Source: Sphingorhabdus sp. M41 (GTDB lineage Bacteria > Pseudomonadota > Alphaproteobacteria > Sphingomonadales > Sphingomonadaceae). Taken from it: a stretch of DNA of 64,000 nt. The translations under genes and the position numbers were made by a program. The notes under the pieces were generated by a model. The model searched no databases. It saw only the letters and a list, made by a program, of their open reading frames with translations, and had not been told where the DNA came from. The first letter of the stretch is position 1; each line of letters starts with the position of its first letter. Below, piece by piece: positions 1-64,000 of the stretch. The stretch spans positions 3,064,501-3,128,500 of the forward strand of contig NZ_CP014545.1 in the NCBI RefSeq assembly GCF_001586275.1. Direction: 5' to 3'.

Positions 1-112
1 AGAAACAGAAATAGGGGAGACCTGTCGCAGGCCTTTGTCAGATCGGCGGTTTTTTGTACTAGATTGTCGCAGAAACCCTGTCTGGTTCATCTGGCGATCA
101 GCTAGCGGGTCA

Positions 113-1060
113 TTATTCTCCCCAGAGCGCCAATACCGACCTTAGGGCCGTCACCAGAGCCAGCGGCTGGTCGAGCATCAGATGATGTTCCGCCTCCGGT
201 ATGGCGATCATCGGAATATGGCTGCCGCCGAGCTCGCGGAGATAAGCGGCGCTATCGCTGTCGAACAGCTTGCTCTTCTCACCATAGATGATCGCCAGCC
301 GATGCTGCAGATCAGCGAGCCTCTGCGGCGCCTGCAGCCATTTTGCCTGATCACTCACGCTGCGATGGAAAACCATCGGATCAAATTTCCACGACCAGCC
401 GCCGTCGACCCGCTTCATCGAATGATAGGCCATATATTCAAGCAGAAACGGTGCTTGCGCTTCCTGCGGCGGCGACAGGACAAAGCGTCCGCGCGCGGTT
501 TCATAGTCCGGGTAAATATTATTCGGCTTGTCCGACTTGCCGGATCCGGGCGGGCCATTGGAACCCTGGAAATGGGCCTTCAGCTTTTCCGGTCGCATGA
601 TCATGAAGTCGCAGATGATCAGGCCGCCAAACCGCTCTGCCGCCAGCTCCATTGCGGTGAGGGCAACGCCGGAACCAAAGCTGTGCGCGATGATCTTTGG
701 CTTTACCGGTCCGGAGAACAGGTCAAGCGCTTCGGCCAGGGCGACCATGCCAGCGGCGCGCGTATCACCATCATTGTCCGGCACCATTTCGCTTTCGCCC
801 ATGCCAGCCAGATCATAAGCGATGATATCATGTTCCTCGGCCAGAAACGGTGCGATAAAGGCAAAACAGCGCGCGTGGGCGAGAAAGCCGTGGGTCATCA
901 ACAGCGGTGGCTTGCCGCGCTTGCCCCAGCGGAAATAATGGACCTTGTGCCCGTCCACTTCGACAAAGGCTTCTTCGCGCGGCACAGCCATTGCCTGCAC
1001 GAACCAGGCGGGCAGGTCTTGCGACGCTGCCCACTGGTCTACAATATCTGTGCTTGCCAT
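113..1060 (-). CDS. alpha/beta hydrolase
   Basis: Soluble serine hydrolase of the alpha/beta-hydrolase fold, 315 residues. The oxyanion strand ends in HGF near residue 57, the nucleophile elbow is A-H-S-F-G with Ser127, and a late Glu-His-His segment near residue 292 supplies the likely catalytic His. No signal peptide is seen, so it is probably cytoplasmic. It follows the enoyl-CoA hydratase gene by 9 bases on the same strand and is probably the last gene of the acyl-CoA catabolic operon, where a thioester or ester hydrolase would fit. The substrate cannot be read from the sequence. Confidence 0.85.
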   Translation of the reverse strand: MASTDIVDQWAASQDLPAWFVQAMAVPREEAFVEVDGHKVHYFRWGKRGKPPLLMTHGFLAHARCFAFIAPFLAEEHDIIAYDLAGMGESEMVPDNDGDTRAAGMVALAEALDLFSGPVKPKIIAHSFGSGVALTAMELAAERFGGLIICDFMIMRPEKLKAHFQGSNGPPGSGKSDKPNNIYPDYETARGRFVLSPPQEAQAPFLLEYMAYHSMKRVDGGWSWKFDPMVFHRSVSDQAKWLQAPQRLADLQHRLAIIYGEKSKLFDSDSAAYLRELGGSHIPMIAIPEAEHHLMLDQPLALVTALRSVLALWGE

Positions 1061-1069
1061 AGGTTCGGC

Positions 1070-1828
1070 TTATTCACCCTTCCAGTCGGGCTTGCGCTTC
1101 TGGGCGAAGGCCAGTGAGCCTTCCTGCGCATCCTTGGAACTGAACACCGGCATGGTGATTTCGGCCTGTTTCTTCCACGCTTCTTCGCTGGTCCAGTCAT
1201 AGCTTTCGTTGATGATCTTCTTGGTCGCCTTGAGCGCCAGCGGGCCGTTCGCCGCTACCGTTGTTGCCAATTCGATTGCTGCTTCCAGAGCCGCGCCCTC
1301 AGTGACGCGATTGACGAAACCGACTTCATAGGCGCGCTGGGCGGTGAAAAAATCACCAGTCAGCGCCCATTCCATGGCGATCCGTTTACCAACCAGTTGC
1401 TGGAGCTTGATGACTCCGCCAGCGGCTGCCACCAGACTGCGTTTTACTTCAGGGATGCCGAATTTCGCATTGACGTTGGCAACGCACAGATCGCAGGCCA
1501 GAGCCAGTTCGAGACCGCCGGCCAACGCATAGCCTTCGACCGCAGCGATCAGCGGCTTTTCCGGACCCTTTTCGGTGATACCGCCAAAGCCATAGCCTTT
1601 TACGGACGGAGTCTCTCCGCGCAAAAAGCCCTTGAGATCCATGCCCGAACAGAACGTGCCACCAGCACCGGTGATGATGCCCGCGTTTAGACTATTGTCA
1701 TTGTCGAGCTGTTCCATCGCCGCACGAATGCCTTCGGCCGCAGCCTTGGTCATCGCATTCTTGGCATCGGGCCGGTTGATGGTTACGATGATGAAACCGT
1801 CCTGGATATCGGTAAGCACTTCAGACAT
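1070..1828 (-). CDS. enoyl-CoA hydratase/isomerase (crotonase) family protein
   Basis: Crotonase-fold protein of 252 residues, expected to hydrate or isomerise an enoyl-CoA in beta-oxidation. The oxyanion-hole segments are visible: ITGAGGTFCSGMDLKGF near residue 60 and a second glycine-rich stretch, EGYALAGGLELALACD, near residue 100. The start at MSEV is chosen because AGGAG lies just upstream; an in-frame start ten codons earlier has no such site. A short inverted repeat separates it from the acyl-CoA dehydrogenase upstream. The family members differ in substrate, so the exact reaction is left open. Confidence 0.88.
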   Translation of the reverse strand: MSEVLTDIQDGFIIVTINRPDAKNAMTKAAAEGIRAAMEQLDNDNSLNAGIITGAGGTFCSGMDLKGFLRGETPSVKGYGFGGITEKGPEKPLIAAVEGYALAGGLELALACDLCVANVNAKFGIPEVKRSLVAAAGGVIKLQQLVGKRIAMEWALTGDFFTAQRAYEVGFVNRVTEGAALEAAIELATTVAANGPLALKATKKIINESYDWTSEEAWKKQAEITMPVFSSKDAQEGSLAFAQKRKPDWKGE

Positions 1829-1848
1829 TTTATTTCTCCTTGTTTTAT

Positions 1849-1881
1849 CCGTTCGCACTGAGCATGTCGGAGGACGAACGG
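1849..1881. repeat. short palindromic intergenic repeat (REP-like)
   Basis: An imperfect inverted repeat begins CCGTTCG and ends CGAACGG. It is a shortened relative of the longer palindrome at 3051-3121, sharing the CTGAGC and AGGACGAACGG blocks. It sits between two co-oriented catabolic genes and may form an mRNA hairpin. Confidence 0.6.
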
Positions 1882-1893
1882 TAATTTTAATCC

Positions 1894-3018
1894 CTAGTCA
1901 AACAACAGGCTGGCCAGTTTTGACCGCTGGTAAGCCGCATCACCGATCAGGGCACCTGACAAAATCGCCTTGCGCCGGTGCAGTTGCGCGTCGCAATCAT
2001 GGGTGAAGCCAAAGCCACCGTGGAACTGGATCGCCCGGTCTGCTGATGTGGAATAGCTCGAATGGGACTGGGCCGCCGCCATGCGGACAGCAACCTCGCC
2101 GCGTCCCTGCTCGCCCCAGCTATGGGCCGCGCTGTAGAGATGAGTGCGCGCTTTTTCATATTCGACATAATTGTTCACGGTGGGGTGTTTCAGCGCCTGA
2201 TAGCTGCCGATAATCTTGCCGAACTGCTTGCGGGTCTTGAGATATTCCAGCGTATAGTCGATCACCGACTGCGCGCCGCCAGTCATTTCCGCGGCATGGA
2301 TCAGGCCAGCGGCGAGTTCGATCTTCTCCAGCGTTTCACGCGTCCGACCAGCGTCGAACAGGGCATCGGCCGACACAATTACACCGTCAAGATTCACTTC
2401 GTAGCTGCGCGCTGTTTCGTCGATCACCGTCTCGCGGCGTAATGCATCATCACCGAGCGCCGAGCGTTCGATCAGGGCAAAGCGAACCGCCCCGTCGATC
2501 TTTATCGAAGCGATGATCAGTTCGGCGCTGTCGGCCCAGAGCACCAGCAGCTTCTTGCCGGACAGGGTCACCTTGCCACCGCTTTCCACGCCGGTTGCGT
2601 CGATGTTGGCCATATCCCAGTCGCCATTGGCTTCGCGCAAGGCGAGTGTTGCCGCTGCGCCTGCCGCAATCTTCGGCAACCATGCGGCTTGCTGCGCTTC
2701 GCTGCCGCCCGCCAGCAAGGCCTGTGCCGCCAGCGTGGTCGATCCGAAAGGCGTGCTCATCAGATTGCGGCCCATCTGCTCGGCAATCGGCACGACTTCG
2801 GCCATCGACAGGCCAACCCCGTCATGCGCTTCCGGTATCGCGATCGCCAGCCAGCCAAGCTCGCCGATTTCACGCCAGATGCCGGGATCATAGCCGAGAT
2901 CATCGTCGATCAGTGCGCGGACCTTGTCGATCGGACTCTTGTCGCGGCAGAAATTGGTCGCCACATCCATCAGTTCGATCTGCTCTTCGGTTGTCCCGAT
3001 TGTGCCTAGATTATCCAT
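1894..3018 (-). CDS. acyl-CoA dehydrogenase family protein (smaller subunit type)
   Basis: FAD-dependent acyl-CoA dehydrogenase, 374 residues from the start at MDNLG, which has GAGG upstream. The helical N-terminal domain, the central beta domain and the C-terminal QFHGGFGFTHD segment typical of the family are present. A second acyl-CoA dehydrogenase gene lies 121 bases upstream on the same strand. Adjacent unequal pairs are known to form alpha2beta2 acyl-CoA dehydrogenases in sterol and branched-chain catabolism (the FadE/ChsE type), so a heteromeric enzyme is a reasonable inference. Electrons would pass to electron-transfer flavoprotein. Confidence 0.87.
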   Translation of the reverse strand: MDNLGTIGTTEEQIELMDVATNFCRDKSPIDKVRALIDDDLGYDPGIWREIGELGWLAIAIPEAHDGVGLSMAEVVPIAEQMGRNLMSTPFGSTTLAAQALLAGGSEAQQAAWLPKIAAGAAATLALREANGDWDMANIDATGVESGGKVTLSGKKLLVLWADSAELIIASIKIDGAVRFALIERSALGDDALRRETVIDETARSYEVNLDGVIVSADALFDAGRTRETLEKIELAAGLIHAAEMTGGAQSVIDYTLEYLKTRKQFGKIIGSYQALKHPTVNNYVEYEKARTHLYSAAHSWGEQGRGEVAVRMAAAQSHSSYSTSADRAIQFHGGFGFTHDCDAQLHRRKAILSGALIGDAAYQRSKLASLLFD

Positions 3019-3050
3019 ATATATCCTCAATTCCCAAATTGGTCGCAAGA

Positions 3051-3121
3051 CCGTTCGTGGTGAGCCTGTCGAACCCCATCTCTCGTCGCAACAGGTCCTT
3101 CGACAAGCTCAGGACGAACGG
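3051..3121. repeat. REP-like palindrome, sphingomonad type
   Basis: Two arms, CCGTTCGTGGTGAGCCTG onward and its approximate complement ending CAGGACGAACGG, flank a short loop. The arms contain TGTCGAAC and TTCGACA. This looks like a dispersed intergenic repeat common in sphingomonad genomes; a related copy is at 1849-1881. Confidence 0.75.
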
Positions 3122-3139
3122 CAGTTCACGGCTCCAGAT

Positions 3140-4354
3140 TTATCTTGTTTTCGGCAATCCGAGCGCATGTTCTGCGACAATATTGCGCTGAATTTCCGAG
3201 GTCCCCCCGCCAATCGTGGCAGAGAAACTGTTGAGATAGCTGCGATGCCAATAGCCATCGTCAACCGCATTCTCATCGCCGACATAATAGCCCGCTTTTG
3301 TACCCTGAAACGCGAGCGAAAATTCGGTCAGCTCGCGGATCAGTTCGGTGCGTGCCAGCTTGTTCATCAACGGCAATCCCATCGGCCGATCCTGCATCAG
3401 CTGCGGCATCCGGCGGCGCGTGTTGTTCAGATTGAGCGCCTGGATATCGATCATATATTGCGTCATCTTGTCGCGCATCACCGGATCGTCGAGCAAGGGC
3501 TTGCCGTTGCGGACCGAATTTTTGGCCAGCTCGACAATCTCCATCACGTCCAGTTCTTTGACGAAGAAACCGCCGACCGGCTTGACCTTGGCACCGCGCT
3601 CATATTCCAGCGTCTTCATCGCCATCGACCAGCCATTGCCTTCGCCGCCGAACAGGCAGTCGGCGGAAATGCGGGCGTCGGTGAAGAACGTCTGGACGAA
3701 GCCATATTCGCCGGTCAGCTTCTTGATCCGGCTGGTGGTGATGCCGTCGATCTTCATCGGATTGAGGAAGAAGCTGAGGCCGGCATATTTGTTCGGCGCA
3801 TCGAAATCGGTGCGCGCGAGCAGGATCATATATTTGGCGCGGTCGCCCAGCGAGGTCCAGATTTTCGAGCCGTTGAGCACATATTCATCGCCGTCTTTCA
3901 CGGCCTTCAATTGCGCATTGCCGAGATCCGATCCGTTTTCCGGTTCGGAAAAGCCCTGGCACCAGATATCCTCGGCGCTGAGCATCGGCTTGATATATTT
4001 CTGCTTCTGCTCCTCGGTGCCGAGATCGAGGATCAGCGGCCCGGCCCAACCATTGCCGATCGCGTTGAGCATGATCGGCGCATCATATTTCTTCATCGCC
4101 CGGGTGGCGACTCGCTGAAATTCGCTGTGCAGACCACCGCCGCCATATTCCTTTGGCCAGCTGGCGCCGAGATAGCCCGCTTCATAGACCTTGCGCTGCC
4201 AGTCGCGGAGGAAATCAAATTGCTCGTCGGTCGACACTTCCATGAAGGTCAGCGGCAGCATGAAGCCCGGATCACGGACGGTATTTTCCTTGAACCAGGC
4301 GTCCGCCTGTTCGGCATAATCCTTGAGTTCGGCTGCACTCGGTTTGTCGGCCAT
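3140..4354 (-). CDS. acyl-CoA dehydrogenase family protein (larger subunit type)
   Basis: Acyl-CoA dehydrogenase of 404 residues. Characteristic blocks are the middle-domain CQGFSEPENGSDLG near residue 135, the KIWTSLGDRAKYMILLART stretch that follows it, and a C-terminal GGTSEIQRNIVAEHALG. It heads the minus-strand cluster 4354 to 113, with a second dehydrogenase, an enoyl-CoA hydratase and a hydrolase downstream. With the smaller dehydrogenase it probably forms one enzyme. The 5' end faces the divergent molybdopterin oxidoreductase gene across about 150 bases, which probably holds both promoters. Confidence 0.9.
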   Translation of the reverse strand: MADKPSAAELKDYAEQADAWFKENTVRDPGFMLPLTFMEVSTDEQFDFLRDWQRKVYEAGYLGASWPKEYGGGGLHSEFQRVATRAMKKYDAPIMLNAIGNGWAGPLILDLGTEEQKQKYIKPMLSAEDIWCQGFSEPENGSDLGNAQLKAVKDGDEYVLNGSKIWTSLGDRAKYMILLARTDFDAPNKYAGLSFFLNPMKIDGITTSRIKKLTGEYGFVQTFFTDARISADCLFGGEGNGWSMAMKTLEYERGAKVKPVGGFFVKELDVMEIVELAKNSVRNGKPLLDDPVMRDKMTQYMIDIQALNLNNTRRRMPQLMQDRPMGLPLMNKLARTELIRELTEFSLAFQGTKAGYYVGDENAVDDGYWHRSYLNSFSATIGGGTSEIQRNIVAEHALGLPKTR

Positions 4355-4502
4355 AGGTCTTGCTCCCGTTTTCTTATCAATAGGGCCAGTGGCACGGTCC
4401 CATTGCCTGCGATATTGCTTGAATCACTAGCGGGTTAATTGAACGATTAAATTGCAAAAAGCAATGGTCGGGACCCGCTAATTTTAGCCTGTGGAGAGAA
4501 AT

Positions 4503-6731
4503 ATGGTCACCGAAGCATTTACCGGACAGAAACATGTGATGTGCCGGGCCTGCCACGCCCATTGCGGACTGATCGTCGATTTCGAGGACGGCGTTCCGGT
4601 GAAGACCCATGGCGACAAGGATAATCCCGAATTCGAAGGCTATAGCTGCATCAAGGGACGCCAGCTGGCCAATTACCACGCTTTCGATACGCGGCTGCTG
4701 ACCAGCTATAGCGGCATGAAGCATGGCGAGAAACAGCCAGTGCACTGGCGCGATGCGGCGCGCGATATCGCCGCGCGGCTCGAGCGGATCGTCGAGGAAC
4801 ATGGCCCCGACAGCGTGGCCTCCTATGTTGGCACTTTCGGTTACAATAACGTCAACGCCCATGCCTTCATGCTGGCGCTGATGGAATCAATCGGCTCGAC
4901 CTCGGTCTATGACAGCGTCACCATCGACCAGCCCGGCAAAGGCATTGCCCGCGCCCTGATCGGGCCGTGGCTTGCCGGCGCGCCACGGGTTGGAGACTGG
5001 GACGGGCTGATGCTGATCGGCACCAATCCGGTGGTATCGATGAACGGCGGCCTCGGTATGAACCCGGCAAAGAAGCTGCACGACGCGAAGAAGCGTGGAA
5101 TGCAGCTGATCGTGATCGACCCGCGGGTGACCGACAGCGCGCGTCAGGCTGACATCCACCTGCAATGCCGCCCCGGTCAGGACCCGATCCTGCTCGGCGC
5201 CATTGCCAAGATCGTCATCAACGAGGAATTGTACGACAAGGATTTCGTCGCCGGCGATGTCGACGGCTTCGAGGCGCTGAAAAAAGCCGTGCAGCCCTTT
5301 GACGCCGGACCGGCCGCTGACCGCGCGGGCGTGGCGGCAGAAGATATCGTCCGCGCGGCGCGCATGTACGGCAGCTGGAAAAAGGCAAGCATCAGCGGCG
5401 GCACCGGCACCAATATGTCGGGCGGCGGCAATATCACCGAATATCTCAATCTCGCACTCACCTCGATCATGGGCCACTGGCTGCGCGAAGGCGATCTCAA
5501 CCGCCGTACCGGCGTGTTCACCAAACCCGCCCCGCCGATTGCCGCAACGCCCGGCCCGATCCCCGCCTGGGGTTTCGGCCGCAAGTTGCACAGCCGCGAT
5601 CTCGAGCAGAGCATTTCCGGCATGCCGACCTCGGCCCTGCCCGACGAAATACTGACTCCCGGCGACAAGCAGGTGAAGGCGCTAATCTGTCTGGGCGGCA
5701 ATCCGATGCTCGCCTGGCCCGACCAGCTAAAGACGTTCGAGGCGATGAAGAAACTCGATCTGCTGGTCTGCATCGACCCGCGCATGTCGAAGACCGCCGA
5801 ACTGGCCGACTATGTCATCGCGCCCAAACTGCATTATGAAGTGCACGGCAACACCGCGGCGCCCGAAATCTACGGTGGCTTCGGCGCCGGCTGGGGATTC
5901 GAGAATAATTACGCGCAGGCGAGCCCGCCGATCATGCAATCCCCTGAAGGATCCGACCTGTGCGAGGAATATCAGTTCATTCACGCCCTCGCTTCGGAAA
6001 TGGGCAAGACGATCAAGGTCAAGTCCTGGGCGTTGCTCGCCCATCCCGACGAGCGCGAGGAAAAGGCCACGGCCTTCCCGCCCGGCGAAACCCCCGATCC
6101 GATCAGCGCGTGGAGCGCTTCGCTCAACGGCTGTCCCGCCGATATCGCCAGTCTCTACGAAGATGAAGAGGTGCAGAGGGGCAAGATCGTCGACGCCCAG
6201 GCGCTGCTGGTGCAACCCAAACCGGCCGACTGGGAAGGCAAGCTGTCGGTCGGCAACAGCGCTATGATGGAAGAGCTTTCCGAATATGCCGCCAGGCTGG
6301 GCGAGCCGGTCGAGGATGGCGAATTCCCCTTCCGGATGATCGGACGGCGGATGACCGAAATCCACAACAGCAACTGGCACGAGGATCCGGTCCAGCGCAA
6401 ACGCGTGCCGCATCACCCCGCCTTCATGAACCCCGCCGATATGGAAGCGCTCGGCCTGTCCGAGAACCAGCCGGTCGAACTGGAATCGGCCCGCGCCTTC
6501 ATCAGCTGCGTTGCCAAGGCCGACAAGACCGTGCGTGCTGGCTGCGTGTCCACGCCGCATAGCTGGGGCACCAACCCTGACGAGAAAGAAGACCCGCTGG
6601 GCGCTGGCGGAAATACCGGGCGCCTGTCGTTCAACGACCGCGACTTTGACAAGCGCACCGGTATTCCTCTGATGAGCGCTATTCCCATACGGGTTAGAGC
6701 GAAGCAGGTGGAACTAGAAGCGGCGGAGTAG
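4503..6731 (+). CDS. molybdopterin-dependent oxidoreductase (formate dehydrogenase/nitrate reductase-like)
   Basis: Single-subunit member of the DMSO-reductase superfamily, 742 residues from the ATG preceded by GGAGA. The N-terminus carries a [4Fe-4S] ligand set, Cys14-x2-Cys17-x3-Cys21-x27-Cys49. Pterin-binding blocks follow, such as LMLIGTNPVVSMNGG near 175 and ALICLGGNPMLAWPD near 395. The C-terminal domain (from about 610) is of the molydopterin-dinucleotide-binding type. No Tat signal is seen, so it is likely cytoplasmic. Its divergent position opposite acyl-CoA dehydrogenases suggests a role in lipid catabolism, but the substrate is unknown. Confidence 0.85.
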   Translation: MVTEAFTGQKHVMCRACHAHCGLIVDFEDGVPVKTHGDKDNPEFEGYSCIKGRQLANYHAFDTRLLTSYSGMKHGEKQPVHWRDAARDIAARLERIVEEHGPDSVASYVGTFGYNNVNAHAFMLALMESIGSTSVYDSVTIDQPGKGIARALIGPWLAGAPRVGDWDGLMLIGTNPVVSMNGGLGMNPAKKLHDAKKRGMQLIVIDPRVTDSARQADIHLQCRPGQDPILLGAIAKIVINEELYDKDFVAGDVDGFEALKKAVQPFDAGPAADRAGVAAEDIVRAARMYGSWKKASISGGTGTNMSGGGNITEYLNLALTSIMGHWLREGDLNRRTGVFTKPAPPIAATPGPIPAWGFGRKLHSRDLEQSISGMPTSALPDEILTPGDKQVKALICLGGNPMLAWPDQLKTFEAMKKLDLLVCIDPRMSKTAELADYVIAPKLHYEVHGNTAAPEIYGGFGAGWGFENNYAQASPPIMQSPEGSDLCEEYQFIHALASEMGKTIKVKSWALLAHPDEREEKATAFPPGETPDPISAWSASLNGCPADIASLYEDEEVQRGKIVDAQALLVQPKPADWEGKLSVGNSAMMEELSEYAARLGEPVEDGEFPFRMIGRRMTEIHNSNWHEDPVQRKRVPHHPAFMNPADMEALGLSENQPVELESARAFISCVAKADKTVRAGCVSTPHSWGTNPDEKEDPLGAGGNTGRLSFNDRDFDKRTGIPLMSAIPIRVRAKQVELEAAE

Positions 6732-6735
6732 TATA

Positions 6736-6896
6736 TTTTCCTCTCCCGTGGGGAGAGGCAAGTGAAGCTTGCCAGCTTGCTGGCTAGCGAAACCAGGTGA
6801 GGGGTTGGACCAGCCGAGAGGGTAAACCCCTCACCGATTGCGCCTAAGGCAATGAATTGCCAAGGCTTGTTGCATCTCCCCACGGGAGAGGAAAAC
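6736..6896. repeat. inverted-repeat element with CTCTCCCGTGGGGAGAG ends
   Basis: The left end CCTCTCCCGTGGGGAGAGG is itself palindromic, and the right end CTCCCCACGGGAGAGG is its partner. The middle includes GTGAGGGG and CCCCTCACC. The whole can fold as one long cruciform. It is a non-coding intergenic repeat. A diverged relative is at 26799-26963. The rest of the gap to 7059 shows nothing recognisable. Confidence 0.7.
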
Positions 6897-7059
6897 GTTG
6901 AGTTCCCGAGATAACAATGCCGGTCGGCGCTGATATCAACACTGGCACCATCAGTGGTCATCAGATTGACCTCCCGCAATTAGCCGTACCCCGCCAAAAC
7001 TTGATGTCGGGAAGGATTTGTTGCACTCTGCGCGGATATTTCCATGGGGAGGAGATGTC

Positions 7060-7887
7060 ATGAGCACAGGCGAACAGGCACAGATCGCGCCGGTCGCGGT
7101 CGCAAGCGATCTCACAATCAGTGATCTTCGCGGCGCACTGGCAGCGGGCTGGCGCGATTTCAGAGCCTATCCGGCATTCGGGCTGTTTTTCGCGGCCATC
7201 TACGTGAGCGCCGGAATATTCATCTATTTTGCCCTTTTCGTCCAGGGCGAGGTCGCCTGGCTGGTCCCGGCTGCAGCGGGATTTCCACTGCTGGCCCCCT
7301 TTATCGCCGTCGGGCTTTATGAAGTGAGCCGCCGCCGCGAAGCCGGTATAGCGATGAGCTGGCGCGCAGTCCTCGGGGCATTGCGCGGGCGCGGCGACGA
7401 GCAGATATTGAGCATGGGCGTTATCCTCTTTGTTGCATTCGGCTTCTGGCTGATGGTTGCGCACGGCATTTTCGCCATTTTTCTGGCGGAATCCGGCATA
7501 GGGTCAGAATCGATCGCACTGCTCGCCACCGGCGCAGGGCTGATGATGTTGCTGGTCGGCGGTGTCGTCGGCGGGCTGATGGCGCTGGCCTTTTACGCGA
7601 TCACGGTTGTCAGCCTGCCGATGCTGGTCGATCGCAATGTCGATTTTATAACAGCGATCATTGTCAGCCTGGCATCGGTGCGATCGAACAAATTTGTGCT
7701 GCTGGTCTGGGCCATATTTATTGCGACTGCCCTGTTTGTCGCGATGCTCCCGCTGTTCCTCGGGCTGCTCGTCGTGCTGCCGGTCCTCGGCCATGCAACA
7801 TGGCACCTGTATCGCCGCCTGACCGGTACACCCGGCGAGAAACATCAGCCAGCGCTTGAGCAGGAACTGGCCGGAATAGCTGGATGA
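7060..7887 (+). CDS. DUF2189 family membrane protein
   Basis: Integral membrane protein of 275 residues. After a soluble N-terminal stretch it carries the DLRGALAAGWRDFRAYPAFG segment typical of DUF2189 (COG5473), then about six hydrophobic segments. The ATG is chosen because GGGAGGAG lies just upstream. The family has no established function. It stands alone between an intergenic repeat and mreB. Confidence 0.8.
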   Translation: MSTGEQAQIAPVAVASDLTISDLRGALAAGWRDFRAYPAFGLFFAAIYVSAGIFIYFALFVQGEVAWLVPAAAGFPLLAPFIAVGLYEVSRRREAGIAMSWRAVLGALRGRGDEQILSMGVILFVAFGFWLMVAHGIFAIFLAESGIGSESIALLATGAGLMMLLVGGVVGGLMALAFYAITVVSLPMLVDRNVDFITAIIVSLASVRSNKFVLLVWAIFIATALFVAMLPLFLGLLVVLPVLGHATWHLYRRLTGTPGEKHQPALEQELAGIAG

Positions 7888-8217
7888 TCTTCCGCACGGG
7901 GGCACGCTGTCCCCGGATTTGCAATTTTGATCAAGCAACCGGTTGCTATATGCCGACGGCAAGCCGGTCATTTTTTGCCAGAACGGCAAGCGCCGAAATT
8001 TATCCCAACCGCTATATTATGTTGTATATGGCATTGATCGCATATGTTCGGCCCGCGGTCAGACGATCCGGTTGGAATTTGCAATATTCCGGCAGATAGG
8101 CAGATCATGAACGCCGAATGAAGCCGTACAGCCTTGGTTCATTGACGCAATGTCACCCGCTTCTTGCCATCACCTGACCGTGGCATTGTGGCCACTCTAG
8201 TTGAAGTATTCCAATTT
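7888..8217. other. intergenic region upstream of mreB
   Basis: This 330-base gap contains no convincing gene, RNA or terminator. It must carry the mreB promoter. A TTGACG hexamer near 8142 is a possible -35 box but has no clear -10 partner. The stretch 7995-8050 is locally AT-rich. Confidence 0.4.
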
Positions 8218-9252
8218 ATGTCCAGCTTTTTCAAACTCCAGTCTCATGATCTGGCGATCGACCTCGGTACCGCCAATACGCTTATCTATGTGCGGGATCG
8301 CGGCATCTTGCTCGATGAGCCGTCCGTTGTCGCGCTCGAGACCAACAATGGTGTGACCAAGGTGCTTGCGGTTGGCAGCGATGCCAAGCTGATGATGGGA
8401 AAAACGCCGAGTAATATCAAGGTCTTGCGGCCCCTGAAAGACGGGGTCATCGCTGATCTCGATGTCGCGGAGCAGATGATCAAACATTTCATTCATAAAG
8501 TACATCAGAAAAAGACCGGGATGTTCCGGCGTTTCGATATTGCCGTATGTATTCCTTCCGGATCCACCAATGTGCAGCGCCGCGCCTTGCGCGATGCTGC
8601 CTCCAATGCCGGCGGCTCCGGCGTGTTCTTCATAGAGGAACCGATGGCGGCGGCGATCGGCGCCGGGATAGCGGTTACCGAGCCGATCGGCGCGATGGTG
8701 GTCGATATCGGCGGCGGAACAACCGAGGTCGCGATCTTGTCCCTGCAGGGGCTGGCCTACAGCACATCTGCCCGCATGGGCGGCGACAAGATTGATGACG
8801 CCATTGCGTCCCATATTCGCCGCAAGCATAATCTGGCGATTGGCGAAACCACCACGGAACTGGTCAAACATGGTATAGCCAGTGCAGTGAGCCCGGTCGA
8901 CAACGGGCGGACCATCCATATCAAGGGCCGCGACCTGGTCAGCGGCATGCCAAAGAAAATTGCGATCACCGAAGCCGAAATTGCCCATGCCATTGCCGAG
9001 CAAGTGGGGCAGATAGCCGAAGCCGTGCTCAATGCACTGGAGAATACCAAGCCGGAACTCGCGGCCGATATCATGGATCAGGGCATTGTCATGACCGGCG
9101 GCGGCGCTCTATTGGGGCGCATTGATGAATTTATTGCCGAAAAAACGGGGCTGGCAGTCACAATAGCCGATGATCCTCTGACCTGCGTCGCCATTGGTGC
9201 AGGCCGGGCGCTTGAAGATCCGGATTATCGCAACATGCTGGTGCCCGCCTAA
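8218..9252 (+). CDS. mreB: MreB-type actin homologue (rod shape-determining protein), solitary copy
   Basis: Bacterial actin of 344 residues that would polymerise under the membrane and guide peptidoglycan synthesis. The phosphate-1 loop IDLGTANTLIYV (about 14-25), the phosphate-2 loop VVDIGGGTTEVAIL (about 161-174) and the adenosine motif GIVMTGGGALL (near 288) are all present. The ATG gives the usual length; a longer reading from an upstream TTG adds unlikely sequence. Standard mreB genes head an mreCD-pbp2-rodA operon, but here the next gene is a convergent aldehyde dehydrogenase. It could be a second, paralogous MreB. The segment around residues 215-240 is atypical. Confidence 0.88.
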   Translation: MSSFFKLQSHDLAIDLGTANTLIYVRDRGILLDEPSVVALETNNGVTKVLAVGSDAKLMMGKTPSNIKVLRPLKDGVIADLDVAEQMIKHFIHKVHQKKTGMFRRFDIAVCIPSGSTNVQRRALRDAASNAGGSGVFFIEEPMAAAIGAGIAVTEPIGAMVVDIGGGTTEVAILSLQGLAYSTSARMGGDKIDDAIASHIRRKHNLAIGETTTELVKHGIASAVSPVDNGRTIHIKGRDLVSGMPKKIAITEAEIAHAIAEQVGQIAEAVLNALENTKPELAADIMDQGIVMTGGGALLGRIDEFIAEKTGLAVTIADDPLTCVAIGAGRALEDPDYRNMLVPA

Positions 9253-9308
9253 ACCCGGTGACAGGCGCCGGTAGAGGACAGAAGCATCTGTCTTTCCACG
9301 AGCCCGGC

Positions 9309-9329
9309 TGACCATCGCTGCGATGGTCA
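9309..9329. terminator. possible hairpin between convergent genes
   Basis: TGACCATCG and CGATGGTCA form a 9-bp stem with a 3-base loop between mreB and the convergent aldehyde dehydrogenase gene. There is no T-run on either side, so intrinsic termination is doubtful. Confidence 0.35.
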
Positions 9330-9343
9330 CAGCATTGCTATCA

Positions 9344-10693
9344 TCACTGATGCATATAAACGGCGCGTTCGTGGGAGAAGGCCTTGAACCCGAAATAGCC
9401 GTGATAGCTGCCCATGCCGCTCTGGTTGACGCCGCCAAATGGCAGGTTGTTTTCCAGATAATGCGAGAATACGCCGTTCACGGTCACGCCGCCGGATGAG
9501 GTTCTGTTCAGCACCTTTTCAACATTGGCCTCATTGTCGCTGAACATGTAGAGAGCCAGCGGCTTGTCGTGGGCCTCGATATAGCCGATCGCCTGATCCA
9601 GCGTTTCATAGGTCATCACCGGCAGCAGCGGCGCAAAAATCTCTTCCTGCAATATCGTCATCTGCGGCGTGACATCGGTCAGCATGGTTGGATGGACCGT
9701 CAGGTCGGCTTCATCGAACGTGCCGCCAACGGCGACGGTCGCGCCTTTTGCCACCGCATCGTCAAACAGGCCCTTCACCCGCTTGAAATTGCCCTCGTTG
9801 ACGATCTGCGCGATCGCTTCCTTGTTGAACGTGCCGTCCTCGGCATAGAGATTCTGCTGGACATTGCTCCTGAAGGATTCGACCAGCTGCTGTTTCTGCT
9901 CTTCCTTCACGAACACGTAATCCGGGCAAATGCAGGCCTGACCGCCGTTGAACTGCTTGGCTCCGGCGAGGGCCGCACCGATCTTGTCGACATCCGCGCC
10001 TTCATCGATGATGACCGGCGACTTGCCACCCAGTTCCAGAGTGACAGACGACAAATGTTTGGCCGCTGCCGCCATAACCAGCTTGCCGACACGGGTGCTG
10101 CCGGTGAAGAAAATATGGCTGAACGGCAACTCGAGCAGATTCGTGGCGACACTGACATCACCCTCGAACAGCGCCACTTCATTTTCGTCAAACGCATCGC
10201 GAATGATACGACCGGCAATCGCGGCAGTCGCCGGGCATAGATCCGTCAGCTTGACCATGCAGCAATTTCCCGCAGCAATGGCTGCCGCGAGCGGACCGAA
10301 GGTCAGGCCGAGCGGAAAATTCCAGGGTCCGAGGATCAAACACACGCCGCGCGCTTCATAGACGATTTTCGCCTTGTCATCTGGGTTCATGGACGGAACG
10401 ACATCGGTGGGCGTCATCCATTGATCGAGATTGTCGATGTTGCGCTGGATATTGGCGGTCACGTTCATGACTTCAGTCACCCGAATCTCCTGCTCGGGCT
10501 TGCGGGTATCTTGTTGCACCGCTTTGACAATATCGTCGGCATGCGCCTCGACTGCGGCTTTCAGTTTCTCAAGCTTGGCCTTGCGCTGCGCTGCCGTTGT
10601 CGCCTTTACATCCCATTGGTGGGCGCTCTGCAACGCAAATACCCGCGCGACTTCCTTCGATATATCTTGTCTATTTTGAGCGGGGCCGGCCAT
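9344..10693 (-). CDS. aldehyde dehydrogenase family protein (short, class 3-like)
   Basis: NAD(P)-dependent aldehyde dehydrogenase of 449 residues, oxidising an aldehyde to the acid. The catalytic Glu is in VTLELGGKSP and the nucleophilic Cys in FNGGQACICPDYV. The length and the C-terminal NLPFGGVNQSGMGSYHG-type block resemble class 3 and coniferyl-aldehyde dehydrogenases. AGGAG precedes the ATG. It stands alone, so its substrate is not indicated; fatty or aromatic aldehydes are the usual ones for this group. Confidence 0.88.
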   Translation of the reverse strand: MAGPAQNRQDISKEVARVFALQSAHQWDVKATTAAQRKAKLEKLKAAVEAHADDIVKAVQQDTRKPEQEIRVTEVMNVTANIQRNIDNLDQWMTPTDVVPSMNPDDKAKIVYEARGVCLILGPWNFPLGLTFGPLAAAIAAGNCCMVKLTDLCPATAAIAGRIIRDAFDENEVALFEGDVSVATNLLELPFSHIFFTGSTRVGKLVMAAAAKHLSSVTLELGGKSPVIIDEGADVDKIGAALAGAKQFNGGQACICPDYVFVKEEQKQQLVESFRSNVQQNLYAEDGTFNKEAIAQIVNEGNFKRVKGLFDDAVAKGATVAVGGTFDEADLTVHPTMLTDVTPQMTILQEEIFAPLLPVMTYETLDQAIGYIEAHDKPLALYMFSDNEANVEKVLNRTSSGGVTVNGVFSHYLENNLPFGGVNQSGMGSYHGYFGFKAFSHERAVYMHQ

Positions 10694-10996
10694 GATATCT
10701 CCTGTCTAAAATTAAATGGTGCTTATCTATTTTCTGTAAGCTCTACATACAATAATACATGAATTGAAAGAGATGCCAATCTTTAATCCGGCAGTGAAAC
10801 TGTAAACATTCTGAGCCAATCCGCTACGATGGCGGAAATCTTGCGAACCTCGGTTTCTGTTCCGGTTGCTCGACCGGAAAACTGCCATCTTCCCGAAGGT
10901 GCTCGCCCGCGATTGACCATAGACATGGCGCGCCCTGAACAGCTTCTGGAATCCATCAATGTGTCGCTGGGGGAAAGCGCGCCTTCCCGAACCGAT
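10694..10996. other. intergenic region, no gene seen
   Basis: About 300 bases between two minus-strand genes. The part next to the aldehyde dehydrogenase start (10700-10800) is AT-rich and probably holds its promoter. The remaining GC-rich half has no convincing coding signal. Confidence 0.4.
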
Positions 10997-11779
10997 CTAC
11001 GGCCGCGAAATCATGCCGCCGTCCAGCACGAGCGTCTGGCCAATCATCCAGGACGATGCCCGCGAGCACAGGTAAAGCGCGGTGCCGGCAATATCTTCCG
11101 GTGCCCCCATCCGGCCACGCGGTATCTGCGAAATCGCCATTTTGGTCATGCCGTCATTCTCGACAATCTGCTTGGTCATGTTGCTCGGGAAAAAGCCGGG
11201 GGCGATCGCGTTGACGTTGATATTATAAGGCGCGAGATCGGTGGCCAGATGTTCGGTCAGCTTGATCACGCCGGATTTGCTGGCGGTATAGGCATAGGTC
11301 GGCATGCCCGAATTGCGGATGCCGTTGATCGACGCGATATTGATGACCCGCGCCGGATCGTCCGCGGTACCTGAAGCTTTCAGCAACGGCAGGAATTTCT
11401 GGGTGGCGAAGAAGATCGACTTGATGTTGATGTCCATCACCTTGTCCCAGCCCTTTTCCGGGAAATCCTCGATCGAGGCGCTCCAGTTCGCACCGGCATT
11501 GTTGATCAATATGTCGATCTTCTCTTCGCGCTCGCTGATCGCCGCGACCAGCGCGTCAATGCCCTCGACATGGGACAGGTCGGCGGGGATGGCGATGCAC
11601 TCGCCGAGTTCGGACAGTTCGGCGGCTTTCGCCATCAGTCGCTCTTCCTTGCGGGCGGTAATGTAGACCTTCGCACCATTTTCGATCAGGCCGCGCGCCA
11701 TCATCGCGCCGATGCCACTGGAGCCGCCGGTCACCACGGCAATTTTACCCCGGACATCAAATAAGCTTTTCATCGACAC
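10997..11779 (-). CDS. SDR family oxidoreductase
   Basis: Short-chain dehydrogenase/reductase of 260 residues. The nucleotide motif TGGSSGIGAMMA is near residue 17, NNAG near 92, the catalytic Ser is in INIASING, and the YxxxK pair is in AYTASKSG. The GTG start at 11779 lies 7 bases after GGGAG; the ATG two codons later is an alternative. The fold reduces or oxidises a ketone/alcohol with NAD(P)(H). It follows the SDR-MaoC pair on the same strand but is separated from it by a terminator. Confidence 0.88.
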   Translation of the reverse strand: MSMKSLFDVRGKIAVVTGGSSGIGAMMARGLIENGAKVYITARKEERLMAKAAELSELGECIAIPADLSHVEGIDALVAAISEREEKIDILINNAGANWSASIEDFPEKGWDKVMDINIKSIFFATQKFLPLLKASGTADDPARVINIASINGIRNSGMPTYAYTASKSGVIKLTEHLATDLAPYNINVNAIAPGFFPSNMTKQIVENDGMTKMAISQIPRGRMGAPEDIAGTALYLCSRASSWMIGQTLVLDGGMISRP

Positions 11780-11927
11780 GCTGCTTCTCCCGTTTGCATA
11801 TTATCGGGCCCTCCTTTCACATCGGCTCGGCAAAGTCCACGCGCGATCGGATCAGTGGCGCCGACCATATCTTCCGGCACAAAATGGGATGTCCGTTCCT
11901 GCGTTCACGACAGACCGCAACAATCGC

Positions 11928-11962
11928 AAAAAAAGGGCCCCGGAAACGGTCCGGAGCCCCTT
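11928..11962 (-). terminator. rho-independent terminator after the MaoC gene
   Basis: Read on the minus strand, AAGGGGCTCCGG and CCGGGGCCCTT pair into a GC-rich stem with one bulged G, followed at once by seven Ts. It lies 24 bases beyond the stop codon of the MaoC-type gene and should end the SDR-MaoC transcript. Confidence 0.85.
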
Positions 11963-11985
11963 CATTCAAAATCAGATTCTTCGGC

Positions 11986-12444
11986 TTAGCCGACCACGAT
12001 CATCACCAGTGATGTCGCGATCAGGGCCGGCGTCTCGATACCGTCAATCTCGACAACAACATTGTACGTCAGCAACCAGCGACCCGGCTGCTTTTCGACC
12101 GCATCAACCAATGTATGGCGTCCGCGAACCTTTGATCCGGCGCGTACCGGGTTGAGGAAGCGGACCTTGTCGAAGCCATAGTTGATACCCATCACCGTGC
12201 CTTCGAGGCCCAGGGTCGTGCCGGCCGACAGTTTCGGCAGCAAGGAGAGCGTCAGCAGACCATGAGCGATGGTACCGCCAAAGGGTGTGGCCTTGGCTTT
12301 TTCCTCATCAATGTGGATGAACTGATGATCCTCGGTGCAGTCGGCAAATGTGTTGATCCGGTCCTGACCGACTTCAACCCAGTCGGACACGCCGACTTCC
12401 TTGCCCTTCCAGGATTCCAGTTCGCTTGGTTTGATAGTTGGCAT
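11986..12444 (-). CDS. MaoC family hydratase
   Basis: Single hot-dog domain of 152 residues, predicted (R)-specific enoyl-CoA hydratase. The segment FADCTEDHQFIHIDEEKA near 34-51 carries the Asp/His hydratase pair, and the GGTIAHGLLTLSLLPKL block follows. It lies 25 bases downstream of a MFE-2-like SDR gene. Hydratase and dehydrogenase side by side match the two activities of peroxisomal multifunctional enzyme type 2, so they probably act on successive steps of one acyl-CoA. Confidence 0.9.
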   Translation of the reverse strand: MPTIKPSELESWKGKEVGVSDWVEVGQDRINTFADCTEDHQFIHIDEEKAKATPFGGTIAHGLLTLSLLPKLSAGTTLGLEGTVMGINYGFDKVRFLNPVRAGSKVRGRHTLVDAVEKQPGRWLLTYNVVVEIDGIETPALIATSLVMIVVG

Positions 12445-12469
12445 ATTATTTCTCCTGTTCGCGGGTCTT

Positions 12470-13384
12470 TTAGCCCTTCATGACTTCCTGCATCCGGCGG
12501 AAGAATTTGCCGCCCTGACCGCCGCCATTGGCATATTCCTGCATCCCGGTTTCGTCGAGAATCTGGTCGATATTTTCGGCGATTCCTTCAGCGTTGCGCT
12601 GGTCTTCAGGCAACCAGATGCCTTCGGTTTCAAAAATTTTCGCCGCAGCAAAACCGCCGGCACCCGCTGTCAAGATGGTCTTCGACGGCGCGCCATCGCT
12701 GCACAGATAGACCACCGCCGGTGTCACGGCTTCCGGAACCAGCAATTTCAGCGCTTCTTCCGGCATGATGTCTTCGGTCATGCGGGTCGCGGCGACGGGC
12801 GAAATACAGTTGGTGTGAATGCCCTTGCCCGCGCCTTCCTGGTGCAGGCTGTTCATCATGCCGACCAGCGCCAGCTTGGCAGCGCCGTAATTGACCTGAC
12901 CGAAATTGCCGTAGAGGCCGGTGGAAGAGGTCGTCATCACGATCCGGCCATATTGGCGTTCGCGCATATGGTCCCAGACCGCCTTGGTGCAGTTGGCGCT
13001 GCCGGTGAGATGGACATCCATGACAAACTGGAAATCTTCCATGGTCATCTTGTGGAAGCTCTTGTCGCGCAGCACGCCCGCGTTGTTCACAAGAATGTCG
13101 ACATGGCCCCATTTGGCAATCGCGTCGGCGACCATTTTTTCGACCGCTGGCATGTCGGTGACGCTGCAGCCCGCTGCCATGGCTTCGCCGCCCTCGGCTT
13201 CGATTTCGGCAACCACTTGCTCGGCAACCGTAGCCGACCCGCCGGTGCCATCGCGTGCACCGCCAAAATCATTGACGACAACCTTCACGCCGCGCCGCGC
13301 CAGTTCCTTGGCATGTTCGCGGCCAAGACCAGCACCGGCCCCGGTGACGATGGCAACGCGGTCATTAAATTCTACTTTGCTCAT
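12470..13384 (-). CDS. SDR family 3-hydroxyacyl-CoA dehydrogenase-like protein (MFE-2/HSD17B4 type)
   Basis: SDR of 304 residues, longer than classic members. Motifs are VAIVTGAGAGLGREHA (9-24), the VVNDFGG acid loop (near 38), NNAGVLRD (near 95), catalytic Ser in TTSSTGLYG and YGAAK for YxxxK. The GVKVVVNDFGGARDG form is characteristic of the dehydrogenase domain of peroxisomal MFE-2. The extra 50 C-terminal residues end in a glycine-rich stretch. It is first in a two-gene operon with a MaoC hydratase, supporting a role in beta-oxidation. Confidence 0.88.
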   Translation of the reverse strand: MSKVEFNDRVAIVTGAGAGLGREHAKELARRGVKVVVNDFGGARDGTGGSATVAEQVVAEIEAEGGEAMAAGCSVTDMPAVEKMVADAIAKWGHVDILVNNAGVLRDKSFHKMTMEDFQFVMDVHLTGSANCTKAVWDHMRERQYGRIVMTTSSTGLYGNFGQVNYGAAKLALVGMMNSLHQEGAGKGIHTNCISPVAATRMTEDIMPEEALKLLVPEAVTPAVVYLCSDGAPSKTILTAGAGGFAAAKIFETEGIWLPEDQRNAEGIAENIDQILDETGMQEYANGGGQGGKFFRRMQEVMKG

Positions 13385-13460
13385 GGAGAGTCCTTCTTTA
13401 ATTGAACGATTAACGGAAGCGAATGCGCAATCAGGACCGGCGAGTCAAGCGGCAAGGCGG

Positions 13461-15002
13461 CTATTTTGAGGTCGATTTCATCCGGGCCCTGCCGGCCGTA
13501 GCGGCAGAGGATGCAACCCGCTTTTTCGGTTTTTTCGGTTGCTTGCTCTTCTTGGCCTTGGCCTTTTTCGCAGCCGAGGCTTTTTCCTTGGACGCCGCCC
13601 CCATCAGGTCGGCAAAGCTCCGGGAAATGCAGGTTGCGTAAAATTCCGGATCGGGCATGATATTGCGATCCGCCAGGAAGGTCAGGATGACGTTGCCGTT
13701 ATAGCTGGTCACAACATGGAACAGCCCCTGCCCTTCGGCCAATATTCCCATACCAAAGCTTTTGACCAGCTTGGCCCCGGCAAAATACATGGGAACCATC
13801 GGTCCCGGAACATTGGTGACAACCGTATTCACCGCCGGATTGAGCCGTTCGACCAGACCGGCGCGAACCATCATCTTGGTGCCCGCCGCGGTCAGACCGG
13901 CCGGCATCGCGCCGGACAATTCCATCAGCGTCTTCGCACCCAGTGCCTGAGTCATGGCCTTGGACCGCCGGGTTTCCTCCATGATGAATTTCAGCCGCTC
14001 GCCCGCATCTGCGAGATGGGTACCAACGCCGACCTGCATCATCGTCACCTGATTGCCGGCGGCGTCCTTGTCATCATCGGTCCGGACGGACACCGGCGCG
14101 CCGATTTTCAGCGTCTTGTCCGGAAGATCATCCTTGGCTTTCAGATATCCGCGCATCGATCCGCTGACCACCGCGATCATCACGTCGTTGACCGTCGCGC
14201 CGGGAAAGGCTTCGCGGATCGTCTTGATGTCGGACAGGGAAAATTCACGCCCGTCAAAGACCCGGTGCGGACTCAGCTTCTTGTTGAAGCGCGTCTTGGG
14301 GATGCCTCCCTTTGCGTCATCACGCTGCCGATATTCGCGCTGCACGTCGAACAATCGCTTTGGCATCGGAATCAGCTTTTGCAGATTCTGCAAACCCCGC
14401 ACCGGATTGGCGATATTGTTGAATTGCGCCTTGGCGAGCAAGGCAATCGGATTGGGATCCTTTTCCGGTTCGAACTGCATGTCGAACGTCCGCGGCTTCA
14501 TCTCGGCGTCGAGATCGTGCAAGGCCAGAGTCATTTGCAGCCCGGACTGGCCGTCGATCGCGGCATGGTGCATCTTGTGCAGGACCGCAAAGCTGCCCTT
14601 GGGTACGCCCTCGACATTGTCCAGCCCTTCGATCACCGTATATTCCCAGAGCGGCTTGTTCATATCCATCGGCCGGGCGTAGATGCGCGCTGCCTGGATA
14701 CACAATTGCCGCCAGTCACCGGGCTTGGGCAGGGCAATATGGCGGACGTGAAACTCGAGATCGAAATTGGCGTCGTCGACCCAATAGGGATGATCGAGAT
14801 CAAGCGGCACCCGCACCAGCTTCTGCCGGAAAATCCGCGCCCCATCGAGGCGGCCTTCGATATAACGCAATATATCCTTGAACCCGACCTTGCCACCGGG
14901 CGCAGTGGACGGATCATAAATCAGCAATTGCCCGATATGCATCGGCGTGTTCGCGGTTTCGGTATAGGCAAACATCGCATCCAGTGCGCTTAGCTGTTTC
15001 AT
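13461..15002 (-). CDS. wax ester synthase/diacylglycerol acyltransferase (WS/DGAT)
   Basis: Acyltransferase of 513 residues that would transfer an acyl group from acyl-CoA to a fatty alcohol or diacylglycerol, making storage lipid. The catalytic HHxxxDG motif is at residues 145-151, and the C-terminal half has the NVPGP block of the family. The last 45 or so residues form a Lys/Ala/Pro-rich basic tail, which is not part of the usual enzyme (about 450-480 residues). The gene lies 76 bases upstream of the SDR-MaoC pair on the same strand, giving a lipid-metabolism neighbourhood. Confidence 0.92.
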   Translation of the reverse strand: MKQLSALDAMFAYTETANTPMHIGQLLIYDPSTAPGGKVGFKDILRYIEGRLDGARIFRQKLVRVPLDLDHPYWVDDANFDLEFHVRHIALPKPGDWRQLCIQAARIYARPMDMNKPLWEYTVIEGLDNVEGVPKGSFAVLHKMHHAAIDGQSGLQMTLALHDLDAEMKPRTFDMQFEPEKDPNPIALLAKAQFNNIANPVRGLQNLQKLIPMPKRLFDVQREYRQRDDAKGGIPKTRFNKKLSPHRVFDGREFSLSDIKTIREAFPGATVNDVMIAVVSGSMRGYLKAKDDLPDKTLKIGAPVSVRTDDDKDAAGNQVTMMQVGVGTHLADAGERLKFIMEETRRSKAMTQALGAKTLMELSGAMPAGLTAAGTKMMVRAGLVERLNPAVNTVVTNVPGPMVPMYFAGAKLVKSFGMGILAEGQGLFHVVTSYNGNVILTFLADRNIMPDPEFYATCISRSFADLMGAASKEKASAAKKAKAKKSKQPKKPKKRVASSAATAGRARMKSTSK

Positions 15003-15236
15003 CGCAATTCCCTCAAGAGGTCCTGTTGGCTCTCAACATAATTGAAATTTGCCCAATAAGCGAATCAGTTAAGCATCGCGCACGCAGGGCAGCAACCGGC
15101 GGTTCCGGGATTGCCCCACGCCGGTCCGGTTTTATCAACAATATCCCAATAATATGGCTTAGACCTGCTGGCGCTTGCTATTGCAGCCTAAGCGCACAGG
15201 CCCTGCGCAGCACTTGAATCACCGCGCCATTTGCGA

Positions 15237-15820
15237 TCAAAAACCGCGCCAGTGCTTGACCAGATATTGCGGTGGCATGGCGCGGCCCCAGTAAAATCCC
15301 TGTCCCTGATCGGCGCCAAGCAGACGTGCTTTTTCCAGATGCAAGGACGTCTCGATCCCCTCGACCACAGTCTTGGCACCCCGCATATGACAAAAATCAA
15401 TGATCGAACCCAGCACCGTGATCGGCACGCGATCATTGCAAAAGGCCCAGAATATTTCCTTGTCCAATTTCAGTTCGGCAAAGGGAATTTCTGCGATCCG
15501 GTCGAGATTGCTGTGGCCGGTGCCATAATCATCGATCGACACGGTAAGGCCATAGCGGCCGAGCATCTGGCAAATTTCTGCTACGACCTTGATGTTGGCG
15601 ACCCGGTTCTCCTCGGTAATCTCCATGATAACCAAGCCGCGCAAATTCCGGGACTTTTGCAACCGGGCAAAAAGCGCATCGACAAATTCACTTTGCGTTA
15701 GCAATATCGCGCTGCAATTGAAGGATACAGGCACGGTTTTGCGCGCTGCTCAAGGTCGTCCTGTAAAAAACGCGTAAACGCGCTTTCTTCGTCAATGACG
15801 AGGACCCGTTTTTTTGGCAT
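15237..15820 (-). pseudogene. remnant of a response regulator with EAL domain (internal deletion and frameshift)
   Basis: From an ATG at 15820 the minus strand reads MPKKRVLVIDEESAFTRFL, the start of a CheY-like receiver, then runs into a stop near 15706. In another frame, from about 15734 to 15237, lies the C-terminal half of an EAL phosphodiesterase domain (LVIMEITEEN, SIDDYGTGHSNLDRI, KTVVEGIET). The remaining receiver, the linker and the EAL N-terminus with its signature motif are missing. I infer an internal deletion of several hundred bases in an ancestral REC-EAL gene, leaving an inactive fragment. Confidence 0.8.
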
Positions 15821-15835
15821 GACGAGGGCTTTCGA

Positions 15836-16186
15836 TTAATGAAGATCCGAACGCGTATCTTCAGGCAATTGCAACCCTGTCCGCTCGAGCTTTTCCTGCC
15901 TTGCCCGATCCTCAGTACGATATTTGGATAAATAGCTTATTCGCAACCCGGCCAGTCCAGACTTATCAATGGATTCTTGCCATGATAGAAATTCTTCAAA
16001 CAAGAGATCATAGCGGTCGCATGCTTCCTCAAGGCTCAGCAAACCCCCATTTACAGCGGCGACGACTTCGGCTTTGCGCCTGATCACCCATCTGGTAGTG
16101 GTATTTTTCGGCAAGTCCTTGAGGCTCAGCGCCTCACCGAAAGGTCCGATAACTTTCTCCGGTTTTCTTTGCCGACCAATTTCCAT
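15836..16186 (-). CDS. sciP: SciP-like CtrA inhibitor (DUF1153 protein)
   Basis: Small helix-turn-helix protein of 116 residues from an ATG preceded by AGGAG. The core RWVIRRKAEVVAAVNGGLLS and the following LEEACDRYDL..EEFLSWQ block match SciP, which in Caulobacter binds CtrA and blocks its promoters in G1. The C-terminus (ARQEKLERTGLQLPEDTRSD) is a charged extension beyond the roughly 90-residue Caulobacter protein. It lies 15 bases before the broken REC-EAL gene and downstream of a long AT-rich stretch that probably contains its promoter. Confidence 0.85.
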   Translation of the reverse strand: MEIGRQRKPEKVIGPFGEALSLKDLPKNTTTRWVIRRKAEVVAAVNGGLLSLEEACDRYDLLFEEFLSWQESIDKSGLAGLRISYLSKYRTEDRARQEKLERTGLQLPEDTRSDLH

Positions 16187-16461
16187 ATAATCTCCTACAC
16201 ATAGCGGCTTTACCGCTGATGCAACGTGCATAAGGAGCAACCGGAAAGTTGCTCCCCGTTACAATCATTTACATATGAGGCTCGAAATATTAACATTGGC
16301 TTTGAATATATGGTTAATATGCTAGAAATACTTGCACTATAAATAGACTATTACTATAAATTAATCACTTTCTTCTTCTATATTGTATTTGGAATTTATT
16401 TTTAAACAATACATGAAATATCGTTTTCATTACTTGTTTAAAAATCAGAGCGGATTCATCC
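16187..16461. other. AT-rich intergenic region upstream of sciP
   Basis: The 275 bases are strikingly AT-rich against a GC-rich background, with several TTAA tetramers (near 16291, 16312 and 16358, and in 16400-16442). I found no TTAA-N7-TTAA pair, so a full CtrA site is not evident. No ORF or RNA gene is convincing. It presumably holds the sciP promoter. Confidence 0.5.
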
Positions 16462-16497
16462 AAAAAATAACCCCGGTGTAAGGGACACCGAGGTTTT
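16462..16497 (-). terminator. rho-independent terminator after the UrcA-family gene
   Basis: On the minus strand AACCTCGGTGT pairs with ACACCGGGGTT (11 bp, one G-T) around a 5-base loop, followed by ATTTTTT. It lies about 65 bases past the stop of the UrcA-family gene. Confidence 0.85.
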
Positions 16498-16561
16498 CGA
16501 AAGGCTGGTTCGGCCAAAGTGCGGCCGCTTATTGGGGGTTTGCGGCTCTTGGAATCGTGCT

Positions 16562-16915
16562 TTAGTTGCTGATCACCATCGCAGTTTTTACGGGCGCGCC
16601 CGATTTTGCCGCAGCCATGATCGTCACGCTGGCACGCTGGGCCGAGGCATTTGCCTCATTCATGCAGACGCTGTGATCCTGCATATCGACCAGGCTTTTG
16701 GCATCATAGCTTCCACAAACCTTGCGAACGGCACCTTTCAGGCGGCCCTGCAGAGTTGATTGACCATCTTCGCTATTCAGATCGAGATCGGCATAGTCGA
16801 CGACGGCTGTACGCACGACCCGGCTCTGGGCACTGGCGCTGGCGGAAAATCCAGTTGCGGTCACGGCGATCGCAGCAGCAGCACAAAGGGTTTTGGTAAA
16901 AATTGAATTCGACAT
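16562..16915 (-). CDS. UrcA family protein, exported
   Basis: Small exported protein of 117 residues. An N-terminal signal peptide (hydrophobic AAAAIAVTATGFSASASA, likely cut after ASAQ) is followed by the VVDYADLDLNSEDGQSTLQGRL and VRKVCG pattern of the UrcA family, with two conserved cysteines near residues 66 and 83. GAGGAG lies 7 bases before the chosen ATG. The family is common in sphingomonads and has no firmly known function. It has its own terminator and appears monocistronic. Confidence 0.82.
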   Translation of the reverse strand: MSNSIFTKTLCAAAAIAVTATGFSASASAQSRVVRTAVVDYADLDLNSEDGQSTLQGRLKGAVRKVCGSYDAKSLVDMQDHSVCMNEANASAQRASVTIMAAAKSGAPVKTAMVISN

Positions 16916-17241
16916 TTTTTCACTCCTCAAAATATTCTTGGGGCGATGCCGGAATTGGGGGGACCAGCACTACCCGTTAGGGGGTGAGGTCGGGAGCGGA
17001 ATATCCATCGGGCCGGGGAAGGGCTGTCTGGAGAGACGTAGGGTTATGCTCCCGCCTCGCATTCCTAGGTAGCTGAGTGATGCCGGACGAGCATCCCGCG
17101 TTCGATAAACCGCCATTTTGATCGGCAAACGGCAGCGAGCTTCGACCAACGACAATTGCTGATCGACGAATCTAACATCATGTAACTTTTGTTACGAATC
17201 AACTGGTTACAGATGACACCATATCATGCTGTATTAGAGTA
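16916..17241. other. intergenic region upstream of the UrcA-family gene
   Basis: This 326-base gap contains no convincing gene. At 17181-17196 there is a palindrome, GTAAC-TTTT-GTTAC, and a further GGTTAC at 17204-17209, which may be an operator. It lies about 270 bases upstream of the UrcA start and just past the thiSG stop. Confidence 0.4.
17181..17196. promoter_or_regulatory. candidate operator palindrome
   Basis: TGTAACTTTTGTTACG is an inverted repeat with 5-base arms and a 4-base spacer in a non-coding, AT-rich segment. A regulator of dimeric type could bind, but none is identified. Confidence 0.3.
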
Positions 17242-18237
17242 CTAAATCAGCCCGGACAGCGGACTCGAGGGGTCCGCGTACATCCGGCGCCCCATCCGGC
17301 CCGACAAATAAGCCTCCCTCCCGGCCTCGACCGCAAGCCTCATTGCCCGCGCCATCCGCACCGGCTCTCTGGCCTCGGCAATGGCAGTGTTCATCAGCAC
17401 ACCGTCACAGCCGAGCTCCATCGCGACCGCCGCGTCGCTTGCGGTTCCGACGCCGGCATCGACCAGTACCGGCACATTGGCGCCTTCGACGATCAGCCGG
17501 ATCGTTACCCGGTTCTGTATACCAAGCCCGGAACCGATCGGCGCGCCCAACGGCATGATCGCGACGGCACCAGCATCTTCCAGTTGCTTCGCCCCGATCG
17601 GATCATCGACACAATAGACCATCGGCTTGAACCCTTCCTTGGCCAGCACCTCGGTCGCCTCGAGCGTTTCGCGCATATTGGGATATAATGTCTTCGCCTC
17701 ACCGAGCACTTCCAGCTTGACCAGGTCCCAGCCACCGGCCTCGCGCGCCAGCCGCAGCGTCCGGATTGCGTCCTCGGCGTTAAAACAGCCGGCGGTGTTC
17801 GGAAGATAGGTGATTTTCTTCGGATCAATATAGTCCATCAGCACCGGCTGGTTGCGGTCCATGACATTGACGCGCCGGACGGCCACGGTAACAATCTCCG
17901 CGCCGGATGCTTCGACGGCTGCGGCATTTTCGGCGAAGTCCTTATATTTGCCGGTACCGACGATCAGGCGCGACTTGAATGTCCGCCCCGCCACCGTCCA
18001 GCTGTCGTCACCGGAACCGCCGCCTACGAAATGGACGATTTCCAGTTCATCGCCCTGCTCGACCATGACATCTTCGAGAATCGACCGCGTGACAATTTCG
18101 CGATTGCGCTCGACCGCCACCTTGGCCGGATCAAGGTCGAGCGAACGCACCAGATCGGCAATCGAGCAACCCGCAGCAATCTTGTGGTCATCGCCGTTCA
18201 ACCGGATCTGAATTTCAGCCATTTCGGTAACTTTCAT
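17242..18237 (-). CDS. thiSG: bifunctional sulfur carrier protein/thiazole synthase (ThiS-ThiG fusion)
   Basis: Makes the thiazole moiety of thiamine. Residues 1 to about 75 are a ThiS-like ubiquitin-fold carrier ending in IVHFVGGG, and the rest is ThiG, a TIM barrel that joins the sulfur with DXP and dehydroglycine. ThiG marks are [28 protein letters not shown] (active Lys), [11 protein letters not shown] and [13 protein letters not shown]. Total length is 331. The start MKVTEMAE is chosen over an unrelated upstream reading. The gene diverges from aroQ by about 85 bases. The Gly-Gly normally free at the ThiS C-terminus is internal here. No TPP riboswitch is seen. Confidence 0.9.
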
Positions 18238-18321
18238 GTCTTTGATCTCGCTTTTCAAAAACGAGCCATATAAAGAGGTCGCTCCAGTCGCAACCAAAAG
18301 CCTGTGGGAAGGACCAATATC

Positions 18322-18759
18322 TTGGCGGCCAAGACCATCTTTGTATTGAACGGACCCAATCTCAACCTGCTCGGCATGCGCGAACCGGAAATCTACGGTT
18401 CGGAAACGCTCGACGAGATAGCAGGGCAGATTGAGGACCATGCACAGACGCTGGGCTTTGCCGTCGATATTCGCCAGAGCAACCATGAAGGCCATCTGGT
18501 CGACTGGCTGCATGAAGCTTCGGCCGAAGACGCGCATGCCGTGATCCTCAACGCCGGCGCGCTGACCCATACATCCGTTTCACTGTTCGATGCGATCAAG
18601 GCGATTTCCACGCCGGTCATCGAGGTGCATCTTTCCAATCCCGCCGCGCGCGAGGAATTTCGCCACAAGAGTTTCATCGCACCGGTTGCAAAAGGAAGCA
18701 TTTGCGGCTTTGGTGCTTTCGGCTATCAGCTGGCGCTGGACGCGGCGAGCAAATTTTAA
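18322..18759 (+). CDS. aroQ: 3-dehydroquinate dehydratase, type II
   Basis: Third step of the shikimate pathway, dehydration of 3-dehydroquinate. The type II signature [19 protein letters not shown] is at the N-terminus (catalytic Tyr at its end), with [14 protein letters not shown] and the catalytic His in VHLSN later. Length is 145, normal for a dodecameric type II enzyme. A TTG start is preferred because GGAAGG lies 9 bases upstream; a GTG six codons earlier overlaps that site. accB follows after 20 bases, so the three genes aroQ-accB-accC probably form one operon. Confidence 0.92.
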
Positions 18760-18779
18760 CCACTGCATAGGGACACAAT

Positions 18780-19253
18780 ATGTCTGCAAAAAAAGAAACG
18801 GGCGAAGGCATGAATGTTGACATCAAGCTGGTCCGTGATCTGGCCGCCATTCTGGAAAAGGCCGGCCTGACCGAGATTGAAGTCGAGGATGGTGACCGCA
18901 AGATCAAGGTTGCGCGCGGCGGTGGGACATATGTCTCCGCTCCTGTCGCCATGGCCCCTGCAGCTGCCCCCGCCGCAGCCGCCCCGGTTGCAGAAGCTGC
19001 TGCCCCAGCGGACGATCACGCTGGCGCACAAAAATCACCGATGGTTGGCACCGCATATCTGGCTGCCGAACCCGGTGCAGCCAATTTTATCAGCATCGGC
19101 GACAAGGTTGCCGTAGGCGACACCTTGCTGATAGTCGAAGCAATGAAGGTGATGAACCCGATTACCTCCGAAAAAGCCGGCACGGTAAAGGCAATCCTGG
19201 TAGAAAATGGCCAGCCCATAGAATTTGACCAGCCTCTGGTCGTGATCGCTTGA
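18780..19253 (+). CDS. accB: biotin carboxyl carrier protein of acetyl-CoA carboxylase
   Basis: Carries biotin between the carboxylase and transferase of acetyl-CoA carboxylase, the first step of fatty-acid synthesis. Length is 157. A short N-terminal domain is followed by an Ala/Pro-rich linker (about 56-80) and the biotinyl domain with AMKVMNP, the biotinylated lysine being Lys123. The ATG at 18780 is used; an internal ATG ten codons later (MNVDIK) is the possible true start. accC follows 10 bases downstream. Confidence 0.95.
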
Positions 19254-19263
19254 GGCTCGCAGC

Positions 19264-20619
19264 GTGACCATTGAAAAAATCCTGATTGCCAATCGCGGGG
19301 AAATCGCTCTGCGGATACTTCGCGCGGCGAAAGAACTCGGCATCGAAACCGTTGCCGTCCACAGTACCGCCGATGCCGACGCGATGCATGTGCGGCTTGC
19401 TGATCAGGCGGTCTGCATTGGTCCGCCGCCAGCAGCCGACAGCTATCTTTCGATCCCGGCGATCATTTCCGCTGCCGAGATCAGCGGTGCGGATGCGATC
19501 CACCCGGGCTACGGCTTCCTCTCCGAAAACGCGCATTTTGCCGAAGTCGTCGAGGCGCATGGCATCAAGTGGATCGGCCCCAAGCCGGAACATATTAAAA
19601 TCATGGGCGACAAGGTTGCCGCCAAGAAGACGGCCGGCGATCTGGGCATCCCGCTCGTCCCCGGTTCCGATGGTGCGGTCAGCGAGATCGAAGAAGCCAA
19701 GCAGGTTGCCAGGCAGGTCGGCTATCCGGTGATCATCAAGGCGGCATCCGGCGGCGGTGGTCGCGGCATGAAAGTGGTCAACAGCGAGACCGAGCTGGAA
19801 ACCCAGATGAAACAGGCTGGCACGGAAGCCAAGGCGGCCTTTGGTGACGCGACGGTCTATATCGAGAAATATCTCGGCGATCCGCGCCATATCGAATTTC
19901 AGGTGTTTGGCGACGGCCGCGGCAATGCCATCCATCTCGGCGAGCGCGACTGTTCGCTGCAGCGCCGTCACCAGAAAGTGCTCGAAGAAGCGCCTTCACC
20001 GGTGATCAGCGCCGAGCAGCGCGAGAAAATGGGCAAGGTCTGCGTCGACGCGATGAAGGGCATGTCCTATCGCGGCGCCGGCACCATCGAGTTTCTTTAC
20101 GAGAACAATGAATTCTACTTCATCGAAATGAATACCCGCCTGCAGGTCGAGCATCCGGTCACCGAGATGATCACCGGTTTCGATCTGGTGCGCGAACAGA
20201 TCCGCATCGCCGACGGCCGCGACCTTTCGGTCACGCAGGACGAACTGGAGTTCAAGGGCCACGCCATTGAATGCCGGATCAATGCGGAGAATCCGAAAAC
20301 CTGGGCCCCCTCGCCCGGCAAGGTCACCAGCTATCACGCGCCCGGCGGCATGCATGTGCGCGTCGATAGCGGCCTCTATGCCGGCTATTCGATCCCGCCT
20401 TATTACGACAGCATGATCGCCAAGCTGATCGTCTATGGCCGCACCCGCGACGGCTGCATGATGCGACTCGCCCGCGCGCTCGACGAATTTGTCATCGAAG
20501 GCGTCCAGACCACGATCCCGCTCCACCAGAAACTCGTCTATGACGAGGAATTCCAGTCCGGCGAATATACGATCAAATGGCTGGAAGAATGGCTGGAGAA
20601 GGATAATCTGAAGGATTAG
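19264..20619 (+). CDS. accC: biotin carboxylase of acetyl-CoA carboxylase
   Basis: ATP-dependent carboxylation of biotin on AccB. Length is 451, standard. It begins (GTG) with [19 protein letters not shown]. The ATP-grasp part has [14 protein letters not shown] near 158-171, the [10 protein letters not shown] block near 209 and the active-site [14 protein letters not shown] near 288-301. It is the last gene of aroQ-accB-accC. Confidence 0.96.
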
Positions 20620-20907
20620 GCTTTTGCCTGTGCATGGGCGAAGGCCGCAGTCCATCTCCCGACCTCTGAGAATCACGAGCGTTACAATCGAACACCCTAC
20701 TTGTGGAACGATGCCAAACTCAGGCTTTGCTTGCTGTATATTAGAGGGGTCCCCGCCTGCGCGGGCATGGCATGCACAGGAGTCTTGTTCAGGTTAACTC
20801 CACCTTTCCTGAATATAACAAGTCAGTTCAGGAGTCTGACAGGGTTAATAAACTATGACCTGTTGCACAGATGCGGCAAATGGAGTCGCCAGCAACAGGA
20901 GTAAGCC
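20620..20907. promoter_or_regulatory. upstream region of the RcnB-like gene with repeated TTCAGG motifs
   Basis: Three copies of the same hexamer lie close together: TTCAGG at 20788-20793, its complement CCTGAA at 20808-20813 and TTCAGG at 20827-20832. The first two form an inverted repeat with a 14-base spacer. They are 75-120 bases before the RcnB-like start, a position suited to a regulator-binding site. No other gene is seen in the region. Confidence 0.4.
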
Positions 20908-21909
20908 ATGCGTATATTTTTAATCACCGGCCTGATGGCGGCCACTATGTTGACGCCCGCTGCGGCATCAGCCGCCGAAATCGCCCCGAATCTCAATAGC
21001 GCGCCGGGACTGGTTCAGATTGATCTCACCGGCACCGCCGCCTTGCAGCGCGATGGCCTGAGCGAACGCCGCGGCAACCGCGGTGAGCGCAGCAACAATC
21101 GCGGCAGTGGCCAGCGTCAGGCACAGCGGGCCGAAAATCGCAACAACCGGGGACAGGCGCAGGTAAATCCGCAGACCCGCGGTGATCGCGCCGAAACCCG
21201 GCAGAACCGTCGAGTGGACCGTTCTGATCGCGATTTCAGCAACAGAAATGCGCAGCGCCCCGCGCGTCAGGACCGCAACGTGAATCTCGCAACCGAGCGA
21301 AATCAGCGGGTGGACCGGCAACGCGATAGCAATCGCAGGGTGACGCAAAACCGGCAAGTTACCCAGCAACGCGCTGCTCGCCGCGGCGACAGCAACCGGG
21401 ATGGCCGGGTAGACCGGCGTTTCGATCGTAACCGCGATGGCCGAATTGACCGGCGCTATGATCGCAACAATAATGGACGCGTCGATCGCCGGGTAGACCG
21501 TAACCGCGACGGACGGATTGACCGGCGCTATGATCGCAACGACAATGGCCGGGTCGATCGCCGTTATCGGGATAACCGCAATGCTGCGCGCAGCAGCCGC
21601 AACTGGAACCGCAGCTGGCGCAACGACCGGCGCTATGACTGGCAGCGCTACCGCCAGACCCACCGCAATCATTACCGCTTGGGGCGCTATTATTCCCCCT
21701 ATCGGGATTATCGCTACCGCCGCCTGAATATCGGTATCTATCTGGGATCTGCCTTCTACGGCTCGCGCTACTGGATCAACAACCCGAGCTATTATCGCCT
21801 GCCTGCGGCTTATCCGGGAACACGCTGGGTCCGCTATTATGACGATGTCCTGCTGATCGACACGTACACAGGCGAAGTCATCGACGTGATCTACGACTTC
21901 TTCTGGTAA
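20908..21909 (+). CDS. exported RcnB-like protein with five EF-hand-like 12-residue repeats
   Basis: Exported, very Arg/Asn-rich protein of 333 residues. A signal peptide ends near AASAAE (20-24). Residues 161-220 are five tandem 12-residue units, beginning at 161, 173, 185, 197 and 209, of pattern D-x-N-x-D/N-G-x-[IV]-D-R-R, which resembles calcium-binding EF-hand or dockerin loops. The C-terminus, ending DDVLLIDTYTGEVIDVIYDF, fits the RcnB family (periplasmic, linked in E. coli to nickel/cobalt). GGAG lies 7 bases before the ATG. A metal-binding envelope role is inferred only. Confidence 0.75.
   Translation: MRIFLITGLMAATMLTPAAASAAEIAPNLNSAPGLVQIDLTGTAALQRDGLSERRGNRGERSNNRGSGQRQAQRAENRNNRGQAQVNPQTRGDRAETRQNRRVDRSDRDFSNRNAQRPARQDRNVNLATERNQRVDRQRDSNRRVTQNRQVTQQRAARRGDSNRDGRVDRRFDRNRDGRIDRRYDRNNNGRVDRRVDRNRDGRIDRRYDRNDNGRVDRRYRDNRNAARSSRNWNRSWRNDRRYDWQRYRQTHRNHYRLGRYYSPYRDYRYRRLNIGIYLGSAFYGSRYWINNPSYYRLPAAYPGTRWVRYYDDVLLIDTYTGEVIDVIYDFFW
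21388..21567 (+). repeat. 36-bp tandem repeat encoding EF-hand-like units
   Basis: Five in-frame copies of 36 bases inside the RcnB-like gene, each encoding one D-x-N-x-D-G-x-I-D-R-R unit. Copies 2 and 4 are nearly identical, which points to recent duplication of a two-unit block. Confidence 0.8.
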
Positions 21910-21925
21910 TACCGGATAAGGAAAA

Positions 21926-21964
21926 CAAGAAACCCGCTGCCTTGCGAAGGCGGCGGGTTTCTTG
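21926..21964. terminator. bidirectional hairpin terminator
   Basis: CAAGAAACCCGCTGCC pairs with GGCGGCGGGTTTCTTG around a TTGCGAA loop, between the convergent RcnB-like and YceI genes. Long stem; the arms end in short T or A runs so it can serve both strands. Confidence 0.8.
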
Positions 21965-21994
21965 CAATACAATATTAAGCCGTGTTCCGCCTGA

Positions 21995-22621
21995 TCAGTT
22001 CTTTTCAAAGGCGACGTGAATTTCCAGTTCGACGACATCCGACACCAACGGAATGGCCGTATCTATGCCAAAATCGCTGCGCTCGATCGTCGTGGTCGCG
22101 GAAAAGCCCAGAGTGAGCTTCTTGTTGTACGGATTATTCCCTGCACCGGTAAATTCGGCATCCAGCGTCACCGGTTTTGTGATGCCATTCAACGTCAGAT
22201 TGCCGTCGATTTTTGCGCTGTTGCCGGATGCGCTGACGCTGGTCGATACGAAGCGCGCATCGCTGGGATCGGGGCCGAAGAAATCGGGCTTCGCGCCGTC
22301 CTTGCCCGCACGCAACAGGTGATCGGTCAGTCCGGCACTCGCAGTCGTCACCTTGCCAACCGGTATCGTCACATCGACGCTGGCTGCGGAAAGATCTGCC
22401 GGATCTATCGTCAAGGTCCCTGCCACATCGCCGAACAGTCCGATATAATCGCTAAAGCCGAAATGATTGACCTCCCACGCGATCAGCGAATGGGCAGGGT
22501 CGGCAGTATAGCTTCCGGCGACGACGCGGGTCGCATCCATTTGTCCCGGTACCTGGGGGGCAGACTGCGCAAGCAGGGGTGCCGTCGCGGCTAATGCAAT
22601 TAGAGCAAGGGGGAGGCGCAT
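21995..22621 (-). CDS. YceI family periplasmic protein
   Basis: Exported lipocalin-like protein of 208 residues. A signal peptide (MRLPLALIALAATAPLLAQS) is followed by the YceI barrel: DPAHSLIAWEVNHFGFSDY, FGDVAGTLTIDP, and the C-terminal GNLTLNGITKPVTLDAEF and SDFGID blocks. Family members bind isoprenoid or other amphiphilic ligands. The start MRLP gives a proper signal peptide with GAGGA upstream. It is transcribed toward the RcnB-like gene. Confidence 0.9.
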   Translation of the reverse strand: MRLPLALIALAATAPLLAQSAPQVPGQMDATRVVAGSYTADPAHSLIAWEVNHFGFSDYIGLFGDVAGTLTIDPADLSAASVDVTIPVGKVTTASAGLTDHLLRAGKDGAKPDFFGPDPSDARFVSTSVSASGNSAKIDGNLTLNGITKPVTLDAEFTGAGNNPYNKKLTLGFSATTTIERSDFGIDTAIPLVSDVVELEIHVAFEKN

Positions 22622-22841
22622 GATATAATTCCTCAAAATGAAAGGGCCAGGGATACAATCAGTGAAATCATCGTTGAGCCAACGGCTTTTGTCAATTGGC
22701 GGCCCATCGAGTCCGCATCGGCTTTGGCTCTCTTGGTCTACAATGATGCCCCCGACAAAAAGTTGCTGACCATGTAACCCTTTCCTGTTGCAACTTGGCG
22801 AACGGCCAAGCAAAAGCGCATCAAAGAACAGGAGAAACTGG

Positions 22842-24122
22842 ATGATACGCGCACTCGGGCTGACAATATCGACTCTGGCACTCGGAATGTTGCCGGCCGG
22901 GGCCATCGCCCAGGACCAGATCATCCGGGTCGGCAATCTGCTGACCGATGCCGCCTCATCGCTGAGCGGGCCAGCCACCATCATCGTCCGCGATGGGAAG
23001 ATCGTCGAAATCCGGCGCGGATCGGATGCAGTGACCGATGCTGACGCCACCATCATCGATCTGAGCACCAAGACCGTGATGCCCGGCCTGATCGACCTGC
23101 ACGTTCACCTGACCGGCGATCCCGGCGGCGATTTCTGGAAGGAAACCACCGAGCCGACCGAATGGGGCGTGGTCGTCGGTGCCAAAAATGCGCTGATTAC
23201 GGCAAAAGCCGGCTTCACCACCGTGCGCGAGGCCGGCTCCTCGCAATATTCGGCCTTCTCGCTGCGCCGCGGTACCGCCGAGGGCATCATCCCCGGTCCC
23301 CGCATCATCGCCGCCGGACCGGCGCTGGCGATCGTCGGCGGCCATGGTGACGTGTCCGGCTTTACCGAGGATGTGAACGACCTGCTGACCAGCGGCTATA
23401 GCTGCACCGGTGCGGTTGAATGTGCGGAGAAAGTGCGCAAGGCAAGCCGCGCGGGCTCCGATATCATCAAGATTACCGCGACCGGCGGTGTCCTGTCGCA
23501 ACAGGGTCGCGGACTGGACGCACAATTTACCAGCGAGGAAATGCAGTCCATCGCCGACACCGCCCATTCGCTCGGCCTGAAAGTCATGGCCCATGCCCAC
23601 GGCGCGCGCGGCATCGAGGCAGCGGCGCGGGCCGGTATCGATACGATCGAGCACGGAACCTTCGCTGACGAAGCTGCGCTGAAAGTCATGAAAGCCGGCG
23701 GCACGGCGATGGTGCCGACGCTGATGGCATTCAAGGGAGTGAGCGAGCGGCTCGGCAAGGGCATTTATACACCAGTGGTCGAAGACAAGATCCGCATGAC
23801 CATGGGCCGCGTCGGCAAGGCTGTCACCCAGGCAAAGCAAATGGGCGTGCCGATTGCCTTTGGCACCGACGCCGGTGTCTTTGACCATGGCCGCAATGCC
23901 GAGGAACTGCAGCTGATGGTCGATGCCGGCCTGACTCGGCGCGAAGCCATCGCCAGCGCCACCACTGTCGCGGCGAAAACGCTCGATATGGAGAATGAAA
24001 TTGGCCGGATCGCGGTTGGCTATTCCGCCGATCTGATCGCCATCGACGGCAACCCGCTGGACGATGTCCGCACACTCGAAAAGGTCGACTGGGTGATGGT
24101 GCGCGGTCGCATCATCGACTAG
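22842..24122 (+). CDS. exported amidohydrolase family protein (Xaa-Pro dipeptidase-like)
   Basis: Metal-dependent hydrolase of 426 residues with a signal peptide (LGLTISTLALGMLPAGAIA). Metal-site motifs of the amidohydrolase superfamily are clear: PGLIDLHVHL, IIKITATGG (bridging Lys), AHAHGARGIEAA, DTIEHGTF and FGTDAG. This exported subgroup is often annotated as Xaa-Pro dipeptidase or imidazolonepropionase-like; substrates are uncertain. AGGAG lies upstream of the ATG. The 2OG-oxygenase gene follows 9 bases after the stop. Confidence 0.88.
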   Translation: MIRALGLTISTLALGMLPAGAIAQDQIIRVGNLLTDAASSLSGPATIIVRDGKIVEIRRGSDAVTDADATIIDLSTKTVMPGLIDLHVHLTGDPGGDFWKETTEPTEWGVVVGAKNALITAKAGFTTVREAGSSQYSAFSLRRGTAEGIIPGPRIIAAGPALAIVGGHGDVSGFTEDVNDLLTSGYSCTGAVECAEKVRKASRAGSDIIKITATGGVLSQQGRGLDAQFTSEEMQSIADTAHSLGLKVMAHAHGARGIEAAARAGIDTIEHGTFADEAALKVMKAGGTAMVPTLMAFKGVSERLGKGIYTPVVEDKIRMTMGRVGKAVTQAKQMGVPIAFGTDAGVFDHGRNAEELQLMVDAGLTRREAIASATTVAAKTLDMENEIGRIAVGYSADLIAIDGNPLDDVRTLEKVDWVMVRGRIID

Positions 24123-24131
24123 GTTCCGGCC

Positions 24132-24824
24132 ATGGCCAGGGTCTTTTCCAAAAAGCAGATTGAGCGTTATACCAGCCCCCGCCGGATGGCCGCGCTTGGC
24201 CAGCAGGTCACCGATACGCTCAACGCCCATCCCCGGGTGCAGTGGCTGGAAAGTCCGTTTGTGCAGCTCTACGTCTACCAGAATTTTCTCAGCGAGGCTG
24301 ACTGCGACCTGCTGATCACGATGATCGACAGCAACAGCCAGCCTTCGACCCTCTACGAGGGTACGGAGCGCGAGGGCTATCGCACCAGCTACAGCTGCAA
24401 TGTCGATCCCGCCGATCCCGATATCCGCCGCATCGACAAATCAATCTGCGACCTGATGGGCCTGCCGCAAACGCACAGCGAAATATTGCAAGGCCAGCGC
24501 TATCAACCGGGACAACAGTTCAAGGACCATCACGACTATTTTCACGAAAGCGAGAAATATTGGCAATATGAAGGCCCCAATGGTGGCCAGCGCAGCTGGA
24601 CCGCCATGGCCTATCTCAACCAGCCGGAACAGGGCGGTGCCACTGCCTTCCCGCAATTGCAATATGAGGTCGAACCACGCCGCGGGATGCTGCTGATCTG
24701 GAACAATATGAAGCTCGACGGGACCCCCAATATCGACACGCTGCACGCAGGAAAGCCGGTCGAGCAAGGCACTAAATATATCATCACCAAATGGTTCCGG
24801 CTCAACCAGTGGCAGAAAGCCTGA
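24132..24824 (+). CDS. 2-oxoglutarate/Fe(II) oxygenase, prolyl 4-hydroxylase-like
   Basis: Cytoplasmic oxygenase of 230 residues. The iron ligands and 2-oxoglutarate Lys follow the prolyl-4-hydroxylase pattern: H-x-D in QQFKDHHDYF (near 132-140), and a distal His in LHAGKPVEQGTKYIITKWFR with the 2OG-binding Lys ten residues on. The double-stranded beta-helix fold spans about 60-230. The gene is close behind an exported amidohydrolase/dipeptidase gene; a shared role with proline-containing substrates is possible but is my inference. Confidence 0.88.
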   Translation: MARVFSKKQIERYTSPRRMAALGQQVTDTLNAHPRVQWLESPFVQLYVYQNFLSEADCDLLITMIDSNSQPSTLYEGTEREGYRTSYSCNVDPADPDIRRIDKSICDLMGLPQTHSEILQGQRYQPGQQFKDHHDYFHESEKYWQYEGPNGGQRSWTAMAYLNQPEQGGATAFPQLQYEVEPRRGMLLIWNNMKLDGTPNIDTLHAGKPVEQGTKYIITKWFRLNQWQKA

Positions 24825-24957
24825 CCCCCGGAACGGCGCGTTCTCCGATCAACCGCCAACCGGTTTCGACCAACGACGTCACAGGTCCGGCGAAGTCGTT
24901 GCGAGCGATACTTTACCGTGTTAGCTGGGCATAACAGTTTTTGGATAGGAATAGAAA

Positions 24958-26790
24958 ATGATCAAGAAATCGCTCGCCCTTCTTCTCGGCACCAGCCTGC
25001 TCGCCACCGGCAGCATCGCGATCGCCCAGCCGCTGGCCGTGACCAGCGCAGCAGCGATGGAACATCACGAAGAAGCGAAGATGACCGAGGGCCAGAAGAT
25101 GAAGGCCCTGTTCGCCAAGAGCGATGAGGAAAATCTCAAGCGCAATCCGATCGGCGCGCTGTTCCGCGGTGACGAACGCTATGCCGATCAGCTCGGCGAC
25201 TATATTTCGGATGAATATTTCGCCAAGGAAAAAGCCGCCGAGACCGCAGAACTGGCGGCGCTGTTGAAGCTCGATCGCAGCAAGCTGAGCGCCACCGACA
25301 AAATCGCTTATGACGTTTTCAAGCGCGACAAGGAGCAGGCGCTCAAGGGCTATTCCGACGAAATCATGGCCCTCACCGTCGTCCGTCCGGTCAATCATTT
25401 CAGCGGCTTTCACACATTCTATCCCAATTTTGCTTCCGGCAAGGGCGGCGCGCCGTTCAAGACGGTGAAAAATTACGAAGATAATCTGAAGCGCCACAAG
25501 CAGTTCATCACCATCGGTGACCGTTCGATCGGCCGTTTCCGCGAAGGCATGGAAAGCGGCGTCGTCGAGACCAAGCTGACGATCACCAATGTCATCGAAC
25601 AGCTCGCCACCCAGATCGGCCTCGGTCTGGAAAACAGCCCGTTCATGGCCCCAACCAAGAATTTCCCCGAGGATTTCAGCGACGCCGACAAAAAGCGCCT
25701 GACCAAGGAATATGCTGCGGCGACCACCGATATTTTTGCCGGCTATCAGCGGATGCATGATTTCCTGAAAGACGAATATCTCGCCGTAGCGCGCGACGAA
25801 GTCGGCCTGTCGGGCATGAAGGGCGGCGCGCTTCTCTACGAGAATATGATCGAAAATACGACCACCCTGCCGCTCAAGGCCGACTATATCCACAATCTCG
25901 GCCTCAGCGAAGTCACCCGGATCAAGACCGAAATGGAAGCGATCAAGGCCGAGGTTGGCTTTGACGGCACCTTGTCCGAATTTTTCGAATTTCTGCGCAC
26001 CGACGAACAATTCCACCCCGAATCCCGCGAAGCGCTGACCCAGGCCTATTATGACATGGGCAAGACGGTCGACGCGAAAATTGGCGAGCAGTTCAAGGTG
26101 CTGCCGAAATCGCCGCTGGAAATTCGTCCCTATGAAGAATCGATCGAGAAATTCCAGGCTGGCGGTTCCTATCAGAGCGGCACGCCCGACGGCTCGCGTG
26201 CCGGCGTCTTCTATTTCAACGCCTATGACCTGCCGTCGCGCAATACCTCGGGCATCACCACCCTCTATCTGCACGAAGGCGCGCCAGGCCATCACTTCCA
26301 GATTTCCCTCGCTCAGGAAAATACCGACCTGCCGAACTTCATGCGCTTTGGTGGCAACACCGCCTTTGTCGAAGGCTGGGCGCTCTATGCAGAGAAGCTG
26401 GGCTTCCCGATGGACCTCTATAACGATCCCTATCAGCGCTTCGGCCATCTCGACGACGAAATGCTCCGCGCAATGCGTCTGGTCGTCGACACCGGCCTGC
26501 ACAGCAAGGGCTGGACCCGCGAACAGGCGATCAAATATATGCTCGACAACAGCAGCATGGGCGAAACCGATGCCACCGCCGAAGTCGAACGCTATATCGC
26601 TATCCCCTCGCAGGCTTTGGCCTACAAGATCGGCGCGCTGACCATCCAGCGTCTGAAGAAAGAAGCCCAGGATACGCTCGGCGACAAGTTCGACCCGCGC
26701 GAATTCCACGATCAGGTACTCAACACCGGCGCGCTGCCGATGACCGTACTGGAAAGCAAGATCCGCGACTGGATCAAGTCGCAGGCGTAG
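24958..26790 (+). CDS. DUF885 family exported protein (metallopeptidase-like)
   Basis: Exported protein of 610 residues. A signal peptide ends near residue 26 (ATGSIAIAQ). The diagnostic DUF885 motif HEGAPGHH is at residues 439-446, a variant of zinc-metallopeptidase HExxxH. The long, largely helical body has the FVEGWALYAEKLG block just after it, supplying another likely Glu ligand. Some relatives are annotated dipeptidyl carboxypeptidase-like, but biochemical support is thin. It follows amidohydrolase and oxygenase genes on the same strand after a 133-base gap. Confidence 0.9.
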   Translation: MIKKSLALLLGTSLLATGSIAIAQPLAVTSAAAMEHHEEAKMTEGQKMKALFAKSDEENLKRNPIGALFRGDERYADQLGDYISDEYFAKEKAAETAELAALLKLDRSKLSATDKIAYDVFKRDKEQALKGYSDEIMALTVVRPVNHFSGFHTFYPNFASGKGGAPFKTVKNYEDNLKRHKQFITIGDRSIGRFREGMESGVVETKLTITNVIEQLATQIGLGLENSPFMAPTKNFPEDFSDADKKRLTKEYAAATTDIFAGYQRMHDFLKDEYLAVARDEVGLSGMKGGALLYENMIENTTTLPLKADYIHNLGLSEVTRIKTEMEAIKAEVGFDGTLSEFFEFLRTDEQFHPESREALTQAYYDMGKTVDAKIGEQFKVLPKSPLEIRPYEESIEKFQAGGSYQSGTPDGSRAGVFYFNAYDLPSRNTSGITTLYLHEGAPGHHFQISLAQENTDLPNFMRFGGNTAFVEGWALYAEKLGFPMDLYNDPYQRFGHLDDEMLRAMRLVVDTGLHSKGWTREQAIKYMLDNSSMGETDATAEVERYIAIPSQALAYKIGALTIQRLKKEAQDTLGDKFDPREFHDQVLNTGALPMTVLESKIRDWIKSQA

Positions 26791-26798
26791 ATTTTTTG

Positions 26799-26963
26799 CT
26801 GCACCTTCTCCCGTGAGGGAGAAGGATACAAAGCCTTATCGCTTTAGCGATTAGGCGGCGTTGGATGAGGGCATTCTGCGTGCGAGATTGTACACCCTCA
26901 TCCAGCTCCGACTAGCGAACAAGTTCGCAAGTCTGCACAACCTTCTCCCTCACGGGAGAAGGC
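26799..26963. repeat. paired palindromic repeat with CCTTCTCCC ends
   Basis: Left end CCTTCTCCCGTGAGGGAGAAGG and right end CCTTCTCCCTCACGGGAGAAGG are each palindromic and are inverted copies of one another. The middle contains a complementary TCATCC/GGATGAG segment. It is a relative of the element at 6736-6896. Confidence 0.7.
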
Positions 26964-27199
26964 CCCTCACCCTGTCATTGCGAGCGTAGCGAATAAGCCT
27001 CGCCAAATCCCACCCCCGCCCCCTCCCTTGAAAGGCAGGGGCTTGATAAATTTTCCTGTCCTACATCGCGCATAATATGATAGTCGTGCCCCATGGCAAA
27101 TCCGAAATCCTCATCCAAAAAACCGCCAATTTACGCCAATTTGAGGCCAGTCCGCCTTTTTTCCTTTAACACTGTAAAGTTTGTAAAGTTCGGAGCCCC
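26964..27199. promoter_or_regulatory. argE upstream region with REP fragment and short direct repeats
   Basis: At 26976-26994 lies TCATTGCGAGCGTAGCGAA, a typical dispersed palindrome fragment. Closer to argE are two direct repeats: CGCCAATTT at 27124 and 27134, and GTAAAGTT at 27174 and 27183, periods 10 and 9. The latter end 9 bases before the argE start. They may be operator half-sites. No gene is seen. Confidence 0.35.
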
Positions 27200-28357
27200 A
27201 TGACCAACGCCCTTGTCCCCACCGCCCGCGATATTCTTGCCAGGTTGATCGCCTTCGACACCACGTCGCGGAACAGCAATTTGCAACTGATTGCATGGGT
27301 CGAGGATTATCTGGGCCAGCACGGCGTCACATCAACCCGGGTCGTCAATGACGATGCCTCCAAGGCCAATCTCTATGCGAGCGTTGGCCCTGCGGTCGAG
27401 GGCGGGATCATCTTGTCGGGCCATAGCGATGTCGTGCCAGTCGACGGGCAGGACTGGCAAAGCGATCCGTGGACGGTGACCGAGCGTGACGGGCTGCTGC
27501 ACGGCCGCGGGACCTGCGACATGAAGGGGTTTATCGCGCTGGCGCTGGCCGCCGTGCCCCTGTTCAAAAATGGCGCGAAGCCGGTGCATCTGGCCTTCAG
27601 CTATGACGAGGAAATCGGCTGTCTCGGCGCGCCGGCGATGATCGACGATATGGCGGCGAAACTGCCGAAACCGGCGCTGGCGATTATCGGCGAGCCTACG
27701 ATGATGAAGGTCATCACCGGGCACAAGGGGATCACGGTCCACGAAGTCGAGATATTGGGTCATGAAGCCCATAGCAGCCTGACCCATCTCGGTCTGTCCG
27801 CCAATATGGTCGCTGTGGAGCTGATGCATGATCTCGCGGAACTGGCCCGCAATCTGTGGGAGAATGCCGACCCGGCCTCTCCTTTCATCCCGCCGCACGC
27901 GACGCTGACCATCGGCAGGATGGAAGGCGGCACCGCCGCCAATATTCTCGCGCGCCGGGCCCATTTTGTCTTTGATCTGCGCTGCCCGCCGGGAGTCGAT
28001 CCCGAGGTCATATTGGCCCCGTTCAAGACCAAAATAGCGGCTCTCGACGGTGAAATGCGCGGCGCCTTTCCCGAAGCAGGCGTCACCGTCACCCGCCTGT
28101 CCAACGCGCCGCCGATGACACCGGCCGGCTCCGCGGAAGCCGAAGCCTTTGTCCGCCGTCTGACCGGCGACAATGGCCCGTCGGGGGTGGTCTCTTATGC
28201 CGCCGAGGCCGGACAGTTCCAGCAGGCGGGCTTTGCCACCGTGATCTGCGGCCCCGGATCGATCGAACAGGCGCACCAGCCGAATGAATATCTGGCGCTC
28301 GAGCAATTTGCGCGCGGCGCGGATTTCATGGTCCGGCTGGCAGAAGCGCTGGCCTAG
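27200..28357 (+). CDS. argE: acetylornithine deacetylase
   Basis: Zinc/cobalt peptidase M20 family enzyme of 385 residues that removes acetate from N-acetylornithine in arginine synthesis. Metal and catalytic motifs are GHSDVVPVDGQDW (near 74-86), RGTCDMKGF (near 106), DEEIGC (near 137) and a C-terminal GPGSIEQAHQPNE. The DEE pair includes the general base. It stands alone, with repeats in front. Confidence 0.9.
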   Translation: MTNALVPTARDILARLIAFDTTSRNSNLQLIAWVEDYLGQHGVTSTRVVNDDASKANLYASVGPAVEGGIILSGHSDVVPVDGQDWQSDPWTVTERDGLLHGRGTCDMKGFIALALAAVPLFKNGAKPVHLAFSYDEEIGCLGAPAMIDDMAAKLPKPALAIIGEPTMMKVITGHKGITVHEVEILGHEAHSSLTHLGLSANMVAVELMHDLAELARNLWENADPASPFIPPHATLTIGRMEGGTAANILARRAHFVFDLRCPPGVDPEVILAPFKTKIAALDGEMRGAFPEAGVTVTRLSNAPPMTPAGSAEAEAFVRRLTGDNGPSGVVSYAAEAGQFQQAGFATVICGPGSIEQAHQPNEYLALEQFARGADFMVRLAEALA

Positions 28358-28459
28358 TGCGGGAATAATTGTCCGCACTTCGGGATAACGCTACGGCATC
28401 GCCAACATTTGTAAAATCCGCAGAAAACAGCTATATTGAAGGGAGAAAAGGATCGCATC

Positions 28460-29527
28460 ATGCCCGCCGTAAAAGCCGCCAGACCCAATGACATATTCAC
28501 CCGTGAACAGTGGAAGGCGCTGACCAGTGTTTCGCGCTGGCACGGCCTGTGGCTATCGCTCCACGCCTGGCTGATGGTGGCGCTGGTCACCGGTTGCACG
28601 GCGCTGCTCTGGCAATGGCACTGGCTGGCCGGGCTGGTCGCGACGCCGCTGGCGCTGGTGCTGGTTGGCGGACGGCAACTGGGCCTGTCGATCCTGATGC
28701 ACGAAGGCGCGCACGGCCTGCTCCACCCGAAGCGCAAGACCAACAATTTCGTCGGCCAGTGGCTGACCGGCGCAGCGACCGGCAGCGACCTGCACAGCTA
28801 TCGCGCCTATCATCTGACCCATCACCGCTTCACCCAGCAGAGTGAAGATCCCGATCTCGGCTTGTCCGCGGCTTTCCCGACCACGCCCGCCAGCATGAAG
28901 CGCAAGGTCATCCGCGACCTGACCGGACAGACATTTTTCAAGCAGCGCGGCAACCAGTTCGCAGTCGCGTGGAAGGGCCTGAAGGCTATGCTGTCGGGCA
29001 CGAGTGACACCACCCCAGCGGCCAAGCGCGACACATCGGCGGGAACCCCGATGAACCGCAACGGCGCGGCGGGCGTGGCCGCTCCGGTGGTCGATCTCGA
29101 CGGCGCCAAACGGACGACACGCACGGTGGGTCGCTTCCTGCTCATCCAGCTGGTGGTGCTGCTGGTCAGCCTAGCGACGCTCGGCATCATTCCCTTCCTG
29201 ATCTGGCTGGTCGCGCTGGCAACCACCTTCCAGCTGATCCTGCGGATCCGCAATATCGCCGAACATGCCTGCACCACCACCGGCGGCGATGACCCGTTCA
29301 GCCACGCGCGCACCACAAAAGCCAATATGCTGATGCGGATGACGCTGGCGCCCTACTGGGTCAATTTTCACAGCGAGCATCATCTGTTCATGGGCGTGCC
29401 CTGCTATAATCTGCCCGAGGCACATGATCTGCTGATCGCCAAGGGCTATGGCCCGCGGATGACAATCGCCAACAGCTATGGCGAGGTCTTGCGGACGGTG
29501 ACCCGGCCGGTTGCGGCCCAGGTCTAG
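28460..29527 (+). CDS. fatty acid desaturase family membrane protein
   Basis: Membrane di-iron desaturase or hydroxylase of 355 residues. The three histidine boxes are HEGAHG, HLTHHR and HSEHH, with hydrophobic segments before, between and around them. The middle region (about 150-210) is a hydrophilic, Thr/Pro-rich loop. AAGGAT precedes the chosen ATG. It would introduce a double bond into a fatty acyl chain, but hydroxylases of the same fold cannot be excluded. Confidence 0.88.
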   Translation: MPAVKAARPNDIFTREQWKALTSVSRWHGLWLSLHAWLMVALVTGCTALLWQWHWLAGLVATPLALVLVGGRQLGLSILMHEGAHGLLHPKRKTNNFVGQWLTGAATGSDLHSYRAYHLTHHRFTQQSEDPDLGLSAAFPTTPASMKRKVIRDLTGQTFFKQRGNQFAVAWKGLKAMLSGTSDTTPAAKRDTSAGTPMNRNGAAGVAAPVVDLDGAKRTTRTVGRFLLIQLVVLLVSLATLGIIPFLIWLVALATTFQLILRIRNIAEHACTTTGGDDPFSHARTTKANMLMRMTLAPYWVNFHSEHHLFMGVPCYNLPEAHDLLIAKGYGPRMTIANSYGEVLRTVTRPVAAQV

Positions 29528-29538
29528 CGGCAGGAAAA

Positions 29539-30081
29539 TCAGCCGGCGCGTTTTACCGCTGCCTTGATCTCGACCAGATCGGCTTCGATGCCGGTGACCT
29601 TCTCGAGCATCAGCAGGTCCATTTTCTCGTGCAGGCGAATGATATCGATTTCCGCCCGCAGATTGACTTCATAATCGTGCGCCGCCGCTATCCGGTCCTT
29701 GTTCGCTGCCCGGTTCTGACTCATCATGATAATCGGCGCCTGGATCGCGGCCAGCGTCGACAATATCAGATTGAGGAAAATGAAGGGATAGGGATCAAAG
29801 GCGGCATCGAACCGGGCCAGGACTTCCGAGTTCAAAACCATCCAGCCGAAGAGGACAAGCGCAAAGGCAATGATGAAGCCCCATGAACCGCCAATGGCAG
29901 CGACCCGGTCGGAAAGCCGTTCGCCGAAACTGGTCTGCTCGTCCGCCAATATGCCGGCATCGTCGGCAACGATCTGCCGGGAGACAATCGCTTCGAGAAC
30001 GCCCCGCTCTTCGGGGGAAAGCGCCGCCAGTGGCTTGTCGAGCAATTGCTCGCTCAGTTGTTCAACCGTCCGCCTTGCCAT
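29539..30081 (-). CDS. DUF1003 family membrane protein
   Basis: Inner-membrane protein of 180 residues with two adjacent hydrophobic segments (GSWGFIIAFALVLFGWMVL and FIFLNLILSTLAAIQAPIIM) followed by MSQNRAANKDR, the DUF1003 signature. The C-terminal 50 residues are probably a coiled coil. The ATG is preceded by GGGAGG; upstream in-frame sequence is Arg-rich and unlikely coding. The family function is unknown. It lies 40 bases downstream of the asparaginase-like gene on the same strand. Confidence 0.85.
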   Translation of the reverse strand: MARRTVEQLSEQLLDKPLAALSPEERGVLEAIVSRQIVADDAGILADEQTSFGERLSDRVAAIGGSWGFIIAFALVLFGWMVLNSEVLARFDAAFDPYPFIFLNLILSTLAAIQAPIIMMSQNRAANKDRIAAAHDYEVNLRAEIDIIRLHEKMDLLMLEKVTGIEADLVEIKAAVKRAG

Positions 30082-30121
30082 TCCAACCTCCCGTTGCCGC
30101 GGTCCTGTATCTGACCCGATC

Positions 30122-30601
30122 CTAGTCGCTGAGAAACCGGTGCGCCGCACGATCCTTGTGCGTTTTCGCCGGATCGAAGACTTCGCCATTCATCGCAATA
30201 TAGACGCCATGCGGCAGGGTCTGGGTCGCGGCGAGAGCAAAGCCGACGTTGAACTGGGCATCGCTGATCCGCAGCGACGCCGGCTGCATCGCGCCGGTCA
30301 GCACGATCGCCTTGCCGCTGATGTCGGAAAGCACCCGCGCCGTGTCGACCATCGTGTCGGTGCCATGGGTCACGAGTATCTTGTCGGCATCGCTTGCCGC
30401 GACCGCCTCGTGGATCGCCACCCGGTCCGCATCGGTCAGTTCCAGACTGTCCTTGCGCATCAGCTGTGTCACCCGGTGCGCGACAAAGACATTATTCTCC
30501 TGCAACATATCGGGCAGCGCCGTCGCACCGATCTGATATTCGGACAGGGCGTCGAAATAGACCTTGTCGATCGTGCCGCCGGTGGTGAAAATATCGATCA
30601 T
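30122..30601 (-). CDS. asparaginase-domain protein, single-domain form
   Basis: Protein of 159 residues equal to the N-terminal domain of L-asparaginases. Both catalytic Thr motifs are present: TTGGTID at residues 6-12 and THGTDTM near 81-87 with its Asp. The C-terminal domain of the normal 330-residue enzymes is absent, but such short forms are a recognised intact family, so it is not called truncated. Its ATG overlaps the lysS stop by one base, suggesting translational coupling to lysyl-tRNA synthetase. Confidence 0.85.
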   Translation of the reverse strand: MIDIFTTGGTIDKVYFDALSEYQIGATALPDMLQENNVFVAHRVTQLMRKDSLELTDADRVAIHEAVAASDADKILVTHGTDTMVDTARVLSDISGKAIVLTGAMQPASLRISDAQFNVGFALAATQTLPHGVYIAMNGEVFDPAKTHKDRAAHRFLSD

Positions 30602-32184
30602 TACAAAGCAAGCGCTTCGGCGATCAGTTTGCGGCTATTGGACACACCGTAGAGGGCAATGAAGCTGCCCATACGCGGTCCCTGCGACGAGCCGAGCAAC
30701 GTCTCGTACAGCGCCTTGAACCAGTCGCGTAGGTTGTCGAAACCGCCTTCCTTGCCGATGGCATAGATGATATTCTGGATGTCCTCTGCCGCAGCATCCT
30801 CGGCCAGTGCGCCCAGTTCACTGTCCAGCCGCTCCAGCGCCGCCACTTCGACGCCTTCCGGTTTCCGCCGGTGCAGCGTCGGGGCAATGAAGTCCTTGTG
30901 ATAGGCCATGGCATTGCCGATAAGTTCGTCGAGATCGGGGTAGCGTTCCGGCGTGGCGTCCGGCGCATATTGCCGCAAATAGCCCCAGATCTGCTCGCGA
31001 TCGGCATCGCCCATCACACCGACGAGGTTAAGCAGCAAGCCAAAGGTGACCGGAATCGTATCTTTTGGCACATCGCCATTATGGACATGGTGCACCGCAT
31101 TGCCGAGTCGCTTTTCCGGTGTCTGCTCATGCCAGAGGGCACGGGACTGGAAATATTCGTCGACCGCTTTGGGAATTACGCCCATGTGCAGCTGCTTGGC
31201 CGATTTGGGTTCGCGGAAAATATAGAAAGCGAGGCTGTTCTCGGAACCATAGCGCAGCCATTCCTCGAGACTGAGGCCATTGCCCTTGGACTTGGAAATT
31301 TTCTCGCCCTTCTCGTCGAGAAACATCTCGTAGATCAGCCCTTCCGGCTTGCGCGCGCCCAGAACCTTGGCGATCTTGCCCGACTGCACGCCACTGTCTG
31401 TCAGGTCCTTGCCGTACATTTCATAGTCGACGCCGAGCGCGGTCCAGCGCATCGCCCAGTCGACTTTCCACTGCAGCTTGGCGCCGCCGGTCAGAGCATT
31501 ATGTTCGATCATCTCGCCGTCATCCTCGAACCGGACGATTCCGGCTTCGGCATCAACGATCTCGACAGGCACCTGCAAGACATGGCCGGTCTTGGGGCTG
31601 ATCGGCAATATCGGCGAATAGGTCGCCTGCCGCTCCTTGCCCAGGGTCGGCAGCATGATGTCCAGTATCTGCTGGTTGCGGGCGAGGACGAGCTTCAGCG
31701 TCTCGTCAAAGGCGCCGCTCTGATATTGCTCGGTCGAAGAGATAAATTCATAGTCGAAGCCGAACTGGTCGAGAAAATCCCGCAGCATCGCATTGTTATG
31801 CGCGGCAAAGCTCTCGAACTTTTCGAACGGGTCGGGAACCTGGGTCAGCGGCTTGTGCAGATGTTCGGCCAGCATCTCCTGATTGGGGACATTGGTCGGC
31901 ACCTTGCGAAAGCCGTCCATGTCGTCGCTGAACGCGATCAACCGGGTCGGATTGCCGGTCAGCGTTTCATAGGCATGGCGCACCATAGTCGTCCGCAAGA
32001 CCTCGTTGAAGGTGCCGATATGCGGCAGGCCCGAAGGACCATAGCCGGTTTCGAACAGCATCGGTTCGCCACCGGGCTTTGACGCCGGCGCGCCGCGCTC
32101 GCCGCGATAGCGTTTGAGCAGCTTGCGGGCTTCCTCGAACGGCCACGCTTTGGAATTTTCAGCTGCTTCACGATAATCGGTCAC
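30601..32184 (-). CDS. lysS: lysyl-tRNA synthetase, class I
   Basis: Class I LysRS of 527 residues charging tRNA-Lys. The Rossmann-type signature is GYGPSGLPHIGTF (HIGH variant, 47-59), and the second is KISKSKGNG (KMSKS variant, near 300). Class I LysRS replaces the class II enzyme in many alphaproteobacteria and archaea. The asparaginase-like gene overlaps its stop codon. Note that the island at 40.8-52.9 kb carries a PrrC-type nuclease whose E. coli relative cuts tRNA-Lys. Confidence 0.95.
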   Translation of the reverse strand: MTDYREAAENSKAWPFEEARKLLKRYRGERGAPASKPGGEPMLFETGYGPSGLPHIGTFNEVLRTTMVRHAYETLTGNPTRLIAFSDDMDGFRKVPTNVPNQEMLAEHLHKPLTQVPDPFEKFESFAAHNNAMLRDFLDQFGFDYEFISSTEQYQSGAFDETLKLVLARNQQILDIMLPTLGKERQATYSPILPISPKTGHVLQVPVEIVDAEAGIVRFEDDGEMIEHNALTGGAKLQWKVDWAMRWTALGVDYEMYGKDLTDSGVQSGKIAKVLGARKPEGLIYEMFLDEKGEKISKSKGNGLSLEEWLRYGSENSLAFYIFREPKSAKQLHMGVIPKAVDEYFQSRALWHEQTPEKRLGNAVHHVHNGDVPKDTIPVTFGLLLNLVGVMGDADREQIWGYLRQYAPDATPERYPDLDELIGNAMAYHKDFIAPTLHRRKPEGVEVAALERLDSELGALAEDAAAEDIQNIIYAIGKEGGFDNLRDWFKALYETLLGSSQGPRMGSFIALYGVSNSRKLIAEALAL

Positions 32185-32270
32185 AATTTGTCCTTCTCAG
32201 TCAATGCTGCGCAAATAGTAGCCTTAGCCTATATGGCAAGGTAGAACGCAACAAAAGCGGGAGATTGAAC

Positions 32271-32840
32271 ATGGCAATGCTGATCACGGGGGTTCTGCTG
32301 TGGAGCCTGGTACATTTGATGAAGTCGGTCACCCCGGCACTGCGCGCCGCGATCCAGGGCGCTGTCGGCGAAGGCCCGCACAAGGGCCTGGTCGCGCTGT
32401 TGTTGCTGGTTTCGCTGGCCCTGATGATCTTCGGCTGGCGCACGACTCCGGCAGAATTTGTCTATGATCCGCCCGCATGGGGTCGCCATGCCAATATGGC
32501 ACTGATGTTCGTCGCGATCCTGCTGCTCGGCGCGGCGCAAGGGGCCTCGCGGATACGGCAGTGGCTCCGCCATCCGATGCTGACCGGTGTATTGATCTGG
32601 GCGATCGGTCATCTGCTCGCCAATGGCGACAACAAGTCGCTGGTACTCTTCGGCGGGCTCGGTCTGTGGGCGCTGATCTCGATCATCACCGTGTCGCGCA
32701 ACGAAGGCGCGTGGGTGAAACCCGCCAAGGTCGCAACCGCCGGTCGCGAGCTGTTGAGTCTGGTGATCACTGCCATATTATATGCCATTCTGATGTTCCT
32801 CCATCCATGGTTCGCCGGCGTACCGGTAATCGCTGGCTAA
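32271..32840 (+). CDS. NnrU family membrane protein
   Basis: Membrane protein of 189 residues with about five hydrophobic segments. The opening ITGVLLWSLVHLM, the GWRTTP stretch and HPMLTGVLIWAIGHLLANGD are typical of NnrU, a family linked to nitrogen-oxide metabolism and related to NnrU/MAPEG-like heme proteins. The ATG has GGGAGA upstream. Its stop codon directly abuts the helicase start (TAAATG), so the two are co-translated. Confidence 0.87.
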   Translation: MAMLITGVLLWSLVHLMKSVTPALRAAIQGAVGEGPHKGLVALLLLVSLALMIFGWRTTPAEFVYDPPAWGRHANMALMFVAILLLGAAQGASRIRQWLRHPMLTGVLIWAIGHLLANGDNKSLVLFGGLGLWALISIITVSRNEGAWVKPAKVATAGRELLSLVITAILYAILMFLHPWFAGVPVIAG

Positions 32841-35576
32841 ATGACCAAGCCGCTCCCCTATCCCGCGCTTCATGCCAGTCATAGCGGCATCTGGATCTGC
32901 AGCAGCGATGGCGAAACCCGTGCGATCGGCAAGGGCGAGGCGATTGGCCGTGTGGCCGAAACGCCGCATATCCTGCTCAACGCTCCGCTTCTGGGACAAA
33001 GGCTGGGCTATCCGGATCTGTCCGGCCTCGATCTGCTGGAGCTGTTCGCTTTCATCCATCCGGCCCAATTTGTGGTTCCGACACCATCTGGCCTCGCCAA
33101 GACGCTCGGCCTGAGCCCGCCCGATCAGGAAGCCGATATTGCGGCTCTTTATCGGCAAGCCGCAAGCTTGCTATTGGATGGATTGTCAGCGCCCTACTGG
33201 AAAGAGCGGGAAGGCGCGTGGAGCAGCGCGCAGGCGCTGTACCGACTGCGCTGGCCCTGGGCGCAGGAAGTGGGACAGAAACTGGAAAAGCCGGTCCAGG
33301 CCGAACGCTGGCTGTTTTCAAAACTGGATGAATGGGAGGAGGAGGTGCCGCGCCCCGCTCCCAGATCAATCACCGTGAACAAGGACGAAACACTCGCCAC
33401 ACTGGACGTCCTGACCGGCGAAGGCTCGGAAGAACGTCAGGGCCAGAAAAACTATGCTGCAGCGGTGACCCAGATTTTCAATCCGCGAAAGATCAAGGGT
33501 GCGCCCAATATGTTGCTGGCCGAAGCGGGTACCGGCATCGGCAAGACGCTCGGCTATCTCGCGCCTGCTTCTCTATGGTCGCGTCAGGCCGGCGGTGCGG
33601 TGTGGATTTCAACCTTTACCAAGGCGCTACAAAGGCAACTCGACCGGGAAACCCGGCGCATCTATCCGGACGAAGCGACCTTTCGCAAGAAAGTCGTCGT
33701 CCGCAAGGGGCGGGAAAATTATCTCTGCCTGCTCAATCTGGAAGATGCGCTGCAGGGCGGATTTACCGGACGGGCGGCAATCCTTGCCCATCTGGTTGCG
33801 CGCTGGGCCGCCTATAGCAAGGATGGCGACATGGTTGGCGGCGACCTGCCCGGGTGGCTGACCACTCTGTTCCGCCGCAATGGCGCGACGGCGCTGACCG
33901 ACCGCCGCGGCGAATGCGTCTATGCCGGTTGCCCGCATTATCGCAAATGCTTCATCGAGAAAGCCGCCCGGGCCAGTCAGCAGGCCGACATTGTCATCGC
34001 CAATCATGCGCTGGTCATGGTCAACGCGGCGCGGGGACGCGAACAGCAGAACCGTCCGACGAGACTGATTTTCGACGAAGGCCATCATCTGTTCGACGCC
34101 GCCGATTCGATGTTTGCCGCCCGACTTTCCGGACAGGAAGCAATCGAAATACGGCGCTGGGTGATCGGACCGGAATCAAAAAACCGGGGTCGCCGTCGCG
34201 GACTCGCGGCGCGGCTCGCCGATCTCGCATCCTATGATGAAGAAGGCGGCCGGGCGATTGAAAGCGCCCGCCATGCTGCCGAGGCACTGCCGGGAGACGG
34301 CTGGCTCCAGCGGATCGGTGAAGGCGAGCCCTTTGGTCCGATCGAGGCCCTGCTCCACGAGGTCCGCGCCATGGTCTTCGCGCGCGACGAAAGCCAGAGC
34401 GCCGACGCCGGCTATGGGCTGGAAACCGAGTTGACCGATGTCGAGGGTCCGATGATCGATGCCGTCGCCACCGCGGCAGAGGCGATGGACGCACTGCTCC
34501 GGCCTCTGGTCCGCCTCGGGCAGCGGATCGAACATCTGATCGAGGAAGGCCCCGACTGGATGGACGCTCCGGCCCGGGCGCGGATGGAAGGTGCCCTGTC
34601 GAGCCTTGGCTGGCGCTGCGATACTCTGACCGGCTGGTTGTCGCTGCTATCGCGCATCGGCGGGCCAGCAGATCCCGACTTCGTCGACTGGCTGATGATC
34701 GACCGGTTCGAGGGCCGCGAATATGATATCGGCATCTGCCGTCACTGGCTCGATCCGACCATCCCGGTCACCGAAGTTGTAACCAAGCCTGCCCATGGGG
34801 TGATGATCACTTCTGCGACGCTGAAAGGCGGTGGCGGCTGGGAGACTGCCAGAGCCCGCAGTGGAGCGGTGCATCTTGCGCATGCTCCCCAGGAATTCGA
34901 AGTCGCCAGTCCGTTTGACTATCCCAATCAGGCGAAAGTCATCATCGTCACCGACGTGAAACGCGGCGATATGGCGGGGCTTGCCGGTGCCTATGCGCAA
35001 CTGATCGAAGCATCCGGCGGTGGAACGCTCGGCCTGTTTACCGCGATCAGACGCTTGCGCACCGTCTACGCCCGCATCGCCGACCGGATGGCGCAAAGCG
35101 GACTGCCCATCTATGCCCAGCATGTCGATCCGATCGATACCGGCACCTTGGTCGATATTTTCCGTGATGACCCGAAAGCCAGCCTGCTCGGCACCGATGC
35201 GCTGCGCGATGGTGTCGATGTTCCCGGCCAGAGCCTGCGGCTTGTGGTGATGGAGTCGGTCCCCTGGCCACGCCCCAATATCCTTCACCGCGCCCGGCGG
35301 CTGGCCGGCGGCGGTACCGCCTATGACGACCGCATCATTCGCGCGCGGCTGGCGCAGGCCTTTGGCCGGATCATCCGCCGCGCCGATGACCATGGTCATT
35401 TTGTGATACTTTCGTCCGCCTTCCCCTCGCGGCTGCTTTCTGCCTTCCCCGAAGGGACCCCGGTCGAACGCATGCCGCTCGATCAGGCGCTGGCGGAAAT
35501 CCGCAAGGCAAAATCCGAAATGCCACAATCCGGTCTTCCAACTGAAACAAGTTTGATGCATGACAATCCGCAATGA
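32841..35576 (+). CDS. ATP-dependent DNA helicase, DinG/XPD-like
   Basis: Superfamily 2 helicase of 911 residues. Walker A is AEAGTGIGKTLGYLAPAS (near 228-245), the DEAH-like box is FDEGHH, and the C-terminal motif VI is QAFGRIIRRADD. Cysteines in ENYLCLLN, GECVYAGCP and YRKCF fit the [4Fe-4S] cluster of XPD/DinG helicases. The first 200 residues are an additional N-terminal domain. DinG-type enzymes unwind 5'-3' and remove R-loops. It follows nnrU without a gap and overlaps the phosphatase gene by 4 bases. Confidence 0.88.
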   Translation: MTKPLPYPALHASHSGIWICSSDGETRAIGKGEAIGRVAETPHILLNAPLLGQRLGYPDLSGLDLLELFAFIHPAQFVVPTPSGLAKTLGLSPPDQEADIAALYRQAASLLLDGLSAPYWKEREGAWSSAQALYRLRWPWAQEVGQKLEKPVQAERWLFSKLDEWEEEVPRPAPRSITVNKDETLATLDVLTGEGSEERQGQKNYAAAVTQIFNPRKIKGAPNMLLAEAGTGIGKTLGYLAPASLWSRQAGGAVWISTFTKALQRQLDRETRRIYPDEATFRKKVVVRKGRENYLCLLNLEDALQGGFTGRAAILAHLVARWAAYSKDGDMVGGDLPGWLTTLFRRNGATALTDRRGECVYAGCPHYRKCFIEKAARASQQADIVIANHALVMVNAARGREQQNRPTRLIFDEGHHLFDAADSMFAARLSGQEAIEIRRWVIGPESKNRGRRRGLAARLADLASYDEEGGRAIESARHAAEALPGDGWLQRIGEGEPFGPIEALLHEVRAMVFARDESQSADAGYGLETELTDVEGPMIDAVATAAEAMDALLRPLVRLGQRIEHLIEEGPDWMDAPARARMEGALSSLGWRCDTLTGWLSLLSRIGGPADPDFVDWLMIDRFEGREYDIGICRHWLDPTIPVTEVVTKPAHGVMITSATLKGGGGWETARARSGAVHLAHAPQEFEVASPFDYPNQAKVIIVTDVKRGDMAGLAGAYAQLIEASGGGTLGLFTAIRRLRTVYARIADRMAQSGLPIYAQHVDPIDTGTLVDIFRDDPKASLLGTDALRDGVDVPGQSLRLVVMESVPWPRPNILHRARRLAGGGTAYDDRIIRARLAQAFGRIIRRADDHGHFVILSSAFPSRLLSAFPEGTPVERMPLDQALAEIRKAKSEMPQSGLPTETSLMHDNPQ

Positions 35577-36115
35577 AAAAACTCACGCTCCTGCGCCACG
35601 CCAAATCCAGCTGGGATGATCCGGTCGATCGCGATTTTGATCGCCCCCTCAACGAAAAGGGCAAACGCGCGGCAGCGGTTATGGGCCGCTTCATCCAGCG
35701 CAATGGATTGACCTTCGATCAAATCCTTGCCTCTCCTGCCGTGCGGGTAATCGAGACATTGGAAAATGTCGAGGAAGCAAGCGGACTGGCGATGGAACCG
35801 ACCTGGGACCGGAAAATCTATCTCGCCTCTTCAGCGACCCTGCTTGACGTCTTGCGCGGTGCCAATGCGGATGCAGGTCATGTTCTGATGGTTGGCCATA
35901 ATCCGGGTCTGGAAGACCTGATTTTCGATCTCGTTCCCGATGATGGAAGTTCGCCAGCCCGCGACGAGGTTGAAACCAAATATCCGACGGCGACGCTGGC
36001 GGAAATGACGCTCGCTATCGACAACTGGGCTGACATTACCGAGAAATGCGGCACGCTCGACCGCTTCACCCGGCCGCGCGATCTCGATCCGGCACTGGGA
36101 CCGAATTACGACTAG
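35573..36115 (+). CDS. SixA-like histidine phosphatase
   Basis: Phosphohistidine phosphatase family member of 180 residues. The catalytic block LLRHAKSSWDDP is at the N-terminus and the second His is in LMVGHNPGLED near residue 105. SixA-type enzymes dephosphorylate phosphohistidine in signalling or PTS proteins. The ATG overlaps the helicase stop (ATGA), so it is the last gene of nnrU-helicase-phosphatase. Confidence 0.87.
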   Translation: MKKLTLLRHAKSSWDDPVDRDFDRPLNEKGKRAAAVMGRFIQRNGLTFDQILASPAVRVIETLENVEEASGLAMEPTWDRKIYLASSATLLDVLRGANADAGHVLMVGHNPGLEDLIFDLVPDDGSSPARDEVETKYPTATLAEMTLAIDNWADITEKCGTLDRFTRPRDLDPALGPNYD

Positions 36116-36142
36116 CCATGATTGTCCGACGTCGCGGAGAGA

Positions 36143-36529
36143 CTATGCCTCGTTCAATGCGTGCGACAGCTGATCGCGGATCGATTTGAGTTCCGCCATG
36201 ATCCGACCATTATCCTCAGGCTTATGCTCCGCCAATGGCAGCGCATCAGCGACGGATTGCGGTGCATCCTCGGCCATATCCGGACGCTTGCGCCGCGAGG
36301 CCAGAAACTTGCGGGCCCCCTTGATTGTATAGCCTTCTTCGTTGAGCAGGCGGTTGATCGTCTTGACGATCTCGACGTCTTCGGGGCGATAATGGCGCCG
36401 CGCACCGGCGCGTTTTAGCGGGGTCAGCATTGCGAACTGGTCTTCCCAATAGCGCAAAATATGAGGTTTGATGCTAAGCTCTTTAGACAGCTCTCCGATG
36501 GTCCGGAAAGCCCCTTGTTCCTTGGTCAT
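36143..36529 (-). CDS. MerR family transcriptional regulator
   Basis: DNA-binding regulator of 128 residues. The winged-helix MerR start is FRTIGELSKELSIKPHILRYWE (8-29), followed by LKRAGARRHYRPEDVEIV, the wing. No metal-binding Cys loop follows; the C-terminus is short and acidic. A merR gene directly after ihfA is a conserved alphaproteobacterial arrangement. It lies 28 bases downstream of ihfA. Confidence 0.9.
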   Translation of the reverse strand: MTKEQGAFRTIGELSKELSIKPHILRYWEDQFAMLTPLKRAGARRHYRPEDVEIVKTINRLLNEEGYTIKGARKFLASRRKRPDMAEDAPQSVADALPLAEHKPEDNGRIMAELKSIRDQLSHALNEA

Positions 36530-36557
36530 ACTCTACTCTCCCGGTTCGCCGGGTCCA

Positions 36558-36857
36558 TTAACCTGCGGCGATAATCCTGTCACGCATCGTTTGGCTGGCG
36601 CGGAAGGTTAATACCCGGCGCGGTGCAATAGGCACTTCAATCCCGGTCTTGGGATTGCGGCCGGTGCGTTCGCCCTTGTCCCGCAATACGAAGGTTCCGA
36701 ATCCCGAAATCTTGACATTTTCCCCATTGACCAGCGCCTCGATCATATGGTCCAGAATCGATTCCACCATGACAGCGCTATCGGCACGCGAAAGGCCAAC
36801 CTGCCGGTTCATTGTATCTGCAAGATCAGCGCGAGTCAGGGTGTTGGTATAGCTCAT
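36558..36857 (-). CDS. ihfA: integration host factor subunit alpha
   Basis: DNA-bending protein of 99 residues. HU/IHF features are [20 protein letters not shown] at the N-terminus, the [20 protein letters not shown] arm and the terminal [11 protein letters not shown] helix. The arm proline that intercalates DNA is in RNPKTG. ATG chosen at MSYTNTL. IHF bends DNA for recombination and transcription; phage-type tyrosine recombinases such as those on the island at 40.8 kb often need it. Confidence 0.95.
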
Positions 36858-36980
36858 CACAATATCTTTCACTAAGAGATTGAAAATTCAACAAAGCTAT
36901 AGAGCAAATCCTTGCTTTTGTAAATGTCGGCCGCAAACTTACCAGTAGATTTCAGTCGACTAGCCCGATAAGCCGAACGG

Positions 36981-37778
36981 ATGACCGATAAACATACTCA
37001 GCCCGTCGCCCTTTCCGAACTGCTCGATCAATGCGGGCCCGGTGGCCCCGATCATCCTGTCGTCCTGCCGCAGAGCTGGACTCAGGGCCGCACCGCTTTC
37101 GGTGGCTTGTCCGGCGCGCTTGCCTATCATGCCGCCAGCCATATCGAAGAGGATCTGCCGCCCCTGCGTTCGGCGCAAATTGCCTTCACCGGCCCGCTAT
37201 TCGGCACTTTGACGGCGGAAACCGCCATGCTGCGCCGCGGCAAAAGCACGGCATTTGTGCAGTCGGAGATATTTGGTGACAAGGGCCTCGGACTGCATTG
37301 CAATTTCATTTTTGCAGCGCCCCGGGCCACTGAAATAAAGACATCAGACATTGGCCAGCCCGACTTTCCCCCATTACCCGGTGAAGCGGACCTGCACAGC
37401 GGCCCACCGCAATTTTTCACTTCGAACATGGAATATGTCGGCAAGCGGATCGACACCAGCAGCAAAACCAACCGTCTGACCCGCTGGATGCGGCTGAAAA
37501 AGCGTACCGCCCTCGACCCGATGGCAGAAATAATCTGCATGTGCGACAGCTTGCCGCCTTCGGTCATGGGACTGCTTGATCAGAACGCGATGGTCAGTTC
37601 GATGAACTGGCAGATCAATATCATTGCCGAAGAGCTGACAACCCAGGACGGCTGGTGGCTGATCGATTCCCATACCCACCATGCCGATCACGGTGCGAGC
37701 AGCCAATATATGAGCATCTGGAACAGCCGCCGCGAATTGATAGCAACCGCGATGCAAAGCGTGGCCTATTACGCTTGA
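36981..37778 (+). CDS. acyl-CoA thioesterase family protein (double hot-dog)
   Basis: TesB/FadM-like thioesterase of 265 residues that would hydrolyse an acyl-CoA. The first hot-dog carries GRTAFGGLSGALAYHAA, and the second begins around residue 165. The active Asp is probably in the HADHGASSQY segment near the C-terminus. It overlaps the flavoprotein gene by one base (TGATG), starting a run of four genes to 40736. Confidence 0.82.
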   Translation: MTDKHTQPVALSELLDQCGPGGPDHPVVLPQSWTQGRTAFGGLSGALAYHAASHIEEDLPPLRSAQIAFTGPLFGTLTAETAMLRRGKSTAFVQSEIFGDKGLGLHCNFIFAAPRATEIKTSDIGQPDFPPLPGEADLHSGPPQFFTSNMEYVGKRIDTSSKTNRLTRWMRLKKRTALDPMAEIICMCDSLPPSVMGLLDQNAMVSSMNWQINIIAEELTTQDGWWLIDSHTHHADHGASSQYMSIWNSRRELIATAMQSVAYYA

Positions 37779-39088
37779 TGGACCCGGACGCAAACCACCG
37801 GCACAAGCCCAGCCTCGCCGTCATTGGCACGGGTATCGCCGGTCTGTCTGCGGCCTATCTGCTGAAGGAAAAATTTCGGGTCACGGTTTTCGAAAGCCAG
37901 AAGCGCGCCGGGATGGGCGCGCATAGTGTCGATTATGTCAGCAACGGCATCACCCGGAAAATCGATATCCCGCTGCGCATATTCTGCCGCGGCTATTATG
38001 AAAATCTGTTGGCGCTTTATGATCATATCGGCGTCGAGATAGTGACCAGCGACCATAGCGGAATATTCTCCGATGAGACGGACCGTGTCATGCTGCATTA
38101 TGGCAATGTCCATTGGGGGCCGGCGCATTTCTCTCATCCGAAGGGCCGGAGCTGGCTAAGCCCGAAGGCCTGGGCGATCGGCTTGCAGAGCCGGCGTTTT
38201 TTCACCCGCGCGAAGCGGGATATGGGTCAGTTAAATCTGGCAGACCTGTCGTTCGGCGAATATTTGCAACAATCCGGGGCGGGCCGCGACTTTGTCGAGA
38301 CCGTCCTCCTGCCGATGATGTCGGTAACCTGTACCTGCGATTATCAGGCAGTGCGCGCCTATCCCGCCGATATCATGCTCGAATATCTGACTTGCGGAGT
38401 CCGCGAAATCGGGATCATGAGCGCCGCAAAGGGAGTGGACGATATTGTTCCGCGCATGCTGGTCGAAGCAAACCTGAGAACAGATTGTCCGGTCGCCCTG
38501 ATCGAACCGCATGGCCAGCAGCTTCGGGTGGTGACAAAAGACGGCGCGGACGAGCGCTTTGACCATGTTGTCATCGCGGCCCAGGCGCAACAGGCCGCCG
38601 CCATGATATCCGGGTTTGATGAACGCCGGGCCCTGCTCGACCGCATTCCGTTTGAAGCTTCGAGCATGAGCGTGCACACCGATCAGACCATTCTGCCGGC
38701 ACCGGCGCAAGGCCTCTCCCCGGTCAGCTATCATATCCCGCAGGGCAGCAGCCGTGCCGAAGTGTCGGTCGACCTGACCAAGGCCATTGCCCGCCTGGCC
38801 GGTCAGGAAACCATATTCCAGACTTGGAACCCGATGCGCAGAATTGCCCCCAACCGCGAACTGGCGAGAGTAGATTTCACCCGCCCGACAGTGACCCGGG
38901 ACAGCCGCAAGGCGGTAAACGCTCTGCGCGAAAGCCAGGATCAGGCCGGCAACAGGCTTTGGCTCTGCGGCTCCTATATGGCCGAAAAAATTCCGCTGCT
39001 CGAAGCGGCGGTCGATTCTTCGGTTGCTGTGGCCGAACAACTGGGCGCTGCCATCCCCTGGAAAGCCAGCGCCGCCACTGCGGCCTGA
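37778..39088 (+). CDS. FAD-dependent oxidoreductase (amine oxidase/COG2907-like)
   Basis: Flavoprotein of 436 residues with the dinucleotide motif VIGTGIAGLSAAYLL (13-27) and ESQKRAGMGAHSV, and a C-terminal FAD segment LWLCGSYMAEKIPLLEAAVDSS. The ATG sits inside the thioesterase stop. Proteins of this group often neighbour cyclopropane-fatty-acid or other methyltransferases; here a methyltransferase follows by three bases. A role in modifying fatty acyl chains is my inference; a carotenoid-desaturase-like role is the alternative. Confidence 0.75.
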   Translation: MDPDANHRHKPSLAVIGTGIAGLSAAYLLKEKFRVTVFESQKRAGMGAHSVDYVSNGITRKIDIPLRIFCRGYYENLLALYDHIGVEIVTSDHSGIFSDETDRVMLHYGNVHWGPAHFSHPKGRSWLSPKAWAIGLQSRRFFTRAKRDMGQLNLADLSFGEYLQQSGAGRDFVETVLLPMMSVTCTCDYQAVRAYPADIMLEYLTCGVREIGIMSAAKGVDDIVPRMLVEANLRTDCPVALIEPHGQQLRVVTKDGADERFDHVVIAAQAQQAAAMISGFDERRALLDRIPFEASSMSVHTDQTILPAPAQGLSPVSYHIPQGSSRAEVSVDLTKAIARLAGQETIFQTWNPMRRIAPNRELARVDFTRPTVTRDSRKAVNALRESQDQAGNRLWLCGSYMAEKIPLLEAAVDSSVAVAEQLGAAIPWKASAATAA

Positions 39089-39091
39089 GCG

Positions 39092-39931
39092 ATGGCCGAA
39101 TTTCACGATCTGGCAGAACTGGCGCTCAACCGCGACGGAGAATCCTGGGGTAATCTCGGATATTGGAAAAGCGAGACAGACTATTCGGATGCCTGCCGCG
39201 CGCTCGCGCTTCTGCTTGGGGAACAGGCCGGACTGGATGACCAGGCGGTCGTTTTTGACGCCGGCTTTGGCTGTGGTGACCAGTTGCATCTCTGGCTCGA
39301 GCATTTTCGCGTGGCGCAGCTTCATGGCGCCAATCTGTCACGGATCCAGACTGACCATGCCAAAGCCAGGCTGGCAGAATCCGGTTTCCCGGCTGCCGCG
39401 ACTGCCATCGTGCAGGGGGATGTCAATGACCCGAAAGTCTGGACTACCGCGCTGGGCAGCAACCAACCCAGCCATGTGCTGGCGCTGGACTGCGCCTATC
39501 ATTTCACCAGCCGGGTCGACTTTTTCAGACTGGCGCGGCAAAATCTCGCACCGGCGGGCCGGCTTGCGTTGACCGACTTCATGCTTGCCGAGCCGCATGG
39601 CAGCGGTTCCCTGGTCTACTGGCTGTTGCGCTGGATGCTGAAGCGCTCGCATATCGCGGAAGCCAATATCGTGCCCCGGGACCGCTATCTGTGCCAGTTG
39701 GCAGAAAGCGGTTTTGGCGAGTCGCAAATCGTCGATATCAGTGAGCATGTCATGCCCGGCTTCGCGCGCTCGATCCGAAGATTGCGGCAGCAGAATGCCG
39801 TCACCGGCAGCAGGAAGATATTGGGGTGGTCCGGACTGGTCAAATATACGGTGACCGGCCGGTTTCTCGAATGGGCCCATCGTCGGTCGATTCTGCGCTA
39901 CTGCGTCATCAGCGCCACCAAAACCGGCTGA
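39092..39931 (+). CDS. SAM-dependent methyltransferase
   Basis: Class I methyltransferase of 279 residues. The SAM motif is VVFDAGFGCGDQLHLWL (near 50), with the acidic and post-I motifs in GANLSRIQTDHAKARL and IVQGDVND. The C-terminal part (about 180-260) is rich in Arg and hydrophobic residues and may contact lipid. It is three bases after the flavoprotein gene. The substrate is unknown, but a lipid or quinone is likely given the neighbours. Confidence 0.8.
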   Translation: MAEFHDLAELALNRDGESWGNLGYWKSETDYSDACRALALLLGEQAGLDDQAVVFDAGFGCGDQLHLWLEHFRVAQLHGANLSRIQTDHAKARLAESGFPAAATAIVQGDVNDPKVWTTALGSNQPSHVLALDCAYHFTSRVDFFRLARQNLAPAGRLALTDFMLAEPHGSGSLVYWLLRWMLKRSHIAEANIVPRDRYLCQLAESGFGESQIVDISEHVMPGFARSIRRLRQQNAVTGSRKILGWSGLVKYTVTGRFLEWAHRRSILRYCVISATKTG

Positions 39932-40082
39932 CTCCCCCGCCGGGCGATCCGGATCAAATTTTTCACGCTATGGCTTGCGAAACGGCGATCTGCCAGCCAT
40001 CCTCCCTGATGACAGCAGCCGGGATTGGACGACAGCAACAGCACCACAGCGGGGCCTGGCTGCAGGAAAGGAAAAACGCGCG

Positions 40083-40736
40083 ATGAGTGAAGAAGAGCTG
40101 CTCGAAAATTATCGCCGCGCCTATAACGTAAAAGTCGGCTTTGGTCAGCGACCAGCCCTGATCCTGATCGACTTTTGCCAGGGCTATTTCGACCCTGATT
40201 GCGATCTATATTCCGACGTAGAGGATGCGCTATCCTCGGCCCTGCGCGTACGGGAAGCCGCCCGGCTAGCCAGAATACCCGTGATCCTGACGAATGTATC
40301 CTATCATGTCAGCGGCATCGACGGTGGCCGCTTCTTCGAAAAAGCCGCGCCTCTCCGCTATTTCATCGAGGGTCACCCAATGGGTGCCTTCGCCGAAGGG
40401 CTGGAACCACGGGAGGATGAGCTGGTCATCAGCAAACAATATCCCAGCGCGTTTTTCGGCACGTCACTCGCCTCGACTCTCACGGCAATGGGCATCGACA
40501 GCGTGCTTTTGACCGGCCTGACCACCAGCGGCTGCGTCCGCGCAAGCTGCGTCGATGCCATGTCGCACGGCTTTCGCACAGCGGTTGTCGCCGATGCCTG
40601 CGGCGACCGTCACGACGCGCCGCATCAAGCCAATCTGTTCGACATGAACGCCAAATATGCCGATGTCGTCAGCGAGGAAGAAATATTGCTTTTCCTGCAG
40701 CGGCTTGGAAATGAGCAGCCTGCCCTGGATAATTGA
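40083..40736 (+). CDS. isochorismatase-family cysteine hydrolase
   Basis: Cysteine hydrolase of 217 residues. The catalytic triad Asp-Lys-Cys is visible as Asp30 in LILIDFCQGYF, a Lys in VISKQYPSAFFG near 119 and the Cys in LTTSGCVRASCVDAM near 152. Related enzymes include N-carbamoylsarcosine amidase and nicotinamidase. AGGAAAGG precedes the ATG. It is the last core gene before the genomic island; the 78 bases after its stop lead into the left attachment repeat. Confidence 0.85.
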   Translation: MSEEELLENYRRAYNVKVGFGQRPALILIDFCQGYFDPDCDLYSDVEDALSSALRVREAARLARIPVILTNVSYHVSGIDGGRFFEKAAPLRYFIEGHPMGAFAEGLEPREDELVISKQYPSAFFGTSLASTLTAMGIDSVLLTGLTTSGCVRASCVDAMSHGFRTAVVADACGDRHDAPHQANLFDMNAKYADVVSEEEILLFLQRLGNEQPALDN

Positions 40737-40814
40737 GGTGCCGTGAGTATAAATGATTCCAGCGGCACGCCCCAAGACGTTGGTGCGGCAATGGCCGCGA
40801 AACGCTCTATGGTG

Positions 40815-40831
40815 CCAGAAGAGGACTCGAA
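40815..40831. other. attL-like 17-bp direct repeat
   Basis: CCAGAAGAGGACTCGAA matches the tRNA-Leu 3'-end copy at 52848-52864 exactly. In the left copy one C is missing just upstream (TGGTGCC rather than TGGTGCCC). The repeat marks the left border of the island. Confidence 0.85.
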
Positions 40832-40884
40832 AGCCCTACCTAAGTTAATGAAATAATTTACATTATATTATTCGACTTCAAAAC

Positions 40885-40906
40885 TGGCCCCCAATATGGC
40901 CCCCAG
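40885..40906. repeat. paired TGGCCCCCAR repeats (possible integrase arm sites), left end
   Basis: TGGCCCCCAA at 40885-40894 and TGGCCCCCAG at 40897-40906, 12 bases apart. The same pair, with the same period, occurs at the right end (52710 and 52722). Only 54 bases separate the left pair from the border repeat. These look like arm-type binding sites for the P4-type integrase. Confidence 0.6.
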
Positions 40907-40969
40907 ATGATAATGCTGGGGAAGAATCCGTAGCCAATGAATACGAACCGTCCGCAGGCAAAACCGCGA

Positions 40970-43900
40970 TTAAATCTGCCCACCGGCATTCTTAAATTTT
41001 GCAACAAATTCTGACACTCGTTGAAATACCACATCCTTCTTTGTCAAATACTCAGGATTCAGTGGGCTCATCTTAGGTAGAGTTTGGTTCAGGTCATTCC
41101 CATTGTCACTAGCGAATTCTCGTCTAATCGAATTGCTGACATAACGCCGGGTCGCTTCCCGATTAAGGCCCTCTGTTTCCACAAGCTCATCAAATTCCCG
41201 GCGCTGTTCCTCTCGTGCAAAGTTATAGAAGCTCTCGATTACTCCCTCTTTGCCATCAATCTCATCCAAGTTGGTTTGATTGATAAAATCGACGATTAAA
41301 TTTTCCTTTGCCCGATTGCCTAAACTCGCTCGAATGACACGACGTGCTTCGTCGATCAGATCGCTCTTGTCCTCGGTGCTACGATTCTTCTCGAAAATGA
41401 GCTCAAGAATATAGTCTAGATTGATCTCTTGAGATTTCAGGAGGTCGACCTCAAAAACTACATCATCCCAATCAAGCATGGATTCATCAGTTTCAGTCGC
41501 TGTCTTCTCTCGCCTTAACCAGTCACGAATGTCGTTGTAGGTAGATTTATAATCCTGTATCTTGCGTTCGGATGGTAGCTGTATGGCCGCCAGTTCTTCA
41601 ACTTCAGTGTCGCCTAGATGGTGAACATGCTTGAACGCTTCGACAGCCGCTTCATCAGTCTGGTCAATATCTTGGAAGGCCTTCAGGGCGACGAACTCGT
41701 CGAAGTTCTGCAGGATATTTTCAGCCCTTAGATACTCACCAAATAGCTTTGCAAATTCCTTCTTGTCCGCCTCCTTGACGATTTCGCCCGGATCAGGGAA
41801 ATTCTGCTCTAGCTCATCAAGGATGGTCACGAACCCTCGACGGGCTGAACCTGAGGCTATATCAGAGAAGCCTTCCATGTATTCCTGGTAGCTCTTCTCA
41901 ATCACGACGTTTTTCGTGTTGCTGTCACCGAACAACGTAATCGCATCGATGGTTGCTTGTTCTAGATCGCGAAAAGCAACGATGTTCCCAAAGGTCTTGG
42001 TCGCATCGAAAATTCGATTGGTGCGAGAATAAGCCTGTATGAGGCCGTGGAAGCGCAGGTTCTTATCGACGAAAAGCGTGTTAAGCGAAGGAGCATCAAA
42101 GCCGGTCAGGAACATCCCGACTACGATCAGGAGATCGACTTCCTTTGACTTCACCCGATTGGCGAGGTCGCGATAATAGTTCTGAAAACCGTTGCCGTCC
42201 GTGGTGAAGCTCGTGCCAAACATGGAATTATAGTCACGGATAGCCGCGTTCAGAAACTCTTTGCCGCTGCTTTCCAGCGCGGAAACATCAAAGGATTCGT
42301 CCCGGATTTCACCAATAGCATTCTGCTCTTCATTCGCGGCGAACGAAAAGATGGTAGCAATTTTGAGCGGCTTCACGCTGCCCCGCTGGAGCTCGTTCAA
42401 TGCCTCGTAGTAAAGCTTGGCAGCATCCACACTGCTTACTGCGAACATCCCATTAAAGCCACCGCCGCCCGGATTTGTGCGATGGGTCTTCTGGCGAAAG
42501 TTGCCCAGAATATACTGAGACACTTCACGTATCCGCTCGGGGTGAAGCAATGCCTTCTTGTTTTCGGCAGCACTGAGTTTCGCCTCATCCTGCTCGGTCT
42601 CAATGGCCCTGAACTTCGGTCGAACATCATTATAGTCAACTTTGAACTTGAGAACTTTCTCGTCGCGAATAGCGTCGGTAATCACGTATGAGTGTAATTC
42701 ACGGCCAAAGACGCTGGCGGTCGTCTCTGACCCAGAAGCGTTCTGCTGGAAGATGGGCGTGCCTGTGAATCCGAACTGATAGAAGCGCTTGAACTTCTTT
42801 TTCAGGTTCTTCTGCGCTTCACCAAACTGGCTGCGGTGGCACTCGTCGAAAATGAAAACCACCTGCTGACCATAAACTGAAAGGTCGCCTTCCCTCTTCA
42901 TTAAATTGTTCAGCTTCTGGATCGTGGTGACGACGATCTTGTTATCGTCTTTGGCCAGATTGCGTTTGAGAGCAGCCGTGTTTTCAGAGCCGTTCACGCT
43001 ATCTGGCGAGAACCGCTGGTATTCCTTCATCGTCTGGTAGTCGAGGTCTTTGCGGTCGACGACGAAAAACACCTTGTGGATGAAATCCAATTCAGTTGCC
43101 AGCCGCGCGGCCTTGAAGCTTGTCAGCGTCTTTCCTGATCCGGTGGTGTGCCAGATATAGCCGCCACTCTCTGGCTTGCTCCAGCTCTTCGTATTATAGG
43201 AGCTCTTGATTTTCCACATGATCCGCTCGGTCGCCGCAATCTGGTAGGGCCGCATGACCAGCAAGGTGTCGCTGACGTCGAAGACCGAATAGTGCAGCAA
43301 CACGTTCAGAAGCGTGCGCCTCTCCAAGAAGGTGGCGGTAAAGTCTTTCAGATCCTTGATCAGTCCGTTATCGGCCTTCGCCCAGTTCATGGTGAAATCG
43401 AAGCTGTTCTTGTCGCGCTTGGTTGTGTTGGCGAAATAGCGCGTGTCGGTGCCGTTTGAGATTACGAAGAGCTGAAGGAACTTGTAGAGCGAATTGTCGC
43501 TGTTGAAGCTCTCTTTGCTGTAGCGGTGGATTTGGTTGAACGCCTCGCGAATGGCCACACCGCGCTTCTTCAGCTCGATCTGCACCAATGGCAGGCCGTT
43601 GACGAGAATTGTCACGTCATAGCGATTAGCGTGCAGCCCAGCCTGCTCGAATTGCTTGATGACTTGCAGTTTGTTGCGCGCGATGTTTGCCTTGTCGAAG
43701 AGGTAGATGTTCTGAATGCGCCCGTCGTCGAACACAAAGTCGTTGATGTAGTCATCGTGGACCTTGCGGGTCTTGTCGATGATCCCGTCGCTAGGGCTGT
43801 CCAGATAGGTCATAACGAAGCGCTGCCACTCCTCATCGGAGAAGCGCACGCTGTTTAGGTCTTCCAGCCGCACACGAACATTGGCCAGCATGGCTTCGGG

Positions 43901-44071
43901 TGAGGTCAGGTCAGGCAGGAATTCATAGCCCTGATTACTCAGGTCCTTGATCAGCTCGCGCTCGAGTTCGGCCTCGCTCTGGTAGTGGTCCGCAGCGGTC
44001 CAGTCGCTGGTGTATTTGTCGAGAACGATGAAGTTCTTCGATTCCGCTATCGGCTTTGTCTGCTCAACCAT
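40970..44071 (-). CDS. hsdR: type I restriction enzyme, R subunit
   Basis: Motor and nuclease subunit of a type I restriction enzyme, 1033 residues. The N-terminal nuclease has the Asp in RYDVTILV and ELKKRG (residues 151-174, a D-x(n)-ExK site). The helicase motifs are [10 protein letters not shown] (Walker A, near 312), [15 protein letters not shown] and the C-terminal YSRTNRI. It would translocate DNA and cut it when the site is unmodified. The gene is last in hsdM-hsdS-prrC-hsdR and overlaps prrC by 8 bases. Codon use is less GC-rich than in the core genome. Confidence 0.95.
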
Positions 44072-45254
44072 CTTGCGCTTCCTGCTGCCAATAGCCGTAG
44101 TTGTTTATGAGGTTTTGCAGCAAAATCGCCACATCCTCCTTTTGTTGCTCCGTTGGTTCTGCAATTTCTTCTGCTGAAAGCTCTCGGTGACTGTAGTGAT
44201 TTATGACCTTTTTTAGATAATCGGTCCGCTCATCTGGCGCAGTTTTGAGCAAGTCGGTCCAATGTTTATAACCGAGGAAGTTTGCAGTCTTTTCATAGAG
44301 ATTGCGCAAAAGGCTGAAATGGAACTTCTCAACCGAGCCTTCTGCGATTGCGTTCTCCAATATGCCTTTGAGATGGTGGTGGTATGAAAAGCTCTTATTG
44401 GCCGCACCGTCCTTAGGAACCAGGTCCAGAAGCCCATCTTGATTGCGCTTCAATAAGTAACAGGCAGCACCGCTTAGCTCTTTACAAAGGACATTATAAA
44501 AAAGCGGGTTGTGGGTTGTGATGACAAACTTCACACCTTGGCCGTTTTGGAAGCGACTTCTGGCAATCAAGCCCGCCAAGTCGACGGCCAGCTCGATCAG
44601 ATGGTTCTCATCTAGCGAACTGACCGGATCGTCGATGAAAACATATGTGAGGTTGTCATACTCGTTGTCGTCGCGCTTAGTTGGGTCAGCTTCGCTCAAT
44701 AGGTCCACCACCTCCTGAAGCAAGGTGAAGAAAATGCTCCAGATCAGGTTGCTTTCTTCGCCCTTAGATATTTTAATCCCCTGACTGCTTTCTGTGCCTC
44801 GGTCATGGGAGAAAGTGATCGCAGGGTATTTGGTCTTGTTCTCCCTCTTACCGTCCCGGTTGGTGACCTGTTCGACCTCTGGAACAAAGGCCGGGGTCAG
44901 CTTGTCATCGGTGTAGCGCTGAAAATTGGCGATGATGTTTTGATCTTGGCCGCGCACACCCAATATCCAGTCGGTGAAGCTATTTGCCTTGATTTCTAGA
45001 CGGTATTCTTCATCATTCTCTAGGTCGTTATCCCAAGAAAACAGGTCTTCGGTGAAGGCGTTGTAGTAGAGAATTTTATTTCGCGATGGCTCCGCCGCTG
45101 CATGATCCTCAGGTTTCGGAGCAATCTCATTCTTCAATGCTCTGGAAAGTCGAGTCTTGCCTATGCCGTTGAAGGCGTAGATCAATTGGACTTTCTTATC
45201 CGCAGCGGTCAGCTCTTTGGCCTTAGCAGCGAGATTGTCATCTTGCTCGCTCAT
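44064..45254 (-). CDS. prrC: PrrC-like latent anticodon nuclease
   Basis: ATPase-tRNase of 396 residues, the same length as E. coli PrrC. The N-terminal ABC-type part has Walker [15 protein letters not shown] (26-39), a signature-like [13 protein letters not shown] (161-173), Walker B YVFIDDP, D-loop SSLDENH and switch His in VITTHNP. The C-terminal part has Arg317 and Glu321 in [14 protein letters not shown] and candidate His353 or His356, matching the Arg-Glu-His nuclease triad of Prr[11 protein letters not shown] (286-295) resembles the Lys-anticodon recognition peptide. In E. coli it is held inactive by the type I enzyme and cuts tRNA-Lys when phage Stp disables it. Overlaps hsdS by 4 bases. 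Confidence 0.9.
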
Positions 45255-46519
45255 GCCTCAACCGCCTGGGCAGCTTTGGGGAAACTCAGGAGTAGGTGAC
45301 GGTAATATTCATATTGCTGTTGCCGCAGCGCGATTTCGCGCGGCAGGCCTTCGCTGAGCGAGGTTGTGAGCGTGTCGAATTTGTCGAGTATTACTACGAT
45401 GCGTTCCTGCTCACCCTCCTTGTGTGGGACCGGGATTTCTATTTTCGCTAGGCTATCGGCATTGACTCGTCTTACCTTCGTGCCGGTGATGTATGCTCGC
45501 TTCTGCTTTTGGAATTGTTCGGTTTGAAAGAAATACGAAACGTATTTTGGGTTAAGATTGTGCGAGTAGAAACAGGCATCGCTACTTACGGCGATGTCCT
45601 CTTCGCCAAGCCAAGCGACGGCTTTGCAGACGTCATCATCGTTCTCGCTCGTTGTGGCGATAACCAAGTCCCCTTTTTTGGCTTTGCGCGCCTTTTTCGC
45701 AAAATCGTCCGAGACATAGCTTTTGGTTGAGCGCGCAAAAGTACCGTAATGGGTATAAATCTGGCCGTAGTGAATGCAACCAACGCCCTGCTCGACAAAG
45801 TCCTTCTTCTGCAACCCGCCACCTCGAGTGAATGAACCAATTCGCTCATCGCCAAGCGCCAAGAATTCGGCCTCACTATCATCAAAGCAAAAAAGCTCTT
45901 CGCGGTAGTGGTTGTATTGTTTCTTGCGCGCTGCCAGCTCAGCGGTCAGCTCAGCGGTCAGCTCAGTGAAGCTTTCCAGTATCCGAACAATCTCCGCCTG
46001 TATCGCCAGCGACTTCTCCGGCTCCTTCGGGCAGGGGATTGGGACTTCCAACGCTTGAATAAGCTGAGAATTGAGATTGCTAACGGAGCCGCTGTTGATC
46101 TTGGTTAACCAGTAACTCTGGACGGCGTGAGATGAGAGATAGTGATACAAAAAATCGGAATTGAGCGCATCCTGATAATCGCTTACCGATGCCCAGCCAT
46201 CGTGAATCGCGCCATCAAGAGCCAATATGTAAGGACGCCCAAAACTCATCGAGTTTGAGATGATAAAGTCGCCCTTACTCAGCCTGCGCGATTTTTCCGC
46301 ACCGCCGGCGGTAATCTTTTGAGCAGTTTTCGTAACATATTTTGAGCCGGGCTCGGTATCCCCAATCTTTATCCAAGGCACGCCATCTGGATCGTCAGTG
46401 ATAAACTTCGAAATTGGTCGAGGGGATGCGCCACGCTGCACTTTGGCTACATCGCCGAGCGGCTTCCACTCGACCTCCGCACCGTCCAGTAGATTATTAA
46501 GAAAGCTCAGATCGCTCAC
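45251..46519 (-). CDS. hsdS: type I restriction-modification specificity subunit, type IC-like
   Basis: Sequence-recognition subunit, 422 residues, with two target-recognition domains (about 16-165 and 215-380) separated by conserved regions. The central conserved region has two tandem TAEL units (residues 188-195), as in EcoR124I, where the unit count sets the spacing between the recognition half-sites. The C-terminal region ([20 protein letters not shown] and [16 protein letters not shown]) is of type IC. ATGA overlaps with hsdM and prrC show tight translational coupling. The recognition sequence cannot be predicted. Confidence 0.95.
45935..45970 (-). repeat. 12-bp tandem repeat encoding TAEL units in hsdS
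   Basis: CAGCTCAGCGGT occurs twice in tandem (45935-45946, 45947-45958), followed by a partial third copy CAGCTCAGTGAA. It encodes the TAEL units of the specificity subunit. Gain or loss by slippage keeps the frame and could change the recognised spacer by one base. Confidence 0.9.
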
Positions 46520-48060
46520 GCCTCGATCTCCGCGACAATCGCATCAATATCGCTGCGCAGCCGGTCAATCTTGGCGACAGTAGTTTTCAGTTCGGCGTTG
46601 AGTTCTACGATGTTGGTCTCAACCCGATTATCCTTCGGCTCAACGAAGGCGCTGACCGAAAGGTTATAGTCCGCATCGATCACTCGCTGCTGCTCCACCG
46701 TCTCAGACACGTTCTCGACATTCTCCTTGCTGGCGAACATCTCGATGATCCGGGCCACGTGATCGTCGCTCATCTCATTGGTGTTGGTCTTCTTGGCGAA
46801 GAACTCCTCTCCGCTCGCATCGATGAACTGAATCTTTGTGTCGGTCTTGTTCTTCGCGAGCACCAGAATGTGGACCGCAATCGTCGTGCCGAAAAACAGA
46901 TTGGGCGCGAGCGAAACCACCGTTTCCACGACATTGCTGTCGACCAGAAATTTGCGGATTTTCTGCTCTGCCCCGCCGCGATAGAAAATGCCCGGAAAGC
47001 ACACAATCGCCGCGCGTCCCTTGGCCGAAAGATAGTGCAGCGCGTGCAGCACAAAGGCGAAGTCTGCCTTTGATTTTGGGGCAAGCACGCCAGCGGGCGC
47101 AAACCGGTCATCATTGATCAGCGTCGGGTCTTCATCCCCCTTCCACCGGACCGAATAGGGTGGGTTGGAGACGATGGCATCGAAGGGCCTTTCATCAAGA
47201 AAATGCGGATTTTCGAGCGTGTTGCCGTTCTGGATGTTGAACTTGTCATAGTTCACATTGTGCAAGAACATATTCATGCGGGCGAGGTTGTAGGTGGTGT
47301 AGTTGATTTCCTGCCCGAAGAATCCCTCTTCGATGAAATGATCGCCGCAATGCTTCTTGGCCTGCAACAGCAAGGACCCAGACCCGGCGGCTGGATCGTA
47401 AATCTTGTTGATGCTGCTTCGCCCGTGAACAGCCAGTTGCGCGATCAGCTTTGATACGTGTTGCGGCGTGAAGAACTCGCCGCCCGATTTTCCTGCATTG
47501 GCCGCGTAGTTCGAGATCAGGAACTCATAGGCATCACCAAAGAGATCGTTTTCGTTCTCCTCGAACTTGAGCGGCAGGCTTTCGACACCCTTCAGCACCT
47601 TGGCCAGCCGGGCGTTCTTGTCCTTCACCATATTACCCAGCCGGTTGCTGGTAGTGTCAAAGTCTGAGAACAGGCCCTTGATGTCCTCTTCGGAAGGATA
47701 TCCGCTGGCAGAGCCTTCGATTTCCTTGAAGATTGTCGCCAAGTCGGTGTTCAGACTCTCATTGTTGTTGGCGCTGGCCGCGACATTGGCAAAGAGCTGG
47801 CTAGGGTAGATGAAGTAGCCCTTGGTCTTCACTGCATCGATTTTCGCCGCGTCTGGAATGGCGCTGTCATCCAAGCTGGCGTAGTTGATGCTATCATCAT
47901 CGGCTTCGATGTAGTTGGTGAAGTTTTCGCTGATAAATCGGTAAAACAACGCGCCCAGCACGAACTGCTTGAAATCCCAGCCATCAACCGCGCCTCTGAC
48001 ATCGTTAGCGATGGCCCAGATTTGGCGGCGCAATTCATCACGTTGTTGTTGGCCTGTCAT
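46516..48060 (-). CDS. hsdM: type I DNA methyltransferase, M subunit
   Basis: N6-adenine methyltransferase of 514 residues. The N-terminal domain starts EQQR-like with [12 protein letters not shown]. The SAM site is [14 protein letters not shown] (near 217-230) and the catalytic motif is SNPPY (near 300). It methylates the adenines of the type I site with HsdS. It is the first gene of the operon, with GAGG before the ATG. Length and order fit the type IC family. Confidence 0.95.
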
Positions 48061-48156
48061 TCTTGGTCCTCTTCACCCTGCATATTAGCGCATGATGTAT
48101 CCTTTATTCTGAATTGAGGTTCAATCAACCTTAGTCCATGATTTAATAGAACTATC

Positions 48157-48789
48157 TTACGAAGCTGTGTGTTGCTTTTTCTCGCGTTCTTTTTGTCCCT
48201 TTTTCACCAATTTGTCATCAATTTGACGGAGCGATTTATTTTCGAACTTTCCGCTGGATTGTAAGAGCAGGATCGCCAAGCAAAATCGTTCATAGCGCTC
48301 ACTCGGTGAGTTCCCCGGGTTAGTTACTTTGGGCAATCTCCCCTCAATTTTCGCCTTGACGCCCAATTCGGCCAGACTGTCCAATATCGGAAAGATATCC
48401 GGGCGATGGAAATGTAGGTATTTGGAAACAAATGATGCGCGTGAATGCACCTTCCTATGTCCTCCCGCTTCCGCGAGCTGCTTACAAAGATGCTGATCGA
48501 GCTTACCATGGACTTCGACAATCTGGGCAAGATTCGCTCTGGAAAATGACAGCCCGTCTAAGCCTGCAAGCAAGCGGTCCAACGCCAGTTTTTTGTTACA
48601 AAGCGCTTTTGCCACCAAATCCCAGTCCTTGCCCAGATTGCGGCTGACTTCGTAAACTTTTGCAATCATTCGCGCTTTGCTGTGCACTATATTTTTATCA
48701 GTATGCGATGGCTCTTGAGCGCACATGATATATAGAATTTTGTTTCCGTAACCGCCCGCCGCGTCATTACATTTTGTCTCATTCCCCAT
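48157..48789 (-). CDS. hypothetical protein upstream of the restriction operon
   Basis: Unrecognised protein of 210 residues. The visible parts are a helical N-terminal half with ARMIAKVYEVSRNLGKDWDLVAKAL, a conserved-looking SKYLHFHRPDIFPILDSLAE block (131-150) and a strongly basic tail ending KKGQKEREKKQHTA. The block recalls loosely related uncharacterised proteins found beside defence genes. No membrane segment or signal peptide. The start lacks a clear ribosome site. Same strand as hsdM, 96 bases upstream. Confidence 0.55.
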   Translation of the reverse strand: MGNETKCNDAAGGYGNKILYIMCAQEPSHTDKNIVHSKARMIAKVYEVSRNLGKDWDLVAKALCNKKLALDRLLAGLDGLSFSRANLAQIVEVHGKLDQHLCKQLAEAGGHRKVHSRASFVSKYLHFHRPDIFPILDSLAELGVKAKIEGRLPKVTNPGNSPSERYERFCLAILLLQSSGKFENKSLRQIDDKLVKKGQKEREKKQHTAS

Positions 48790-48827
48790 TGTTCTGACGT
48801 AGGCCCCACAGCCAGCGAGCGCAAAGA

Positions 48828-49922
48828 CTAATAGCGTCTCTGAAACTCTCGAACGGTTTTCGCCAAAATGGTGGCTAATTCCTGATCACCATCTGTTGCT
48901 TTCGATTGGCTAAGCCCCTTTATCAATTCCGCCTGCTCTTCGGGAGGAACATCACCGTAGCTCGAAAATGTCGTCATCATGTTGCTGTGACCCAGATTTT
49001 TTGACCAAGCCTTGTAAGCCCGGATAGACAGGCCAAGTTTCTGACCAAACCGTGCCAATGTTTTCCTCACCGAATGTGGGCTGTGATATTTTAAGCCAGC
49101 AGCTTCGAAAGCCTCTCTAAAAATCGTTCGGACCGGTCCGGCGTTGCTCCAACATTTTGGGTCTACCCCACTCGCTTCAAATCCATTGTTGCCGACCTTT
49201 ACCCTTGTCTGGGGAAATAGCGGATCATCGTCTCCAAAAAGCAGGTCTTCGCGCAAATGACGGACCCAATCTGCAATGATCTCGGCTGCGTCTCCGCCAA
49301 CCGGGAAAAACCATGTCTGGAAAGTCTTGGAAAATTTGGTTTGCACTTCACGGGCATCCTGATCCAGCCGCTGCTCGGCAACATCAATATGTTTCAGCTT
49401 TAGCGAAACAAGAGCGCCATCGCGCACACCGGTCAGAAAGATCAATGCAACAATTGCACGATTGCGTTGTTCTATGTCACTTGTGGCTGGCATCGATGAG
49501 ATCACATGATGCATTTGCTCCATTGACGGCACAGGCTGCTCGCGCGTGGCACGACTGATCCGCAAATCCTTTTCCGAGACGCTGAAATAGTGAGAATCTG
49601 AATAATTGAGCTTTGATTTGTAGTGCGGCTGGCCAGCAAGCCATTCAAAGAATTTCTGCAATGCCCGCATTGTGGAGGCAATCGTTGCCTTACTGAGCGG
49701 CTTGCCAGTTTGTTCGTTGATCTGTTCAACCAACCGACTTTTGAAAGCCATTGCCTGCGCCTTGTTAAACAGTTTAAAATCCCGGAACTTGGTCGAGACC
49801 TCAAAGCGGTTGATCGCCTTGGCTACGACATCTAGCGACTTTTCATCGCGGCCTTTTGCTTCCTTCAAATAAAGGAAATATTCGCGCTTGATCCGTTCGT
49901 TCGCTGCATTGTGTTTTGCCAT
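48828..49922 (-). CDS. tyrosine-type site-specific recombinase
   Basis: Phage-like integrase of 364 residues. The core-binding SAM-like domain covers about 1-125. The catalytic residues are Arg in LTGVRDGALVSL, His-x-x-Arg in HSPHSVRKTL, a second His in LGHSNMMTT and the nucleophilic Tyr probably in FSSYGDV. It differs from the P4-type enzyme at the right end of the island, so the island holds two recombinases. It is 7 bases downstream of an HTH/zinc-ribbon gene. Confidence 0.88.
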   Translation of the reverse strand: MAKHNAANERIKREYFLYLKEAKGRDEKSLDVVAKAINRFEVSTKFRDFKLFNKAQAMAFKSRLVEQINEQTGKPLSKATIASTMRALQKFFEWLAGQPHYKSKLNYSDSHYFSVSEKDLRISRATREQPVPSMEQMHHVISSMPATSDIEQRNRAIVALIFLTGVRDGALVSLKLKHIDVAEQRLDQDAREVQTKFSKTFQTWFFPVGGDAAEIIADWVRHLREDLLFGDDDPLFPQTRVKVGNNGFEASGVDPKCWSNAGPVRTIFREAFEAAGLKYHSPHSVRKTLARFGQKLGLSIRAYKAWSKNLGHSNMMTTFSSYGDVPPEEQAELIKGLSQSKATDGDQELATILAKTVREFQRRY

Positions 49923-49928
49923 TGTTTC

Positions 49929-50405
49929 TTATCCCTGCTTCAAGTCACAGTTTGAGGGGAGTTCGGCCCGCCCACTTATGCTTGATTGACACTCCACAAA
50001 CTGGATAGCGATTCCTGGCATAGTGGCAGACAGATGTGCGACGGTGGCATTGCGGTTGATTGGCCGTTCGCACGTCTCACATAATGCTTTTAGGCATCCG
50101 CTGCGGTCAGTTTTAGGGACATAATCCACCATGCCCATGGCAGGACGCCTCGGCTCTCTGCATTTGAGGCAGTAAAACTCACCGGGGCCGCATGGACGTT
50201 TTGCCGATTTGCGCTTTTCGGCGAGCCAGCTTTTCAAATCACTGCCCAAAACCAACATTGGTTTGCAGTCATCGATCACAGGAAGGCCTTTTGCAATCCA
50301 GTCGCGAACGGTGTTTTTGTGAACGCCAAGGAGGCGAGCGATTTCATCCACCGTATAGTTGCGATACTGCTTTACCAGCCGATAATTGATCCGTTTTCCG
50401 GACAT
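49929..50405 (-). CDS. HTH protein with a C4 zinc-ribbon-like segment
   Basis: Protein of 158 residues. The N-terminal helix-turn-helix is YTVDEIARLLGVHKNTVRDW (17-36). After a linker, Cys-x2-Cys pairs at about 79-82 (CLKC) and 111-114 (CETC) suggest a zinc ribbon. It sits directly upstream of the second integrase, 7 bases away; HTH protein plus integrase is a recurring module in proteobacterial elements, probably controlling or assisting recombination. Confidence 0.7.
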   Translation of the reverse strand: MSGKRINYRLVKQYRNYTVDEIARLLGVHKNTVRDWIAKGLPVIDDCKPMLVLGSDLKSWLAEKRKSAKRPCGPGEFYCLKCREPRRPAMGMVDYVPKTDRSGCLKALCETCERPINRNATVAHLSATMPGIAIQFVECQSSISGRAELPSNCDLKQG

Positions 50406-50416
50406 CGTTGGTCGAG

Positions 50417-50581
50417 TTACGCCCCGTCAATCAAGCGGCGGATAGATTCGGTTTTGATCAAATGCCGCCGCCCGAACTTGACCGTTTCCAGCCGACCTTC
50501 CTTGATAAGCACATAAATTGAAGTACGGCCTAAGCCCAAAGCTTTCGCCGCGCCGGTAATTGAGATTGTAACCGGTTCCAT
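50417..50581 (-). CDS. AlpA-like excisionase/HTH regulator
   Basis: Small HTH protein of 54 residues: ITGAAKALGLGRTSIYVLIK followed by GRLETVKFGRRHLIK, the winged-helix pattern of AlpA and excisionase proteins. The ATG is preceded by GGAG at a proper distance. It may steer excision by one of the two integrases. The HTH/zinc-ribbon gene begins 12 bases downstream. Confidence 0.8.
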   Translation of the reverse strand: MEPVTISITGAAKALGLGRTSIYVLIKEGRLETVKFGRRHLIKTESIRRLIDGA

Positions 50582-50687
50582 AACCTTTTCTCCAGTTTGA
50601 CCGCTCACGTTCAAGCGGGTTCTGGAGTCAGTTTCTACGGACGGCGCGAATAGTTTTCCGCCGATAAGAGGCGATAAGGGGCGGAAA

Positions 50688-51410
50688 CTAGTTTTCAGCC
50701 ACTTCCAGCCGTTGCCAAAGCAATCTAGCGCGTTTTCGAACAGTACTATCTGCCGCTGAATGTCCGTTACTTTCCAACCAATCCATCATGGCCTTTTCGA
50801 TATCGGCCTGTCGTTTTGGATTAAGATCGCCTTCGTAAAGCAACGTGGCAATCGTAGCCCACATTTCATCCCAGTGCTCGGCGGCTGGCCTGCCACCCTT
50901 GTTTTTTGTCACTTCGTTTTTCGGCATCAAAGCCGACCGTTTTTCAGATAGGCCAAAGCTAGCCATGTCAATTGGTTCGGGCCTAGTGAAACTATATCGC
51001 CGCAAATCTTTAAGGCGCTTTAGTTGGCCCTCAACTGATAAGAATTGGAGATTGATGGCGTTAGCAACGGCGGAATTGGGATTACCCGTAGTACAAACCC
51101 CGTAAATATTGTCGTCTTTCAAGTTTCGCCTCATCATTGTCGAAAGCTGCATATGGCCTTCTTCGTATATAGCAAAAGCTTCCATTTCCATCGATACGTC
51201 AGCAATTGCATCCAGCGTGCTAGACACATAACTTTGGCCGACTGTATCAAAAATCTCGACGTGTCGCTTTAGGGTAGCGCCGCTATTCAAACAGCCTTTC
51301 GCCGCATGATCAGTGTGAAGATGGCGGACTTTTTCCCGGATATCCTTTTCCGCACGCAACAAAGCATCGGCAAGAATTAATCGTATCTGTTGGCGTTGTT
51401 CAGAGTTCAC
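50688..51410 (-). CDS. hypothetical island protein
   Basis: Unrecognised protein of 240 residues with a GTG start. The N-terminal two thirds are largely helical. The C-terminal third starts KNKGGRPAAEHWDEMWATI and continues with a segment ending VRKRARLLWQRLE, which looks like a small DNA-binding domain seen in other phage and island proteins. No signal or membrane segment. It lies between the P4-type integrase and AlpA genes. Confidence 0.55.
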   Translation of the reverse strand: MNSEQRQQIRLILADALLRAEKDIREKVRHLHTDHAAKGCLNSGATLKRHVEIFDTVGQSYVSSTLDAIADVSMEMEAFAIYEEGHMQLSTMMRRNLKDDNIYGVCTTGNPNSAVANAINLQFLSVEGQLKRLKDLRRYSFTRPEPIDMASFGLSEKRSALMPKNEVTKNKGGRPAAEHWDEMWATIATLLYEGDLNPKRQADIEKAMMDWLESNGHSAADSTVRKRARLLWQRLEVAEN

Positions 51411-51451
51411 CAGATATTGATATTAAATTGTCGACTAGAAAGCCAGTCGTT

Positions 51452-52675
51452 TCAATTGTGATTTACACTCGGAAATTGAACAACCTCCCCGCCGTCCCGC
51501 AGAGTTTCTAGATAGTCACTCCACCATTGCGCCATTTGCACTCGCTCATCCCAATGCTGGCCGCGATGGTATGCGCCGCGCGTTGCATTCCCATCCTTAT
51601 GGGCCAAAGCACGCTCGATAGCATCGGCACTCCATTTCCCACTTTCGTTTAACAGTGTGCTGGCCATGGAGCGAAAGCCATGCGCCGTCATTTCTTTGCC
51701 TGAATATCCCAGCCGCCGGAGCGAAGCATTGATTGTATTTTCGGACATCGGACGATTGCCCGGATAGAGCGACGAGAACACATATTGTTGCCCTTCGCTG
51801 ATGACTTTTGCTGATTCCAGCAATTCCAATGCCTGCAATGAAAGCGGAACAACGTGCGGGTCACGCATTTTCATTTTTTCGGCTGGTATCGTCCAGATTG
51901 CCTTTTCCAAATCAAACTCTTGCCATTCGGCGCGTCGCAATTCACCCGGACGCACGAACACATGGGGGGTCAGCTTTAGGGCAATGCATGTGAGCGGTTG
52001 GCCTTGATAGCCGTCGATGGCGCGCAACAATTCGCCAACCGCCTTCGGTTCCAATATTGCGCTATGATGCGTCACTTTGGGGGCCACCAATGCGCCTCTC
52101 AGCAAATTGGAAGGATCGGCGGTCGCGCGTGATGTTGCCACCGCATATCGAAATACTCTGCCCGCAAATGATCTCATCCGGCGGGCTGTTTCCAAATGTC
52201 CTTTGGCTTCAACCTTTTGCAGAGCTTCGAGCAAGTCGGCTGGTGTGATATCGGTTATCGGTCGATTTCCAATAGCGTTTTCAAGCAGCGACAACAGCCA
52301 GCGCGTTTTCTTGATGGTAACAGCCGCACGGCCTTCCTTTGCCGATTTGTCGATATATTCGTCGGCGATTGCCTTGAACGTGTTCGCTGCATTTCGTTTG
52401 GCTGACTTTGCCTGTTCAAGTTTGACGCTTGCAGGGTCCGCTCCGTTTGCCAGCAACGTCCTTGCTTCGTCGCGCCTTTTCCGGGCCTCTTTCAATGTAA
52501 CATCTGGATAGACGCCCAACGAAAGCTTCTTTTCCTTACCCAATATCCGGTATTTCAGCCGCCAAAGCTTTCCGCCACTAGGCTGAAGCAACAGGAACAA
52601 CCCTCTTTCATCAAAAAGCTTGATCGGTTTCGGGCCATGTTTAGCTCCTTTAATTGCTGTATCAGTCAATGCCAT
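51452..52675 (-). CDS. int: P4-type tyrosine integrase
   Basis: Integrase of 407 residues that inserts islands into tRNA genes. The N-terminal arm-binding domain (LTDTAIKGAKHGPKPIKLFD, then GLFLLLQPSGGKLWRLKYR) is the DUF4102 type of P4 integrase. The catalytic residues are Arg in FVRPGELRRAEW, His-x-x-Arg in TAHGFRSMA, a His in ALAHKDGNATRGAYHRG and a Tyr in the same stretch. The start is 167 bases from the tRNA-Leu 3' end and points away from it, which is the standard arrangement. Confidence 0.93.
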   Translation of the reverse strand: MALTDTAIKGAKHGPKPIKLFDERGLFLLLQPSGGKLWRLKYRILGKEKKLSLGVYPDVTLKEARKRRDEARTLLANGADPASVKLEQAKSAKRNAANTFKAIADEYIDKSAKEGRAAVTIKKTRWLLSLLENAIGNRPITDITPADLLEALQKVEAKGHLETARRMRSFAGRVFRYAVATSRATADPSNLLRGALVAPKVTHHSAILEPKAVGELLRAIDGYQGQPLTCIALKLTPHVFVRPGELRRAEWQEFDLEKAIWTIPAEKMKMRDPHVVPLSLQALELLESAKVISEGQQYVFSSLYPGNRPMSENTINASLRRLGYSGKEMTAHGFRSMASTLLNESGKWSADAIERALAHKDGNATRGAYHRGQHWDERVQMAQWWSDYLETLRDGGEVVQFPSVNHN

Positions 52676-52676
52676 C

Positions 52677-52731
52677 TGGGGGCCACTCCTATTGGTTCAA
52701 ATACCAATGGCCCCCAACGTGGCCCCCAAAA
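52677..52731. repeat. TGGCCCCCAA repeats (possible integrase arm sites), right end
   Basis: TGGGGGCCA at 52677-52685 (inverted), and TGGCCCCCAA at 52710-52719 and 52722-52731. The last two share the 12-base period of the pair at the left end. They lie just upstream of the integrase start. Confidence 0.6.
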
Positions 52732-52841
52732 GATCGTGATTGCTCACGAACACGGGCGGACGCCAACGGTCATTTAGGAAGAGTTTTTAGCAGTTTTACG
52801 GGAGTTTAGCAAGCTTTGACGAACACTTGCGAACGTATATC

Positions 52842-52928
52842 TGGTGCCCAGAAGAGGACTCGAACCTCCACATCCTTGCGAATACATGCACCTGAAGCAT
52901 GCGCGTCTACCAATTCCGCCATCTGGGC
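52842..52928 (-). tRNA. tRNA-Leu(CAG), island attachment gene
   Basis: 87-nt tRNA including an encoded CCA. The acceptor stem GCCCAGA/TCTGGGC, the D arm with GAATTGGTAGA, the anticodon stem CATGC/GCATG with loop TTCAGGT (anticodon CAG), a long variable arm and a TTCGAGT T-loop are all present. Its 3' end faces the island and contributes the right-hand border repeat. Confidence 0.96.
52848..52864. other. attR-like 17-bp direct repeat in tRNA-Leu
   Basis: CCAGAAGAGGACTCGAA, within the T-arm and acceptor stem of tRNA-Leu(CAG), identical to 40815-40831. The two copies are 12,033 bases apart and enclose the island. Confidence 0.88.
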
Positions 52929-53186
52929 CCATGCAGGCGGTGATCATGTCGATACCACCTGATAGAGGCGGGCGATTAGCCGCTTGGTGGTTCTGCTGTC
53001 AATGATTCATATGGGGTTTCATATCCATAAAAGCAGATCGTCCCGGCTCGCTGTGGCTCGGCGAAGTCGAAACCGCGGGGACACGGCATAAATTATGCTA
53101 TGCCAAGCAGGGAATCGGCTGTTGCTTCACCCGCCCGCCTGAGGCAGAGGCAAAAAGATCAACCTAGGCACGAGTGGAAGATGGAC

Positions 53187-54122
53187 ATGGATCTCGACGG
53201 ACAATTGATTTGCATATTTGGCGGCGGCGGTTTTCTCGGCCGCTATATCGCGCAGGCCCTGCTGGAACGCGGCGCGCGTCTGCGTATTGCCGAGCGCAAT
53301 ATCAAGAATGCCATGCACATCAAGCCACTCGGTAACCTCGGACAGACGCAATTTGCCAGCGCCGATGTGACCAAGGCGGAAAGCGTTGCCCGCGCGGTCC
53401 ATGGCTGCGACGGAGTGATCAATCTGGTCGGCATATTGAACGGCAATTTTGAACGCGTGCATGTCGAAGGCGCGCGCAATGTTGCCGAAGCCGCAGCAGC
53501 GGCGGGATGCCGCACGTTGCTGCACCTTTCGGCCATTGGCGCGGATAGCGCCTCCCCTTCCCGCTATGGCCGGAGCAAAGGCGACGGCGAACAGGCGGTT
53601 CTACAGGCCTTTCCCGGCGCAATCATTCTCAGGCCGTCGATCATATTCGGCCGGGAAGACCAGTTCATCAATCGCTTTGCCGCGATGATCGCGATGATGC
53701 CGGTCGTGCCGGTAATCGGTAGCACTACCAAATTCCAGCCGGTGTTCGTCGGCGATGTTGCCGATGTCGTCGCCCGGGCAATGAGCCAGCCGGAGCTTTA
53801 TGCCGGCCAGACATTTGAGCTGGGCGGTCCGGAAGTGATCAGCATGGGTGATCTCAACCGGCGCATTGCGGGGCTGACAGGCCGCGAACGGACTTTTATC
53901 GACGTCCCGGATTTCGCTGCCAGAATATTGGCGATGCTCCCCGCTTCTCCGATCACATCGGATCAGTACAAGATGTTGCAGAAAGACAATGTCGTGGCGC
54001 AGGGAGCCAGGGGACTGGACGCCTTCGGCGTCGCGCCGACCCCGCTCGCTGCGGTCGCCAGCGGCTGGATGGAGAAATATACCGCTCATGGCCGCTTTGG
54101 GGCTCGCGCCAAGGCTAGCTAG
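53187..54122 (+). CDS. NAD(P)-binding protein of the complex I NDUFA9 family
   Basis: Extended/atypical SDR of 311 residues, similar to the NDUFA9 accessory subunit of complex I. The dinucleotide motif is CIFGGGGFLGRYIAQ (7-21), then DGVINLVGILNG and SAIGAD, SRYGRSKGDGE (Tyr-x3-Lys). Mitochondrial NDUFA9 binds NADPH at the membrane-facing side; in bacteria the role is unknown. Start at MDLDG is preferred because GGAAG is 6 bases before it; an in-frame ATG at 53181 is too close to that site. It follows the tRNA by 260 bases and is convergent with uppP. Confidence 0.85.
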   Translation: MDLDGQLICIFGGGGFLGRYIAQALLERGARLRIAERNIKNAMHIKPLGNLGQTQFASADVTKAESVARAVHGCDGVINLVGILNGNFERVHVEGARNVAEAAAAAGCRTLLHLSAIGADSASPSRYGRSKGDGEQAVLQAFPGAIILRPSIIFGREDQFINRFAAMIAMMPVVPVIGSTTKFQPVFVGDVADVVARAMSQPELYAGQTFELGGPEVISMGDLNRRIAGLTGRERTFIDVPDFAARILAMLPASPITSDQYKMLQKDNVVAQGARGLDAFGVAPTPLAAVASGWMEKYTAHGRFGARAKAS

Positions 54123-54142
54123 CAACGCCTGAAAAAGCGGGC

Positions 54143-54937
54143 CTAGAAAAGGGCGAGCAGAGCAATGCCCATGGCGACGCGGTAAACGACAAACACCATC
54201 ATCGACGCCTTGCGCAGAAATTGCATCAGGAAGGTCATCGTCGCCAGTGCCGCGATAAAGGTCAGCACGCCGGTGATCAGCGCTTCCTTGAGCAATTCGC
54301 TGCTGGCACCCATCAGATCAGGAATGATCAGCACGCCGGCGCCAGCCACCGCCGGGATCGACAGCAGGAAGGAAAAGCGGGCTGCCTCGACCCTTGTATA
54401 ACCGAGGAAGCGGGCCGCGGTCATGGTGACACCGGAACGGCTGGTACCGGGGATCAGCGCCATCGCTTGCGCCAGACCGACGATCAGCCCGTCTTTCAGG
54501 GTCAGGTCCTCGAACGACTTGACCTGCCGTCCGAACCGGTCGGCGATGCCCAGCAATATACCGTAAACGATGAGGTTGACGGCGACCAGCGTGGTGCTGC
54601 GGAAACCGTCGAGATAGCCACCGGTCTTCAGGAACAGGCCGACGATGACGGCCGGAATCGTGCCGATGATGATCCACCAGAACAGCCGTCGCTCGGCTGG
54701 CGCCTGGCCAATGCCGATCGTGGCGAGGCCGCCTTTTCCCAGCGACCAGACATCCCTGAAGAAATAGGTGATGATCGCGAGCAGCGAACCGACATGCACG
54801 GCAATGTCGATCATCGGCCCCTGATCGGCATAACCGGTGAACACCGGCAGCAGGATCAGATGACCCGACGAGGATATCGGCAGAAATTCGGTAACGCCCT
54901 GCACGATCGCGAGGAGCAGCATTTGAATGAAGGTCAT
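54143..54937 (-). CDS. uppP: undecaprenyl-diphosphate phosphatase
   Basis: Membrane enzyme of 264 residues that regenerates undecaprenyl phosphate for cell-wall synthesis and gives bacitracin resistance. The signature QGVTEFLPISSSGHLIL (14-30) and the second PGTSRSGVTMTAARFLG (near 168) are present, with eight or so hydrophobic segments. It stands alone, convergent with the NDUFA9-like gene. Confidence 0.95.
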   Translation of the reverse strand: MTFIQMLLLAIVQGVTEFLPISSSGHLILLPVFTGYADQGPMIDIAVHVGSLLAIITYFFRDVWSLGKGGLATIGIGQAPAERRLFWWIIIGTIPAVIVGLFLKTGGYLDGFRSTTLVAVNLIVYGILLGIADRFGRQVKSFEDLTLKDGLIVGLAQAMALIPGTSRSGVTMTAARFLGYTRVEAARFSFLLSIPAVAGAGVLIIPDLMGASSELLKEALITGVLTFIAALATMTFLMQFLRKASMMVFVVYRVAMGIALLALF

Positions 54938-55206
54938 GGGCAGCCTGTATTATGGTTTGTCGCGCAATAGCGTTTCATCTTCAGATTGTCGTGAGGAAAA
55001 TATAGGTCCGATAAATTACTATATAGCCTTGAAACTGCGCACCCTTCCGAATTGAGCGCGTCGCAGAACAGGTATTAGGACAATGTAACTGTCCTATAAT
55101 GCAGATTTTGCGTGACTCCTGCCGTTTATGTGGCTATTTCTGTCGCCATAACTGACCGGAAAGGTCATTGGTTACAATCATAAATCACTGGAAACGAGTA
55201 TCTGGC
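54938..55206. other. intergenic region between divergent uppP and gltD
   Basis: 269 bases, AT-rich in the middle (54990-55100), with no gene. It must contain the promoters for uppP and for the gltD operon. No hairpin terminator or known riboswitch was recognised. Confidence 0.4.
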
Positions 55207-56661
55207 ATGGCAAAAAGCCCGCAGAAATTGGAAATGCTGAAATTTGTCGAGGAGGGCCAGGCCTATCCCGAAAAACGCGCACCCAGCCTGCGCGCCGAGG
55301 ATTTTCAGGAAATCGCCAACCGATACGCGCCCGAGAAAGCCGCCGAACAGGCTGCCCGCTGCTCGCAATGCGGTGTGCCTTATTGTTCGGTCCATTGCCC
55401 CCTGCACAATCATATCCCCGACTGGCTGCGGCTGACCGCCGAGGGCCGGCTGCGCGAAGCCTATGAAATGTCCAATCTGACCTCGACCATGCCGGAAATC
55501 TGTGGCCGCATCTGCCCGCAGGACCGTCTGTGCGAGGGCAATTGCGTGATCGAATTTTCCGGCCATGGCGCGGTCACGATCGGTTCGGTCGAGAAATATA
55601 TCACCGACACCGCCTGGGAAGAAGGCTGGGTCGAACCGCTGCAGCCGGGACGCCCCAAGGGCCAGTCGGTCGGCATCATCGGCGCCGGACCTGCCGGCCT
55701 GACCGCCGCCGAATATCTGAGGGTCGCCGGATACGAAGTGCATGTCTATGACCGCCACGACCGCGCCGGCGGATTGCTGACTTACGGCATTCCCGGCTTC
55801 AAGCTGGAAAAACATGTCATCATGCGGCGGGTGCAGCGGCTGAAGGATGGCGGCATCCAGTTTCACGAGAATTTCGAAGTCGGCCGGGACGCGACACTGG
55901 AAGAATTGCGCAACCAGCATGACGCGATCCTGATCGCTACCGGCGTCTACAAGGCGCGCGCAATCCAGATGCCGGGCGTCGGCGCACCGGGGGTCGAGGA
56001 GGCGCTCGATTTCCTGATCGCCTCGAACCGCAAGAGTTTCGGCGATGATGTACCTGAGTTCGACAGCGGCCGCTATAACGCCCACGGCAAGAATGTCGTC
56101 GTCATCGGCGGCGGCGACACCGCGATGGATTGCGTCCGGACATCCATCCGGCAAGGCGCGAAATCGGTAAAATGCCTCTATCGCCGCGACCGCGCCAATA
56201 TGCCCGGTTCGCAAAATGAAGTGCGCAACGCCGAGGAAGAGGGTGTCGAATTTGTCTGGCTCACTGCCCCCAAGGCGATCGAGGGTGCCGATCATGTGAC
56301 AGCGGTCAGAGCAAACAGGATGCGGCTCGGCGCGCCCGATGCCAGTGGCCGACGTTCGCCGGAAGTCGAACCGGACAGCGACTTTACCGTCGACGCCGAT
56401 CTGGTGATCAAGGCCTTGGGTTTCGACGCAGAAGATCTGCCAGGCCTCTTTGGTTCGCCCGATCTCTCGGTCACCCGCTGGGGCACGTTGCGGGTCGATC
56501 ACAAGTCGATGATGACCAATCTGGAAGGCGTGTTCGCCGCTGGTGATATCGTCCGCGGTGCCAGCCTGGTCGTCTGGGGCATCAGGGATGGGCGCGATGT
56601 CACCGAGCATATGCATCGGTTCTTGCGGGAAAAGAAATTGGCCGAAAAGGTGGCGGCATAG
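55207..56661 (+). CDS. gltD: glutamate synthase [NADPH], small subunit
   Basis: Beta subunit of GOGAT, 484 residues, feeding NADPH electrons to the alpha subunit. The N-terminal [4Fe-4S] cysteines are in ARCSQCGVPYCSVHCPLHN and GRICPQDRLCEGNC. The FAD motif is IIGAGPAGLTAAEYL (near 157) and the NADPH motif is VVIGGGDTAMDC (near 298). Followed by a DUF2059 gene and gltB on the same strand, with tight spacing, so one operon. Confidence 0.95.
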   Translation: MAKSPQKLEMLKFVEEGQAYPEKRAPSLRAEDFQEIANRYAPEKAAEQAARCSQCGVPYCSVHCPLHNHIPDWLRLTAEGRLREAYEMSNLTSTMPEICGRICPQDRLCEGNCVIEFSGHGAVTIGSVEKYITDTAWEEGWVEPLQPGRPKGQSVGIIGAGPAGLTAAEYLRVAGYEVHVYDRHDRAGGLLTYGIPGFKLEKHVIMRRVQRLKDGGIQFHENFEVGRDATLEELRNQHDAILIATGVYKARAIQMPGVGAPGVEEALDFLIASNRKSFGDDVPEFDSGRYNAHGKNVVVIGGGDTAMDCVRTSIRQGAKSVKCLYRRDRANMPGSQNEVRNAEEEGVEFVWLTAPKAIEGADHVTAVRANRMRLGAPDASGRRSPEVEPDSDFTVDADLVIKALGFDAEDLPGLFGSPDLSVTRWGTLRVDHKSMMTNLEGVFAAGDIVRGASLVVWGIRDGRDVTEHMHRFLREKKLAEKVAA

Positions 56662-56681
56662 GCCGCAGACGGAGCATGAAC

Positions 56682-57377
56682 ATGAAGCTATTATTTTCAA
56701 CATTTGCAGCAGCTTTGGCGCTTGTCTCAAGCGTTCCCGCAGCGGCGCAAGATACAAGGGCTACAGCAAGCGACAGTGAGCAAGCGGTTATCGATCCCGC
56801 CCGTCTCGCCGCTGCCGTGGTCACGGTCGACTATCTGTTCCCGCTCGGCACCTATAAGCGGATGATGAAGGGCACGATGGATCAGATGATGGACAGCATC
56901 ATCAGCCAGAGTTTCGACCGTCCGATGGCAGAGACCATGAAAGGCTATGGCGTAGATGATGCGGCGATAGCGGAAATGGGCAATGCTTCGCTCAATGACA
57001 TGATGCTGGAACGGGACCCGCATTTTAAAGAGCGGATGCAAATATCGACCAAAGTCATGACCAATGAAATGGTCGACCTGATGACGGCGATGGAACCTGC
57101 CATTCGCGAAACACTTGCGAATATCTATGCCCGAAAGTTTACGACTGACCAACTGGCCGAAATGAACGCCTTTTTTGCTACGGAAACCGGCAGCGCCTTC
57201 GCCCGCGACTATATGATGGTTTTTGTCGATCCGGAAATGATGCAGTCGATGATGAGCTTCGTGCCGGAGATGATGCAGGCGATGCCGGCGATCATGAAAA
57301 AAGTCGAGGAAGCGACCGCGCATCTGCCGCCGCTCAAAACCGGGCCCGAGGCGCAACCGCCGAAAGAAGACGAATGA
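56682..57377 (+). CDS. exported DUF2059 protein in the glt operon
   Basis: Exported protein of 231 residues. A signal peptide (FSTFAAALALVSSVPAAAQ) precedes a mainly helical Met-rich body; FTTDQLAEMNAFFATETGSAF near residues 150-170 is the DUF2059 core. The start at MKLLF is supported by GGAG 7 bases upstream; an ATG two codons earlier is too close to that site. It lies between gltD and gltB and overlaps gltB by 4 bases. Its link to glutamate synthesis is unknown. Confidence 0.85.
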   Translation: MKLLFSTFAAALALVSSVPAAAQDTRATASDSEQAVIDPARLAAAVVTVDYLFPLGTYKRMMKGTMDQMMDSIISQSFDRPMAETMKGYGVDDAAIAEMGNASLNDMMLERDPHFKERMQISTKVMTNEMVDLMTAMEPAIRETLANIYARKFTTDQLAEMNAFFATETGSAFARDYMMVFVDPEMMQSMMSFVPEMMQAMPAIMKKVEEATAHLPPLKTGPEAQPPKEDE

Positions 57378-60300
57378 CCCACCATTATCCCACCCCCGAA
57401 CATGAACGGCTCGCTCGCGAGGGCATGTACCGTCCCGAATTTGAATCCGATGCCTGCGGCGTCGGACTGGTCGCCGCAACCGACGGCAAGCCTTCACGGC
57501 GCGTCGTGTCCTCGGCGATTGATGCGCTGAAAGCGGTCTGGCACCGGGGCGCGGTCGACGCCGATGGCAAGACCGGCGACGGCGCCGGCCTGCACGTCGA
57601 TCTGCCCGAGCGATTCTTCGACGATGCGATTGCCGACAGCGGGCACAAGGTCCGCCCGAACCGGCTGGCCGTGGGCATGATCTTCCTGCCGCGCACCGAT
57701 CTCAATGCGCAGGAAAGCTGCCGCACCATTGTCGAGGCGGAAATCATCGAATCCGGCTATACCATCTATGGCTGGCGTCAGGTGCCGGTGGATGTCTCCG
57801 TAATCGGTCCGAAAGCGCAGAACACCCGCCCGGAGATCGAGCAGATCATGATTGCCGGGCCAATGCCGGACAAGCAGGACGCGCGCGAATTCGAGAAGAA
57901 TCTCTATCTCATCCGCCGCCGGATCGAAAAAAAGGTGATCGCCGCGCAGATCCAGGACTTCTACATCTGTAGCCTGTCCTGCCGCTCGATCATCTACAAG
58001 GGCCTGTTTCTCGCCGAATCCTTGTCGGTTTTCTATCCCGACCTGACCGACGACCGGTTCGAGAGCCGGGTGGCGATTTTCCACCAGCGCTATTCGACCA
58101 ACACCTTCCCGCAATGGTGGCTGGCACAGCCGTTCCGCTGTCTCGCTCACAATGGCGAAATCAACACCATTCGCGGCAATAAGAACTGGATGAGAAGCCA
58201 CGAGATCAAGATGGCGAGTCTCGCCTTTGGCGATCACAGCGAGGACATCAAGCCGGTGATCCCGGCCGGTTCTTCCGACACGGCGGCGCTGGATGCGGTG
58301 TTCGAGACCATCTGCCGCTCCGGCCGCGATGCGCCGACGGCCAAGATCATGCTGGTCCCGCAGGCCTGGCAGAATGACCCGGATATCGATCCGGCGCACC
58401 AGGCAATGTATGAATATATGGCGAGCGTGATGGAGCCGTGGGACGGCCCTGCGGCGCTGGCGATGACCGATGGCCACTGGGCCGTTGCCGGCGTCGACCG
58501 CAACGCGTTGCGGCCGCTGCGCTATTCGATCACCGCCGACAATCTGCTGATCATCGGCAGCGAATCCGGACTGGTTGTCGTGCCCGAAAGCCAGGTCATC
58601 GAGAAAGGCCGACTTGGCCCCGGACAGATGATCGCGGTCAATCTTGATGACGGAATCCTGTTCAAGGATCGCGAGCTCAAGGACCGGATCGCATCGGAAG
58701 AACCTTATGCCGATCTGGTAAAGGGTTTCCAGACCGTCGATGATCTGCCGCCTGCACCGGAAGTTTCCGGCATGGGCTATTCCAGGGAGGAGCTGATCCG
58801 CCGCCAGACCGCTGCCGGTCATACGCTGGAGGATATGGAAATGATCCTCGCGCCGATGGTCGAGGATGCCAAGGAAGCGATCGGCTCGATGGGCGACGAT
58901 ACCCCGCTGGCAGTGATCAGCGTCAAGCCGCGCCAGATCAGCCACTTCTTCAAGCAGAATTTTTCCCAGGTCACCAATCCGCCGATCGACAGCCTGCGCG
59001 AGCGCCATGTGATGAGCCTGCGCACGCGCTTCTCCAATCTGGCCAATATCCTCGAACAGGACAGCCAGAATGAAGATGTCATGGTGCTGGAAAGCCCGGT
59101 GCTCAGTTGCGCCCTGTGGGAAAGACTGAAACTGGGTTTTGGCGATGCGGTGGCCGAAATTGATTGCACGATGAGCACGACTGGCGCCGCCATCGAGCTC
59201 CGCGATGCGCTGTCCCGTATCCGTTCGGAAGCGGAGCAGGCAGTTCGCGCAGGCAAGACCGAAATTTTCCTCACCGACGAGGATATCGACGAGGACCGGA
59301 TGGCGATCTCGATGATAATCGCGACCGCGGCAGTCCACACGCATCTCGTCCGCAAAGGGCTGCGCTCCTACGCCTCGATCAACGTGCGGGCGGCGGAATG
59401 TCTCGACACCCATTGCTATGCCGTGCTGATCGGTGTCGGCGCGACCACGGTCAATGCCTATATGGCGGAAGCAGCCATTGCCGACCGCCATGCGCGCGGC
59501 CTGTTCGGCGAGCTGACGCTGGACGAATGTCTGGCGCGGCACAAGAAAGCGGTCGACGATGGCCTGCTCAAGATCCTGTCGAAAATGGGCATCGCCGTCA
59601 TCTCCAGCTATCGCGGCGGCTATAATTTCGAAGCCGTCGGCCTGTCCCGCGCGCTGTGCAACGACCTCTTCCCCGGCATGCCGACCAAGATATCCGGCGA
59701 AGGCTATGCCTCTTTGTTCATCAACGCCCAGGAAAAGCACGAGGCAGCATTCGAACCGGCGGTCGTGCGTCTGCCGGTCGGCGGCTTCTACAAGCAGCGC
59801 GATGGCGGCGAGGCTCATGCCTATGGCGCCCATATGATGCACCTGCTGCAATCGGCGGTCGCCCATGACAGCTATTCCTCCTATCTGCAATTCTCCCAGG
59901 CGGTGCGCGAGATGGAGCCTATCTATCTGCGCGATCTGATGGAGTTCAACTATGCGCCGGTGCCGGTGCCGATCGACGAGGTCGAGGCGATCACCGAAGT
60001 CCGCAAGCGGTTCAACACGCCGGGCATGAGCCTCGGCGCGCTCAGCCCCGAAGCGCACGAGACACTCGCCATCGCGATGAACCGGATCGGCGCGAAATCC
60101 GTGTCCGGCGAAGGCGGCGAGGAAAAGCGCCGCTACACGCCCTTTGAAAATGGCGACAATGCCTCGAGCCCGATCAAGCAGGTCGCCTCCGGACGCTTTG
60201 GCGTGACCTCGGAATATCTCGGCGCCTGCGAGGAAATCGAGATCAAGGTCGCCCAGGGCGCCAAGCCCGGCGAAGGCGGCCAGCTGCCCGGCTTCAAGGT

Positions 60301-61900
60301 CACCGAATTTATCGCCAAGCTGCGCCATTCGACCCCCGGCGTGACCCTGATCTCGCCGCCGCCGCATCATGATATCTACTCGATCGAGGATCTCGCCCAG
60401 CTGATCTACGATCTCAAGCAGATCAATCCCCGCGCGCGGGTCTGCGTCAAGCTGGTCTCGTCGGCCGGAATCGGCACGATTGCCGCCGGCGTCGCCAAGG
60501 CCCATGCCGATGTCATCCTGATCTCCGGCAATACCGGCGGCACCGGCGCATCGCCGCAGACCTCGATCAAATTTGCCGGCACGCCCTGGGAAATGGGGCT
60601 GACCGAAGCCAATCAGGTGCTCACCCTCAACGGCCTGCGCCACCGGGTGAAGCTGCGCACGGATGGCGGTCTCAAGACCGGCCGCGACATCGTCATCGCC
60701 GCGATCCTCGGCGCCGAGGAATTCGGCATCGGCACGCTCAGCCTCGTCGCCATGGGCTGCATCATGGTCCGCCAGTGCCACAGCAACACCTGCCCGGTCG
60801 GCGTCTGCGTGCAGGATGAAAAGCTGCGCCAGAAATTCACCGGCACGCCGGAAAAGGTGATCAATCTAATGACCTATATGGCCGAGGAAGTGCGCGAGAT
60901 ATTGGCGCGCCTCGGCTATCGCTCGCTGAACGAAATCATCGGTCGCACCGAACTCTTGCGTCAGGTCAGCCGCGGCGCCGAGCATCTCGACGATCTCGAC
61001 CTCAACCCGATTCTCGCCAAGGTCGACGCGCGGGATGACCAGCGCAGCTTCAATATCGACACGCCGCGCAACGAAGTGCCGGACAGTCTCGACGCGGAGA
61101 TGATCGACGACGCCAAGCCAGTATTCGAGCGGCGCGAGAAAATGCAGCTGACCTATACGGTGCGCAATACCCACCGCGCCGTCGGCACACGCTTCTCCGC
61201 CGAGATCACCGCCAAATATGGCATGAGCAGCCTGAACGAGGACCATGTCCATATCCGCTTGCGCGGCTCCGCCGGCCAGTCGCTCGGCGCCTTCCTCTGT
61301 CAGGGAATCACGCTGGAAGTGTTCGGCGATTCCAATGATTATGTCGGCAAGGGCCTGTGCGGCGGCAAGATCGTCGTCCGCCCGATGGTCAGCTCGCCGC
61401 TGGTCAGCCAGGACAATACGATCATCGGCAATACCGTTCTCTACGGCGCGACCGCCGGTCAGCTATACGCAGCCGGACAGGCCGGCGAGCGGTTCGCCGT
61501 GCGCAACAGCGGCGCCGATGTCGTGGTCGAGGGCTGCGGCGCCAATGGCTGCGAATATATGACCGGCGGCAATGCGGTCATCCTTGGCCCCGTCGGCAGC
61601 AATTTCGGCGCCGGCATGACCGGCGGCATGGCCTTCATTCTCGACAGCGAAGGCGATTTCGAAAAACAGGCCAATGGCGAGAGCATCGTCTGGCAGCGGC
61701 TCGACAGCGCCTATTGGGAAGCGCATCTGCTGTCGCTGATCGAGCGGCACCACCAGACCACCGACAGCAACTGGTCCGAAGCCATATTGCGCGACTGGGA
61801 CCGCTGGCGGGATCGCTTCTGGCAGGTCTGCCCGAAGGAAATGGTCAGCCGGATCGCGCATCCTTTATCGGATAAAGAGGCGATGGAAGCGGCGGAGTGA
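57374..61900 (+). CDS. gltB: glutamate synthase [NADPH], large subunit
   Basis: Alpha subunit of GOGAT, 1508 residues, making two glutamates from glutamine and 2-oxoglutarate. An N-terminal propeptide ends before Cys28 (FESDACGVGLV), the glutamine amidotransferase nucleophile after cleavage. The RYSTNTFPQWWLAQPF block follows. The FMN/3Fe-4S synthase part has SGEGGEEKRRY, LISPPPHHDIYSIEDLAQ, TDGGLKTGRDIV and CHSNTCPVGVC (cluster Cys). The C-terminal beta-helix starts around 1260. Overlaps the DUF2059 gene (ATGA). Confidence 0.97.
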   Translation: MTHHYPTPEHERLAREGMYRPEFESDACGVGLVAATDGKPSRRVVSSAIDALKAVWHRGAVDADGKTGDGAGLHVDLPERFFDDAIADSGHKVRPNRLAVGMIFLPRTDLNAQESCRTIVEAEIIESGYTIYGWRQVPVDVSVIGPKAQNTRPEIEQIMIAGPMPDKQDAREFEKNLYLIRRRIEKKVIAAQIQDFYICSLSCRSIIYKGLFLAESLSVFYPDLTDDRFESRVAIFHQRYSTNTFPQWWLAQPFRCLAHNGEINTIRGNKNWMRSHEIKMASLAFGDHSEDIKPVIPAGSSDTAALDAVFETICRSGRDAPTAKIMLVPQAWQNDPDIDPAHQAMYEYMASVMEPWDGPAALAMTDGHWAVAGVDRNALRPLRYSITADNLLIIGSESGLVVVPESQVIEKGRLGPGQMIAVNLDDGILFKDRELKDRIASEEPYADLVKGFQTVDDLPPAPEVSGMGYSREELIRRQTAAGHTLEDMEMILAPMVEDAKEAIGSMGDDTPLAVISVKPRQISHFFKQNFSQVTNPPIDSLRERHVMSLRTRFSNLANILEQDSQNEDVMVLESPVLSCALWERLKLGFGDAVAEIDCTMSTTGAAIELRDALSRIRSEAEQAVRAGKTEIFLTDEDIDEDRMAISMIIATAAVHTHLVRKGLRSYASINVRAAECLDTHCYAVLIGVGATTVNAYMAEAAIADRHARGLFGELTLDECLARHKKAVDDGLLKILSKMGIAVISSYRGGYNFEAVGLSRALCNDLFPGMPTKISGEGYASLFINAQEKHEAAFEPAVVRLPVGGFYKQRDGGEAHAYGAHMMHLLQSAVAHDSYSSYLQFSQAVREMEPIYLRDLMEFNYAPVPVPIDEVEAITEVRKRFNTPGMSLGALSPEAHETLAIAMNRIGAKSVSGEGGEEKRRYTPFENGDNASSPIKQVASGRFGVTSEYLGACEEIEIKVAQGAKPGEGGQLPGFKVTEFIAKLRHSTPGVTLISPPPHHDIYSIEDLAQLIYDLKQINPRARVCVKLVSSAGIGTIAAGVAKAHADVILISGNTGGTGASPQTSIKFAGTPWEMGLTEANQVLTLNGLRHRVKLRTDGGLKTGRDIVIAAILGAEEFGIGTLSLVAMGCIMVRQCHSNTCPVGVCVQDEKLRQKFTGTPEKVINLMTYMAEEVREILARLGYRSLNEIIGRTELLRQVSRGAEHLDDLDLNPILAKVDARDDQRSFNIDTPRNEVPDSLDAEMIDDAKPVFERREKMQLTYTVRNTHRAVGTRFSAEITAKYGMSSLNEDHVHIRLRGSAGQSLGAFLCQGITLEVFGDSNDYVGKGLCGGKIVVRPMVSSPLVSQDNTIIGNTVLYGATAGQLYAAGQAGERFAVRNSGADVVVEGCGANGCEYMTGGNAVILGPVGSNFGAGMTGGMAFILDSEGDFEKQANGESIVWQRLDSAYWEAHLLSLIERHHQTTDSNWSEAILRDWDRWRDRFWQVCPKEMVSRIAHPLSDKEAMEAAE

Positions 61901-61980
61901 TGGCCTGACAGATATGGCTATGAGACAATCAAGCCAATATGCTAGGCTCGGCAGTTCCGATCCGTAGCAGGAGCCAGACC

Positions 61981-62316
61981 ATGCCCAAAATAACCCCCAA
62001 TTATCTCGAAATGAAAGCCAGCGACCTGCCCGCCAGCAAGGCCTTCTACGAACAGGCCTTCGGCTTTGCCTTCACCGATTATGGTCCGGGCTATGCCGCT
62101 GTCGAAGGAGGGCCGGTCGATATCGGGCTGGCCGCAGGACCCGAACCGGTCGCCCCGATGCCCACGTTCCAGACCGATGATCTGGAAGCCTCGCTCGCAC
62201 AGGTCAGAACGGCAGGCGGGGAAATCGTCAAGGAGATTTTTGCCTTTCCCGGCGGACGGCGTTTCGAATGTCTGGACCCGGCGGGCAATCGGCTGGCTAT
62301 CTATCAGCCGGACTAG
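61981..62316 (+). CDS. VOC family protein (glyoxalase/bleomycin-resistance fold)
   Basis: Small protein of 111 residues with the vicinal-oxygen-chelate fold: KASDLPASKAFYEQAFGFAF and, later, PGGRRFECLDPAGNRLAIYQ. The family binds a metal and isomerises, cleaves or binds small ligands; members this short often act as dimers. CAGGAG lies 9 bases before the ATG. It stands alone on the + strand. Confidence 0.85.
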   Translation: MPKITPNYLEMKASDLPASKAFYEQAFGFAFTDYGPGYAAVEGGPVDIGLAAGPEPVAPMPTFQTDDLEASLAQVRTAGGEIVKEIFAFPGGRRFECLDPAGNRLAIYQPD

Positions 62317-62428
62317 GTTGCTCACAATTTCCGGCTAGCGCATGGGATTGAAAAGACAAGCTGCACAATCTGTCCGTCCGTCATCAAAGCTCTTCCCCAA
62401 AATCCTATTCGCGACTAACACCAACAGC

Positions 62429-63100
62429 ATGTGGCAGCTGTACCAATTCCCCCTATGTCCGTTTTCCCGCAAAGTCCGCTTGTTGCTGGGCGAGAAGTCG
62501 GTTGGCTATGAGCTTGTCCGCGAATCGCCATGGGATCAGCGCGACGAATTTCTGTCGATGAACCCGACCGGCCGAACACCGGTGATGAAACATAGCGAGC
62601 GCGACATCCATCTGGTCGACAGCGTCGCCATCTGCGAATATATCGAGGAAACGGTCGAGAAGGTTCCGATGATCAACGGCACGGCAGTGAACCGGGCCGA
62701 GATCCGGCGTCTTGTTGCCTGGTTTGACGAGCAATTTTACGGCGACGTGACCGCGCCAATGATGCACGAGCGGATGCACAAACGACTGGTCCGGCGGGAG
62801 CCACCCGAGGCCAAGATCCTCCGCGAAGCGATGCGCCGGGCGAACGTCCACCTCGACTATATCGACTATCTGATCGACCACCGCAGCTGGCTGGCCGGGG
62901 CGACGATGAGCCTCGCCGACCTTGCCGCGGCGGCCCAGATTTCCGTCGCGGATTATCTCGGTGCGATTGACTGGGCCGGACATGAACAGACCAAGGCCTG
63001 GTACAGCATGTTTAAGTCACGCCCCTCGTTCCGGCCGCTGCTGTCCGAACGCATGGAAGTGATTGCGCCACCAGCGCATTACGAAAAAGTGGATTTTTGA
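62429..63100 (+). CDS. glutathione S-transferase family protein
   Basis: Protein of 223 residues. The N-terminal thioredoxin-like domain begins YQFPLCPFSRKVRLLL, with Cys-Pro-Phe-Ser in the active-site position of Cys-type GSTs (beta/omega-like), and NPTGRTPVM gives the cis-Pro region. The C-terminal helical domain has WLAGATMSLADLAAAAQIS. The ATG is chosen because upstream in-frame sequence is not GST-like; no strong ribosome site is seen. The function may be glutathione transfer, lyase or only binding. Confidence 0.87.
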   Translation: MWQLYQFPLCPFSRKVRLLLGEKSVGYELVRESPWDQRDEFLSMNPTGRTPVMKHSERDIHLVDSVAICEYIEETVEKVPMINGTAVNRAEIRRLVAWFDEQFYGDVTAPMMHERMHKRLVRREPPEAKILREAMRRANVHLDYIDYLIDHRSWLAGATMSLADLAAAAQISVADYLGAIDWAGHEQTKAWYSMFKSRPSFRPLLSERMEVIAPPAHYEKVDF

Positions 63101-63157
63101 TACAGGACGGATATGGCTTTTCGCAGAGTCAACTCCGAACCTGTACCGGAGACTTGC

Positions 63158-63598
63158 CTAGAGTGGCTTGATCATCAGCACTTTGTCCATGCCGGGCGCA
63201 AATCCGTCTTTTTCCCGACCGGTTTCGACAAATCCGAATTTTTCGAAAAAGGGAGCGATTCTGGGCGTGGTGGACAAGTCGGCTTCGCTATAGTCGCCGG
63301 CTTTGGCAATTTCCTGCAGCCGGTGCTCGGTGAGCAAGCGTCCGAGACCATCACCATGATGCGCCTGGTCGACCATGCCCCAGGTAAAGCGCGCCTGCCC
63401 GCGTTCCTCTCTGGCGAAGCCGCCGCAACCGACTATCCGGCCATGCTGCTCGATGCAGAAATAATCGCCAGCCGGCTGGTCGAGAAATTCGACAAACAGG
63501 TGACGCTCTGTCGGATCAAAGAAATCCGGGACATTGCTGTCAAACAAGGCCAGGCAGGCATATTTGTCGCCAGGGGCATAGGGCCGGACAATGGTCAT
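63158..63598 (-). CDS. GNAT family N-acetyltransferase
   Basis: Acetyltransferase of 146 residues. The acetyl-CoA loop is Q-A-H-H-G-D-G-L-G-R-L-L, a Q/RxxGxG/A variant near residues 81-92, and FFEKFGFVETGREKDGF is the terminal motif B. The N-terminal part (FFDPTERHLFVEFLDQ) binds the substrate, which is not known. The ATG overlaps the upstream ubiG stop by 4 bases, so the two are coupled. Confidence 0.88.
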   Translation of the reverse strand: MTIVRPYAPGDKYACLALFDSNVPDFFDPTERHLFVEFLDQPAGDYFCIEQHGRIVGCGGFAREERGQARFTWGMVDQAHHGDGLGRLLTEHRLQEIAKAGDYSEADLSTTPRIAPFFEKFGFVETGREKDGFAPGMDKVLMIKPL

Positions 63599-64000
63599 GA
63601 GGTCCGCACAATCGTCATCAGATAGTTGAGCGACAGATTGTCGGACAGCACAAAGCCTTTGGCCGGACTGTAGGAGAGACCGGTGGTGTCAATCACTGCG
63701 AGCCCGGCGTTGTTCAACAGTTTCTCCAGCTCGTCCGGGGTGAGAAACTGATCATGATGATGGGTCCCGCGCGGAACCTGCCCGGTCCGCTCGGCCAGTT
63801 CGACCAGCAGCAGGTTGGAAAGCGCGGTGCGATTGGGGGTCGAGATGATCATCAGCCCGTCGTCAGCCATGCTGGCAGCGAGCCCATCGACGAAGCCCTG
63901 CGGATCCTCGACATGTTCGAGCACCTCGAGCGACGTGACCAGATCGAAATCCTTCCCGCCAAAATCCTCGATGGCCTCGTTGCGATAGTCGATGTCCAGC
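63595..64000 (-). CDS. ubiG: ubiquinone biosynthesis O-methyltransferase, C-terminal part (runs off the window)
   Basis: The frame stays open to the window edge, so only the last 134 or so residues are seen; the SAM-binding N-terminus lies beyond base 64000. The visible stretch FDLVTSLEVLEHVEDP, ISTPNRT and GTHHHDQFLTPDEL, with SYSPAKGFVLSDNLSLNYL at the end, matches UbiG, which makes two O-methylations in ubiquinone synthesis. The GNAT gene follows with a 4-base overlap. Confidence 0.9.
   Translation of the reverse strand, partial: LDIDYRNEAIEDFGGKDFDLVTSLEVLEHVEDPQGFVDGLAASMADDGLMIISTPNRTALSNLLLVELAERTGQVPRGTHHHDQFLTPDELEKLLNNAGLAVIDTTGLSYSPAKGFVLSDNLSLNYLMTIVRTS

Follow-up and report, generated by a model that had tools for sequence, protein, structure and literature searches.

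PrrC orthologues linked to type Ic restriction-modification (R-M) systems have long been known in distantly related bacteria (PMC2610378, PMC3014915; these and the other papers given here by PMC number were available to us in part). In the E. coli prr locus (EcoprrI-PrrC, type IC) the anticodon nuclease PrrC is encoded between the specificity and restriction genes, and the mechanism of its latency and activation has been published (PMC3014915, PMC2610378, PMC12707154). The catalytic triad of PrrC consists of Arg320, Glu324, and His356 (PMC2610378), and a 15-residue 'PrrC box' is described as a feature of its N-terminal domain; the assignment of the C-terminal nuclease region to the HEPN fold is taken from the literature only. 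Two other systems are close. PrrC170 of Klebsiella quasipneumoniae, which is 35% identical to EcoPrrC, likewise resides inside a type I R-M operon and has published activity against the phages T1 and T7 and on tRNA-Lys (PMC11555353). RloC has the same combination of ABC ATPase and Arg-x3-Glu...His triad, but it is a larger protein with a coiled coil that bears a zinc hook, and its linkage to R-M genes is rare (PMC2610378).

In this study we analyzed a 64,000-nucleotide stretch of the Sphingorhabdus sp. M41 genome (the window), which contains a locus of the prr type. Our literature search found no published expression, latency, tRNA-cleavage, or phage test of this locus. For PrrC in Sphingomonas there was a single full-text match, on bacterioplankton, and the available parts of PMC5183652, on Campylobacter hsd loci, and PMC9296519, on other R-M-linked toxins, hold nothing on the locus of the window.

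An uninterrupted type IC operon with an embedded prrC gene

The operon consists of four uninterrupted open reading frames with coupled starts:

46516-48060, minus strand: hsdM (prrA-like), 514 aa, type IC methyltransferase subunit (NCBIfam hsdM, 614 bits)
45251-46519, minus strand: hsdS (prrB-like), 422 aa, specificity subunit with a GTG start and two specificity-domain stretches (Pfam Methylase_S)
44064-45254, minus strand: prrC, 396 aa, ABC ATPase with a C-terminal anticodon-nuclease region (PADLOC PrrC, Pfam AAA_13)
40970-44071, minus strand: hsdR (prrD-like), 1033 aa, type IC restriction/translocase subunit (Pfam EcoR124_C, HSDR_N)

An earlier note on this DNA had described the order hsdM-hsdS-prrC-hsdR with overlaps of 4, 4, and 8 bases, and the coordinates and overlaps agree with it (46516-46519, 45251-45254, and 44064-44071); all four genes are on the minus strand. 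The resemblance to the E. coli order that it proposed was likewise borne out, in a comparison with the locus of E. coli B1 (L096, NZ_CP157955.1): both loci read M-S-C-R, share an 8-base prrC/hsdR overlap, and encode a 396-aa nuclease with the triad and the ABC motifs. They differ in that the window PrrC is 54% identical to its E. coli counterpart, has a shorter N-terminus, and carries Ala at the column of E. coli Asp287, and in that the window locus belongs to a different host, where a tRNA-Leu element carries it. PrrC170 has the order R-S-C-M (PMC11555353), the layout of the second lineage described below.

Among solved structures, the best matches were the EcoR124II M protein for HsdM (870 bits), the EcoR124II S protein for HsdS (197 bits), and EcoR124 HsdR for HsdR (1735 bits, full length). 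HsdM contains the motifs DPAAGSG and NPPY, and HsdR contains ELKK, GSGKT, and DECH. Judged by sequence, the R-M genes are of type IC, with M, S, and R all nearest to the EcoR124 family.

As cargo of an integrative element, the operon could have decayed or lack expression, an explanation that we consider improbable. Promoter-like matches in the region are at chance level (10 found, 9.9 expected from shuffles) and relatives occur on plasmids, as this explanation would have it; against it, all four reading frames are intact with coupled starts, prrC has no internal stop, and the catalytic motifs are preserved. Terminators show no excess in the region either (17, compared with 14.1 in shuffles, sd 3.8).

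The third gene encodes PrrC

The window protein matched the PADLOC PrrC model over residues 6-394 with 432.9 bits (E=2.3e-130); the annotated E. coli anticodon nuclease L096 scored 490 bits against the same model. Our alignment panel contained 88 homologues of 29-68% identity, and together with the E value this argues that the match is not due to chance. The 54% identity to L096 refers to the best segment. The earlier note had claimed all ATPase motifs and an Arg-x3-Glu with a downstream His. These are present: R317-x3-E321 and H356 align with R320, E324, and H356 of L096, and the triad is kept in 33 of 34 relatives with M-S-C-R operons, the exception (L045) being truncated at 265 aa. Walker A reads YAFNGIGKT, and a ten-residue Walker B/D-loop stretch, the sequence SKGEE, and His248 are conserved along with it, all within the N-terminal two thirds of the protein. 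We read SKGEE as the ABC signature and His248 as the linchpin. Residues 63-77 form a block rich in invariant residues, at most a candidate for the PrrC box. The best PDB sequence match covered residues 286-362 and was weak (E=0.0039), and it was not recovered with a profile.

The note had also pointed to a length of 396 residues as that of E. coli PrrC. L096 indeed has 396 aa, but the equality is coincidental: the P-loop motif begins at residue 26 of the window protein and at residue 39 of L096, and in later parts of the sequence the window protein is the longer one.

Could the gene instead encode a nuclease of the RloC kind, or some other ATPase of the AAA_13 type whose gene happens to sit in an R-M operon? 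Weaker matches to AAA_13 (Pfam) and PDC-S06 (PADLOC) would fit this. However, the PrrC model outscored the next PADLOC model (50.5 bits) by 382 bits, and the gene lies inside a type IC operon. RloC has a coiled-coil/zinc-hook insert (PMC2610378), whereas the 396-aa window protein has two cysteines, at positions 257 and 265, and no CxxC. On the missing zinc hook and the score gap we rejected RloC itself, and we regard this class of explanations as highly improbable. An HMM comparison, which the earlier note had suggested as a check, placed PrrC first by far, and the best matches were not to AAA proteins without the triad. Its naming of the locus as prr-type, a type IC R-M system with an embedded PrrC, is supported by the PADLOC result, the EcoR124 matches, and the alignment with L096.

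A probable complete prr-type defense locus

We conclude that the window most probably holds a complete prr-type defense locus (probability of roughly 0.87), in which type IC HsdM, HsdS, and HsdR are encoded with PrrC in one operon and a latent nuclease would be released upon a phage block. What the sequence itself shows is the M-S-C-R arrangement, the assignment of the R-M genes to type IC, catalytic motifs that are intact, and the position of the operon on an integrative element at tRNA-Leu. The two-layer defense is likely for this locus by inheritance from the work on E. coli. By analogy with E. coli PrrC, the window protein would be latent while held in the R-M complex. T4 Stp or another phage factor would disable the restriction enzyme on unmodified DNA, and NTP hydrolysis by the ABC domain would then activate PrrC. 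The active enzyme would cleave a host tRNA, most likely tRNA-Lys, 5' of the wobble base, and the resulting stop in translation would abort the infection. The locus is a complete addition to the known prr family and not a new type of system.

The operon is cargo of a small tRNA-Leu element

The operon is flanked by the following features:

52842-52928, minus strand: tRNA-Leu(CAG), the integration site (ARAGORN)
52848-52864: attachment-site repeat inside the tRNA gene, 17-base exact direct repeat
51452-52675, minus strand: integrase of the element (Pfam Arm-DNA-bind_3, Phage_int_M, Phage_integrase)
49929-50405, minus strand: helix-turn-helix, excisionase-like protein (Pfam HTH_17; weak PHROG excisionase/regulator match)
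48828-49922, minus strand: second tyrosine recombinase of the element (Pfam Phage_integrase)
48157-48789, minus strand: 210-aa protein with no family match, directly upstream of hsdM
40815-40831: second copy of the attachment-site repeat, at the far end of the element, with about 140 bases between it and the end of hsdR

An integrase at the 3' end of the tRNA and a far direct repeat of the 3' part of the tRNA are both present. At tRNA-Leu(CAG), an element of about 12 kb carries the prr operon as cargo, and an exact 17-base repeat of the 3' part of this tRNA marks the limits of the element. By eye, the far repeat can be extended to the left, to about 40810, if a one-base indel is allowed. None of 200 random sequences with the first-order composition of the region had a 15-base word in common with the tRNA gene. 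In congeneric loci the integrase lies beside the same tRNA in five of eight long matches and in two of eight short fragments, and in one congener (G005) this tRNA site is occupied by another stretch, which has a 16-base repeat.

Searches of Pfam, PADLOC, and PHROG at 0.001 gave no match for the 210-aa protein, and none of 288 other genomes of the class had a homologue at 1e-5; its only NCBIfam match reached 14.9 bits, the cut-off being 80. We consider it island cargo, which does not imply membership in the prr operon.

The earlier note had singled out the tRNA-Leu island as the notable point. The tRNA, the adjacent integrase, and the repeat are all there, but the point is weaker than claimed, such loci having long been known. 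What the window provides is a prr locus as cargo of a small tRNA-Leu element, and a complete, intact locus in a thinly sampled branch: of 386 genomes sampled from the class, counting that of the window, 5 encode a PrrC at an identity of at least 50%.

Relatives of the window locus

The nearest PrrC relatives are those of Primorskyibacter (L016, 68%) and Hyphobacterium (L017, 65%), which form one clade with the window protein (support 100/100) and have in common with it a His at column 353. The Hyphobacterium locus is also near tRNA-Leu(CAG), with a 48% identical integrase, but its operon runs in the direction opposite to the integrase. When five island proteins were searched, Hyphobacterium had the integrase only and Primorskyibacter had none. 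An Erythrobacter prr locus (L018) has homologues of the recombinase (58%, directly upstream) and of the helix-turn-helix protein (61%, upstream). Attachment repeats of at least 13 bases were absent from the stretches fetched for L017, L018, and L021. Other Alphaproteobacteria have prr-type loci too, and some relatives are plasmid-borne.

Operons of the order R-S-C-M contain a second lineage of PrrC, which made up 46 of 80 loci. We did not retain it as a novelty: PMC2610378, as far as available, calls the linkage to type Ic invariable, but PMC11555353 reports an active HsdR-HsdS-PrrC-HsdM system.

Residue 287 and the choice of tRNA

Asp287 of E. coli PrrC contacts the modified wobble base, and its substitution shifts the preference for wobble modifications (PMC3014915). 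Ala284 of the window protein aligns with this residue, so the contact Asp is absent. Primorskyibacter also has Ala in this column, compared with Asp in 28 of the 34 M-S-C-R relatives; in Hyphobacterium the column is a gap or Glu, depending on which of two alignments is used. Residue 287 is not family-defining, because other relatives vary there too.

The Ala at this position means that the tRNA target or the modification that it requires may differ. The window protein might therefore be the same latent anticodon nuclease with altered recognition, and cut tRNA-Lys in a hypomodified or otherwise modified form, or a different tRNA. The effect of the D287 substitutions agrees with this, as does the statement that, with a variable recognition sequence, PrrC substrates may differ too (PMC3014915). 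Yet the argument hangs on one residue in a loop where the alignment is infirm, as the gap or Glu of Hyphobacterium illustrates, and we regard such a change as possible but unlikely.

Loss of Asp287 also does not track the host's MnmC, for which we take PF05430 to be a marker. PF05430 scored 122 bits each in the Primorskyibacter and Hyphobacterium genomes and 20.6 bits in the window genome (cut-off 22), and among hosts that keep Asp287 it had no match in Erythrobacter and 22.6 bits in the host of L020. Adaptation to hosts without MnmC is hence unsupported by PF05430 in the 35 genomes, some of which may be incomplete.

With the prr-type reading of the locus retained, its value is that of a test case for the dependence of PrrC substrate choice on residue 287 and for latency in distant type IC complexes. 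The window and Primorskyibacter proteins, and possibly that of Hyphobacterium, might form an alphaproteobacterial subclade of PrrC that lost the wobble-base contact and gained a His three residues before the catalytic His. Such a subclade may, on account of these two changes, act on tRNA-Lys with a different modification or on another tRNA, a proposal that we make tentatively and hold to be doubtful; if true, the prr device would be retargetable.

The prr locus and its products

The locus is an additional prr-type member, a type of system already known, and is of modest significance; an earlier note had observed and named it correctly. Its four open reading frames agree exactly in order and overlaps with the ORF list of the window, in which hsdM/hsdS, hsdS/prrC and prrC/hsdR overlap by 4, 4 and 8 bases.

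46516-48060, minus strand: hsdM, 514 aa
45251-46519, minus strand: hsdS, 422 aa, GTG start
44064-45254, minus strand: prrC, 396 aa
40970-44071, minus strand: hsdR, 1033 aa

The best solved-structure matches of HsdM, HsdS and HsdR were the EcoR124 subunits (870, 197 and 1735 bits, respectively). EcoR124 HsdR matched the full length of HsdR, in which Pfam found an EcoR124_C domain, and the motifs DPAAGSG and NPPY of HsdM and ELKK, GSGKT and DECH of HsdR are intact. From these matches and motifs we assign the restriction-modification part to type IC, and judged by sequence it looks functional.

The third protein matched the PADLOC PrrC model with 432.9 bits over residues 6-394 (runner-up model, 50.5 bits). 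Pfam assigned it to AAA_13, a PHROGs family of unknown function matched it at 464 bits, and PDB sequence searches gave weak matches only. It is the single PrrC copy in the genome. The ATPase motifs and the Arg-x3-Glu with a downstream His that the note had described were seen in the translation as a P-loop, a Walker B/D-loop and R317-x3-E321...H356. R317, E321 and H356 align with R320, E324 and H356 of PrrC from E. coli B1 (L096, NZ_CP157955.1), the triad positions reported in PMC2610378. Hence, the naming as a type IC system with PrrC is borne out by the EcoR124 matches, the PADLOC model and the triad.

The E. coli B1 locus likewise has the order hsdM-hsdS-'anticodon nuclease'-hsdR, with a nuclease of 396 aa that overlaps hsdR by 8 bases. 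This overlap occurred in 9 of 12 loci with gene coordinates (window, L016-L018, L020, L021, L096-L101); in L017 and L097 a short gap separates the two genes, and the hsdR start of L021 is uncertain. When 5,426 E. coli genomes were searched at the DNA level in distant mode with E values up to 10, 51 gave a match, B1 among them, and no match covered more than 80% of the query. Promoter-like and terminator-like sites in the region were at chance level in number. A 210-aa orphan lies upstream of hsdM (48157-48789) and has no homologue at 1e-5 among 288 other genomes of the class.

Two lineages of PrrC loci

We analyzed the best 80 of 115 relatives from a genome-contig scan, using the window Hsd proteins as queries. 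The order hsdM-hsdS-prrC-hsdR (M-S-C-R) was found in 34, five of them incomplete within the stretch covered, and the order R-S-C-M in 46. In 12 of these 46, tblastn detected hsdS; a correctly placed hsdS-sized ORF was present in all six R-S-C-M loci inspected, five from the 46 (L059, L062, L064, L074, L083) and L131 from the congener G016; Pfam confirmed the S domain of L131, the one locus tested. Across the 30 M-S-C-R loci with hsdM, HsdM was 55-88% identical to that of the window; across the 46 R-S-C-M loci, it was 30-40% identical. The triad is complete in 33 of 34 M-S-C-R proteins, the remaining one being truncated; R-S-C-M proteins have R in 46/46, E in 45/46 (one Asp) and H in 45/46 (one truncated). 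The PADLOC PrrC model also covers all four R-S-C-M proteins scanned.

In a tree of 87 proteins, which left out the window copies L001 and L002 and the truncated rows L045 and L061, a 100/100 branch split off the R-S-C-M set, and the window grouped with the Primorskyibacter (L016) and Hyphobacterium (L017) loci with 100/100 support. The root region is unsure because long branches (L048, R-S-C-M side) meet there, as the program warned.

The R-S-C-M layout is already known from PrrC170, for which PMC11555353 reports the gene order HsdR, HsdS, PrrC, HsdM, 35% identity to EcoPrrC, activity against T1 and T7, and tRNA-Lys as target; we liken the two by published gene order. The R-S-C-M PrrC-like loci (L047, L049, L051-L056, L058-L095, L131:5173-12440) come from many phyla and include two archaeal contigs (L074, L084), and L131 comes from the genus of the window. 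In the Neisseria weixii locus (L062:2290-5249) hsdR is split over two ORFs that overlap, and the gene may therefore be broken there.

Predicted mechanism and substrate

E. coli PrrC is latent inside EcoprrI, is switched on by Stp together with GTP and unmodified DNA, is stabilised by dTTP, and cuts tRNA-Lys 5' of the wobble base, its nuclease being a C-terminal HEPN (PMC3014915, PMC2610378, PMC12707154, PMC3710099). Carrying this whole mechanism over by homology, we infer that the window PrrC would be kept latent within the restriction-modification complex, that a Stp-like trigger with GTP and unmodified DNA would activate it and dTTP stabilise it, and that its putative C-terminal HEPN nuclease would cleave tRNA-Lys 5' of the wobble base.

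PMC3014915 and PMC13191261 report a contact between Asp287 of PrrC and the modified wobble base. Asp occupies this column in 28 of 34 M-S-C-R relatives and in all four further class relatives of this lineage from a 386-genome search. The window has Ala284, L016 and L029 have Ala, and the L017 residue depends on the alignment, one showing a gap and another Glu. His353, 3 residues ahead of the catalytic His, is found within the M-S-C-R set in the window, L016 and L017 only. A changed substrate of the window PrrC is possible, to judge from its residues. Loss of Asp287 might have tracked the absence of MnmC from the host, for which we take PF05430 as the marker. This was not supported, as the PF05430 pattern does not follow the residue: the hosts of L016 and L017 have PF05430, the window's genome scores below cut-off and the host of L029 lacks it, but it is likewise lacking from the host of L018 (Erythrobacter) and marginal in that of L020, which both keep Asp287.

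The tRNA-Leu island and other prr loci

Carriage on a tRNA-Leu island, as the note had proposed, is upheld by the tRNA, the integrase beside it (51452-52675) and a repeat.

52842-52928: tRNA-Leu(CAG), the only tRNA in the window (ARAGORN)
40815-40831 and 52848-52864: 17-base repeat joining the 3' part of tRNA-Leu to a point ~140 bases beyond hsdR
L122:1013-14935: DNA at tRNA-Leu in the congener G005

Among 200 random sequences of first-order composition, none had a 15-base match to the tRNA gene and one had a 14-base match. GC per 1-kb step was 46-55% within the island (41000-52999) and 54.5-61% outside.

Of 30 other genomes that matched, we sampled eight congeneric loci at this tRNA gene. All eight have tRNA-Leu(CAG); beside it, the match to the window integrase is long in five (53-93%), limited to a 90- or 159-base fragment in two, and missing in G005. 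There, ~13.8 kb bounded by a 16-base tRNA repeat separates the tRNA from the same left-flank gene, and G005 apparently carries a different element at this site. An empty site was not found among the congeners, the two flanks lying far apart in, for example, G015 and G024.

Elsewhere, L017 has a tRNA-Leu(CAG) nearby and an integrase 48% identical, and the hsdR ends of L018 and L021 lie ~100 bases from tRNA-Gly and tRNA-Ser, respectively. No attachment repeats were found in the fetched stretches of these three loci, and no tRNA lies within the stretches examined of L016, L020 and L130. The HTH protein and second tyrosine recombinase of the window (48828-50405) recur directly upstream of the Erythrobacter operon (L018:3347-4977), which adjoins tRNA-Gly. 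This suggests that the pair may travel with prr, possibly as its mobility module.

Frequency of PrrC

Of 98 genomes, comprising the window's own and relatives, 12 had a match to the PADLOC PrrC model at E<=0.001. Three exceeded 400 bits: the window's own, G065 (M-S-C-R) and G016, from the same genus (R-S-C-M). PrrC matched 8 of 386 class genomes at 1e-20, five at >=50% identity including the window's own, and 116 of 72,556 plasmid records, Zymomonas plasmids among them.
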